From: Buttiauxella gaviniae ATCC 51604
Lineage (GTDB): Bacteria; Pseudomonadota; Gammaproteobacteria; Enterobacterales; Enterobacteriaceae
Length of the DNA stretch: 42,546 nt
Direction: 5' to 3'
NCBI RefSeq assembly: GCF_001654835.1
Contig: NZ_LXEP01000042.1
Span: 1 to 42,546 of the forward strand
The position numbers and the translations under genes were made by a program. The notes beneath the pieces are model-generated. The model had not been told where the DNA came from and did no database searches. It saw only the letters and a list, made by a program, of their open reading frames with translations. Below, one piece after another: positions 1 through 42,546 of the stretch (positions are counted from its first letter, which is position 1; each line of letters begins with the position of its first letter).

Positions 1-68
1 ACTTTCGCTGCTCCCGGCAGCTCAACCCTGACTTATGGGTAACGCTGGGGCAATTTATACCGGGAACA

Positions 69-122
69 AGGTCAAAACCGGTTCGGCTTTAGACTTTGAC
101 CTTCGCTTTTGATTTTGACCTT
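69..122. repeat. three copies of a TTTGACCTT word, one inverted
   Basis: AAGGTCAAA at 69-77 is a perfect inverse of TTTGACCTT at 95-103, and the same word recurs directly at 114-122. The first pair can form a 9-bp stem with an 17-nt loop. A further TTTTGACTG follows near 143. This could be a hairpin or a set of protein-binding sites; no known regulator is recognised. Confidence 0.5.
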
Positions 123-217
123 TGAGTCCGGCATAAATCGCCTCCATTTTGACTGTAAGGCCGGGTCGAGCCGTCAGGAACGGCGAGAGGTTGTGATCGC
201 CGGGAGCCGGGATTATT

Positions 218-240
218 AAGGGTGCTGCGGTAGCACCCTT
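218..240. terminator. hairpin downstream of the LysR gene, possible terminator
   Basis: AAGGGTGCT (218-226) and AGCACCCTT (232-240) form a perfect 9-bp stem with a 5-nt loop. It lies about 80 bases past the stop of the leftward LysR gene. Neither side has a proper T-run, so intrinsic termination is only possible, not clear. Confidence 0.4.
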
Positions 241-321
241 GATACGTTCACCGTTTCGGTAAGTACAGGGATCAATGAACGTTTAGTGAACGGAACCGTA
301 CGCTAACTCGCATAGAAATCC

Positions 322-1182
322 CTATTCACTTACTGCCAGCAACCCCCGCTTAAACGCCTCAATCCCCGCATGGCTTTCCTCCCCTGGCCGCAGCGCCAGA
401 CAATAACACGCCCCTGTCTTCACGCTCCCCGTGAAAGGCTGCACCAGCCTTCCACGATGCAAATCCTCTGCCACCAGTGTGGCATCGGCTATCGCAATGC
501 CAAACCCCTGAATCGCGGCGCTGATAGCCAGGTCCATAGTATCGAAGTGTTGATTTTTATTCATAGCAGGCGGGTTAGGGACGTTTTGCCCAAACCACAA
601 CGACCAGTCGGTGCGATCGCGCGTCGGATGAAGAAATGTATAACGACTCAAATCTTCAGGTGTTAAAGCGTTTTCAGGCAATAAATGCTGGCTGATCACG
701 GGCGTAAGCCGCTCCTCAAACAGCAATGCACCCGTTGTGGAAGGCTTGCCAAAAATAATCGCTGCATCAAAAGGTTCGTTTTTGAAATTCACGCCGTGTT
801 CAACGGTGGTGGTTAACGCAACCTGAATCTCTGGCGATGCAATTTCCAGTTGTACAAGTTTTGGCACCAGCCAGCGCATAGCGCAGGTCGGGGCTTTCAG
901 GCGGATCACACTGGATTTATGGCAGGCATTACTGGCGACATTCAGCAAGTGCTCAAAAGATTGCTGCAATTCCGGCAACAGCGCAGAGCCTTGCGGTGTG
1001 AGATGCAGCCCGCGGGCATGACGATCGAAGAGCGCATAGCCGAGCCATTCCTCAAGCGTGGAGATTTTGCGGCTGACGGCACCTTGTGTCAGACAGAGTT
1101 CTTTTGCCGCGCGAGTCAGATTCAGATGTTTGGCTGTCACCAGGAAAGCATCAACAGTATTCAGGGGGAAATTGCGCCGCAT
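322..1182 (-). CDS. LysR-family transcriptional regulator
   Basis: A LysR-type regulator of 286 residues. The N-terminal winged HTH contains the typical run from NLTRAAKELCLTQGAVSRKI to LGYALFDR; the rest is a periplasmic-binding-protein-like effector domain, as in GcvA/AmpR-like members. The open frame extends 12 codons further upstream to 1218. I choose the ATG at 1182 because it has a GGAG ribosome-binding site about 9 bases upstream and because family members usually begin MRRxLPxLN. It is divergent from the aminotransferase gene, with a 120-bp shared control region, so it most likely controls the aminotransferase/binding-protein operon and itself. The effector is unknown. Confidence 0.85.
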   Translation of the reverse strand: MRRNFPLNTVDAFLVTAKHLNLTRAAKELCLTQGAVSRKISTLEEWLGYALFDRHARGLHLTPQGSALLPELQQSFEHLLNVASNACHKSSVIRLKAPTCAMRWLVPKLVQLEIASPEIQVALTTTVEHGVNFKNEPFDAAIIFGKPSTTGALLFEERLTPVISQHLLPENALTPEDLSRYTFLHPTRDRTDWSLWFGQNVPNPPAMNKNQHFDTMDLAISAAIQGFGIAIADATLVAEDLHRGRLVQPFTGSVKTGACYCLALRPGEESHAGIEAFKRGLLAVSE

Positions 1183-1256
1183 TCGATTGCTCTCCGCTGA
1201 GCTATGAGTTTTTTGCATGGCTATTATGACAACAATTCGGTTGTGGTAGCAACCTG

Positions 1257-1279
1257 TTGCATATTGAATAGTTATGCAA
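1257..1279. promoter_or_regulatory. candidate LysR operator
   Basis: Perfect 7-bp arms TTGCATA and TATGCAA are separated by 9 bases. The site lies between the divergent LysR and aminotransferase genes, 23 bases before the aminotransferase start. It is a dyad of the general T-N11-A size used by LysR-type regulators. A further TTGCAT occurs at 1213-1218. Assignment to the adjacent regulator is inference. Confidence 0.5.
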
Positions 1280-1302
1280 ATCGCGTTTTAACAGGAGAGG
1301 CC

Positions 1303-2472
1303 ATGACTATGCAAACCCCGGTGCAATTTCGTTCAAAATTACCGGATGTTGGAACCACCATTTTTACTGTTATTGGCCAACTCTCGGCGCAACACAACGC
1401 CATTAACCTTTCTCAGGGTGCTCCAAACTTTTCGCCTGACCCAAAGCTGATAGCCGGTGTTACCAAAGCGATGCAGGATAACCATAACCAATACGCATCT
1501 ATGACCGGTTTCAGGCCGTTAAAAACCCTGATCGCAGAAAAGGTCGCTACGATTTACGGTTCAACGTATGACGTCGACGATGAAATCTTAGTGACTGCCA
1601 GCGCCAGCGAAGGGCTTTATTCCGCCATCAGCGGGTTAGTGCATCCTGGTGATGAAGTCATTTACTTCGAACCTTCTTTTGATAGCTACGCGCCCATTGT
1701 TCGCCTACAAGGTGCAACACCCGTAGCGCTGAAACTGGTGTTGCCCGATTTCACCGTCAACTGGGATGAAGTACGCGCGGCTATTACGCCTCGTACCCGT
1801 ATGATCATCGTAAATACACCACACAACCCAAGCGGGCAGGTGTTTAGCGCACATGATCTGGAAATGCTGGTGGAGCTGACGCGTAATACCGACATCATTA
1901 TTTTGTCCGATGAAGTCTACGAACACATCGTCTTTGACGGTGAGCGCCATCACGGCATGGCAACACATCCGGCACTGGCTGAACGCAGCGTTATCGTTTC
2001 GTCATTCGGCAAAACCTTCCACGTGACCGGTTGGCGTGTGGGCTATTGCCTGGCTCCGGCAGAATTAATGACTGAAATCTGCAAAGTGCATCAGTTTTTG
2101 ATGTTCTCTGCCGATACTCCTATGCAATATGCCTTTGCTGAATATATGGCGAACCCAGATACCTACCTGTCGCTGGCGGCGTTCTACCAACGCAAACGCG
2201 ATTTAATGCAGACACTGCTGGCTGAGTCTCCGTTTAAATTGCTGCCGAGCGCCGGGTCTTTCTTCCTGCTGGCGAAATTCGATCATTTCACTGATGAATC
2301 AGACAGCGAATTAGTAAAACGTTTAATTACTCAATATGGCGTCGCGACCATTCCGCTCTCCGCGTTTTATACCGACGGAACAGACAACAAGTTGATTCGT
2401 TTGTCATTTGCAAAAGATGAAGCTACGTTACGTGCGGGTGCTCAAGCACTTTGCCAGGTTAAGCCACGCTGA
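1303..2472 (+). CDS. PLP-dependent aminotransferase, YbdL-like (class I/II)
   Basis: A fold-type I aminotransferase of 389 residues, clearly related to E. coli YbdL, a methionine-preferring 2-oxo-acid aminotransferase. Visible active-site elements are NTPHNPSG (Asn175), SDEVYEH (Asp203, Tyr206), SSFGKTFH with the PLP lysine at 237, and the carboxylate-binding Arg in LIRLSF (366). The open frame starts at 1204, but the first well-placed start is the ATG at 1303, preceded by AGGAG at 1293-1297; this gives a length typical of YbdL. The binding-protein gene follows after 12 bases with its own GAGGT, so they form an operon. Substrate preference (methionine, aromatic amino acids or others) is inferred from family membership only. 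Its shared context with a binding protein suggests uptake and transamination of one compound or its oxo acid. Confidence 0.88.
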   Translation: MTMQTPVQFRSKLPDVGTTIFTVIGQLSAQHNAINLSQGAPNFSPDPKLIAGVTKAMQDNHNQYASMTGFRPLKTLIAEKVATIYGSTYDVDDEILVTASASEGLYSAISGLVHPGDEVIYFEPSFDSYAPIVRLQGATPVALKLVLPDFTVNWDEVRAAITPRTRMIIVNTPHNPSGQVFSAHDLEMLVELTRNTDIIILSDEVYEHIVFDGERHHGMATHPALAERSVIVSSFGKTFHVTGWRVGYCLAPAELMTEICKVHQFLMFSADTPMQYAFAEYMANPDTYLSLAAFYQRKRDLMQTLLAESPFKLLPSAGSFFLLAKFDHFTDESDSELVKRLITQYGVATIPLSAFYTDGTDNKLIRLSFAKDEATLRAGAQALCQVKPR

Positions 2473-2484
2473 TACGAGGTCATA

Positions 2485-3261
2485 ATGAAAAAAGTTTATG
2501 CGTTAAGTTTGTTGGTTGGGATGTGTGCGTCATTCTCGGCATTCGCAGCAACCGAACTGCGCTACGGCGTGGAAGCGGAGTATCCACCGTTTGAAAGCCG
2601 TAACTCGGCGGGCGAGCTGGAAGGGTTTGATATCGACTTAGGCAACGCGATTTGTAAAGCGGCGAGCCTGAAATGTTCATGGGTTGAAACGTCTTTTGAT
2701 GCGCTGATTCCAGGGCTGATGGCGAAGAAATTCGATGCAATTAACTCCGCAATGAATATCACCGAGCAGCGCCGTAAAAGTATCGACTTTACCCAGCCAA
2801 TTTACCGAATTCCATCACAGTTGGTGGGCAAAGCCGACAGCGGTATGGAAGCAACGCCTGCTGGACTGAAAGGTAAAACTATCGGCGTTCTGCAAGGATC
2901 CATTCAGGAAACTTATGCGAAAGAACACTGGGAAAAAGAAGGCGTAACAGTGGTTTCTTATAAAGACCAAAATATGGCGTGGGGCGATTTGCTCAATGGC
3001 CGTATTGATGCGTCTTTGGTGATGTCAGCAGCAGGTCAGGCAGGCTTCTTAAGCAAGCCGCAGGGCAAAGGTTTTGGCTTTATCGGCAAGCCGGTAAGCG
3101 ACGATACGATTCTGGGTAGCGGTATTGGCTACGGGTTGCGTAAAGGCGATGAAGCGACCAAAAAACAGCTTGATGCCGCTATCGATAAAGTACGTGCTGA
3201 TGGCACGATTACCGCACTTGCCAAGAAGTATTTCCCTGGTATCGATGTAGCCGTCAAATAA
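2485..3261 (+). CDS. periplasmic solute-binding protein, HisJ/ArgT-like, with altered ligand pocket
   Basis: A 258-residue cluster-3 binding protein with a signal peptide (cleavage about residue 21, after FSAFA). It aligns throughout with HisJ/ArgT: AEYPPFES, GFDIDLGNAI, ALIPGLMAKKFDAINSAM, ITEQRR, GVLQGS, GRIDAS and RADGTITALAKKYF. The Arg that binds the ligand carboxylate in HisJ is kept (Arg96). At the position of the HisJ Asp that binds the alpha-ammonium, this protein has Met180 (GRIDASLVM), and two pocket serines are replaced (SAMN in place of SSLS). No permease or ATPase gene is adjacent, so it must borrow a transporter or act in sensing. It is probably co-transcribed with the aminotransferase. 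The ligand is unknown; loss of the ammonium contact argues against an ordinary L-amino acid. Confidence 0.85.
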   Translation: MKKVYALSLLVGMCASFSAFAATELRYGVEAEYPPFESRNSAGELEGFDIDLGNAICKAASLKCSWVETSFDALIPGLMAKKFDAINSAMNITEQRRKSIDFTQPIYRIPSQLVGKADSGMEATPAGLKGKTIGVLQGSIQETYAKEHWEKEGVTVVSYKDQNMAWGDLLNGRIDASLVMSAAGQAGFLSKPQGKGFGFIGKPVSDDTILGSGIGYGLRKGDEATKKQLDAAIDKVRADGTITALAKKYFPGIDVAVK

Positions 3262-3270
3262 GTGTTCTCC

Positions 3271-3346
3271 AGGTCGGATTAGCGTAGCGACATCCGACAC
3301 TGCCTGTGTAAATGGAGGATGGCGCATTCGCTTATCCACCCTACAA
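3271..3346. repeat. REP/BIME-like pair of palindromes
   Basis: GTCGGAT (3273-3279) pairs with ATCCGAC (3292-3298), followed by a second related unit around 3314-3345 (GGAT...ATCC...CCTAC). Related single units recur at 5193-5218 and, more loosely, at 34844-34885. This is the arrangement of enterobacterial extragenic palindromes after operon ends. Confidence 0.65.
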
Positions 3347-3493
3347 ACCCCACCCCGCAAATTTTGCGTAAAGGTCTGTGTCTCCGATTGGTTTTTCAGT
3401 GATTTTTGTCTAGAGTGTGCGGTCTAGATTTTGCCGCTGTTCTGCCTCTTGTGGGGGCGAAACACATCGACAATGAAGGACAATTTTTCAGGC

Positions 3494-5149
3494 ATGAACC
3501 GCAGACGTTTTATCAAAGCCTCAATGGCTCTCGCCGCTGTCAGCGGCACAACTTCAATTGCCACGCTCTTCTCGCGTGCAGCTTACGCGGCAGAGTCTGA
3601 AATTGCCGATGGTCGCACCACCGCATTCGATTTTTCTGTGCTCCAGTCAATGGCCCATGATTTGTCGAAGAAACCGTGGGTTGGCAAACCGCGTCCGTTG
3701 CCGGACACACTGGCAAACTTAACTCCACAGGCTTACAACGCGATTCAGTATGATGCTGAACACTCGCTGTGGAACAACATCGAAAACCGCCAACTTGATG
3801 TGCAGTTCTTCCACGTTGGTATGGGCTTCCGCCGCCGTGTACGCATGTTCTCCGTAGATGCATCCAGCCATCAGGCACGTGAAATTCACTTCCGTCCTGA
3901 GCTGTTTAACTACAACGACGCAGGTGTTGATACCAAACAACTCGAAGGCCAGATTGATCTTGGTTTTGCCGGTTTTAAAGCATTTAAAGCACCAGAACTG
4001 GCGCGCCGTGACGTGGTTTCTTTCCTCGGTGCGAGCTATTTCCGTGCGGTCGATAATACATACCAATATGGGCTTTCAGCGCGTGGCCTTGCGGTAAACA
4101 CCTATACCGATCAGCTGGAAGAGTTCCCGGACTTTACCTCTTTCTGGTTTGAAACCGCGAAAGCGGGTGACACGAAGTTTGTGGTCTACGCATTGTTAGA
4201 TAGCGCAAGTGTCACCGGGGCGTACAAATTTACAATCAGTTGTGAAGCTGAGCGCGTGGTGATGGATGTCGATAATCACCTGTATGCTCGTGAAGATATT
4301 AAGCAATTGGGCATCGCGCCGATGACCAGTATGTTTGCCTGCGGCACTAACGAACGCCGTATGTGCGACACCATTCACCCGCAAATTCATGACTCCGATC
4401 GCCTGGCTATGTGGCGTGGAAACGGCGAATGGGTAACGCGTCCGCTCAATAACCCACAGAAGTTGCAGTTCAACGCTTATCTCGATAACAACCCGAAAGG
4501 CTTCGGTTTGCTGCAACTCGACCACGAGTTTGCAAATTACCAGGACATCATGGGCTGGTATAACAAGCGCCCAAGTCTGTGGGTTGAGCCGCTCAATAAG
4601 TGGGGTAAAGGCGCGATTGGGCTGATGGAGATCCCGACTACGGGGGAAACGCTTGATAACATCGTCTGCTTCTGGCAGCCGGAGAAACCGGTGAAAGCCG
4701 GTGATGAGCTGGAATTCAAATACCGTCTGTACTGGAGCGGTTTGCCGCCTATTCAGTCGCCGCTGGCGCGAGTTTACGCGACCCGCACCGGTATGGGCAG
4801 TTTCCCGGAAGGTTGGGCACCTGGCGAGCATTTCCCTGAAAAATGGTCACGCCGTTTCGCCATTGATTTTATCGGTGGTGATTTGAAAGCTGCGGCACCG
4901 AAAGGTATCGAGCCGGTTATCACGCTGTCTAACGGCGAAGCCAGACAGATTGAGATTTTGTATGTCGAGCCATTCGACGGCTATCGTATTCTGTTTGACT
5001 GGTATCCAACAGATGACTCTACCGACCCGGTAGATATGCGAATGTTCTTGCGCTGCCAGGGTGATGCCATCAGTGAAACCTGGCTGTATCATTACTTCCC
5101 ACCAGCACCGGATAAACGCAAATACGTTGATGACCGCGTGATGAAGTAA
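3494..5149 (+). CDS. opgD: glucan biosynthesis protein D (OpgD/MdoD)
   Basis: A 551-residue periplasmic protein that helps shape the backbone of osmoregulated periplasmic glucans. It matches E. coli OpgD nearly throughout and is exactly the same length. It starts [11 protein letters not shown], a twin-arginine signal (RRRF) with cleavage after AAYA, consistent with Tat export. Well-conserved stretches include [49 protein letters not shown] and TRTGMG...[13 protein letters not shown]. The frame is open back to 3431, but the ATG at 3494 agrees with the E. coli start. It is transcribed alone: REP-like DNA precedes it and an intrinsic terminator follows at 5156. Confidence 0.97.
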
Positions 5150-5155
5150 TAGCTT

Positions 5156-5188
5156 AAGCCCCGTTATAAATACGGGGCTTTATCTTTT
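5156..5188 (+). terminator. intrinsic terminator after opgD
   Basis: AAGCCCCGT (5156-5164), a 7-base loop, then ACGGGGCTT (5172-5180), followed by a T-rich tail (TATCTTTT). It starts 7 bases after the opgD stop codon. Confidence 0.85.
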
Positions 5189-5192
5189 GTAG

Positions 5193-5218
5193 GTCGGATA
5201 AGTGCAGAGTCATCCGAC
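5193..5218. repeat. single REP-like palindrome
   Basis: GTCGGAT (5193-5199) is inversely repeated as ATCCGAC (5212-5218). It is the same word pair as in the 3273-3298 unit and sits between the opgD terminator and the end of the hicB-like gene. Confidence 0.55.
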
Positions 5219-5222
5219 AGAT

Positions 5223-5585
5223 TCACTTTAGTTTCATCTGCTTGCTGAGCATTTCAACAATATAGCTATTTACCGACATGCGCTGTTCGGCGGCGGCAAT
5301 CGCCAGGCGTTCGCCAAATGACTCGGGGTAGCGCAGAGTAAAGGTTTTGATCTTCTCTTCGCGCTCATACGGCTCAATGCCGCTTTCTTTGCAATCCGCT
5401 AGATACGCTTTCAGCGAAATCTCACCTTCCTGCATCAAGCCCTTAGCGCTACCTGCCACAAAATCGCAGTAGCCTGAAAGCCCGAGAAATTTGCCGCGAA
5501 ACAGGCTGATTTCAGGAACCCAAGTGATTAACGCCGGTTGGCCGCCAATCACCATTGTATTTGGAATTGAATGTGAATCCGTCAT
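5223..5585 (-). CDS. HicB-family antitoxin-like protein, no HicA partner
   Basis: A 120-residue protein with the HicB-family layout. A degraded RNase H-like segment (FRGKFLGLSGYCDFVAGS, GLMQEGEISLKAYL, GIEPYE) is followed by a C-terminal ribbon-helix-helix-like segment (TFTLRYPESFGERLAIAAAEQRMSVNSYI). Antitoxins of this family bind DNA and neutralise a HicA RNase. No HicA-sized ORF lies on either side: opgD ends 70 bases away on one side and the hpxO terminator is on the other. The start is set at 5585 because GGAG lies 7 bases upstream; the frame continues to 5615. It may be a solitary regulator or a relic of a toxin-antitoxin pair. Confidence 0.75.
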   Translation of the reverse strand: MTDSHSIPNTMVIGGQPALITWVPEISLFRGKFLGLSGYCDFVAGSAKGLMQEGEISLKAYLADCKESGIEPYEREEKIKTFTLRYPESFGERLAIAAAEQRMSVNSYIVEMLSKQMKLK

Positions 5586-5656
5586 GGTGTTACTCCAATA
5601 CTTGCCATAGCCCATGAACCCTTCCGTGAAGTCAATTTATGAAGTCATGCTGGCAT

Positions 5657-5689
5657 ATAAAAAAATGACGTCAATTTCTGACGTCATTT
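5657..5689 (-). terminator. intrinsic terminator after hpxO
   Basis: Perfect 11-bp arms AAATGACGTCA (5663-5673) and TGACGTCATTT (5679-5689) around a 5-base loop. Read on the minus strand, the stem ends in a run of seven or more T before ATA. It lies 42 bases past the stop codon of the leftward hpxO gene. It also falls just upstream of hicB, so the palindrome could additionally serve as a HicB operator. Confidence 0.8.
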
Positions 5690-5730
5690 CTGGAACATCC
5701 TTCAGGATTTGAATGAAAGATTGTGCAACG

Positions 5731-6888
5731 CTACTCCAGCGGCCCACCGAGAATCGTTTCGCGCATGCCCGACAATACGCGCTCACCGGTTTCGCTTTTT
5801 AGTTCTTCATACCAGCTATGAGTGATGTTCATATCTTTACCGTGGGTCACATCGCAGCGTTTGCGCGCCTTGAGCACCAGGTCTTTTACGCGATACGCGC
5901 GTTTCTCCTGATAGCGTAGCAATGCATCTTCTACACCGAGAGAGTTGGTTTGCAGCGCGACGGCCAGTACAACGGCGTCTTCCATGGCAGCGCATCCGCC
6001 CTGGCCGATGTCTGGCGTGGTGCTGTGGCCTGAGTCGCCAAGCAGTGCAACTCGCCCGCGAACCAATTGCATAAATGGTTCAATATCATGAATTTCTATG
6101 CGATTAGTGGTGTCGGGGTTAATTGTGGAAATCAACTTTTGCACCGGATCTGCCCAACCAGAAAAATAACGGGTTAAATCGGTTTTTACCGTGCTGCGAT
6201 CTTCCGGCAGTCCTTTTTCTAATGGCACATCAAAGAAGAAGTAAAAACGATTGCCCGCAACAGGCATCAGCGACACACGTTTGCCTTCGCCGACAAATGT
6301 CGTCCACTGGTTGGCAGGTGCAATAGATTCATCAATATCGACCAGACCATTCCAATTAACGTAACCGGCATAGCGGCGCTCTGTCTGGTGGCCGAGCACA
6401 TAGGGGCGGATCACCGAATGGGTGCCATCGGCGGCGATTAACACATCACCTACTGCAACATGACCATCTTCAAAATATGCCCGCACGCCACCGTCAAACT
6501 CTTCGATACGCGCTACGCGCTTGCCAAACTGAATATCCGCACGCCCGTAATTATCAATCAGCATGTCTTGCAGTTCCGCGCGAGCCACCGGATAGGGGCG
6601 CTCGCCAACACTTTGAATTAAAGGATCAAGACTAAAACGTGTCAGGGTTTGGCCGTGGACAAATTCTTTGTAGGCCATATATTCCATCGGGCCGCCCAAT
6701 TGCTGGAGCTGCTCTTTCATGCCGAGCCAGTTGAGGCACTTCACGCCATTTGGCCAAATCGAAATTGCCGCACCAACCGGTTTGATTTCTTTGACCGCTT
6801 CATAGACTTCCGTTGTAATGCCACATCTTTTCAGGGCAATTGCCGCCGAGAGTCCACCAATGCCGCCGCCAATTATGATCGCTTTCAT
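5731..6888 (-). CDS. hpxO: FAD-dependent urate hydroxylase (HpxO)
   Basis: A 385-residue group A flavoprotein monooxygenase. It matches Klebsiella HpxO, which converts urate to 5-hydroxyisourate using NADH and oxygen. Visible elements are the Rossmann motif GGGIGG (7-12), the DG motif (AADG, 152-155) and the second FAD motif GDSGHSTTPDIGQGG (284-298). Arg204 (EGKR) lies at the position described as important for urate oxidation in HpxO. Length and C-terminus (ETILGGPLE) match the family. AGGAG lies 7 bases before the ATG. Unlike in Klebsiella, none of the other hpx genes (reductase, permease, HIU hydrolase, OHCU decarboxylase, allantoin genes) is adjacent. It is a single-gene unit between opgD and rimL. 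Confidence 0.92.
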   Translation of the reverse strand: MKAIIIGGGIGGLSAAIALKRCGITTEVYEAVKEIKPVGAAISIWPNGVKCLNWLGMKEQLQQLGGPMEYMAYKEFVHGQTLTRFSLDPLIQSVGERPYPVARAELQDMLIDNYGRADIQFGKRVARIEEFDGGVRAYFEDGHVAVGDVLIAADGTHSVIRPYVLGHQTERRYAGYVNWNGLVDIDESIAPANQWTTFVGEGKRVSLMPVAGNRFYFFFDVPLEKGLPEDRSTVKTDLTRYFSGWADPVQKLISTINPDTTNRIEIHDIEPFMQLVRGRVALLGDSGHSTTPDIGQGGCAAMEDAVVLAVALQTNSLGVEDALLRYQEKRAYRVKDLVLKARKRCDVTHGKDMNITHSWYEELKSETGERVLSGMRETILGGPLE

Positions 6889-7064
6889 CTAAGTCTCCTT
6901 TGGGTTACAAAGATGTTAAGCAATATCTATACCAGCATGTGAAGCAGCCCAGCACTGGCGCGAGACGTGCGTTAAACTGATTTGTGCATTGGTGGGGATC
7001 TTCTGTGGTGCAATCTATTTTTCTGCACCATTATTTTCCACAGATAAAAAGAAGGAGAGGGTGC

Positions 7065-7619
7065 GTGCGCGATTCTGAGAATTGGCAAGACGACGTGATT
7101 AATATTGATGACCACATAACACTTCATTCAATCAATGAGCGGTATGTGGATGAGATTTTTGCTTTGGTACAAAAGAACAAAGCCTGGCTACAAACAGCGA
7201 TGGACTGGCCGAGGTTCGTGTTGTCGGTTGAGGACTCGCGCAAAATGGCGCAGGGCAACTATATCCTCCATCATCGTGGCTACGCGAAAATGTTCCTGAT
7301 TTTCCAGGATGAAAAAATGGTAGGGGTGTTCTCGTTTAACCAGATAGAGCCGACCAATAAAACCGCCTATATCGGTTATTGGCTGGATAAAGATGTCCTG
7401 GGGTCGGGGATTATTTCGCGAGCTTTAGACGCGGTCATTCACAAGTACGCCCGTGAAGGCCTGGCCCGCCGTTTTGTGATCAAATGCATTGTCAGTAATG
7501 TCGCCAGTAATCAGGTGGCGTTGCGTAATGGCTTCCTGCTTGAAGGGCGCCTGAAACAAGCTGAGTTTTTAAATGGCGAGTTCCATGACCAGAACATCTA
7601 CGCGCGGATTATTGGTTAA
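7065..7619 (+). CDS. rimL: ribosomal protein L7/L12 serine N-acetyltransferase (RimL)
   Basis: A GNAT acetyltransferase that acetylates the N-terminal serine of L12, giving L7. The sequence follows E. coli RimL (NKAWLQTAMDWPRF, GYAKMFLIF, IGYWLD, GIISRAL, SNQVALRNGFLLEGRLKQAEFLNGEF). I place the start at the GTG at 7065: AAGGAG at 7052-7057 is ideally spaced (7 bases), and the resulting 184 residues are close to E. coli RimL (179). The frame is open to an ATG at 6984, but the intervening residues do not resemble the family. It is divergent from hpxO and convergent with ydcK, 11 bases away. Confidence 0.93.
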   Translation: MRDSENWQDDVINIDDHITLHSINERYVDEIFALVQKNKAWLQTAMDWPRFVLSVEDSRKMAQGNYILHHRGYAKMFLIFQDEKMVGVFSFNQIEPTNKTAYIGYWLDKDVLGSGIISRALDAVIHKYAREGLARRFVIKCIVSNVASNQVALRNGFLLEGRLKQAEFLNGEFHDQNIYARIIG

Positions 7620-7630
7620 CGCGACGGTTC

Positions 7631-8560
7631 TTAAAACACGCCATAAAACGGTGAGCGAGTAACTCGCTGCTCACCGTTAATATCCTTAATGCCTCGTATA
7701 TGAATGAGCTCACCGTCCAGGCCATCAACCGCTGCTTTATCGTAAATTTGCACATTGTTCTCTATCAGAACATTACCGGTGATTCGCGCCTGGCCGTAAA
7801 TCTGCACCTGGTTATCTAATTGGATAGGGCCGCCAATGAGTGTTGCATCATCGAAGATATGCACCTGGTGTTTTAGCACGCAGTCGCCCTCAATAAGCGC
7901 ATTGCCGTAGACCTGCGAGGAATAGCGAATGGTTGGAATCTGGTCATCACCACGCCCTGCGATAATACGCGCGTTGTCGAACACTCGGGCGCAGTCGCAG
8001 ATCCAGATATTGTTCTCGTCATTGCCTTCGAGAATTGCCTGCCCGAACACTTCAGCGCGGTGTTCAATAAAGGCGTTGTTCACCACCGCGTTACCAAAGA
8101 TCTGTGCCTGATGAACCACGCGCGATGCGTTTACCGTAGCGTTGCCATAAATTTGCAGCACTTTATCGTTGTCGGCGGTCAGTCCACGAACCGCAATCAC
8201 CTTGCTGCCGTTAACAATGCGCGCGGCATCGTAAATACGGCATTCACCGCTAATCAATGATTCTTTAACGATGCTTTTCCCGCTGATATGGGCCCGGTGG
8301 CAAAGGGTGGAACTGCCATGAACTTGCGCATCATCGTTAACACTTGAGCCGCCGTATACCATGCACTCGCCGCCATAAATCCAGCAATTCCCGAGCTGGC
8401 TAAGATTATCTTCGTTTTCAATCCAGCCACCCAGTTGCCCGGCTTTGATGTCGCTGAAATCGCACAGGGCCACGACTTGCCAGAGTTTGACCTGCTGTTT
8501 TTTGCCATCGACCAGATAATCATGTAGTTGCGAGTCGCCCGTTAACTGATACTTGTTCAT
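7631..8560 (-). CDS. ydcK: YdcK-like left-handed beta-helix protein
   Basis: A 309-residue homologue of E. coli YdcK. After an N-terminal segment (LWQVVALCDFSDIKAGQLGGWIENEDNLS) the chain is a long series of hexapeptide-like turns (VYGGSSV, AQVHGSS, ATVNASRVV, AQIFGNAVV, ARITGNVLIENNVQIY) expected to form a left-handed parallel beta-helix. YdcK is usually called a putative transferase, but no acyltransferase active site can be pointed to and its function is unknown. Two ATGs are adjacent (8563 and 8560); the second has better spacing from AAGGCGA. The E. coli order rimL-ydcK-tehA is kept. Confidence 0.92.
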   Translation of the reverse strand: MNKYQLTGDSQLHDYLVDGKKQQVKLWQVVALCDFSDIKAGQLGGWIENEDNLSQLGNCWIYGGECMVYGGSSVNDDAQVHGSSTLCHRAHISGKSIVKESLISGECRIYDAARIVNGSKVIAVRGLTADNDKVLQIYGNATVNASRVVHQAQIFGNAVVNNAFIEHRAEVFGQAILEGNDENNIWICDCARVFDNARIIAGRGDDQIPTIRYSSQVYGNALIEGDCVLKHQVHIFDDATLIGGPIQLDNQVQIYGQARITGNVLIENNVQIYDKAAVDGLDGELIHIRGIKDINGEQRVTRSPFYGVF

Positions 8561-8637
8561 CATCTTCGCCTTAGTTTTCTTTCTGTTTAAAACTTAGCAG
8601 GTAAATCCTCAGATGGCGTTCTTCGGTGCAATCACAT

Positions 8638-8660
8638 AAAATGCATCTAAAATACATTTT
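8638..8660 (+). promoter_or_regulatory. NsrR-like operator upstream of tehAB
   Basis: Two 11-nt half-sites, AAAATGCATCT (8638-8648) and AAATACATTTT (8650-8660), are separated by one base. Each differs at one position from the known NsrR half-site (AANATGCATTT and its inverse). The site ends 14 bases before the tehA start. NsrR is a nitric-oxide-sensing [Fe-S] repressor, and tehAB is among its reported targets in E. coli. Confidence 0.75.
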
Positions 8661-8674
8661 AAGTTTTAAACGAA

Positions 8675-9664
8675 ATGAATAAATCAGTAACGCGAACCAT
8701 GCTTAATCTCCCGGCTGGGTATTTTGGTATGGTTCTTGGGACCATCGGAATGGGTTTTGCCTGGCGCTACGCTGCCACGATTTGGCCAGTATCATCGGTA
8801 ATTGGTGAGGCGTTTGAGAGCCTGGCGATTGCTATCTGGCTCGCTCTGGCGCTGGCTTTTATCGTGCGCCTGGTGAAATATCCGCAAACCGTTTTAGATG
8901 AAGTCCGCCACCCGTTGAAGGGCAGTTTTGTGAGCCTGTTTCCGGCGACAACCATATTAGTTTCGATTGCCATCGCGCCTTATCTTCGTCCGTTAGCCGT
9001 GGGCATGTTTGCTTTTGGGGCAATAGTGCAATTGGTATACGCCGCATGGCAAAGTGCCGGGTTATGGCGTGGCAGCCACCCGCATACCGACACTACGCCG
9101 GGACTCTATTTGCCAACAGTTGCCAATAATTTTATCAGCGCGATGGCTTGTGGTGCGCTTGGTTTCCATGACCTCGGTATTTTGTTTTTTGGTGCGGGCG
9201 TATTTTCCTGGTTAAGCCTGGAACCGGCGATTTTGCATCGTTTACGCAGCGCTGGTGAACTCCCGGAGCCGACGCGAACTTCACTTGGCATTCAACTCGC
9301 ACCTGCGCTGGTTGCTTGCAACGCTTATTTGAGTGTTAACGGTGGGCAACCTGACTTCTTTGCCAAAATGCTGTTTGGCTACGGGTTGCTGCAATTACTG
9401 TTTATGTTGCGCCTGATGCCGTGGTATTTGATGCAGCCATTTAATGCCTCGTTCTGGAGCTTCTCGTTCGGTATTTCAGCACTTGCTGCCACGGCCCTTC
9501 ATCTGGGCATGGGGAGTAACGACGGGCTTTTTACCGCACTCGCTGTGCCGCTATTTATCTTCACTAATTTCATTATTGGCCTGCTGCTGGTGCGCACGGT
9601 TATCCTGCTTTATCAGGGTAAATTACTGCTGCGTGTCGAACGGCCTGCAAAAAGGACAAACTAA
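8675..9664 (+). CDS. tehA: TehA, tellurite-resistance/dicarboxylate transporter family channel
   Basis: A 329-residue inner-membrane protein with ten predicted helices. It belongs to the SLAC1/TehA channel family and gives tellurite and disinfectant resistance when overexpressed. Conserved blocks match E. coli Teh[92 protein letters not shown] and [11 protein letters not shown]. The start at 8675 lacks a strong ribosome-binding site. tehB begins 1 base after its stop, so the two are a single operon, preceded by the NsrR-like site. Confidence 0.95.
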
Positions 9665-9665
9665 G

Positions 9666-10253
9666 ATGTTTTCTGAGAATTACTTCACCGAGAAATATGG
9701 CTTAACTCGCACCCATTCTGACGTGGTGAATGCGGTAACGGTTGTCCCGCCTGGGAAAACATTAGATCTCGGTTGCGGTAGCGGTCGTAACAGTCTTTAT
9801 CTGAATCAAAAGGGGTTTGATGTAACAGCGTGGGATAAAAACCCGATGAGCATCAGCAACCTGAATAAAATTATTGAAGCGGAAGGGCTGAAAAATATCA
9901 CTGCAGACGTGGTCGATCTCAACACATTACATTTTGACGGCGAGTATGACTTCATTCTTTCAACCGTAGTAATGATGTTCCTGGAGCGTAACACCATTCC
10001 AGGGCTTATCGCCAACATGCAGCGTTGCACCAAAGTTGGTGGTTACAACCTGATTGTTGCTGCGATGGACACCGAAGATTTCCCTTGCACCGTCGGCTTC
10101 CCATTTGCTTTTACTGAAGCTGAGTTGAGTCATTATTACGCGGGTTGGGAATTGCTGAAATACAACGAAGATGTCGGTGAATTACATAAAACCGACGCGG
10201 AAGGTAACCGTATCAAATTGCGATTCGCCACTATGCTGGCACGAAAAGCCTAA
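9666..10253 (+). CDS. tehB: TehB, SAM-dependent tellurite methyltransferase
   Basis: A 195-residue class I methyltransferase that methylates tellurite (and selenium compounds) using SAM. The SAM motif is [15 protein letters not shown] near residue 40. Other family blocks are [50 protein letters not shown] and the C-terminal [15 protein letters not shown]. The frame is open far upstream inside tehA (to 9444); the ATG at 9666, right after the tehA stop, gives the E. coli length and N-terminus. Its 3' end overlaps the convergent VOC gene by 4 bases. Confidence 0.95.
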
Positions 10254-10642
10254 GCTGTAGGCCAGGCACGGTTTTGCAGCACGATGCGATAACCATCGTT
10301 ATCAACAAAGGTGCGCCCGGCGATATCCCAGTACGGATTAAAACTGTTAATGGTTACAAAACCTGCATTCAGCATTTGCTGGCAGGTTTTTTGCCATTGA
10401 GCGTTATCCGGATAGTACAGCACTAAGAGGTCATCAACCGTTGCGGCGGGTTCAACCGGGTGGCGGTGGCAAACAGTAAATTCAAGATGCCAGCTTAACT
10501 CATCACGACCCAACATCACGCCGCTAAAACCGTCGTGCTCGCTAAAATCCCCGAGTTCTTGCAAACCCAATCCCAGACAGTACATCTCTTTGCTTTGAGC
10601 AAGATCGGTCACCGGACGAGCAATACGCAGATGTGGAATCAT
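10250..10642 (-). CDS. VOC (glyoxalase/bleomycin-resistance fold) family protein
   Basis: A 130-residue single-domain-pair VOC protein beginning [14 protein letters not shown] and ending [14 protein letters not shown], as in small glyoxalase-like proteins such as Bacillus YycE. The metal and substrate cannot be assigned. His53 (SWHLEF) and a late acidic position ([12 protein letters not shown]) fall where VOC ligands usually lie. GGAG is 6 bases upstream of the ATG. The gene is convergent with tehB and overlaps it by 4 bases; it is not part of the E. coli arrangement here. Confidence 0.85.
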
Positions 10643-10842
10643 GGTTACTCCATATTTGTTTATTGTATGTAAGGCTATCTTATATACGAAAAAATGTGTA
10701 ATTCGAGCTAAATAATGAGCATGTTAAAAAGAACTTTCGCGATTGTTATCTGAGTTTGGGGGAATAGCATTTATAACTTCATGCGCAATCCCAATTTTTT
10801 GCTATAACTGAAAGGCTTACATGCAATTTACAGGGATAAAAT

Positions 10843-11505
10843 ATGCGCACTTCTTTTTGTGTTAAAGCCGCCTGCCTGACAGGCCTGCTAGCCTTGGCCG
10901 GCTGTTCCTCGTCTGTTACCGCTCCTGAGAAGTATTCTGGTTTTTTAAAAGATTATTCCAGTCTTCAGGAAACAACATCTCCATCTGGAAAAACCATTTT
11001 ACGTTGGGTTGATCCAAGCTTTAAAAGCAGCAACTACGACAAACTTATCTTCAATCCGTTGACTTACTACCCAGTGCCGAAACCAAACACCCAACTGGGT
11101 GCTCAGACACTGGATAAAATCCTTGCTTACTCCAATCAACAGTTGAAAGCGAGTGCCGAGAAGCGCATCCAACTGGTCAGTAAGCCTGGTCCGCGTACTT
11201 TGATTTTCCATGGTGCAATTACGGGCGTAGACAGCAGTAAACAAGGTTTACAATTCTATGAAGTGATTCCAGTGGCAATGATTGTTGCGGGTACTCAAGC
11301 AGCAACAGGCCACCGTACGATGGAAACAAACCTCTATTTTGAGGGGGAGCTAATTGACTCCTCAACCAACAAAGTCGTAATGAAAGTAGTACGTAAAGGT
11401 GAAGGTAAAACGGTAAGCAATGAAAGCGCACCGATTACCGTAGACTCGCTGAAATCAGTGATTGATGACATGGCGACAGACGCATCCATGTTCGAAGTTA
11501 AATAA
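10843..11505 (+). CDS. ydcL: YdcL, DUF3313 outer-membrane lipoprotein
   Basis: A 220-residue lipoprotein. The signal peptide ends in a lipobox LALAGC with the lipidated Cys at 21; the following Ser does not retain it in the inner membrane, so outer-membrane location is expected. The chain matches E. coli YdcL (EKYSGFLKDYSSLQETTS, LRWVDPSF, LTYYPVPKPNTQ, FHGAITGVD, ATGHRTM, VIDDMATDASMF). Its function is unknown. It is a single transcription unit ended by the strong hairpin at 11521. Confidence 0.93.
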   Translation: MRTSFCVKAACLTGLLALAGCSSSVTAPEKYSGFLKDYSSLQETTSPSGKTILRWVDPSFKSSNYDKLIFNPLTYYPVPKPNTQLGAQTLDKILAYSNQQLKASAEKRIQLVSKPGPRTLIFHGAITGVDSSKQGLQFYEVIPVAMIVAGTQAATGHRTMETNLYFEGELIDSSTNKVVMKVVRKGEGKTVSNESAPITVDSLKSVIDDMATDASMFEVK

Positions 11506-11520
11506 CGCGCTATGACACGG

Positions 11521-11547
11521 AAAAGGGAGCTAAGCTCCCTTTTTTTA
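11521..11547 (+). terminator. intrinsic terminator after ydcL (bidirectional in form)
   Basis: AAAAGGGAGC (11521-11530) and GCTCCCTTTT (11534-11543) form a 10-bp stem followed by a seven-T run. The run of A on the left lets it also terminate the leftward DMT gene, whose stop lies 5 bases to the right. Confidence 0.88.
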
Positions 11548-11551
11548 CCTC

Positions 11552-12457
11552 TTATGCTGCCCGCTTGCGCCATGGCAGTGCATTAAACATCCCCGGTTTT
11601 GAAAACATCACCAGATTGCCTAGCAGGATCATGATAAGCCCGATAATGGCATTACTGTGCCAGACATAGCCTTCATAAATTGTTGACAGACTCAGCGCCA
11701 CTAACGGGAACAGCAATGTGCTGTATGCCGCCGGGCCTGATCCGATACGCCCGACCAGGGTGAAATAGGCGCCAAAGGCAATCACTGAACCAAATATGGC
11801 CAGGTAGAACAACGAGCCGAGATAACGCAGCGTGAACTCCGGCATAAACGAATCCCCACGAACCAAAGCCAGCACACCCATAATAATAGTGCCGTAGAAC
11901 ATCGCGTAGGTATTGGTGGACAGAGTCTCAAGTCCCCGGCGCTGGTGGCGCGTGCTAATCATATTGCCAATTGAAAATCCGTAGGTACCCAAGGCACTTA
12001 AACCGATTCCCAGCAGCAGAGAAGGGGCCAGCTGTGTGGCGATCAAATCATGCCAGAACAGCGCAACAACCCCTGCAATCCCCAGCACCGCTGCCGGCAG
12101 TAAATTTTTGCTCGGGCGCTGACGGAAGAAAATCATGCTGTTAACCGCATTAAACAACACGGCCATGGAGAATATTACCGACTCCAGTCCCGAGCTGATA
12201 TACGCCGCGGCATGGTAAAAACACAAAAAGTTAAAGCCGAAAACGCAGCCACCTTGCAGCATACAAAACAGATGATCGCGCAAACTGATACGGCGCAAGC
12301 GTCCAAGTGCCAGTAACACCACCAGCATCACGACGGCCGCTACGGCAAAACGCCAGAAAATAGAAACGGGTACCGACACCACACCTTGCTGCATGTAAAT
12401 TGCAAGCCAGGTTGTACCCCAAATCACCACCACCGAAATATAAAGCAATGCATTCAT
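11552..12457 (-). CDS. DMT-superfamily (EamA) transporter
   Basis: A 301-residue membrane protein with two EamA repeats and about ten helices, as in amino-acid or metabolite exporters such as RhtA, YdcZ-neighbour and YedA types. Start motifs fit (VVIWGTTWLAIYMQQG, FWRFAVAAVVML), and the repeat end is seen in GSVIAFGAYFTLVGRIGSGPAAYSTLLFPLVALSLS. The start is set at 12457, with GGGAG 8 bases upstream; the frame continues 13 codons further. It is divergent from an AraC-type gene, a typical exporter/regulator pair. Neither is present between ydcL and ydcO in E. coli. The substrate is unknown. Confidence 0.87.
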   Translation of the reverse strand: MNALLYISVVVIWGTTWLAIYMQQGVVSVPVSIFWRFAVAAVVMLVVLLALGRLRRISLRDHLFCMLQGGCVFGFNFLCFYHAAAYISSGLESVIFSMAVLFNAVNSMIFFRQRPSKNLLPAAVLGIAGVVALFWHDLIATQLAPSLLLGIGLSALGTYGFSIGNMISTRHQRRGLETLSTNTYAMFYGTIIMGVLALVRGDSFMPEFTLRYLGSLFYLAIFGSVIAFGAYFTLVGRIGSGPAAYSTLLFPLVALSLSTIYEGYVWHSNAIIGLIMILLGNLVMFSKPGMFNALPWRKRAA

Positions 12458-12636
12458 TTTGTTATCTCCCTGTACCGATAGCGGGAGTATCAACATCTGC
12501 GCGTGCAGATGCTTTCACCGGCTTGCGTGGCTTGCATATTCTTGCGGTTTTTTTTTGCAAGGTGGATTGTTAATGGCTGGTAACGAGTGCTGGCACTACA
12601 TACACTGTCAGTCCCGAACCTTGATGGTAATAAGTT

Positions 12637-13509
12637 ATGACCCAGCCGTATCACGCATTTGAAAATCTTCGCCAGCACAACGCCGTGTTGGAAGATAATG
12701 TGCAACTGGGTTCCGGGATTCAACTGTCGGCCTGGTCAAACAGTCTCGACCGTGTGACGCAATGCAGCGATCACCATACGTTAAGCATGTATGTGAATGA
12801 AGGTTATGAAACCTACCAAAAAACCAATTCAGGTTGGAAAAATGGTGGTGGGCCAGATCGATTCTGTCTAATGCCAAAAGACGGAGAAACTACCTGGGAT
12901 ATTCGCAACCATTTTTCATTTGTGCATTTGTATTGTACGGATGAACATCTGCGTCATATTGCGGAGCAAATCTGGGATCGCAGCCCGGCTGCTCTTCAAC
13001 TCGATGAGAAAATCTTCAGCGAGGACCCGCGTATTACTCAGTTGTATCGCCACTTTCTACTCAGCAGCGATTGGCAACAGCAGGCGAACCACTTGATGTT
13101 GAGTACGGCATCAACACTGCTGTTGACTCACCTGGTTCAGACATACAGCAACGTGCAGTGGCGTTTGCCTAATGTGCGTGGAGGCCTGGCACCTGCGGTG
13201 TTGAGAAACATCCAGGCATATATTGAACAGCACCTTAGTGAGCCATTAACACTGACCGAACTGGCTCAAGAAGCAGGGCTCAGCGAGTTTCACTTTGCGC
13301 GCATGTTTAAGCAATCAACCCAACTTGCACCACACCAATTTGTGATGCAAAGACGCATGTTACGCGCCGAAGCATTAGTGAAAAATAGCCTGTTATCGCT
13401 GACGGATATTGCTATGGCCTGCGGGTTTAGCTCGGCAAGCCATTTCAGCAATCGTTTTAAAGCGACGATAGGCGTAACACCGTCACAGCTACGCGCGGCG
13501 GGTAAATGA
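12637..13509 (+). CDS. AraC/XylS-family transcriptional regulator
   Basis: A 290-residue regulator. The N-terminal 180 residues form the effector part. The C-terminal double HTH runs from about residue 188 (AVLRNIQAYIEQHLSEPLTLTELAQEAGLSEFHFARMFKQ) to the second helix-turn-helix (LTDIAMACGFSSASHFSNRFKATIGVTPSQLR). It is divergent from the DMT transporter with about 180 bp between the starts, so that gene is its likely target. Its last 21 bases overlap the 3' end of the convergent ydcO. The ribosome-binding site before 12637 is weak. Confidence 0.87.
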   Translation: MTQPYHAFENLRQHNAVLEDNVQLGSGIQLSAWSNSLDRVTQCSDHHTLSMYVNEGYETYQKTNSGWKNGGGPDRFCLMPKDGETTWDIRNHFSFVHLYCTDEHLRHIAEQIWDRSPAALQLDEKIFSEDPRITQLYRHFLLSSDWQQQANHLMLSTASTLLLTHLVQTYSNVQWRLPNVRGGLAPAVLRNIQAYIEQHLSEPLTLTELAQEAGLSEFHFARMFKQSTQLAPHQFVMQRRMLRAEALVKNSLLSLTDIAMACGFSSASHFSNRFKATIGVTPSQLRAAGK

Positions 13510-14655
13510 GAACAACGCGTAACATATCCCGCCAGCCACCAACCCCCAAAAAGCAGAACCAATCCCCAGCAAACTGACGCCAGATGCAGTGACCAGAAAC
13601 GTGACGATAGCCGCATCGCGCTCACGCTCGTGGTTTAACGCCTGATACAAGCTTCCTGCAATGGTACTCAACAACGCCAGGCCTGCCAGCGTATGAATAT
13701 AGGCGACAGGCAGTGCGGTGAGTAACGTGGTGATGGAGCCGCCAAAAATACCGGCAAGCAAATAAAACACGCCAGCCGCAGCGGCGGCAAGCCAGCGTTT
13801 TGACGGATCGGGATGCGCTTCAGAACCCTGGCAAATTGCGGCAGTGATCGCAGCAATACAAATAGAAAACACGCCAAAAGGTGCCAGTATCAGAGCAATC
13901 GCTGCAGTGACCACAATCAGTGGCGATACCGGAATCCCATAGCCAGAGGCTTTGAGTGTGGCAACGCCTGGTGCGTTTTGTGACGCCATAGTCACCAGGA
14001 AGAAAGGGATACCGATGCCCAACAGGCTCGATAGTGAAAAATGTGGTGTGGTAAATTCGGGCATAACCATTGCGACCGGCACGCTACCGCTTTGCAGGCT
14101 TCCGCTGATGATGCAAACCAGCAGGCCAACTACCATTGCTACCACAACGGCATAACGTGGAGCCCAAGTTTTTGCCAGTAGCCAGCCGAGCAACATACTG
14201 GCACAGAGTAAGAAATTCCCTTGCAAAGAAGTAAATGCATCGAGGCCAAAGCGCAGCAGAATGCCTGCCAACATCGCTGCGGAAAGTGTTGAGGGAATAA
14301 GGCGCATCAAACGGGCGAAGAGACCGGTCACACCGCACAGCAGAATTAAAAATGAGGCGAAAATAAACACGCCGATAGCTTCATTGAGCGAATGGCCTGG
14401 CAAACTGGTCGCGAGCAGAGCCGCACCCGGAGTGGACCAGGCGGTGAGAATGGGTGTGCGATACCAAATCGTTAGCACGAGAGTACTCACCCCCATGCCA
14501 ATCCCAAGCATCGTCAGCCAACCCGCGATTTGCAGCGTGTTAGCACCAGCAGCTTCCGCCGCCTGCCAGATAATTGCCGCCGAGCTGGCGTAGCCAACTA
14601 AAACAGCAACAAACCCTGCCAGGATTGTGGGTAAGGGGATGGATATTGTGCGCAT
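13489..14655 (-). CDS. ydcO: YdcO, BenE-family (benzoate/H+ symporter-like) transporter
   Basis: A 388-residue membrane protein of the BenE family with about twelve helices, matching E. coli YdcO. Typical blocks are AGFVAVLVGYASSAAIIWQAA, WYRTPILTAWSTPGAALL, LGIGIPFFLVTMASQNAPGVATLKASGY and AICQGSEAHPDPSKRWLAA. Benzoate transport is assumed from the family name and not shown for YdcO. In E. coli it is divergent from the HTH regulator gene ydcN; here ydcN is missing and a GGDEF-EAL gene lies upstream. The AraC gene overlaps its 3' end by 21 bases. Confidence 0.92.
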   Translation of the reverse strand: MRTISIPLPTILAGFVAVLVGYASSAAIIWQAAEAAGANTLQIAGWLTMLGIGMGVSTLVLTIWYRTPILTAWSTPGAALLATSLPGHSLNEAIGVFIFASFLILLCGVTGLFARLMRLIPSTLSAAMLAGILLRFGLDAFTSLQGNFLLCASMLLGWLLAKTWAPRYAVVVAMVVGLLVCIISGSLQSGSVPVAMVMPEFTTPHFSLSSLLGIGIPFFLVTMASQNAPGVATLKASGYGIPVSPLIVVTAAIALILAPFGVFSICIAAITAAICQGSEAHPDPSKRWLAAAAAGVFYLLAGIFGGSITTLLTALPVAYIHTLAGLALLSTIAGSLYQALNHERERDAAIVTFLVTASGVSLLGIGSAFWGLVAGGICYALFSFTRRA

Positions 14656-14786
14656 TTTTTCCGTTCATAGTTTTTAGCGTCGTCGAACTATAACATCACA
14701 AATCATTAACAACAGACGTGATGATGTTGAAAACTCTGCAAGTTCATTGTTATGCGAAATATTTGGCAAGGGCAAGAATAGGGGGG

Positions 14787-14810
14787 ATTGCTCTCCGGGG
14801 AGAGAGCAAT
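14787..14810. terminator. hairpin after the GGDEF-EAL gene
   Basis: ATTGCTCTC (14787-14795) and GAGAGCAAT (14802-14810) form a perfect 9-bp stem with a 6-base GC-rich loop, 8 bases past the stop of the leftward GGDEF-EAL gene. There is no proper T-run on that strand, so its role as terminator is likely but not certain. Confidence 0.5.
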
Positions 14811-14818
14811 TAAACGTC

Positions 14819-16771
14819 TTATGCGTGTTCGTTACAGGATTCTTGTTCTACGGCCTTGTTGGTATAAGCCAACGCATTTGGGCGTTCCAGTGGTCGTGAG
14901 AAATAGTAACCCTGCATATAAGGAATGCCACATTGCTCAAGTAACTGGCGCTGTTTTTCCGTCTCCACGCCTTCGGCGATAACACTGAAGTTGAGGCTTC
15001 TGGACATATTCATCATCGCCTGAACAATAGATAGGCCTTTGTGTTCAATATGCTGAATAAACGAGCGGTCAATTTTGATGTAATCAATATTCATATTCTG
15101 GATGACTGACAAACTTGAATAGCCCGTCCCAAAATCATCTACTGAGAATTTCACGCCACATTGTTGTAACTGACAGACCTTCTCATTAACCATCATCTGT
15201 TCAGACTGGAAGAGCGATTCAGTGACTTCCAGATGCAGTAAATGCCCTGGTATTGCATAGCGTTCGATAACCCGGTTGACGTTATTGACGAACCCTTTGT
15301 CATAAAACTGAATCAGTGAGATATTCACGCACATGCAGATTTGAGCATTTGTTTTATGCATTTGCGCCAGTGTTTTACAGGCCTCTTCCAGTACCCAACC
15401 TCCCACCTGAACAATGCGGCCGCTTTGTTCCATTAATGGGATAAATTCAACTGGAGAGATCTCCTGCTCCTGATAACGCCAGCGCATTAAGGCTTCAAAA
15501 CTGACTATTTGGCCGGTTGCGTCGACAATCGGTTGATACACAAGACGGAACTCATCACGCTCAAGTGCACCTTTTAGTGCTTCGTTGAGAGTCATCTTGC
15601 GGCGCAGGTTGTGTTCTAGTTCGAGATTATAGAAAGCAAAACGTTCAGGATATTTGCCTTTTTGCGAATACATGGCGATATCCGCAAGCTGAATCAGTCG
15701 CGTGATGGAAGAGTCATGCTCAGGACAAACTGAAATACCGATTGTTGCATTCAGGGCAATAGTTTGGTCATCAAGACGGATCGGTAGGGAGAGGCTGGCG
15801 ATGATATTCTCAGCAAGCTCACTGGTAATGTCATGAGAACTTTCCTTAACCAACAGAATAAATTCATCACCACCCCAACGGCACATAAAGTTACCGTCAC
15901 CGATAAAGCTTTTAAGTCGGGTACTTAATGCAATGAGTACTTTGTCGCCGACATTGTGGCCTAGCGTGTCATTAATATTTTTAAAACCATCGAGGTCGAT
16001 AAAGAAAATGGAGAAGCCCGCAATATGGTTCTGCTCAAATTCGCGCTCAATGCCTTCTACCGCCGACAAAAATGCAGTGCGGTTATACAGACCCGTGAGG
16101 GAGTCTATATTGGATATAACATACACTTCCTGCGTTCTTTCTCGGATGGTCTCTTCCATGCTGGAAACAAGTTTTTTGTTTCGGTAACGCAACAAGATAG
16201 CTTCTTTAATATAATTGGCTGAACGTGCAGAAGCGATAATCATGATTAAAGTAAAACAGACGCCCAGCCCACCGAGGTTAATTTTATATTGTTCTGGCTG
16301 CAGCAGCAGCAATATGGACATCGGCATTAAAATAATAATGTTATAAAGCGCGGATAGCAGAAAGCTTGCTGAGAGGATACTTGTGGCTCCCCCAGCCATC
16401 GCGGCAAGTATCACATTCGTAGAGCTAAGTTCTTCAATGGTAAATTGCGGGTAGAAAGTGACCGCATAGACGCTCCACAACATAGCCGTTATTAAGCAGC
16501 CTATTGAAAAGCGCACCACCCAGTCCTTCCGACCTTTACATTCGGCGTCACTTTTTATCCACATATGGGTATCAATGACGCGAATAGCCAGCACCAGGGC
16601 CATGATCAGCCACCAGGTGATTTTGGCGTGGAAATTATTATTGTCGATAAAAGTGAAGGCAAGAGTGGTAGACGCAATAAAAGTAATCAGAATGCCTGGT
16701 AATGAGTTGTTGTATAACAACTTAACGCCTTCTGACTTATAAAGCCTTGAATGTTCTGTGTTTATGGTCAT
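14819..16771 (-). CDS. membrane GGDEF-EAL protein (c-di-GMP cyclase/phosphodiesterase)
   Basis: A 650-residue dual-domain c-di-GMP protein. Residues 20-185 hold about five membrane helices forming a sensory segment. A short linker helix leads to the GGDEF domain (about 215-380) with an intact RWGGDEF (GGDEF at 300-304) and IDLDGFKNINDTLGH. The EAL domain (about 400-640) has FEALMRW (EAL 426-428), DDFGTGYSS (545-553) and AEGVET (599-604), so both catalytic sites look competent. No RxxD inhibitory site precedes GGDEF (the segment reads IGDGNFMC), so product inhibition at that site is not expected. Net activity cannot be told from sequence. It is monocistronic, with weak ribosome-binding sequence, in the place where E. 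coli has ydcN. Confidence 0.93.
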   Translation of the reverse strand: MTINTEHSRLYKSEGVKLLYNNSLPGILITFIASTTLAFTFIDNNNFHAKITWWLIMALVLAIRVIDTHMWIKSDAECKGRKDWVVRFSIGCLITAMLWSVYAVTFYPQFTIEELSSTNVILAAMAGGATSILSASFLLSALYNIIILMPMSILLLLQPEQYKINLGGLGVCFTLIMIIASARSANYIKEAILLRYRNKKLVSSMEETIRERTQEVYVISNIDSLTGLYNRTAFLSAVEGIEREFEQNHIAGFSIFFIDLDGFKNINDTLGHNVGDKVLIALSTRLKSFIGDGNFMCRWGGDEFILLVKESSHDITSELAENIIASLSLPIRLDDQTIALNATIGISVCPEHDSSITRLIQLADIAMYSQKGKYPERFAFYNLELEHNLRRKMTLNEALKGALERDEFRLVYQPIVDATGQIVSFEALMRWRYQEQEISPVEFIPLMEQSGRIVQVGGWVLEEACKTLAQMHKTNAQICMCVNISLIQFYDKGFVNNVNRVIERYAIPGHLLHLEVTESLFQSEQMMVNEKVCQLQQCGVKFSVDDFGTGYSSLSVIQNMNIDYIKIDRSFIQHIEHKGLSIVQAMMNMSRSLNFSVIAEGVETEKQRQLLEQCGIPYMQGYYFSRPLERPNALAYTNKAVEQESCNEHA

Positions 16772-16943
16772 TTCTAATCATCTTAATTGAGTCATTTAAC
16801 TAGCGCCCACTTTAATAGGGCTAATATGATTACTCTTTGTAATTATTCCTTCTGGAAGTATAAGTTAAAACATTTTGTAATACACCGTCTTTAGCAGCCG
16901 CCAGCATTATTACTAGCCAATGTTGTCGCGCCGTTTCATACGA

Positions 16944-16961
16944 CTTGAAGTATGACGGGTA
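16944..16961. repeat. solo end of the MITE-like repeat
   Basis: Read on the minus strand, this is TACCCGTCATACTTCAAG, identical over 18 bases to the left end of the repeat element at 32307. It lies 66 bases upstream of rlhA in a 256-bp intergenic region that otherwise shows only possible promoter sequence (TACAAT near 16985). Confidence 0.65.
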
Positions 16962-17027
16962 TATGCTTACGCGGCCAATCTGACTACAATACCCGCCTTT
17001 CGCCCATAACATAGAAACAGACCCACT

Positions 17028-18992
17028 ATGCGCCTGCACGCCAATCATCTTGAATTACTCAGCCCAGCCCGTGACACATCCATCGCCCGCGAAGCCATTT
17101 TGCATGGTGCGGATGCGGTCTACATCGGTGGGCCTGGCTTTGGCGCTCGCCATAATGCCGGCAACAGCCTGCAAGATCTTGCTGAGCTGGTGCCGTTTGC
17201 TCACCGTTATGGGGCGAAGATTTTTGTTACGCTCAACACCATCCTGCATGACAACGAACTGGAACCTGCACGTCGTATGATCCACGACCTGTATCAGGTG
17301 GGTGTTGATGCGCTGATTGTGCAAGACATGGGCGTGCTGGAAATGGATTTGCCCCCGATTGAAATCCACGCCAGTACCCAGTGCGATATTCGCAGTGTAG
17401 AAAAAGCAAAATTCCTGTCTGATGCAGGATTCTCGCAAATCGTTCTGGCCCGTGAGTTGAACCTCAATCAAATTCGTGCAATTCATGAAAATGTTGATGC
17501 CACGATTGAGTTCTTTATTCACGGTGCGCTATGTGTGGCCTATTCAGGGCAATGTAATATCTCCCACGCTCAGACCGGGCGCAGCGCAAACCGTGGTGAT
17601 TGCTCCCAGGCTTGCCGTTTGCCGTACACACTGAAAGACGATCAGGGCCGCGTAGTGGCCTATGAAAAACATCTGTTGTCGATGAAAGATAACGATCAAA
17701 GCGCCAACCTTGCTGCATTGGTAGATGCTGGCGTGCGTTCCTTCAAAATTGAAGGGCGCTACAAAGATATGAGCTATGTGAAAAACATCACCGCTTATTA
17801 TCGCCAGTTGCTGGATGAATTAATGGAGCAGCGCACCGATTTGGTTCGTGCCTCCGCCGGCAAGACTTCGCATTTCTTTATTCCGTCACCGGATAAAACC
17901 TTCCACCGCGGCAGCACCGATTACTTCGTCAATGAGCGCAAAATCGATATCGGCGCTTTTGATTCACCAAAATATATCGGCTTACCGGTAGGTGAGGTCC
18001 TGAAGGTGGGTAAAGACTTCCTGGATGTTAGCGTAACCGACACACTGACCAATGGTGATGGTCTGAACGTGTTGATCAAGCGCGATATCGTTGGCTTCCG
18101 CGCTAATACGGTGGAGAAAACCGGTAAAAATCAGTATCGCGTCTGGCCAAATGAGATGCCGGAAACACTGAAAAATGTCCGCCCGAACCATCCACTCAAC
18201 CGTAACCTTGACCATAACTGGCAGCAGGCGTTGACGAAGACCTCCAGCGAACGCCGTATTGCGGTGGATTTGGAGCTAGGTGGTTGGGAAGAACAGCTGA
18301 TTTTAACCCTCACCAGTGAAGATGGAGTCAGTGTAACTAAAACGCTGGAAGGGCAGTTCGAAGTGGCGAACAACCCGGAAAAAGCGTACTCGAACCTGCG
18401 CGATGGCCTGACAAAACTGGGTCAAACCATGTACCAGGCGCGAAAAGTAGAGTTGAATCTTCCCGCTCCATTGTTCGTGCCAAACAGCCAGTTGAATCAA
18501 CTGCGCCGTGAAGCTATCGACGAGCTGACCGATGCGCGCCTGCAACAGTATCAGCGCGGCACCCGTAAAGCTGTTAGCGTTCCGCCACCGGTCTATCCAG
18601 ATGAGCATCTGACGTTCCTCGCCAATGTTTACAACCATAAAGCGCGTGAGTTTTATCAGCGTTATGGCGTGAAACTGATTGATGCCGCTTATGAAGCCCA
18701 CGAAGAAAAGGGTGAAGTACCGGTAATGATCACTAAACACTGTCTGCGTTTTGCGTTTAACTTGTGCCCGAAACAGGCGAAAGGTTCAGTAAAAAGCTGG
18801 AAAGCCACGCCAATGCAGTTGGTGCATCAGGATGAAGTGCTGACGCTGAAATTTGATTGTAAACCGTGTGAGATGCACGTTATCGGTAAGATGAAGAATC
18901 ACATCCTCAAGATGCCATTACCAGGCAGCGATGTTGTGGCATCTATCAGCCCGGATGAATTGCTGAAGACAATGCCGAAGCGCAATAAGTAA
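17028..18992 (+). CDS. rlhA: 23S rRNA C2501 hydroxylase RlhA (U32 family, YdcP)
   Basis: A 654-residue member of the peptidase U32 family, nearly collinear with E. coli RlhA, which is needed for 5-hydroxycytidine at position 2501 of 23S rRNA. Family marks are LELLSPARDTSIAREAILHGADAVYIGG, the U32 signature (EFFIHGALCVAYSGQCNIS with GRSANRGDCSQACRLPY) and the C-terminal cysteine-containing block (ITKHCLRFAFNLCPKQ ... LKFDCKPCEMHVIGK). The clustered cysteines are thought to carry an iron-sulfur cofactor. It is monocistronic with a strong terminator directly after it. Confidence 0.95.
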   Translation: MRLHANHLELLSPARDTSIAREAILHGADAVYIGGPGFGARHNAGNSLQDLAELVPFAHRYGAKIFVTLNTILHDNELEPARRMIHDLYQVGVDALIVQDMGVLEMDLPPIEIHASTQCDIRSVEKAKFLSDAGFSQIVLARELNLNQIRAIHENVDATIEFFIHGALCVAYSGQCNISHAQTGRSANRGDCSQACRLPYTLKDDQGRVVAYEKHLLSMKDNDQSANLAALVDAGVRSFKIEGRYKDMSYVKNITAYYRQLLDELMEQRTDLVRASAGKTSHFFIPSPDKTFHRGSTDYFVNERKIDIGAFDSPKYIGLPVGEVLKVGKDFLDVSVTDTLTNGDGLNVLIKRDIVGFRANTVEKTGKNQYRVWPNEMPETLKNVRPNHPLNRNLDHNWQQALTKTSSERRIAVDLELGGWEEQLILTLTSEDGVSVTKTLEGQFEVANNPEKAYSNLRDGLTKLGQTMYQARKVELNLPAPLFVPNSQLNQLRREAIDELTDARLQQYQRGTRKAVSVPPPVYPDEHLTFLANVYNHKAREFYQRYGVKLIDAAYEAHEEKGEVPVMITKHCLRFAFNLCPKQAKGSVKSWKATPMQLVHQDEVLTLKFDCKPCEMHVIGKMKNHILKMPLPGSDVVASISPDELLKTMPKRNK

Positions 18993-19000
18993 GCCATAGA

Positions 19001-19027
19001 GAGAGGGCATCCAATGCCCTCTCTTTT
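19001..19027 (+). terminator. intrinsic terminator after rlhA
   Basis: GAGAGGGCAT (19001-19010), a 3-base loop, then ATGCCCTCTC (19014-19023) and TTTT. It overlaps the last bases of the convergent LysR gene. Confidence 0.9.
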
Positions 19028-19889
19028 AATTCTGTGCCCGCAACTGATCAATCATCCATCTTCCCGCAGTGCCTGGCGGCGTTTTATTTGACCACAAAAC
19101 ATCCACATCAATGCGCTGGGGCCAACCCGCAATGGGTAACTCCTGCAAGATCCCGTGACCAAATTGCTCTACCAGCCAGCGCGGCAAAATCCCCCAGCCA
19201 AAACCTTGCTCGGCCATTTCCAATAGCATCAATAACGATGGTGATGACCACATTGGGCCACCGCTTTTATTGCGAGTCGGATCGGTAAAGGTGCTCAAAC
19301 AGAGCTGGCGTACAGTCTGTAGCATATCCATTTCAACCGCAGGCAGACGGGCCAACTCATGCTGGCGGTGAATAAAAATCGCCATCTCCGCACCGACCTG
19401 TAAACGAGCCACCGTTACATCCACCGGGTAACGTGGCTGTACCCGCAACACACCCACATGCGCACGGCCAATTTGTATCAGGTCGATAACGTCTTCATCC
19501 TCAGCAATCAGACACTCGAATTCAATATCGGGAAAGCGCTGTGAAAAACGCTGGAGAATCGATTCTTGGTGTGAAGTTTGCCAGACATCAGAGAGCACAA
19601 AACTCAGACGCGGCTCAACGTTGCCTGCAAGGCGTACCGAGACTTCATTGAGCCTTTCGCTTGCCGCAAGTATTGACTGGATATAGGGCAAAACGTGTTT
19701 TCCCTGGTCAGTCAATACGGGTTGACGGCTCTGACGATCAAATAAGGTCACGCCCAGGTCGGCCTCGAGATTTGCAATCGCACTGCTTATCGTCGACTGG
19801 CTTTTCTTTAGCTTACGCGCCGCCGCAGAAAACGACCCCGTTTCAACCGCATGTAAAAACGCTTCGAGGGATTCAGGGGAGTAATTCAT
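19026..19889 (-). CDS. LysR-family regulator of the adjacent efflux gene
   Basis: A 287-residue LysR-type regulator. The N-terminal HTH reads SLEAFLHAVETGSFSAAARKLKKSQSTISSAIANLEADLGVTLFDR. The effector domain includes DEDVIDLIQIGRAHVGVLRVQ and the end region GFGWGILPRWLVEQFGHGILQELPI. It is divergent from the PACE transporter gene with 99 bp between the starts, so it is its likely regulator, an arrangement seen for PACE genes elsewhere. The effector is unknown. Confidence 0.87.
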   Translation of the reverse strand: MNYSPESLEAFLHAVETGSFSAAARKLKKSQSTISSAIANLEADLGVTLFDRQSRQPVLTDQGKHVLPYIQSILAASERLNEVSVRLAGNVEPRLSFVLSDVWQTSHQESILQRFSQRFPDIEFECLIAEDEDVIDLIQIGRAHVGVLRVQPRYPVDVTVARLQVGAEMAIFIHRQHELARLPAVEMDMLQTVRQLCLSTFTDPTRNKSGGPMWSSPSLLMLLEMAEQGFGWGILPRWLVEQFGHGILQELPIAGWPQRIDVDVLWSNKTPPGTAGRWMIDQLRAQN

Positions 19890-19893
19890 TATG

Positions 19894-19943
19894 TATCGCT
19901 TTTCTCGATGGCTACTAACTTAATTCTATCAGTAATAGCGATA
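19894..19943. promoter_or_regulatory. candidate LysR-binding dyad
   Basis: TATCGCT (19894-19900) and AGCGATA (19937-19943) are perfect inverse 7-mers separated by 36 bases within the divergent control region. Spacing is wider than one LysR half-site pair, so they may be separate sites bound by a tetramer. Assignment is inference. Confidence 0.35.
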
Positions 19944-19988
19944 ATAATACGCAGAGCCATTTTGCTTTTATTTCGTCTGGAGTTAGTT

Positions 19989-20417
19989 ATGCAGTCTCAA
20001 AAGAGAACATTTGCCGAACGCATCCTGCATGCGGTGGGTTTTGAAGTCATCGCAATTGCGATTTGTGCGCCATTGGCCGCGTGGATTATGGATAAGCCAC
20101 TGTTTCAGATGGGTGCGCTGGCAGTAATGCTTTCGACCGTCGCCATGGTGTGGAACATCATTTATAACGCCGGGTTCGATAAAATCTTCCCGATGGGGCA
20201 AAAACGCCGCTTGCCACTGCGCGTCGCTCACGCGCTGGGCTTTGAAGGGGGCTTTATCCTGATTGGCCTGCCGCTGGCGGCTTGGATGCTGGATATTTCT
20301 CTACTGCAGGCGTTTATGGTCGAGATCGGTTTCTTCCTGTTCTTCCTGCCGTATACCGTAATTTATAACTGGGTGTACGACACTCTGCGTGCTCGCTGGA
20401 CACAGTGCCAGGCGTAA
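19989..20417 (+). CDS. PACE-family efflux transporter
   Basis: A 142-residue protein made of two homologous halves with two membrane helices each (RILHAVGFEVIAIAICAPLAAWIM ... VWNIIYNAGFDKIFP and RVAHALGFEGGFILIGLPLAAWML ... IYNWVYDTLRARW). This is the bacterial transmembrane pair / PACE layout; the prototype AceI exports chlorhexidine and polyamines. The conserved helix-1 Glu that couples to protons is present (GFEV and GFEGG). The start is the ATG at 19989 with GGAG 6 bases upstream; the frame itself is open from 19908. An intrinsic terminator follows. Confidence 0.92.
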   Translation: MQSQKRTFAERILHAVGFEVIAIAICAPLAAWIMDKPLFQMGALAVMLSTVAMVWNIIYNAGFDKIFPMGQKRRLPLRVAHALGFEGGFILIGLPLAAWMLDISLLQAFMVEIGFFLFFLPYTVIYNWVYDTLRARWTQCQA

Positions 20418-20428
20418 CGATAAACAAC

Positions 20429-20457
20429 AGAACGCACCGCCATGGTGCGTTCTTTTT
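20429..20457 (+). terminator. intrinsic terminator after the PACE gene
   Basis: AGAACGCACC (20429-20438) and GGTGCGTTCT (20444-20453) form a 10-bp stem with a 5-base loop and a T-tract. Confidence 0.9.
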
Positions 20458-20573
20458 CTGAGCGACTGTTTTTGCCTCAAAAACAGACAAATCCCCCCTG
20501 AAATGCACCAAAAATGGCCTGGCATATTTCCTGCTTAAACATGTTATCTCCACACGACATGAAGTGAGGAATT

Positions 20574-22013
20574 ATGATCAATATGGACCCTGGTGTTGCG
20601 TCATTTTTTGATGAAATGTTTGCTCTCGATGGCCATCATCGTGGCCATTATGGGAATTACTGGAATTGGTTGCAGCAGGCAGACAGCTCAGCGGTGATGC
20701 GCAAGAAACAAGAAGCCGCGTTACTTTTTCACCGTGTGGGGATTACTTTTAATGTCTATGGCGATGAAGATGGTGCCGAGCGTTTAATTCCTTTTGATAG
20801 CGTGCCGCGCATCATTCCCGCCACGGAATGGGCGATGCTCGATGCCGGTATCCGCCAACGCGTGCAGGCGCTAAATCTCTTTTTGCACGACATCTATCAC
20901 GATCAAAATATCCTCAAAGCAGGTGTAATTCCGGCGGAGCAAGTGTTGGCGAATGACCAATACCAGCCCTGTATGCAGGGAATAAATCTGCACCGCGATA
21001 TCTACGCGCACATCATTGGCGTGGATATGGTACGCGGTGGCGATGGGCAATATTACGTGCTCGAAGATAACTTACGCACTCCGTCGGGTGTCTCGTACAT
21101 GCTGGAAAACCGCAAAATGATGATGCGGTTATATCCGGAATTATTTGCCCAGCAGCGCATTCGTCCGGTCGAGCGCTACCCCTCACATTTGCTGCAAACT
21201 CTGCGTGAAAGCTCGCCAGTTAACGACCCAACGGTAGTGGTTCTTACGCCAGGCCGCTTTAACAGCGCCTATTTTGAACACAGCTTCCTTGCGCAGCAGA
21301 TGGGCGTTGAACTGGTTGAAAGCGCTGATTTATTCGTCAAAGAAGGCGCGGTGTTTATGCGCACCACGCTTGGGCCATGCAAAGTCGATGTGATTTATCG
21401 TCGTGTAGATGACGCCTTCCTCGATCCATTGGCCTTCCGCCCGGACTCTATGCTCGGCGTACCCGGCCTGCTCTCGGTGTACCGCACAGGTGGTGTGGTG
21501 CTGGCGAACGCCATCGGAACCGGCGTTGCTGATGACAAATCCATTTATCCCTACGTGCCCGCGATGATTCGCTTCTATCTCTCCGAAGAGCCTATTCTCA
21601 ATAATGTGCCAACATGGCAATGCCGCCATCCTGACCAACTGGGCTATGTGCTTTCACGCCTTGATCAAATGGTGGTTAAAGAGGTCCATGGCGCAGGCGG
21701 CTATGGCATGTTGATTGGCCCAGCGGCCAGCAAAGCTGAAATTGAAGCCTTCCGCTCGGTATTAAAAGCGCGCCCCCAAAACTACATCGCTCAGGACACC
21801 CTGGCGCTTTCAACCTGCCCGACGTTTGTTGACGAGGGTCTGGCACCACGGCATATCGACTTACGACCTTTTGCTCTCTACGGCGCAGAAACGCGCCTTA
21901 TCGCTGGTGGGCTAACACGTGTAGCGCTGAAAAAAGGCTCGCTGGTAGTTAACTCATCACAAGGCGGTGGCACCAAAGACACTTGGGTTCTGGAGGATGA
22001 CACATCATGTTAA
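20574..22013 (+). CDS. circularly permuted type 2 ATP-grasp protein (DUF404/DUF407)
   Basis: A 479-residue predicted amide- or peptide-bond-forming ligase of the circularly permuted ATP-grasp type. Conserved blocks are GINLHRDIYAHIIGVDMVRGGDGQYYVLEDNLRTPSGVSYM (137-176), KVDVIYRR (270-277), VVKEVHGAGGYGM (367-379), HIDLRPF (427-433) and NSSQGGGTKDTWV (460-472). They provide nucleotide- and metal-binding residues in permuted order. It is the first gene of a four-gene cluster; the next gene overlaps it by 7 bases. GTGAGGA precedes the first ATG by 3 bases; an ATG at 20583 is an alternative start. The substrate is unknown. Family work predicts synthesis of a short peptide or protein tag. Confidence 0.92.
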   Translation: MINMDPGVASFFDEMFALDGHHRGHYGNYWNWLQQADSSAVMRKKQEAALLFHRVGITFNVYGDEDGAERLIPFDSVPRIIPATEWAMLDAGIRQRVQALNLFLHDIYHDQNILKAGVIPAEQVLANDQYQPCMQGINLHRDIYAHIIGVDMVRGGDGQYYVLEDNLRTPSGVSYMLENRKMMMRLYPELFAQQRIRPVERYPSHLLQTLRESSPVNDPTVVVLTPGRFNSAYFEHSFLAQQMGVELVESADLFVKEGAVFMRTTLGPCKVDVIYRRVDDAFLDPLAFRPDSMLGVPGLLSVYRTGGVVLANAIGTGVADDKSIYPYVPAMIRFYLSEEPILNNVPTWQCRHPDQLGYVLSRLDQMVVKEVHGAGGYGMLIGPAASKAEIEAFRSVLKARPQNYIAQDTLALSTCPTFVDEGLAPRHIDLRPFALYGAETRLIAGGLTRVALKKGSLVVNSSQGGGTKDTWVLEDDTSC

Positions 22014-22936
22014 GCCGCACAGCCAGCGAACTCTATTGGATGGCGCGTTATCTGGAACGCGCTGAGAATATCGCACGGGTATTAGACGTGACTAACCGCC
22101 TTTCGATGATGCCATTTCGTGAAACCGGGCATCAGGATTTGCAGGTGCCGCTGAATTTAACCGGCAGCGGGGCGGCTTACTGGGAGTATTACCAGCAACT
22201 CACTATGCCCGGTATTTTCGACTACTTTGCACTTGATACCCGTAACCCGAGCAGCATCTATAGTTGCCTGCAGTCGGCCTGGGAAAACGCTCATGCGGTG
22301 CGTGGCAGCCTCTCTTCTGAGGTATGGGAAAGCATCAATACCGCATGGATAGAAATGAAGCGGCTGCGTAAAGAAGGAGTCAACAGCAGTAATGCCGATG
22401 ATTTTTTCGACTGGGTGAAAGAACGTTCGCATCTGTTTCGCGGCGCGATGTTTGGCACGTTGCTGCGCAATGATGCGATGTCATTTATTCGTCTGGGTAC
22501 CTTGCTGGAGCGGGCTGACAGTACTGCACGTTTGCTCGGCGTCAAAAATCAATTGTTGGATAACGACCCTGACGCGGTGCGCGAACACTACCGCATGGAC
22601 ACCCTGCTGCGTGCCGTGAGTGCACGAGAGGCATACCACAGTATCTATAAGCAGCAACTGGTGCGCGAAATGGTGGCTGACCTGCTGATTTTGCGTAGCG
22701 AAAGCCCGCGTTCATTACGTTCCTGCATTGAGGAAGTGGTGAATCAACTGGAACTGATTGGCGGGCATAGCGCTAATGCTCCACGTCGCCTGGCGCATGT
22801 TCTGCATGCTGAACTGCGTTTTAGCACGCTGGAGGATGTTTTCGACACGGGGCTGCAACACTGGCTGACAGGTTTTTTAAGCCAGGTGAATGCGATTTCC
22901 GAAAGTATCCAATATACCTATCTGGAGGCACAATGA
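22007..22936 (+). CDS. alpha-E domain protein (DUF403)
   Basis: A 309-residue all-helical protein of the alpha-E family. It starts MLSRTASELYWMARYLERAENIARVLDVTNRL, the hallmark N-terminus, and includes SSIYSCLQSAWENAHAVRGSLSSEVWESINTAW and FIRLGTLLERADSTARLLGVKN. No catalytic motif is recognised. Family members are almost always encoded beside the permuted ATP-grasp protein and the transglutaminase-like protein, so it is probably a partner or helper of the ligase. Its start lies inside the end of the ATP-grasp gene, and its stop overlaps the next start (ATGA), indicating translational coupling. Confidence 0.92.
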   Translation: MLSRTASELYWMARYLERAENIARVLDVTNRLSMMPFRETGHQDLQVPLNLTGSGAAYWEYYQQLTMPGIFDYFALDTRNPSSIYSCLQSAWENAHAVRGSLSSEVWESINTAWIEMKRLRKEGVNSSNADDFFDWVKERSHLFRGAMFGTLLRNDAMSFIRLGTLLERADSTARLLGVKNQLLDNDPDAVREHYRMDTLLRAVSAREAYHSIYKQQLVREMVADLLILRSESPRSLRSCIEEVVNQLELIGGHSANAPRRLAHVLHAELRFSTLEDVFDTGLQHWLTGFLSQVNAISESIQYTYLEAQ

Positions 22937-23733
22937 GACTGACGATTGAGCACAGCACACTCTACAGCTACGAGCAGCAAGTGAAGCACAGTACTCAATA
23001 TTTGCGCCTCACGCCGCAGGAGTCTGAACATCAGCGCATCATTTCATGGCAATTGGCGCTGCCGGAAGAAGCAGTGCAAACCACAGATGCCTTCGGCAAT
23101 ATTCTTCATGTACTCACGCTTGACCGCCCGCATCAGTCAATCAGCATTAAAGCCACTGGTGTTGTGGAAATTGCAGAAGATGAAGTGATGGATGATGGAA
23201 CGCGCGAGGCTCTTTCACCACTGGTATGGCTGCGTCATACGCCATTAACGCAACCAGATAGTGCCATTCTGGCGTTTGCCAGGGAGTACTGGCAGGGCGG
23301 TTCGCCACTCGATAGCCTGACGGTAATGATGGGGGATGTGCTGGAACGGATGCCGTACACGCCGGGAGGCACGAATGTGAAAGATACCGCAGCCCAAGTC
23401 TTCGACGCAGGGGTTGGCGTTTGTCAGGATCACGCACATGTATTTGTGGCCTGCTGTCGTAGCCTCGGACTTCCGGCGCGTTATGTTAGCGGCTATCTCT
23501 ATACCCCAGACAGCGCTCATGTTGCGACCCACGCATGGGTTGAAACGCTCATCGAAGGGCGCTGGCACACTTTTGATATCACCAACAATACGCGCAATAC
23601 CTGCCACCATTTGAAGCTGGCTGTCGGTTTTGATTATCTGGATGCCTGCCCGGTGCGTGGTGTGCGTCTTGGCGGAGGTGATGAAGGCATGGAGACGATT
23701 GCCGCGGTGCAGCGTATGCAAAGTGCACAGTGA
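22933..23733 (+). CDS. transglutaminase-like protein of the Anbu cluster
   Basis: A 266-residue protein with an N-terminal beta domain (MRLTIEHSTLYSYEQQVKHSTQYLRLTPQ), as in the bacterial transglutaminase N-terminal family, then a papain-like transglutaminase core. The catalytic triad can be read: Cys164 in GVCQDHAHVFVACCRSLGLPARYVSGYL, His200 in THAWVE and Asp215 in WHTFDITNN. It is therefore probably an active thiol peptidase or acyltransferase. It overlaps the upstream gene by 4 bases (ATGA). The family is expected to cut, transfer or remove the product made by the ATP-grasp ligase; this is inference. Confidence 0.92.
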   Translation: MRLTIEHSTLYSYEQQVKHSTQYLRLTPQESEHQRIISWQLALPEEAVQTTDAFGNILHVLTLDRPHQSISIKATGVVEIAEDEVMDDGTREALSPLVWLRHTPLTQPDSAILAFAREYWQGGSPLDSLTVMMGDVLERMPYTPGGTNVKDTAAQVFDAGVGVCQDHAHVFVACCRSLGLPARYVSGYLYTPDSAHVATHAWVETLIEGRWHTFDITNNTRNTCHHLKLAVGFDYLDACPVRGVRLGGGDEGMETIAAVQRMQSAQ

Positions 23734-23740
23734 TTTTAAA

Positions 23741-23824
23741 ATGTTCGCCTTCATCCTAATCCTCTTCCTGAGGACCAAAATGAGGGCATTAAACAGACTC
23801 AACAAAATCGAGAGTTCTCTATGA
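23741..23824 (+). other. possible 27-codon leader ORF overlapping the anbu start
   Basis: An ATG at 23741 opens a 27-codon frame rich in hydrophobic residues at its start (FAFILILFL) and basic residues after it. Its TGA lies inside the ATGA at the anbu start. The arrangement would suit translational coupling, but no good ribosome-binding site precedes it and the frame may be chance. Without it, the 87-bp gap would simply be an untranslated spacer. Confidence 0.2.
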
Positions 23825-24525
23825 CCTACTGCGTCGCCATGCGCTTATCCAGCGGCTTGATTTTTGTCAGTGATTCGCGCACTAATGCGGGTGTTGACCA
23901 TATCTCCACGTTTAAAAAACTGCATGTGTTCCAACGCAGCGATGACCGAACGTTAATCATGCAAAGTGCGGGAAACCTGGCGACCACCCAAAGCGTCATC
24001 AATTTATTGCAGCATCGTGCACAAGACGCCACCACGCAAAATCTCTATACCGTCAGTTCGCTATATGATGCGGCCGTGCTGGTGGGGCAAACCTTAAAAG
24101 AGGTGATTGCACGTGATGGAGCAGATTTCACCGCCACGTTTATTCTCGGTGGGCAGATTCGCGGTGAAGGTATGCGCCTGTTTCATATTTACGCCGAAGG
24201 GAATTTCATCGAAGCCACCAGCGACACGCCGTATTTCCAGATTGGCGAAAGCAAATATGGCAAACCGATCATCGATCGTATCGTCAGTTACGACACCGGG
24301 CTTGAGCAGGCGGTTCAGTGTGCGTTGATTTCGATGGACTCCACGTTGAACTCGAATTTATCCGTGGGCTTGCCGCTGGATGTGATGATTTATCACGGCG
24401 ATTGCTTTGACGACTCACAGCAGTACGCTATTACCGCACAGCATGAATACTTCAGCGAAATCCGCAATATGTGGGGGAGTTGCCTGCACTCGGTGTTTGA
24501 CCAGTTGCCGCCACTGCGGCTCTAA
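23821..24525 (+). CDS. Anbu, proteasome-related Ntn-hydrolase peptidase
   Basis: A 234-residue proteasome-type protease. After Met1 the chain begins with Thr2, the expected N-terminal nucleophile once Met is removed. SDSRTNAG supplies the conserved Asp (18) and FKKLHVF the catalytic Lys (33). The core continues with LIMQSAGNLATTQSVI, DFTATFILGGQIRGEGMRLFHIYAEGNFIEAT, PYFQIGESKYGKPIIDR and SVGLPLDVMIY. Anbu is distinct from HslV; it forms open-ring assemblies, has no dedicated ATPase known, and its substrates are unknown. It is the last of the four-gene cluster, 87 bases after the transglutaminase gene, with a weak GAGAG upstream. Confidence 0.93.
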   Translation: MTYCVAMRLSSGLIFVSDSRTNAGVDHISTFKKLHVFQRSDDRTLIMQSAGNLATTQSVINLLQHRAQDATTQNLYTVSSLYDAAVLVGQTLKEVIARDGADFTATFILGGQIRGEGMRLFHIYAEGNFIEATSDTPYFQIGESKYGKPIIDRIVSYDTGLEQAVQCALISMDSTLNSNLSVGLPLDVMIYHGDCFDDSQQYAITAQHEYFSEIRNMWGSCLHSVFDQLPPLRL

Positions 24526-24634
24526 CGATGAAGGGGATGTTTGCAGGATTGTGCAATCATCTAACAGCATTGCGCTACAGGAAATACACTGTTTCAGACG
24601 ACACTGAGCCGGTCAAACATACCTGGAGCGCATC

Positions 24635-26035
24635 ATGAAAACTATTAATCACATCTATATCAATGGCCAGTTTGTTACCCCACATGGCAATGAGCTGTTC
24701 GAGCTTGTTAACCCAACTACCGAAGAAACCGTCGCGCAAGTGCAACTGGCAGATGTTGAAGACACTCGGCAGGCAATTGCTGCTGCAAAAGCGGCGTTCC
24801 CAATAATGCGCAGTGCTTCCCGCGAACAGCGTATGGCCTGGCTGCAACAACTGCATGACGCCGTAAAATCCCGCGAAGTTGAATTGATTGATACCATGGT
24901 GGAAGAATACGGCTGTATGCCTGCGTTTGCTCAGGGTACTGTGAATCATGCCATCGACAGCTTTATGCAAATGCGCGATGTGCTGGCAAAATTCCCCTTT
25001 GAAATCCGTGTTGGCAACGCTCGTGTGATCATGGAGCCTTTGGGGGTGGTGGGGCTGATTACACCGTGGAATGGTAACTATGGTTTTATTGCCTCTAAGC
25101 TTGCGACGGTAATTGCTTCTGGCTCAACGGCGGTGATTAAACCTAGCGAACTGAGTGCCCGCCAGACGGCATTAATTACTGAGTGTCTACATGCCGCAGG
25201 CCTGCCGAACGGGGTGATAAATATTGTCACTGGTCGTGGTGACGTGGTCGGTGCTGAAATTACACGTCATCCTGATATCGCAAAAATCTCATTTACGGGT
25301 TCTACCGCCGTGGGAAAAACCATTGCCCGTGGTGCGGTGGATACGCTTAAGCGCGTGACGCTCGAACTGGGCGGGAAGTCTGCCAATGTGCTGCTTGATG
25401 ATGTCGATCTTCAACAAGCCATTCCACTGGCGTTGCAGGTGATGTCCTGGAACAGCGGCCAGGCATGTATTGCCGGTACACGTTTGTTAGTCCATGAAAA
25501 CCGCCTCGAGGAAGTTAAGGCACAGTTACGCCAGGACATATCTCAGTTGGAACCTGGTAAGAACGTTGGAACAGCGGTGACGGCACAGCAATATGAACGC
25601 GTGCAGGCATACATCCGCAAAGGGGTTGAAGAAGGTGCTGAATTACTCTGCGGGGGTGAAGGCCGCCCGGAAGGTTTTGAACGCGGTTACTTTGTGAAGC
25701 CAACTGTTTTTGTGAATGTTCGTAACGATATGACTATCGCCCAACAAGAAATTTTTGGCCCGGTGCTGTCGGTGATTACCTATAAAGATGACGCAGAAGC
25801 TATCGCAATTGCCAACGATACCGTTTACGGATTACAGGCATATGTAAGTGGCAAAGATGCGCAACGTACACAGACGGTTGCAAGCCAACTTATCGCCGGA
25901 CGAGTATTTGTTAACGGTGTTTATAATGAGCCACAAGTGCCATTTGGCGGTTTTAAACAGTCAGGGATTGGACGTGAATTTGGTACTTTCGGGTTGGAAG
26001 GGTATCTTGAGCCAAAAGCCATAATGGGGCAGTGA
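24635..26035 (+). CDS. NAD(P)-dependent aldehyde dehydrogenase family protein
   Basis: A 466-residue aldehyde dehydrogenase. Family elements are GLITPWNGNYGFIASKLATVIASGSTAVIKPSE (cofactor fold), FTGSTAVGKTIA, the general base Glu in LELGGKSANV and the nucleophile Cys in NSGQACIAGTRL; IFGPVLSV and PFGGFKQSGIGREFG follow. It looks complete and catalytically intact. GGAG lies 6 bases before the ATG. The AraC gene follows after 1 base, so the pair is an operon. The aldehyde substrate cannot be named; detoxification of short aldehydes is plausible. A near-palindrome GATTGTGCAATC at 24547-24558 in the leader may be a regulator site. Confidence 0.92.
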   Translation: MKTINHIYINGQFVTPHGNELFELVNPTTEETVAQVQLADVEDTRQAIAAAKAAFPIMRSASREQRMAWLQQLHDAVKSREVELIDTMVEEYGCMPAFAQGTVNHAIDSFMQMRDVLAKFPFEIRVGNARVIMEPLGVVGLITPWNGNYGFIASKLATVIASGSTAVIKPSELSARQTALITECLHAAGLPNGVINIVTGRGDVVGAEITRHPDIAKISFTGSTAVGKTIARGAVDTLKRVTLELGGKSANVLLDDVDLQQAIPLALQVMSWNSGQACIAGTRLLVHENRLEEVKAQLRQDISQLEPGKNVGTAVTAQQYERVQAYIRKGVEEGAELLCGGEGRPEGFERGYFVKPTVFVNVRNDMTIAQQEIFGPVLSVITYKDDAEAIAIANDTVYGLQAYVSGKDAQRTQTVASQLIAGRVFVNGVYNEPQVPFGGFKQSGIGREFGTFGLEGYLEPKAIMGQ

Positions 26036-26036
26036 T

Positions 26037-26981
26037 ATGCCGGAACGAGAAAACATTATGCGGCCTGAGGGCCGTATTTTAGCTGAGCTTTGTAAAAGCG
26101 TGGCGCGGCATTACCAATGTGCGGAAACGTCTGAGATGGAACTGCAAACCGCAGTGCCCTGGCTTCGATTTATCCGCGTATCTGAACCAACGCTGTTTAA
26201 CCGAGGCATGCTGGAACCGTCGATGTGCATGCTGCTTCAAGGGCGTAAAAAAATGCTCATAGGTGACAATGTCACGGAGTATGGCCCGGGGAACTACTCA
26301 ATGGCGGCGGTAGACATGCCGGTCTCCGGTCAGGTGACTCAGGCCACTGTGTCCGAGCCTTATTATGGCGTGCGCATTGACCTCAATAGTCGAGAAATTG
26401 CCGATTTAATCGTCTCATTGCAAATTACGCTGCCTGAAAAACAAGGTGAGAGTGTCAATCCTGGGGCCTGGATATCCAGTGCTGATGAAGCCTTGCAGGA
26501 TGCCTTTTTACGTCTGGTGAAAGTGCTGGATACCCCTGATGATTTACCGGTGATGTCCAAACTGATTAAGCAGGAAATTCTTTATCGCCTGGTGACATCG
26601 CCATCAGGTGCGACGTTCTGGAAACAGACGCTCTCCTGGAATCAGGGCAAAGGCGTGGGGGAAGCTCTGGCATGGATTAAGCGCCATTTTGCTGAACCGC
26701 TAAAAATTGATGAACTGGCAAAGCGTGTCGGCATGAGTACTTCAAGCCTGCATCATCGCTTTAAAGCCCTGACCGTGATGAGCCCGTTGCAATATCAAAA
26801 GCAGATCCGTCTGCTCGAAGCCAGGCGATTATTACTCAGTGGCGGCCAGGATGTGGCAAATGTCGCCTGGCAAGTAGGCTATGAATCGCCATCGCAATTT
26901 AACCGTGAATATCGTCGATCGTTTGGCGCAGCGCCTTTGCAGGATGTTGAAACGCTACGCCAGATGGGCGTTACGCTATAG
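26037..26981 (+). CDS. AraC-family regulator co-transcribed with the aldehyde dehydrogenase
   Basis: A 314-residue regulator with the AraC_N cupin-like domain ([58 protein letters not shown]) and a C-terminal double HTH ([41 protein letters not shown] ... [26 protein letters not shown]). The start may be the ATG at 26037, 1 base after the upstream stop, or the ATG at 26058. Its 3' end overlaps tam by 11 bases. It belongs to the group often linked to aldehyde or short-chain dehydrogenase genes, as YqhC is in E. coli. Confidence 0.88.
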
Positions 26982-27732
26982 TTTTTCTTGCCACAATAAA
27001 CAGGCGTGGGAACAGCATCAACACGTTGCCATCGTGTCGCGGCGGATACGCCTGCTGCAAAAGCGTGTGGTAACGCTCCAGAAATGCCTGTTGCTGAATG
27101 CTGTCTAGGTTTGCGAGATAAGGCCGTAAACCGGTAGAGCTCAGCCATTCAATAATCGCCTGTGCTGACGGCATAACGTGGAAATAGGTTGTACGCCAGA
27201 TATCCACCGCACAGCCCGATTGCGCCAGCAAATCGTAATACTGTTGTGCAGGTAGCAACGCTTCTCGCCCGGAGTCAGGGTTCCCCAGTTCAGCAGCGAC
27301 CTGGCGCATTAATGTATGCGTTGGCTCCTGCCAGTTATCCGGCATTTGCACCGCTAACACTCCATTTTCGGCAAGCTGTGTCGCCAGGTGGGGAAACAGT
27401 TCTGGATGGTTGCTTACCCACTGCAATGACGCATTAGCATAGATAACATCTTGCTTTACCGCCGGCGTCCAGGATGTCACATCAGCCTGTTCAAACTGGC
27501 AATTGGGCAGGGCGGCGCGAGCTTTTTCCAACATCGCCGGAGAGCTATCGATGCCTGTCACAGTTGCATCCGGGAAGGCCTGGTGCAATAAAGCGGTACT
27601 GTTGCCTGGGCCGCAGCCTAAATCGGCAATATGTTTTGCGTCGGGGTGTTGAATGCGCGCGGCGAGTTCTGCTGCCGGGCGCGTACGTTCAGCTGCAAAC
27701 TGCAAGTAAAGCGCGGGGTTCCAGTCCTGCAT
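26971..27732 (-). CDS. tam: trans-aconitate 2-methyltransferase
   Basis: A 253-residue SAM-dependent methyltransferase closely matching E. coli Tam, which methylates trans-aconitate formed by spontaneous isomerisation of cis-aconitate. It reads [25 protein letters not shown], the SAM motif [61 protein letters not shown] and [20 protein letters not shown] lies 7 bases before the ATG. It is convergent with the AraC gene. Confidence 0.93.
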
Positions 27733-27850
27733 AGCTTTCTCCTGTGACTTAATTGCATTAAGCGTAGTGATGAATTAAGAAATTGTGCATGGTTTAGAAT
27801 CTGATTAATTACTGTAACGTAGTGACTAAACTCAGGTAAGGAAAACCGCT

Positions 27851-28870
27851 ATGAAAGTGACTCGCAAACAGGAAAAGATCGTCAAGCGCGCACTGGAGGG
27901 CTGGCGTCAGGAAGGGGTGATTGATGCCTCAGAACAGCAGCGTTTGCAACAAAACCTCTCGGTTCAGCTTTTTGACTGGCAACGAATGAGCCGCTATGCA
28001 TTCTGGATAGCGCTGGCCTGCTTTATTATCGCGATGGGCAGCCTGGTTGCTGATGAATATTTGATGGCGTTGCTGTTTAATTTTGGCTACCTCACGCGCG
28101 CGGTCATTTTGCTGCTTATCGCCATTGCCTTTTATTGCTGGGGATTCTACCGCCAGAGAAAGACGCCGGATAAACGCTACAGCAATGAGGCCATTCTGTT
28201 CCTGGGCGTATTATTCACCGCACTATTTTTATGGCAGCTCGGCATGGCGTTTGATAACGGCAGCGGAAATGTAGCACCGCTATTTTTGCTCGGCTGCGCG
28301 ATTTACGGCGTCATTGGCTACATGAGCCGTTCGGGTCTTATCTGGCTATTTTTCCTGCTGGCATTAGGCAGCTATTTCGGGACATCGACAGGCTATTCTT
28401 CCGGCTGGGGCGCTTATTGGCTCGGTATGAACTACCCAATTCGCTTTGTATTATTCGGCGGGGTATTACTCGCGGCATGTTACCTGCTTAAAAAACCTTT
28501 GCTGCAACGTAACGTGTTTGCAGTCAGCAAAGCGATGGGGCTGCTGTATCTGTTTATCGCTTTGTGGATTTTGTCGATCTTTGGCAATTACGATTTGGAT
28601 ATCTGGCAAAGTGTGCGCCAGATTGAACTGCTGCACTGGTCATTGCTGTTCGCCCTGGCGGCAGGCGCATGTATCTGGATTAGCCTGAAAACTGACGATG
28701 GAATGCTGCGCGGATTTGGCCTAGCGTTCCTCGGTATTAACCTCTACACCCGCTATTTCGAAATGTTCTGGGACGACACCAATAAAGTGATTTTCTTCTT
28801 ACTGCTCGCCATCTCGCTGGCCCTTGTCGGCCGCTATGCCGAGAAGATTTGGCGGCTAGGGGAGAAGTGA
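27851..28870 (+). CDS. DUF2157-type multispanning membrane protein
   Basis: A 339-residue protein. A soluble N-terminal segment (KQEKIVKRALEGWRQEGVIDASEQQRLQQNLS) is typical of DUF2157, and nine or ten membrane helices follow (for example FWIALACFIIAMGSLVADEYLMALLF, AVILLLIAIAFYCWGFY, FVLFGGVLLAACYLL, VIFFLLLAISLALVGRY). Its function is unknown. AAGGA lies about 9 bases before the ATG. A strong hairpin lies just after the stop. Confidence 0.8.
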   Translation: MKVTRKQEKIVKRALEGWRQEGVIDASEQQRLQQNLSVQLFDWQRMSRYAFWIALACFIIAMGSLVADEYLMALLFNFGYLTRAVILLLIAIAFYCWGFYRQRKTPDKRYSNEAILFLGVLFTALFLWQLGMAFDNGSGNVAPLFLLGCAIYGVIGYMSRSGLIWLFFLLALGSYFGTSTGYSSGWGAYWLGMNYPIRFVLFGGVLLAACYLLKKPLLQRNVFAVSKAMGLLYLFIALWILSIFGNYDLDIWQSVRQIELLHWSLLFALAAGACIWISLKTDDGMLRGFGLAFLGINLYTRYFEMFWDDTNKVIFFLLLAISLALVGRYAEKIWRLGEK

Positions 28871-28878
28871 CAGTCGCC

Positions 28879-28906
28879 GGGCGGGTAAGCACAACATTAC
28901 CCGCCC
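28879..28906. terminator. GC-rich hairpin between convergent genes
   Basis: GGGCGGGTAA (28879-28888) and TTACCCGCCC (28897-28906) form a perfect 10-bp stem with an 8-base loop, 8 bases past the DUF2157 stop and before the end of the convergent GFA gene. No T-run follows, so it may be a pause or RNA-stability hairpin rather than a classical terminator. Confidence 0.55.
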
Positions 28907-28920
28907 GCGAATAGCAAAAA

Positions 28921-29328
28921 TCATTCAGGGGTAAAAGTCAGATACCCGGCCACGCCACCGCCACCATCTTTCGGGTGATGGGCGCCCTCCATTACCGTGA
29001 CTTTTGGGAAGTCGAAAGGAGAAACGCCTTCAATGCAGGCGACATTCACGCCATATTGCTCAGGGTTTGAGCGGCGCTGGTGGAAAGTATAAATCCCGCA
29101 CACGGAACAGAAGAAATGCACCGCTGCTCCGGTGTTAAAACGATATTCGGTGAGTTTATCCTGCCCTTTAGTAATCTTAATCCCCGACAACGGAGCAGAG
29201 ACAGCAACTGCGCCGCGCATTCGGCAAAATGAACAGTTACAGCGGCGGATAGTGTTAAAACCATCGCTAAGTTCGACGGTAAAAGCGACAGCACCACAAT
29301 GACATTGAGCAGAAACTTTTTGTTGCAT
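28921..29328 (-). CDS. GFA-family zinc protein (glutathione-dependent formaldehyde-activating fold)
   Basis: A 135-residue protein with the GFA zinc-binding pattern: CHCGAV near the N-terminus, RRCNCSFCRMRG, and FFCSVCGIYTFHQRRSNP, followed by GVNVACIEGVSPFDFP. Proteins of this fold include Gfa and the centromere-like CENP-V family. The formaldehyde role does not follow from fold membership, so no substrate is assigned. The ATG at 29328 has GAGG 5 bases upstream and is preferred to a GTG two codons earlier. Confidence 0.87.
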   Translation of the reverse strand: MQQKVSAQCHCGAVAFTVELSDGFNTIRRCNCSFCRMRGAVAVSAPLSGIKITKGQDKLTEYRFNTGAAVHFFCSVCGIYTFHQRRSNPEQYGVNVACIEGVSPFDFPKVTVMEGAHHPKDGGGGVAGYLTFTPE

Positions 29329-29465
29329 AGCCACCTCAGTCCAGATTTTTAATTCTCCTGAGTTTAGTGGTTAACTGAGGCTTGTCATTACGCTCAGGCT
29401 GTCTTTTCGTCTCATCTTTTGCGAGGATAGCGCGGAATTTACAGCTATCAACAAAAGGTAACGAT

Positions 29466-29759
29466 ATGGCTAAGCATCCAACGGGTAAATATTTGCGCGC
29501 CCCAATTACGTCCAACGATAAAAATCTGCTGATTTACGTGGTGCGTGGCTCGAAAATTGACGATATGCCACCCGATGAAGATGAGGATTACCCGGGCGAT
29601 ATGCAGATGTTGATGCCGCAGTTATCTAAAGATTTCGATGCGGAATTAAACGAAGCACTCGACGAGTGTGAGTCAGGCGATGTGATTGTCTTTATGTGTA
29701 CGACGGATATGATTTTTGAGCACGCTTACTCGAAGATTAAAGCCATGCTGCGCGCTTAA
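29466..29759 (+). CDS. small acidic protein of unknown function
   Basis: A 97-residue protein I do not recognise. It begins MAKHPTGKYLRAPITSNDKNL and has an acidic stretch (DDMPPDEDEDYPGD) and another near LNEALDECESGD. There is no signal peptide or membrane segment. AAGG lies 8 bases before the ATG; the frame is open further back to 29382 but the residues there look random. It has its own terminator and stands between the divergent GFA gene and the convergent RcnB gene. It looks like a real, soluble cytoplasmic protein. Confidence 0.7.
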   Translation: MAKHPTGKYLRAPITSNDKNLLIYVVRGSKIDDMPPDEDEDYPGDMQMLMPQLSKDFDAELNEALDECESGDVIVFMCTTDMIFEHAYSKIKAMLRA

Positions 29760-29779
29760 TTAACGCCTGTTTGAAAACC

Positions 29780-29805
29780 AAACCCCGGTGCGATGACCGG
29801 GGTTT
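29780..29805. terminator. bidirectional intrinsic terminator
   Basis: AAACCCCGGT (29780-29789) and ACCGGGGTTT (29796-29805) form a 10-bp stem with a 6-base loop between two convergent genes, with T-rich ends on both strands. Confidence 0.85.
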
Positions 29806-29811
29806 GTGCTA

Positions 29812-30174
29812 TTAGTGACCGTAAAAAATCTCGCCTTTCATGGCACGTAAAATCTTCCCTTCCGCGTCGGTAATCAACACATAATTCCCGCCCATGTATG
29901 TCCAGTGGCTTCCCGCTTCTGGTGCTGGCAGGTGCCTGATTTGCCAGGCATCAATGCGGTACTCCTTGGTGCGATACAAATCCGGTACGATGTCGCCAAT
30001 TTTAAATGGCTTGTAATCGGCATGAAATTCTTGAATTTCAAACGAGGAAGCTGGCTGCGGAGCGGCTGGTGCCGGTGCGACAGCAGGCGCATCAGCTGCT
30101 TGAGCCGTCATCGCCAATGGTAGAGATCCGGCCATCAGGGCCACAGAAAAAACAAACACATTCAATTTACGCAT
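29812..30174 (-). CDS. RcnB-family periplasmic protein
   Basis: A 120-residue exported protein. It has a signal peptide with cleavage after AQA (about residue 27), a Pro/Ala-rich linker (APAVAPAPAAPQPA), then an RcnB-type domain (FKIGDIVPDLYRTKEYRIDAWQIRHLPAPEAGSHWTYMGGNYVLITDAEGKIL). The family includes RcnB of nickel/cobalt homeostasis, but many members have no link to metals. GGAG lies 5 bases before the ATG at 30174; seven upstream codons to 30195 are ignored. Confidence 0.85.
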   Translation of the reverse strand: MRKLNVFVFSVALMAGSLPLAMTAQAADAPAVAPAPAAPQPASSFEIQEFHADYKPFKIGDIVPDLYRTKEYRIDAWQIRHLPAPEAGSHWTYMGGNYVLITDAEGKILRAMKGEIFYGH

Positions 30175-30227
30175 ATCTTCTCCAGATACATTCATCTGCT
30201 AACTTTCAAATAATGCCGTTATCTCTA

Positions 30228-31271
30228 TCACGTTGTTTCACGAGTGATAATCAATTTTTCGTTACTTGAAGTAAATGACTTGCGGTAGGCGGCGGGTGTG
30301 GTGGCGAACTTAGCGCGGAAATGGTGGCGCAGAGTCGCCGCACTGCCAAATCCGACACGCTCGGCTATTTCATCAATGGAGAGAGTGCTGCTCTCCAGTA
30401 AATCCCGACAGCGCGCCAGGCGCATATTCAGCAGCCAGCGTGTGGGCGTGGTGCCGGTTGTTGCGGAAAAACGGCGTAAAAATGTTCTCGGGCTCATGCC
30501 GGTAAACACCGCCAGCGACTCTACCGAGTGTTCATCCGCCAGATGAATTTGCAAATAATCGAACAGCGGGCTTAGACGCTTGCTCTCATAGGCAACCGGA
30601 ATAGGTTGTTCGATAAACTGAGCTTGCCCGCCAACGCGATGAGGGGGGACGACCAGTCGGCGCGCCACGCTGTTTGCGGCAGCCTGGCCGTAATCCCGCC
30701 GCACCAGATGCAAACTCAAATCGATACCAGCGGCACTTCCGGCAGAGGTCAGTACCGATCCGTTATCGATATACAACACATCTGGCATCACCTGAATGGC
30801 AGGGTAGCACTGCTGAAGTTTTTCGGTATAACGCCAGTGGGTTGAGGCTTGTAACCCATCGAGCAGGCCGCTGGCTGCCAGCACGAATACGCCGGAGCAT
30901 ATCGACATAATCCGCGCACCGCGTGAATGTGCCGTGCGTAACGCTTCGCACAACTGTGGTGGAACCGGCTCATCGGCACCTCGCCATCCGGGCACAATAA
31001 TCGTTCCGGCATCTTCCAACAAAGAAAGACCACCATCGACCGCCAGCCGGATACCTCCAGTCGCTCTAAGCTCGCCTGGTTCGATTCCTGCGACCGCAAA
31101 CTGATACCAGTTATCGCCCATTTCCGGACGCGGCAGGCCAAACACTTCAACAACGACACCAAATTCAAAGGTACACAGGCCGTCATATGCCAGCGCAACA
31201 ACTAGAGGGTTTTGCAAAGGGATATCCCGAACGATTGTCATGATCTTCACGTTATCTGTCATTTCTGCCAT
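30228..31271 (-). CDS. ftrA: FtrA-type GATase/AraC transcriptional regulator
   Basis: A regulator of up to 347 residues. An N-terminal DJ-1/PfpI-like domain (VVALAYDGLCTFEFGVVVEVFGLPRPEMG, GTIIVPGW, and the nucleophile-elbow-like SICSGVFVLAASGLLDG) is fused to a C-terminal AraC HTH (HSVESLAVFTGMSPRTFLRRFSATTGTTPTRWLLNMRLARCRDLLE ... IDEIAERVGFGSAATLRHHFRAKF). This is the FtrA/GlxA architecture. Start codons at residues 1, 4 and 11 are all possible (31271, 31262, 31241). It is divergent from a rhodanese gene, the usual partner of ftrA, and a 12-bp palindrome lies between them. Confidence 0.87.
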   Translation of the reverse strand: MAEMTDNVKIMTIVRDIPLQNPLVVALAYDGLCTFEFGVVVEVFGLPRPEMGDNWYQFAVAGIEPGELRATGGIRLAVDGGLSLLEDAGTIIVPGWRGADEPVPPQLCEALRTAHSRGARIMSICSGVFVLAASGLLDGLQASTHWRYTEKLQQCYPAIQVMPDVLYIDNGSVLTSAGSAAGIDLSLHLVRRDYGQAAANSVARRLVVPPHRVGGQAQFIEQPIPVAYESKRLSPLFDYLQIHLADEHSVESLAVFTGMSPRTFLRRFSATTGTTPTRWLLNMRLARCRDLLESSTLSIDEIAERVGFGSAATLRHHFRAKFATTPAAYRKSFTSSNEKLIITRETT

Positions 31272-31298
31272 ACGTCAAGCCACACGCTGCGCTCTATA

Positions 31299-31310
31299 GT
31301 GAGATCTCAC
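31299..31310. promoter_or_regulatory. 12-bp palindrome, candidate FtrA operator
   Basis: GTGAGATCTCAC is a perfect palindrome in the short region between ftrA and the rhodanese gene. It overlaps a TATAGT that could be the -10 box of the rhodanese promoter, so binding there would block transcription. AraC-type proteins usually bind direct repeats, so the assignment to FtrA is tentative. Confidence 0.45.
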
Positions 31311-31327
31311 CATCATGAGGAGTATTT

Positions 31328-31717
31328 ATGAGTTACGTTACTGATTATCCAGCCGCTGCCCCAGAAATCGCCGCTGCTCATTTTCTCCAGCGTTTGTGTC
31401 TCGAAACAGACTGCGATGATGTGCATAGCGCAATGAAAGACGAAGATATGGATTTTGTTCTGCTGCATGTTGTCGGCTCACCGGAAGCATTCGCCCGTCG
31501 CCATATTCCTGGTGCTTTGCATTTGCGCCATCGCGATATGTCGGCTGAACGCATGGCCGAATGGCCTGCAGATACCTTATTCGTGGTTTATTGCGCCGGC
31601 CCGCATTGCAACGGTGCTGATCGCGCAGCTTTAAAACTGGCGCGTCTGGGCCGCCCGGTGAAAATTATGATTGGTGGAATCACCGGTTGGGCTGATGAAG
31701 GATTTAGCTTTGCGTGA
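31328..31717 (+). CDS. rhodanese-like domain protein
   Basis: A 129-residue single rhodanese domain. ARRHIPGALHLRHRDM is the CH2A-like motif and VVYCAGPHCNGADRAALKLARLG holds the active-site loop, with Cys89 as the likely persulfide carrier and Cys94 also in the loop. Sulfurtransferase activity is likely, the acceptor unknown. AGGAG is well placed before the ATG. It is divergent from ftrA, as in many proteobacteria. Confidence 0.9.
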   Translation: MSYVTDYPAAAPEIAAAHFLQRLCLETDCDDVHSAMKDEDMDFVLLHVVGSPEAFARRHIPGALHLRHRDMSAERMAEWPADTLFVVYCAGPHCNGADRAALKLARLGRPVKIMIGGITGWADEGFSFA

Positions 31718-31795
31718 GTCGTGAATTTGCTATCCGCAGGGCGCTAAGTGGGTGTAATCTTTGCCTCAAATTTGTCATATCTAAAGGAAGTCACA

Positions 31796-32299
31796 ATGTC
31801 GATTTACAGTGAAACCAATGCACAGTTCATCCTGGGTTTAAGCAACCTGTCTGCAATCCTTGAGAAAGCGGCTAACTGGGCGAAAGAGAACGGCAAAACG
31901 GAAGAGAGCCTGCTGACTGCATCACTGGCGGAAGATATGTATCCGCTGGTGCGCCAGGTGCAAATTACCACCGATATGGCTAAACGTGCCGTTGCTCGCC
32001 TGGCGGGTGTTGATGCTCCGGTGATGGAAGATAACGAAACCACTATTGAACAGCTTCAGACTCGTATCAAAGCAACGGTTGAGTTCATGAAAGGCATTAG
32101 TGATGAGCAACTCGCTGGCGACGACGAGCGCCCAATTGTTGTGATGGCTCGTGAACACGAATTGCGTTTCACCGCTCGCAACTACGTGTACAAATTCGCT
32201 ACGCCGAACTTCTATTTCCACTTTACTACCGCTTACGACATCCTGCGCCAGGCAGGGGTGGCTTTAGGCAAGCGTGATTTTGTCGGCCCAATCTTCTAA
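31796..32299 (+). CDS. DUF1993 family protein
   Basis: A 167-residue soluble helical protein. It matches the DUF1993 pattern: SLLTASLAEDMYPLVRQVQITTDMAKRAVARLAG, FMKGISDEQL, and YVYKFATPNFYFHFTTAYDILRQAGVALGKRDFVG. It probably has a DinB-like four-helix fold; its function is unknown. The ATG at 31796 has AAGGAAG upstream; the earlier in-frame start at 31748 does not. Confidence 0.88.
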   Translation: MSIYSETNAQFILGLSNLSAILEKAANWAKENGKTEESLLTASLAEDMYPLVRQVQITTDMAKRAVARLAGVDAPVMEDNETTIEQLQTRIKATVEFMKGISDEQLAGDDERPIVVMAREHELRFTARNYVYKFATPNFYFHFTTAYDILRQAGVALGKRDFVGPIF

Positions 32300-32306
32300 G
32301 CCGCTT

Positions 32307-32547
32307 TACCCGTCATACTTCAAGCTGCAGGGGTGTTGGCTGCACTATTCGGCTCATCCATGAGCCTCACCCCTTAGGGGCCGCTGCAAACAGCGTTCAA
32401 ATCTGCTCCTGCAGATTTGTCGCAAACCCCAGTCACTTACTCAAGTAAGCTCCTGCAGATTTGTCGCAAACCCCAGTCACTTACTCAAGTAAGCTCCTGG
32501 GGATTTGCTCTCTTGCCGCCTACCTGCAACTTGAATTATTTAGGGTA
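32307..32547. repeat. MITE-like enterobacterial repeat with imperfect terminal inverted repeats
   Basis: A 241-bp non-coding element between the DUF1993 gene and yneE. The left end TACCCGTCATACTTCAAG continues into CTGCAGG; the right end, read on the minus strand, is TACCC followed by AATTCAAGTTGCAGG, giving imperfect inverted ends of about 25 bases. It holds an inner palindrome (GGCTCATCCATGAGCC) and a 44-bp tandem duplication. The 18-base left end also occurs alone at 16944-16961. No transposase is encoded, so it would be non-autonomous. Confidence 0.7.
32405..32498. repeat. 44-bp tandem repeat inside the MITE
   Basis: Two identical 44-bp units at 32405-32448 and 32449-32492, each starting GCTCCTGCAGATTTG, are followed by the start of a third (GCTCCT) at 32493 that then diverges. 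Copy number is likely variable between strains. Confidence 0.9.
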
Positions 32548-32567
32548 TGCATGAATAAATAGTGCGA

Positions 32568-33485
32568 CTAACTTAATCGATAATAGCGGTTAGGCCGCAA
32601 CTTCTCAGGCATTGCCTCACTCTCATCCATATCCTGTAAATCCCGCTCAATAGTATTGCAAATAGCATCGAGCGGCAGGTCGTTGTCTTCTGTGCCAAAC
32701 GGTTCTTCCAGCTCTTCAGCCAGCGTATCAAGCGAAATAAAGGTATATGAAACAAATACTGACAAGAACGGTGTCATGTAGTGTAGGTCGGTGACCAAAG
32801 CGAACGGCAGCATGATGCAGAACAGGTAAACGGTGCGATGCAAAATCAGCGTATAGGCGAACGGCAACGGAGTGTTGGCAATACGCTCACAGCCTCCGGC
32901 AACCGCTGAAAGATCGTTCAGATGATGGTTCAGGCTGCTCCACACTACATCGGAAATCAGGCCCTGTTTGCGCTTATCGGCGAGCCAGTCACCCATCAGC
33001 AAGAGTATGCGGTTACAGGGCGCGTGGCTTTTCATCACCCACTGTAATTCATCGGCAGTTAAGAATTTTTTCAGCGTTTCTTCCATCGGGCGCTTACGCA
33101 ATGTGAGCCTGAGCGCATGGCAAAAGGCAATCTGCAAATTCACAAACGACGTAATCTGACTCTGGTTTTCACCCAACAGACTTTTTGTCTCGCGCAAAAA
33201 CGAACGCTGAGTAATCGCCAGTTGCCCCCACAAGGTGCGAGCCTCGTTAAAGCGTGCGTAACAGACGCTGTTTCTGAACCCGAGAAAAATCGCTATCGCC
33301 ACACCAAGAATACTAAAGGGTGCTGTAGTCAGCTTAATGCCGAGGGTTTCATACCAGGGGAGAAAGAAAATGACGCTTATGGAAAGCGCGAGGTTCAGTA
33401 ATAGGCGTGAATAGATTTTTTGTAGAACCGAACCATGCCAGACAAATAAGCGAATAAACCAGTGTTGATGCGGGCGAACAATCAT
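32568..33485 (-). CDS. yneE: YneE, bestrophin-family channel
   Basis: A 305-residue bestrophin-like membrane protein matching E. coli YneE. Blocks are MIVRPHQHWFIRLFVWHGSVLQKIYSRLLLN, APFSILGVAIAIFLGFRNSVCYARFNEAR, PLPFAYTLILHRTVYLFCIMLPFALV and EELEEPFGTEDNDLPLDAICNTIE. Bacterial bestrophins form pentameric cation-selective channels. The ATG at 33485 matches the E. coli start; an in-frame TTG at 33500 lacks support. Neither has a strong ribosome-binding site. Confidence 0.94.
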   Translation of the reverse strand: MIVRPHQHWFIRLFVWHGSVLQKIYSRLLLNLALSISVIFFLPWYETLGIKLTTAPFSILGVAIAIFLGFRNSVCYARFNEARTLWGQLAITQRSFLRETKSLLGENQSQITSFVNLQIAFCHALRLTLRKRPMEETLKKFLTADELQWVMKSHAPCNRILLLMGDWLADKRKQGLISDVVWSSLNHHLNDLSAVAGGCERIANTPLPFAYTLILHRTVYLFCIMLPFALVTDLHYMTPFLSVFVSYTFISLDTLAEELEEPFGTEDNDLPLDAICNTIERDLQDMDESEAMPEKLRPNRYYRLS

Positions 33486-33646
33486 AATCGGGAGGCTCAA
33501 AAACAGGACGTCATATTAGACGGCAAAGTGTGATGTAGATCAACTTTGAATTTACAGCATCTTAACAACATGAATTATTTTCAATAACCATGAAAGATCT
33601 TCGTTTGTCCTCATGTTCAGCATCTGCCATTCTCAATCACACAAAC

Positions 33647-33662
33647 AGCCGTCCAGACGGCT
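33647..33662 (+). promoter_or_regulatory. two adjacent MetJ-like boxes
   Basis: AGCCGTCC (33647-33654) and AGACGGCT (33655-33662) match the 8-bp met box AGACGTCT at 6 and 7 of 8 positions. MetJ binds two or more abutting boxes. The site is 64 bases upstream of the MetE-like methyltransferase gene, so repression by methionine through MetJ-SAM is plausible. The same bases also form a short 7-bp hairpin, an alternative reading. Confidence 0.5.
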
Positions 33663-33725
33663 AAATATTCAAATAATGAATTATCACCTGACTAAATTAA
33701 TTAGCCGGGTTAGCGGAGAAAACAC

Positions 33726-34838
33726 ATGCCACAGTCAACACAACATCGCGCCCCGTTCCGTGCCGATATCGTCGGTAGCTTCTTACGTCCAGCCACTATC
33801 AAAAATGCTCGCCTTGCGTTTGCTGCAGGTGAAATCGATGCCAGCCAGTTGCGCAAAGTTGAAGATGATGCGATTCGTGCTTCGGTCGAGCAGCAGTGTG
33901 CATGCGGTCTGCATGTGGTGACTGATGGCGAGTTCCGTCGGGCATGGTGGCATTTTGATTTCTTCGACGGGCTGCAAGGTGTGGAACGTTATGAATCTGA
34001 GCAGGGCATTCAGTTTAATGGGGTACAGACCAAGGCGCATAGCGTGCGTGTGGTGGGCAAGCTCGGATTTGGTTCGCACCCAATGCTGGAAGATTTCCGC
34101 TATCTGAAAAGCATCAGCGGCAACGCGGTGCCAAAAATGACCATTCCAAGCCCAAGCGTGTTGCATTTCCGTGGTGGCCGCAATGCTATCGACAGTAGTG
34201 TTTACCCTGATTTAAAAGAGTATTTTGACGATCTGGCGACGACATGGCGCGATGCGATTCAGGCGTTTTACGCTGCAGGTTGCCGCTATCTGCAACTTGA
34301 TGACACCGTTTGGGCTTATCTGTGTTCCGATGCCCAACGTAAAGAGATCCGCGAGCGTGGGGATGACCCAGACAAACTGGCGCAAATCTATGCTCAGGTA
34401 CTGAATAAAGCGCTGGAAGGAAAGCCGGATGATTTGGTTATCGGCCTGCATGTTTGTCGCGGTAACTTCCGTTCCACGTGGATTTCAGAGGGTGGCTACG
34501 AGCCAGTTGCGCAAGTGTTGTTCGGCAGCGTCAATGTGGATGCTTTCTTCCTTGAATACGATAACGACCGCTCCGGTGATTTTGCACCGCTGCGCTTTGT
34601 GCGGCCGGGTCATCAGCAGGTCGTTTTAGGTTTGATCACTACCAAAAATGGTGAGCTGGAAAACCCGGAGTTGATTCAACAGCGTATTAACGAAGCGGCG
34701 CAATATGTCGATATCAACCAAATCTGCCTCAGCCCACAGTGCGGCTTTGCCTCAACAGAAGAGGGTAATAGCCTGACTGCCGAGCAGCAGTGGGACAAAG
34801 TGCGCCTGGTGACGGAACTTGCCGAAAAGGTCTGGTAA
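33726..34838 (+). CDS. stand-alone MetE C-terminal-like methyltransferase
   Basis: A 370-residue protein homologous only to the catalytic C-terminal half of cobalamin-independent methionine synthase, as in Bacillus YxjG/YxjH and the short MetE-like family. The zinc ligands can be read: His242 and Cys244 (GLHVCRGN), Glu277 (FFLEYDND) and Cys339 (LSPQCGF). Other conserved blocks are RADIVGSFLRP, TDGEFRRAWWHFDF and YLQLDDTVWAYL. It should transfer a methyl group to a thiol such as homocysteine, but without the MetE N-terminal half the donor may not be methyltetrahydrofolate-polyglutamate. GGAG lies 8 bases before the ATG. Confidence 0.9.
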   Translation: MPQSTQHRAPFRADIVGSFLRPATIKNARLAFAAGEIDASQLRKVEDDAIRASVEQQCACGLHVVTDGEFRRAWWHFDFFDGLQGVERYESEQGIQFNGVQTKAHSVRVVGKLGFGSHPMLEDFRYLKSISGNAVPKMTIPSPSVLHFRGGRNAIDSSVYPDLKEYFDDLATTWRDAIQAFYAAGCRYLQLDDTVWAYLCSDAQRKEIRERGDDPDKLAQIYAQVLNKALEGKPDDLVIGLHVCRGNFRSTWISEGGYEPVAQVLFGSVNVDAFFLEYDNDRSGDFAPLRFVRPGHQQVVLGLITTKNGELENPELIQQRINEAAQYVDINQICLSPQCGFASTEEGNSLTAEQQWDKVRLVTELAEKVW

Positions 34839-34843
34839 AACGG

Positions 34844-34885
34844 TGATTGTGTCGGATGTCGCTAACGCGAGATTCGACACAATCA
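34844..34885. terminator. REP-like hairpin after the MetE-like gene
   Basis: TGATTGTGTCG (34844-34854) and CGACACAATCA (34875-34885) are perfect 11-base inverse arms with a 20-base loop containing GATGTCGCTAACGCGA. It starts a few bases after the stop codon. The loop resembles the REP-like units near 3.3 and 5.2 kb. There is no T-run. The remaining bases to 35056 show no gene. Confidence 0.6.
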
Positions 34886-35056
34886 CATCTTACAGTCAGC
34901 TATGAGCGAACAGCGGAAGTTCGCAGTTCTTCTTCCAACTAATGAAGACATTCCTAACATCGCTGTTACTCTACGAATAGCAGATCGGTGCGATTTAAAA
35001 ATTACTAGTCAGTTAATCCGCTGAAATGAAAGAAACTCCAATCATTTCTAAGCCTC

Positions 35057-35485
35057 TCACATTCCATATTTTTGATGTATAGGTCCTGCCAATACATCAA
35101 GTAAGGAGTGCGTGACAGGTCTTATGAGGTCAGAGAGGGTATCGTAACCATGAGCCGGAATTCCTGAAGCGATATATCTCTCATTGAGATAATGCTGGCA
35201 TAATTTCTGAGTATCTTCGTCAAGTTTTCCTGTGGACGCCAGATAACGAAAAAAACTTGAAATTTCACTTTCAGTGGGGGTCGATGCCAACCATTCGCCC
35301 ATCAATGTGACAAAACCTGCATCGTTTCCCATCCTGAATTTGAGTGCTTGGTTAATTCTGTCTTGGAAATCCCACAGGTCATGATCATGGCGGGGTATCA
35401 TTTTTTTGACGATAACGCCAAGTTGCTGGGTGTCAGATCTTGCTGAGCCAAGAATGATAACGGCACAACTGGTAATTGGAGTCAT
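35057..35485 (-). CDS. unrecognised protein with an FMN-reductase-like start
   Basis: A leftward frame of 142 residues from the ATG at 35485 (open to a TTG at 35557). Its first residues, SCAVIILGSARSD and later HDLWDFQD, resemble the start of NADPH-dependent FMN reductases (ILGSxR phosphate loop). The rest (FRYLASTGKLDEDTQKLCQHYLNERYIASGIPAHGYDTLSDLIRPV) does not fit that family. I see no signal peptide or membrane segment. It could be a chimeric or decayed gene, or a lineage-specific protein. The start is uncertain; AGGT lies very close to 35485. It marks the left end of the accessory region. Confidence 0.45.
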   Translation of the reverse strand: MTPITSCAVIILGSARSDTQQLGVIVKKMIPRHDHDLWDFQDRINQALKFRMGNDAGFVTLMGEWLASTPTESEISSFFRYLASTGKLDEDTQKLCQHYLNERYIASGIPAHGYDTLSDLIRPVTHSLLDVLAGPIHQKYGM

Positions 35486-35668
35486 TACCTGAGAACTGAG
35501 AGTTGCTATATAAGGGGTGTATCCTAATATCGACTGGGGCCGCCCATATATGGGCAATAAAAATGATGGTTACACAGTAAGATATTTTGATGTGAAGTGT
35601 TTTACATATGTTATTATCGTATGTATTCACAAAATCAATTGATACCAAAAATATATAGAGATTGTTAA

Positions 35669-37861
35669 ATGATAGGGTTATTACATTCAAAAATAACAAA
35701 GAAATGTTTATTAGGCGTGTTGTTTATGTTGGTGTTTTATTGTATTAATGTTTTGCATGTTACAACAAATGAACCTCAACATAACCTACCTTTTTTTTAT
35801 ATTTTATCACTACCATTATTAACATCATTTTTTCTTTATTTTAAATCCAATTCATTACCAGCAATTATAATTGTGCTAGCTTGTGGCTACTTTCAAGATA
35901 AATACCAAGCATTAAGCTATCTGCATCTCCTTTCAATTCTATTAGCCGCAGGCACAAGTACTCTTATTTATTACTTTCTTTCTGAAAAAAAACATGCCAA
36001 TCATTTTTGGTACAATTCAAAACCCCTAATAAAAATATCGACAATAATTTTCCTCAATAGTCTAATGGGTATTTTTTATTGGCAAGTGGTAACGTTAAAA
36101 TTAACTGGAGAACATCATTATAACTACACTACCATTAGATTCCTTGTTGATTGCATGTTATTGTGTAACTCATGTTTACTGGGGGTTCCTTTTTTTTCAT
36201 TCTTGTTCTCATCCTTCCAAAAAAACAAGAGAGCATTAAGGTTTATAACGTCAAAAAGTTTTCCATCTACAAATATAAAATCACTTTATATCATATTCTT
36301 CTCTGCATCAATTCTTAGTTCAATATATTTATATATGTATTCACTAAACTTACTTACAAGCTTTCTCATTTGTTGGTATTTACCTCTTCTGATATGGCTT
36401 GGAGTTACTTATAGTAATGTGCTTATGCTACCAGTGTGGTTATTCGTATCTCTTGGTACCACCTTTGAGTTGAATAAAAGTACTTATGGCATAGCCATCA
36501 GCAATTTAAGTAACAGTGCGGATATATCATTATTCACTGCATCCGTACTGCTTGTTTCTTCTTGTGCTTTTATATGGGTAACATTTAACACGTCACGAAT
36601 AAGTTCATATGTCCACCACCTTAAATACATTTCAAAACTGGAACCAAACACGAAAATACCTAGCCTTTTAGCTTTAAAGGAAGATATTTCCAGAAATCAT
36701 TATAGCTGTTTATGTTTAATTAACTTACCTGAGGTCGCCCCGCTTTCACATATCTATGGCATATCCTTACGATTTAACTTCATCACATCATTACGTTCTT
36801 ATTTATTAGCATTCTTACATCATGGGGAAGACTTCTATTATATTCAAGGATATGGCGTAGTTATAACTTTTAAACAAAAAGAACTTAATCGCATCGATGT
36901 ATTAAACAGTAAAATAAAAGAATTTAGGTTCATCTGGAATAATGAAGTGAAATTAGGTCTCTGCTATGGAATTGTATATACAAATTTCATTCCTGAAAAA
37001 AGTCAAGTTTCTGTATTGATCGGAGAATTACACAAAAAAACCACGATTTCTATGCAAACAGGGACACCTTTATTACACGTGCCAGCAATAGAACAAGATA
37101 AATATACCATGGGTAAAATTCGGCATAGACTCCAACAGTCAATTGATCAACATGCATTTATGCTTTTTGTTCAACCCATTGTGTCTACTAAGGACAAGAA
37201 AACCTATTATGAAGTTCTTATGCGTATGAAAGGGGGTGATGGAGAAATTATATTTCCTGATACATTTTTACCAATGGCGAGTAATGCTGGATTACTTACG
37301 GACTTAGATATGGTAATAATAGAGCAAACCTTTAAATTTATGACAAATAATAATGCATGTGCAAAACAGAGTTTCTCCATTAATTTAATGCCGAGTACAT
37401 TATATAATTCAAATTTTTTATCCAAAATTAAAGCACTTTTTGAGTCTTATCAAGTAAATCCTCGGCGAGTTATTTTTGAGATAATCGAGGCCGATGTTTT
37501 TGATATACAAATAGTATCCCCCCTTATACAGGAATTACGTACACTAGGATGTCGCATAGCCATTGATGACTTTGGGACTGGGCATTCCAGTTATTCACGC
37601 CTGAAGGCTCTAGATGTTGATATATTGAAGATTGATGGTTCATTCATACGAAACATACTTGTCGACGAATTTGACCTCCACACAACAAAATCCTTTTACG
37701 CAGCCGCCAAATTGAAGAATCTAGATGTTGTTGCCGAATTTGTGGAGAATCAGAAAATTCAAGATATGCTAACACAGCTAGGAGTTGAATGGCTTCAAGG
37801 CTATCATACTGGGAAACCTTTTCCGATAGAAAACGTTTCCACAACAAACCACAATTTTTAA
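35669..37861 (+). CDS. AT-rich membrane EAL-domain c-di-GMP phosphodiesterase
   Basis: A 730-residue protein. Residues 10-310 contain eight to ten membrane helices (MASE1-like sensory region). Residues about 325-460 look like a degenerate GGDEF domain, with GYGVVI where the signature would lie, so no cyclase activity. Residues about 480-720 are an EAL domain: EVL in place of EAL (515-517), Asn572, Glu604, DDFGTGHSS (633-641), Lys654, Glu690 and Gln710 are present, so hydrolysis of c-di-GMP is likely. Base composition is far lower in GC than the neighbours and poly-A/T runs are common, a sign of recent transfer. It lies directly before IS110 remains. Confidence 0.9.
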   Translation: MIGLLHSKITKKCLLGVLFMLVFYCINVLHVTTNEPQHNLPFFYILSLPLLTSFFLYFKSNSLPAIIIVLACGYFQDKYQALSYLHLLSILLAAGTSTLIYYFLSEKKHANHFWYNSKPLIKISTIIFLNSLMGIFYWQVVTLKLTGEHHYNYTTIRFLVDCMLLCNSCLLGVPFFSFLFSSFQKNKRALRFITSKSFPSTNIKSLYIIFFSASILSSIYLYMYSLNLLTSFLICWYLPLLIWLGVTYSNVLMLPVWLFVSLGTTFELNKSTYGIAISNLSNSADISLFTASVLLVSSCAFIWVTFNTSRISSYVHHLKYISKLEPNTKIPSLLALKEDISRNHYSCLCLINLPEVAPLSHIYGISLRFNFITSLRSYLLAFLHHGEDFYYIQGYGVVITFKQKELNRIDVLNSKIKEFRFIWNNEVKLGLCYGIVYTNFIPEKSQVSVLIGELHKKTTISMQTGTPLLHVPAIEQDKYTMGKIRHRLQQSIDQHAFMLFVQPIVSTKDKKTYYEVLMRMKGGDGEIIFPDTFLPMASNAGLLTDLDMVIIEQTFKFMTNNNACAKQSFSINLMPSTLYNSNFLSKIKALFESYQVNPRRVIFEIIEADVFDIQIVSPLIQELRTLGCRIAIDDFGTGHSSYSRLKALDVDILKIDGSFIRNILVDEFDLHTTKSFYAAAKLKNLDVVAEFVENQKIQDMLTQLGVEWLQGYHTGKPFPIENVSTTNHNF

Positions 37862-37867
37862 TCCATC

Positions 37868-38095
37868 ATGAACTCAATAAAAGTTATCGCTATCGATTTG
37901 ACTAAAAACTTCTTTAAGGTCTGCGTCTGGATGAGCGATTGAGCATTGCATTTAACCATAAGTTTTCCGGGGCTAAATTGCTGGATACCATTCGTCAGTT
38001 TCCTGTCAGTTCGATTATTGCAATGAAGGTTTGTGCTATTTCGCATTACTGGGGACGCACTTTTCAGGGTTGTATCGCGTTAACGGCAGCAGGTT
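37868..38095 (+). pseudogene. IS110-family transposase remnant
   Basis: Starting at an ATG 7 bases after the EAL gene, the frame reads MNSIKVIAIDLTKNFFKVCVW, the N-terminal DEDD-type catalytic start of IS110 transposases. It then stops. In a shifted frame from about 37930 the homology continues as LSIAFNHKFSGAKLLDTIRQ and further as AISHYWGRTFQGC, ending in a TAG near 38095. Only the N-terminal fifth of the transposase remains. Confidence 0.8.
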
Positions 38096-38124
38096 AGCAA
38101 AAGCGGCGTTGTCGATTATTCAGG

Positions 38125-38848
38125 TAAACTGTTCAGCTGGTGACAATCCGTCGCCGGCTGGATGATCAAATGCTCTTTGCGTATCATATGAATCAACTCA
38201 ATGTGGCTGGGAGTGTCTGTGCCCGGCGAAACGACTTGAATCCCAGCATTGGCCGTGTCCGGCGTTTGATATTCCGGTGATCTTGTTCACTAAGGTTGTT
38301 CAGATACTTACTCTGCCTGATAGTGATGGTTCCTTCTTCTGGTTTGTCGGGATTAAGTATGGCCAACGCTGCCGTATTGGCACCACTTTTATCGATAGTG
38401 ACCATCTCGGGCACATCGTGGTATCGAATGGCTTTGCGGAAAAATCGAAGAGCTGCCGCTGCATCTCGTTTTGCCGTCAGCAGAAAGTCGATAGTCTGAC
38501 CTGTGGTATAGACTACCCGGCACAGGTATTCCCACTACCTTTTGATTTTGATGTAGGTTTCATCCATTCGCCACCGCCAGCCCACAGTTCGTTTATGCCG
38601 ACGAAAGACCTTATCTAGCAACGGCACCAGACGGATGAGTCAACGGTGAAGCGTGGAATGATCAACGATAACGCCACGCTCTGCCATCATCTCCTCGAGA
38701 TTGCGCAGACGCAAGGCCAGCGAACACACTGAGCGATAACATCGGCGGGATAATGTAGGCGCTGGAAGGCAATTAAGATCAATGAAATAGTCAGATAACA
38801 CCATAAAAAACAGCATGTTTCCTGACGATTTCTTAATGCGACAGAACC
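38125..38848 (-). pseudogene. IS6-family transposase, degraded
   Basis: A leftward IS6-type transposase in pieces. From 38848 a candidate inverted repeat (GGTTCTGTCGCATTAAG on the minus strand) is followed by remains of the N-terminus (FQRLHYPADVIAQCVRW), a frameshift, then LRNLEEMMAERGVIVDHSTLHR, a TGA where Trp is expected, LIRLVPLLDKVFRRHKRTVG, WRWRMDETYIKIK, a TAG, TIDFLLTAKRDAAAALRFFRKA, VTIDKSGANTAAL, EQDHRNIKRRTRPMLGFKSFRRAQT, and after a further shift HIELIHMIRKE. The DDE residues (MDE, IDKSGA and the later Glu region) are recognisable, but two nonsense codons and at least two frameshifts make it inactive. The other end is not defined. Confidence 0.85.
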
Positions 38849-38970
38849 GATTTAGCCCGGTCAGATATGGCTTGTCCAAAAAGCCTGTGATAGTTAACAC
38901 AGTCAATGACCTTAGCCCCTACAGACTGATAACCAATTGAGCATTAAACACTCTTTTTCTCGGGCGATAT

Positions 38971-39401
38971 TTGCTATATGGCTCATTAAATGGCGTCCGA
39001 TGCCCACTCCTCGAAACGTCTCGGATACCCGCCCTCATTCTGTCACTCGCCACCTTCAGTACCGGTGCCGCGAAGCTTCCGGCAAGCCTGATGGATAAAG
39101 ACAATCCCGGCCAGGAATACTGGTGCCAGGGGAACGACATAAACACCTACATGTGCTCGCTGACCGGCGTAAGTCATGACCGTAAGTTTGCCCTGATTCA
39201 GGACCTGCCTGTGAAGGTGTAAGCTTCGGGGTTATCGACCTGGCGCGCCAGACCGGCATCAATGTTCCTTACGATGGTAGTGACTGTAAGGGCGATGTGC
39301 AGGCCGGGTTTGTGCGTGGCTCGAAAGATAATGCTCTGTATGTGAAGATTGTCCGGGGCAGCAAAACCCTGAGGCTGTATAAGGTACAAACCGGTTACTG
39401 A
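38971..39401 (+). pseudogene. frameshifted small exported-protein gene
   Basis: A first frame (to 39222) has a signal-like stretch ALILSLATFSTGAA followed by KLPASLMDKDNPGQEYWC and NTYMCSLTGVSHDRKFALIQDLPVKV, then a stop. A second frame (39231-39401) continues VIDLARQTGINVPYDG, KGDVQAGFVRG and ends LRLYKVQTGY. The two parts read naturally as one periplasmic protein broken by a frameshift near 39220. I do not recognise the family. An intrinsic terminator follows at 39433. It lies between the IS6 remains and DUF905, so it is probably island cargo. Confidence 0.55.
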
Positions 39402-39432
39402 CAATCTCCACACACCCGAATACTCCCACAGC

Positions 39433-39468
39433 CCCTGACTCGCTGCGTCAGGGTCTTTTGCTTTTAAG
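39433..39468 (+). terminator. intrinsic terminator after the exported-protein pseudogene
   Basis: CCCTGAC (39433-39439), a 7-base loop, GTCAGGG (39447-39453), then TCTTTTGCTTTT. Confidence 0.8.
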
Positions 39469-39477
39469 TTACACCGA

Positions 39478-39717
39478 ATGCCTGAATCTCAATTACTACC
39501 GTCGGGTTCATTCACTCGCCAGCAGGCCGAAGCTGTTACCCGCCGGTACCACAACATCGCCATTGAAGACAACCAGGGCAGTCACTTCCGTCTGGTGGTT
39601 AACGACCCCGAAGGCCGGATGGTCTGGCTAGCGTGGAACTTTGAACCGGATGCTGGTACGGTCCTCAACCGGTATATCGGGCAGGATGGCATTTGCAGAG
39701 CATTATCCACCGACTGA
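39478..39717 (+). CDS. DUF905 family protein (YkfF-like)
   Basis: A 79-residue protein of the DUF905 family, close in length and sequence to E. coli YkfF of the CP4-6 cryptic prophage. It reads LLPSGSFTRQQAEAVTRRYHNIAIEDNQGSHFRLVV, then RMVWLAWNFEPDAGTVLNRYI. Its function is unknown. These genes sit in conjugative-plasmid and CP4-type island blocks beside antirestriction (KlcA/YafX) and RadC-like genes. Here it is the only intact member, which marks the region as a worn island. No strong ribosome-binding site precedes it. Confidence 0.85.
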   Translation: MPESQLLPSGSFTRQQAEAVTRRYHNIAIEDNQGSHFRLVVNDPEGRMVWLAWNFEPDAGTVLNRYIGQDGICRALSTD

Positions 39718-40145
39718 CGGCAGTCATTTACCAGCATACATTTCAGACCCTGATTACCCCATCCCATACGCCAGCCATCGCCGCTGGCGTTTTTTATTGA
39801 CAGAGAAACCCTATGACAACACAGACACAGAGCGAGTTTGTTCCCGCTAACAAACCGCAGTTCACTCTCAGTGCCACGCTGGTACAGATGTATTCTTTGC
39901 GGCGACCGGATGCGCGCAACGGAATTACTGTCAGAAAGAAATCATGCGATGGTGAAAAATCGATGGCTGCAAACAGGGTTTATGGATCAGTGTGCCTGAA
40001 AAATGCGTTTCAGGTTAAAAATTGCACTAAACCAGCATTTTCTATGAAACAACGTTCAGCCCCAAGTGAAGTCAGGTTCTCGCCGCTGTCGTTCATGGTT
40101 AAAAGACAACTAAAAGCCCTAATTGAAAATCCTAACCATCAAGGA
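39718..40145. other. island remnant without a clear gene
   Basis: A frame at 39813-40163 begins MTTQTQSEFVPANKPQFTL, which looks like the start of a gene following DUF905 (possibly an antirestriction-type gene, by position). The sequence after about residue 30 has no recognisable character. I take it as the stump of a gene cut by a deletion. The rest shows nothing else. Confidence 0.4.
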
Positions 40146-40180
40146 ATAATATCTCCACCCTGACCGGGTGGAGATATTAT
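40146..40180 (-). terminator. long perfect hairpin after the C2 protease gene
   Basis: Perfect 15-base inverse arms (40146-40160 and 40166-40180; core CTCCACCC/GGGTGGAG) with a 5-base loop, 10 bases past the stop codon of the leftward protease gene. The AT-rich outer stem gives ATTATT on the transcript side, so termination is likely. Confidence 0.75.
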
Positions 40181-40190
40181 GGTTTACTTA

Positions 40191-42546
40191 TCAGACATGT
40201 GAAGCAGTAAGGGTAGTGTGATTCACATTAACTGCTAATGCACTGGTATCGAGTGCTGCGGAAGGTGACGTATTCATTGCCGCCATGGCATGAACAAGTT
40301 GCCCCGCAGCGCCCGAGGCTGCATTTGAATTTACGAACGCAATACCCGTGCTGAAATTTCCGCCCTGCCACATATGATCCATTGAGGCTTCAAATGTGCC
40401 CTCAACATTATCGTTACGGTCAGCTCCCCAAGGGTTGGCGAGAATAAAGTTTTGGGTGTTTTCATCAAAGCCGATAATGGCATATGCGTGACCACCAACA
40501 AGATTTGTCTGTCCGGTAACGGGATTTTTTAATTCCTCCCAGCTAGAAAGTTGCGCAGGTGCACCATCCAGTACCGCGGTTTTCAGAAGTTCAAAATCCG
40601 TGGTGTTCCATTTTTCCTCTGTCGTCGTTAAGGCACGGAATGAAGTCAGCGTGTCGCCTGTGACTTCCATTATCTTTTCTTTTCCGCCAGCCAGGCTTGA
40701 GTAACTATTTACATCAGTGTAATAGGCTGCTTCAAAAGCGACATTCGCGCGTTCTGCAATCGCCACCCAACTTGAAGTGCTTGAGTTAGCTCCACTGCTA
40801 TATGCCTCGCCATCTACCGTTACCCAATGAGGCACACCGTTTTGAAAGAAACGCACGCTGTAGGTATTGTTCGGGTTCTGAACAAACATTGACTTGATGA
40901 AATCAGGTGCAACATTTACAACCGTCTGGAGCGTGGAGAGGAATGAACAATCGGACACTCCGCCCTGATGGATGTCATTGATGGTTGGTCCACCTTTAGC
41001 GAATAACGGGCGACCGTCTACATGAGCCGTTGAAGAAGACTTCGGATCGTTCGCACCATCAAACCATGTTGAAATTAACTGGTTAAATTGCGTCACAGAT
41101 GAGCCAGTATTCAGGCTACCAATGCGTTCACCTTCACCCGTCGCCGTCCAGTGAACAGATGCGCCATTCGTACCTATCAAGCCACTGACCAATGAATAGA
41201 TTGCCGAATCAGTCCCGCAGATATTGCCAATCGCCTGCACATAATTTTTTATGTCATCAAACTGGGTTTCCGTAAGATTACCTGTTAATTGCGAGGCAAA
41301 ATCTTTAAGAACGGATTCAATGGATGTAAAGCTGAATAATGAAGCATCACTGGCGATTTGATTGCTCATGATGCTTCTTAACGCTGAGTCATTGACGATA
41401 CCCGTTAGCGAGAAACCAGCATCCACAGATGTGCTAATTAACGTCTGCTGGCTTTCAGACAGCTCGCTTTGTTGATTAAGAGACATCATTTGAGAAACGG
41501 TTAGCAACTGATCGGTAGTCAGTGATGATAATAAACTGCTTTCATCAGAGAACTGGCCCAGGGCTACGAAGTGCTGAAAATCCAGGCCTACATACGCGAC
41601 AGGATTCAGACTGTTAAGCTGTAATGATGTGAGTGATGCAATAGCATCAAGGCTCATATTATTCAGGATTGTTGCTGAAAGGCCGGAGATATCATTGCCA
41701 AAACGATACATTTTATCCGCAGTGAATCCGCCTACTGCAGCCACACCTATCCAATCTAAATGCTGCAAAGCCTGAATTTGCTCCGTACTTAATGAGGAAA
41801 TTTGTTTCTCTGTCAGTCCCTGATATTCCGTTTTTGACAACTGCCCAATAGCCGCAATGGAAAGCCCAGAAATATCTAAATTACCAAACTGTTCGCTGGA
41901 CAATTGGTCTATATACGGAGCAATCGCGACCTGGGAAGCGGTTAGGGCGGCCAGATGCTGGTTATCCCAATGAGTAAGATTACCCTGCTGAAGATGAGGG
42001 AACTGAGCAGCAGTGATACCTTTCATCGCCTCAGGACTTAAGCTGTTAAACCAGTCTGACGTGAAGAACCAGAAGTTATAGGTTATCCCTCCGACCTGAT
42101 CTGCGGTTAATAGACTACGGTGCTCAGCATTCATGCCATTAAATGCGTCAAGGAAAATATCGCCAATACGCTCAGGTGTTATTGCCTGGAATGCTTCTTT
42201 CGTCAGATGATTAAACCAGCCAGCAGAGAACCAGTAGAAATTCTGCGTACAATTTTTTAGCTGCTCTGCCGTAAACCCTGCAGCAGCCTCATCCGGCATC
42301 CACGCTGCATGTCCCATAGCATTAATTTGTTCAGCGTTTAAGCTGGCAATTTGCCCGGATGTTAGTCCCTTAAATTCGTTGCTCCAGTGACTAATAGCGA
42401 ATGTTGGTACTTTGGATATATCTAACAGACCAAACTGCTCTTTGCTCAGACTGCCGAAATTATTCATGCCGCCAATTTGTTCAGCGGTTAATGCGCCCAG
42501 ATGTTTATTATCCAGTGCCGCAAGTGTCGTGGTGGACAGTTGACTT
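40191..42546 (-). CDS. calpain-like (C2) cysteine protease with LTxEQ-type repeats, 5' end outside the window
   Basis: The frame stays open through the right edge; at least 784 residues are encoded here. Numbering from the internal Met at 42467, residues 1-340 are helical repeats with words such as LTAEQIGGM, LTSGQIASLNAEQI, GFTAEQL and SLSTEQIQAL. Repeats are nested: the segment at 7-70 recurs at 189-253, and NFYWFSAGWFNHL (76-88) recurs as NFWFFTSDWFNSL (131-143). Residues 340-480 form a linker, and 485-715 a C2 peptidase: QGGVSDCSFL with Gln501 and Cys507, GGHAYAIIGF with His660, and LANPWG with Asn678, the full calpain triad. The tail is Ala/Ser/Thr-rich. No signal peptide can be judged because the N-terminus is missing. 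No calcium-binding or secretion motif is recognised. Confidence 0.85.
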   Translation of the reverse strand, partial: SQLSTTTLAALDNKHLGALTAEQIGGMNNFGSLSKEQFGLLDISKVPTFAISHWSNEFKGLTSGQIASLNAEQINAMGHAAWMPDEAAAGFTAEQLKNCTQNFYWFSAGWFNHLTKEAFQAITPERIGDIFLDAFNGMNAEHRSLLTADQVGGITYNFWFFTSDWFNSLSPEAMKGITAAQFPHLQQGNLTHWDNQHLAALTASQVAIAPYIDQLSSEQFGNLDISGLSIAAIGQLSKTEYQGLTEKQISSLSTEQIQALQHLDWIGVAAVGGFTADKMYRFGNDISGLSATILNNMSLDAIASLTSLQLNSLNPVAYVGLDFQHFVALGQFSDESSLLSSLTTDQLLTVSQMMSLNQQSELSESQQTLISTSVDAGFSLTGIVNDSALRSIMSNQIASDASLFSFTSIESVLKDFASQLTGNLTETQFDDIKNYVQAIGNICGTDSAIYSLVSGLIGTNGASVHWTATGEGERIGSLNTGSSVTQFNQLISTWFDGANDPKSSSTAHVDGRPLFAKGGPTINDIHQGGVSDCSFLSTLQTVVNVAPDFIKSMFVQNPNNTYSVRFFQNGVPHWVTVDGEAYSSGANSSTSSWVAIAERANVAFEAAYYTDVNSYSSLAGGKEKIMEVTGDTLTSFRALTTTEEKWNTTDFELLKTAVLDGAPAQLSSWEELKNPVTGQTNLVGGHAYAIIGFDENTQNFILANPWGADRNDNVEGTFEASMDHMWQGGNFSTGIAFVNSNAASGAAGQLVHAMAAMNTSPSAALDTSALAVNVNHTTLTASHV

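What the first reader, a model, noticed from the sequence alone, without database searches (positions are those of the whole stretch)
20574..24525. Complete ATP-grasp / alpha-E / transglutaminase / Anbu cluster
Four adjacent genes encode a predicted peptide ligase, a helical helper, a thiol peptidase or transferase with Cys164/His200/Asp215, and a proteasome-like peptidase with an N-terminal Thr. The first three overlap by 7 and 4 bases; anbu follows after 87 bases. The association of these families is known from comparative genomics, but the product, substrate and purpose are not. All four look intact here, so the system is probably active. The arrangement suggests synthesis of a peptide or peptide tag, its trimming or transfer, and degradation.
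Basis: partly seen in the sequence, partly recalled or inferred. Interest (0 to 1): 0.8.

Follow-up and report, generated by a model that had tools for sequence, protein, structure and literature searches.

The report
Ligase and mini-proteasome operon, probably nitrogen-controlled
Four neighbouring bacterial genes of a known but unexplained kind (a bond-forming enzyme, a helical helper, a thiol enzyme and a small proteasome relative) are preceded by DNA signals that look like nitrogen-starvation switches, which suggests under which condition to look for what they do.

Summary
[quoted passage not shown] The cluster is already known; this is a new member.

A sigma-54 -24/-12 element (20520-20535) and an NtrC-type palindrome (20434-20448, also a terminator-like hairpin) precede the operon. 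The sigma-54 element precedes the cluster in 67 of 68 enterobacterial genomes; the one without it is decaying. NtrC/sigma-54 dependence is published for Burkholderia and nitrogen induction for Pseudomonas putida (where an rpoN mutant still induced it), so this extends known facts.

Two further results: Anbu almost never occurs without alpha-E (100 of 101 Pseudomonadota genomes; 16 of 17 with unlinked anbu), while alpha-E lacks Anbu in 56 of 156. This points to Anbu acting on the ligase module's product. Alpha-E is a tandem duplication with no significant PDB fold match.

Most likely: a nitrogen-starvation amide-forming and amide-cleaving cycle, Anbu hydrolysing what the ligase module makes. 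Chemistry and substrate remain unknown; 'tag for degradation' is not excluded.

The parts
20429..20453 (+). Terminator-like hairpin after the upstream efflux-type gene; the same inverted repeat contains the NtrC-type palindrome, so its role is ambiguous here
20434..20448 (+). NtrC-type palindrome GCACC-N4-TGGTGC, only match in the 42.5-kb window (0.04 expected)
20520..20535 (+). sigma-54 (-24/-12) element TGGCATATTTCCTGCT, 38 bp before the ATP-grasp ATG; identical in two congeners
20574..22013 (+). circularly permuted type 2 ATP-grasp protein (amide ligase-like), 479 aa
22007..22936 (+). alpha-E protein, 309 aa, all-helical model; two tandem repeats (about residues 1-147 and 148-309)
22933..23733 (+). 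transglutaminase-like thiol protein, 266 aa, Cys164/His200/Asp215
23821..24525 (+). Anbu (ancestral beta subunit), 234 aa, Thr2/Asp18/Lys33
20400..24536 (+). approximate block, promoter included, that is missing between the efflux-type gene and the aldehyde dehydrogenase gene in two congeners

Best explanation
This is most likely an Ntr-regulon operon: under nitrogen starvation NtrC and sigma-54 RNA polymerase switch on an amide-forming module (CP-ATP-grasp with alpha-E, plus the transglutaminase-like thiol protein), and Anbu is the N-terminal-nucleophile hydrolase that cleaves what that module makes, closing a make-and-cleave cycle. Shown by sequence: intact, selected genes; sigma-54 element conserved with the cluster; NtrC-type sites enriched upstream; Anbu's dependence on the module. 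Shown by others in relatives: induction by nitrogen limitation (P. putida), NtrC and sigma-54 dependence (B. cenocepacia), phosphate release from ATP (Y. bercovieri ATP-grasp protein). Inferred: that NtrC acts here; that the module makes a small amide or peptide conjugate; that Anbu cleaves that product, releasing nitrogen or preventing its build-up. Unknown: substrate and product.
For: sigma-54 element (score 13.2 or more of 15.7) in 61 of 61 enterobacterial upstream regions and 6 of 7 further ones, so 67 of 68; 137 of 5892 control chunks reach that score. Outside the family: 27 of 59 (control 139 of 5062) and, among named records, 33 of 46 (control 175 of 5792, which corrects). NtrC-type sites of at least 11/13 in 27 of 61 upstream regions against 17 of 2435 controls. 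Published: the DUF404/407, DUF403 and two transglutaminase-like genes fall 6.0 to 9.4-fold in a B. cenocepacia ntrC mutant and are named among common targets of sigma-54 and NtrC (PMC5491218 passages); P. putida PP_2686-2688 rise 11 to 37-fold in nitrogen limitation (PMC7801951 passages). Anbu and alpha-E occur in the same 68 of 392 family genomes; 100 of 101 Anbu genomes carry alpha-E, 56 of 156 alpha-E genomes lack Anbu; 16 of 17 genomes with unlinked anbu carry alpha-E.
Against: In the P. putida study the rpoN (sigma-54) mutant still induced PP_2686-2688 14 to 20-fold, as it did the urtABCD genes (6.9 to 16.7-fold), and the NtrB/NtrC assignment there is the authors' 'putative regulator'. 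PP_2685 (anbu) rose only 1.1, 4.8 and 1.5-fold there, and the reporter of its own upstream region was nitrogen-agnostic (PMC8050072 passages). PMC5666114 says operon expression in Pseudomonas does not change under various conditions. 34 of 61 enterobacterial upstream regions have no NtrC-type site of 11/13 or better; in the window the palindrome is also a terminator-like hairpin. 32 of 59 and 13 of 46 loci outside or beyond the family set show no sigma-54 element at 13.2. That threshold is the lowest family score, so the family count is partly circular; at 14.0 only 13 of 61 family regions pass (control 29 of 5896). Pull-downs and peptidase assays of a relative were negative and co-expression gave no other Anbu form. 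Phyletic dependence cannot say what Anbu acts on. The fusion model left the domain arrangement open (pTM 0.62).
Confidence: 0.5

Rival explanations
1. Protein tagging: the ligase and thiol protein attach a peptide or crosslink to proteins and Anbu degrades or deconjugates the tagged proteins (as in earlier hypotheses).
For: Earlier authors propose tagging, deubiquitinase-like or degradation roles (PMC6376114 passages). One-way dependence of Anbu on the module fits it too.
Against: No AAA+ partner gene, open ring (PMC5666114 passages), no activity on three tested substrates; no recurrent candidate tag gene among neighbouring ORFs of 90 aa or more (shorter genes were not examined).
Confidence: 0.17
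2. Biosynthesis: all four enzymes work forward to make one product, with Anbu acting as a transferase or ligase (its relative connectase is a protein ligase) or as a processing amidase.
For: Connectase, a proteasome homologue, is a ligase and not a protease (PMC8665760 passages). Anbu has no demonstrated hydrolase activity in the papers seen. One conserved gene order in 61 of 61 loci.
Against: The module lacks Anbu in 56 of 156 genomes, so Anbu is dispensable for it; anbu is often unlinked.
Confidence: 0.2
3. Anbu is a general peptidase for protein turnover in nitrogen starvation, with the other three only activating it.
For: Anbu is up in nitrogen limitation in some studies; protein quality control is the reading given in PMC12316311.
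Against: No activity on peptides; the ligase module is the more widespread part and exists without Anbu.
Confidence: 0.1

Closest known systems
Anbu / alpha-E / CP-ATP-grasp / transglutaminase operon (Iyer 2009, not held; known to me from recall and from PMC5666114 and PMC6376114)
   Same: Same four families in the same order; Anbu is close to solved chain 5nyw.
   Different: Nothing in gene content. Added here: promoter conservation across enterics, one-way dependence, alpha-E duplication.
P. putida PP_2685-2688 and B. cenocepacia I35_5080-5083
   Same: Same ligase module; nitrogen-limited induction (P. putida) or NtrC and sigma-54 dependence (B. cenocepacia).
   Different: The B. cenocepacia cluster has a large transglutaminase-like protein as fourth gene, not Anbu.
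Rlo and Rim systems of Pseudomonas (ATP-grasp plus aspartic protease)
   Same: ATP-grasp protein paired with a protease; [quoted passage not shown]
   Different: Different protease family, inactive transglutaminase in the membrane; an analogy only, no membership tested.
Glutathionylspermidine synthase
   Same: 3n6x, the only solved sequence matching the ATP-grasp protein, is named 'putative glutathionylspermidine synthase'.
   Different: The name is an annotation; that activity was not tested.

Membership tests
Anbu | N-terminal Thr, Asp, Lys catalytic set and close match to solved Anbu chains | tested here: met
Anbu | Dodecameric open-ring assembly | not testable with these tools
   Reported for relatives (PMC5666114 passages)
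Circularly permuted ATP-grasp type 2 | Pfam CP_ATPgrasp_2 full length over cut-off; invariant core residues | tested here: met
   547 bits against a cut-off of 32; alignment of 34
Circularly permuted ATP-grasp type 2 | ATP-dependent amide bond formation | not testable with these tools
   Only phosphate release reported for a relative
Alpha-E | Pfam Alpha-E full length with ER motif | tested here: met
   R18 and E168 invariant, E17 and R169 in 77 of 78
Bacterial transglutaminase-like thiol protein | Cys-His-Asp triad | tested here: met
Four-gene Anbu operon | ATP-grasp, alpha-E, transglutaminase, anbu in this order and strand | tested here: met
   window and 60 of 60 enterobacterial loci of the first fetch
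Four-gene Anbu operon | One transcript | not testable with these tools
   No terminator-like site at the three junctions; RNA not examined
Ntr (sigma-54/NtrC) regulon | Conserved -24/-12 sigma-54 element | tested here: met
   a single match in 42.5 kb is not rare by itself (35 of 100 shuffles have one)
Ntr (sigma-54/NtrC) regulon | NtrC binding site upstream | tested here: inconclusive
   Palindrome present but overlaps a terminator-like hairpin; 27 of 61 upstream regions have one of at least 11/13
Ntr (sigma-54/NtrC) regulon | Induction under nitrogen starvation in this organism | not tested
   Only in relatives, in print

The most novel reading that the evidence does not exclude
The operon is a nitrogen-starvation amide cycle of a kind not yet described: a duplicated all-helical protein without a known fold (alpha-E) works with the ATP-grasp ligase to make a conjugate, and Anbu is a dedicated small-molecule or short-conjugate hydrolase for that product, not a protein-degrading machine. 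That would explain the absence of an unfoldase, the open ring and the one-way dependence of Anbu on the ligase module.
Probability: 0.3. Interest if true: 0.8.

Novelty: new member of a known kind. Interest (0 to 1): 0.5.

Why it matters
Anbu figures in arguments on proteasome origin, yet its job is unknown in the papers seen. A conserved sigma-54 element before its operon across enterics suggests under which condition to look, and the one-way dependence predicts a clean genetic test: loss of Anbu should matter only when the ligase module is present.

Tried and rejected
A 27-codon reading frame in the gap before anbu (ATGA overlap): not conserved in two congeners. Helical phasing of NtrC-type sites relative to the promoter seemed striking by eye but is not significant on distinct distances (Rayleigh p about 0.25). 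Defence system: no PADLOC match. RidA as a functional partner: a RidA-like gene lies near many enteric loci, mostly in what I read (not by family search) as a pyrB-pyrI-ridA context; the same query hit none of 59 loci outside the family and 1 of 80 named ones, itself a Serratia record. P. putida PP2689, annotated as a putative endoribonuclease, is numbered next to PP2688, so this is not closed. A constant fifth operon gene: none seen among ORFs of 90 aa or more in the fetched flanks. Domain arrangement from a natural ATP-grasp/alpha-E fusion: not settled. Relation of alpha-E to a solved fold: 0 of 306 Foldseek matches at E 0.001 or better; best profile match E 0.059, a cullin, taken as chance. 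Caulobacter: the NtrC study mentions transglutaminase only for hvyA. The sigma-54 score weights and the NtrC consensus are my own, built on recalled consensus sequences. Iyer 2009 and Hervas 2009 are not held; what they say is taken from citing papers. Whether the alpha-E duplication or enteric Ntr control is already in print was looked for only in the ten paper searches, none aimed at the duplication alone. For every paper cited I saw listings and passages found by term, not the whole text. On checking, one row (L239) proved an artefact of a short upstream stretch; one search drops it, 34 of 47 becoming 33 of 46. The rpoN-mutant values of P. putida were also found on checking; for that reason I lowered the main confidence from 0.55 to 0.5 and raised the tagging rival from 0.15 to 0.17.
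Full report
OBSERVATION. Junctions: 7-base overlap, 4-base overlap, 87-base gap (coordinates). Catalytic residues: Anbu Thr2, Asp18, Lys33 invariant in 37 of 37; thiol protein Cys164 in 38 of 40, His200 and Asp215 in 40 of 40. All four genes are under purifying selection: dN/dS 0.012-0.058 against two congeners, with dS 0.86-1.37. The simple scan found no terminator-like site at the three junctions. The cluster is known; both Anbu structure papers describe the four-gene operon and say its role is unproven (passages), and a 2021 survey says no function is known for Anbu (passages).

DISTRIBUTION. Of 392 genomes of the same family, 68 have Anbu and 68 have alpha-E; the two lists are identical. 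I fetched 60 of the 67 other family loci in a first round: all 60 have the four genes in the same order. The last 7 were fetched later: all have matches to the four genes, but alpha-E and anbu show stops or frame breaks in G318 and G375, the ATP-grasp gene too in G375, and anbu alone is broken in G347; sequencing error is not excluded. Three of the six genomes of the window's genus in this sample have the cluster. In two of the three without it the flanking genes are next to each other and a block of about 4.1 kb that includes the promoter is missing; the third has the upstream flank but no match to the aldehyde dehydrogenase gene. One empty site keeps a stretch resembling the promoter (shuffle p 0.007), which hints at loss. 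By mechanical ORF calling there are 39 distinct nearest-neighbour pairs in 61 family loci, an upper estimate because spurious ORFs add pairs; 23 of 61 share a RidA-like gene as nearest upstream neighbour. No E. coli genome has a near match (megablast, 5,426 genomes). One conjugative IncFII plasmid of Klebsiella pneumoniae carries all four genes and a sigma-54 element.

CONTROL REGION. A -24/-12 element lies 38 bp before the ATP-grasp ATG (20520-20535). It is the only match of TGGCAYN5YTGCW in the window, but a lone match is not rare (0.51 expected; 35 of 100 shuffles have one); the case rests on conservation. With a score of my own built on the recalled consensus, GG and GC required, 61 of 61 family upstream regions score 13.2 or more out of 15.7 and 6 of 7 further ones do; the exception, G318, is one of the decaying loci. 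Control 300-base chunks from the same loci reach that score in 137 of 5892 cases. The threshold is the lowest family score, so this count is partly circular; at 14.0, 13 of 61 pass against 29 of 5896 controls. Two other sets are fairer: 27 of 59 loci from other Pseudomonadota (control 139 of 5062; at 14.0, 20 of 59 against 18 of 5062) and 33 of 46 testable loci among 80 named records (control 175 of 5792; at 14.0, 26 of 46 against 36 of 5792). Seven of those 46 are Pantoea, Erwinia, Serratia or Kosakonia records, all positive; without them it is 26 of 39. So 32 of 59 and 13 of 46 show no such element: the control is common, not universal. The 59 were chosen by hand from 156 alpha-E genomes, mainly those with the best scores. 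The 16-base element is identical in the window and two congeners although synonymous sites have diverged to about one change per site.

NtrC-type palindromes of at least 11/13 occur in 27 of 61 family upstream regions against 17 of 2435 control chunks, and in 9 of 59 other loci against 25 of 2208. In the window GCACCGCCATGGTGC (20434-20448) is the only match (0.04 expected), but the same bases form a terminator-like hairpin for the upstream gene, so here it is ambiguous.

WHAT IS IN PRINT ON CONTROL. In B. cenocepacia H111 the DUF404/407, DUF403 and two transglutaminase-like genes fall 8.2, 9.4, 9.4 and 6.0-fold in an ntrC mutant and the cluster is named among common targets of sigma-54 and NtrC (PMC5491218 passages). 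In P. putida PP_2686-2688 rise 11 to 37-fold under nitrogen limitation and PP_2685 (anbu) 1.1 to 4.8-fold; the authors call the operon likely controlled by NtrB/NtrC, yet their rpoN mutant still induces PP_2686-2688 14 to 20-fold, and the urea-transport genes 6.9 to 16.7-fold (PMC7801951 passages). That speaks against strict sigma-54 dependence there, unless that mutant or growth regime is not informative. Another study has PP2685-2687 up 6.6 to 11.1-fold (nitrogen against carbon limitation, PMC3325844 passage), and a third has PP_2685 and PP_2688 up about 16 to 22-fold on nitrate against ammonium, tests the upstream region of PP_2688 among four candidate nitrogen sensors and finds that of PP_2685 nitrogen-agnostic (PMC8050072 passages). 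A 2025 computational survey lists the Anbu COG among sigma-54 regulons of alpha, beta and gamma classes (PMC12316311 passage). Marine metagenome correlations link these domains with urea metabolism (PMC3597751 passages). [quoted passage not shown] Thus Ntr control of the family is known in parts; the enterobacterial extension is what I add.

ONE-WAY DEPENDENCE. In 299 Pseudomonadota genomes alpha-E is present in 156 (E 0.001) and Anbu in 101 (E 1e-20): 100 have both, 1 has Anbu only, 56 alpha-E only, 142 neither (Fisher p 3e-37, not corrected for kinship). In the named set, 25 of 80 loci had anbu without ATP-grasp or alpha-E in the fetched stretch, some because the contig ends. So Anbu leans on the module, not the reverse. 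The simplest reading is that Anbu acts on something the module makes. [quoted passage not shown]

ALPHA-E. Model from 78 relatives: mean pLDDT 91.9, pTM 0.91, all helices. Foldseek finds no PDB match at E 0.001 or better (best 0.24). The two halves are homologous: window halves score 88 against a shuffled mean of 28 and maximum of 48 in 500; of 13 relatives sampled 11 give z of 6 or more and two are weak (2.9 and 2.3, the last out of register). Profile to profile over 137 columns: probability 99.2%, E 2e-19. The ER motif occurs in both halves (E17-R18, E168-R169). Natural fusions with a second type of ATP-grasp exist (L161-L163), which suggests a physical partnership; the model of one fusion left the arrangement open.

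MECHANISM. I favour a nitrogen-starvation amide cycle (statement above). Shown: genes, selection, promoter element, dependence. Published in relatives: induction, NtrC and sigma-54 dependence (one species), phosphate release from ATP. Inferred: substrate class, direction of Anbu, benefit to the cell. The nitrogen setting argues against a costly storage polymer and for scavenging or recycling, but that is reasoning, not data.

VERDICT. Interest 0.5.

Noticed in passing
L220 and L219 as examples: In seven loci with unlinked anbu a gene that I read as mutS lies next to it, and in seven a gene that I read as an alpha/beta hydrolase; whether these are the same loci was not checked.
   Followed up: partly
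L161, L162, L163; also L274, L277: A second cluster type with ATP-grasp, alpha-E and transglutaminase-like genes plus a fused ATP-grasp/alpha-E frame of about 850-930 codons; no Anbu match in these stretches.
   Followed up: partly
L233, L234, L246 (Polynucleobacter, Duganella, a Burkholderiaceae MAG): NtrC-type palindromes (11/13) about 46-51 bp before the ATP-grasp start where no sigma-54 element is seen; possibly another regulator.
   Followed up: no
L287: All four genes with a sigma-54 element on a conjugative IncFII plasmid of Klebsiella pneumoniae; the TonB receptor gene upstream is also found upstream in record CP125156.1 (L289), so the piece may be of chromosomal origin.
   Followed up: partly
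L059: An extra stretch of about 2.2 kb separates the transglutaminase gene from anbu in one enterobacterial genome.
   Followed up: no
phage records CAKLQH020000004.1 and CAKLQF020000002.1: Records labelled Acinetobacter phage hold a DUF404 (ATP-grasp) gene; may be host DNA.
   Followed up: no
window 24635-26981: Aldehyde dehydrogenase and AraC-type regulator genes follow the cluster; the former abuts the efflux-type gene at the empty sites of two congeners.
   Followed up: partly
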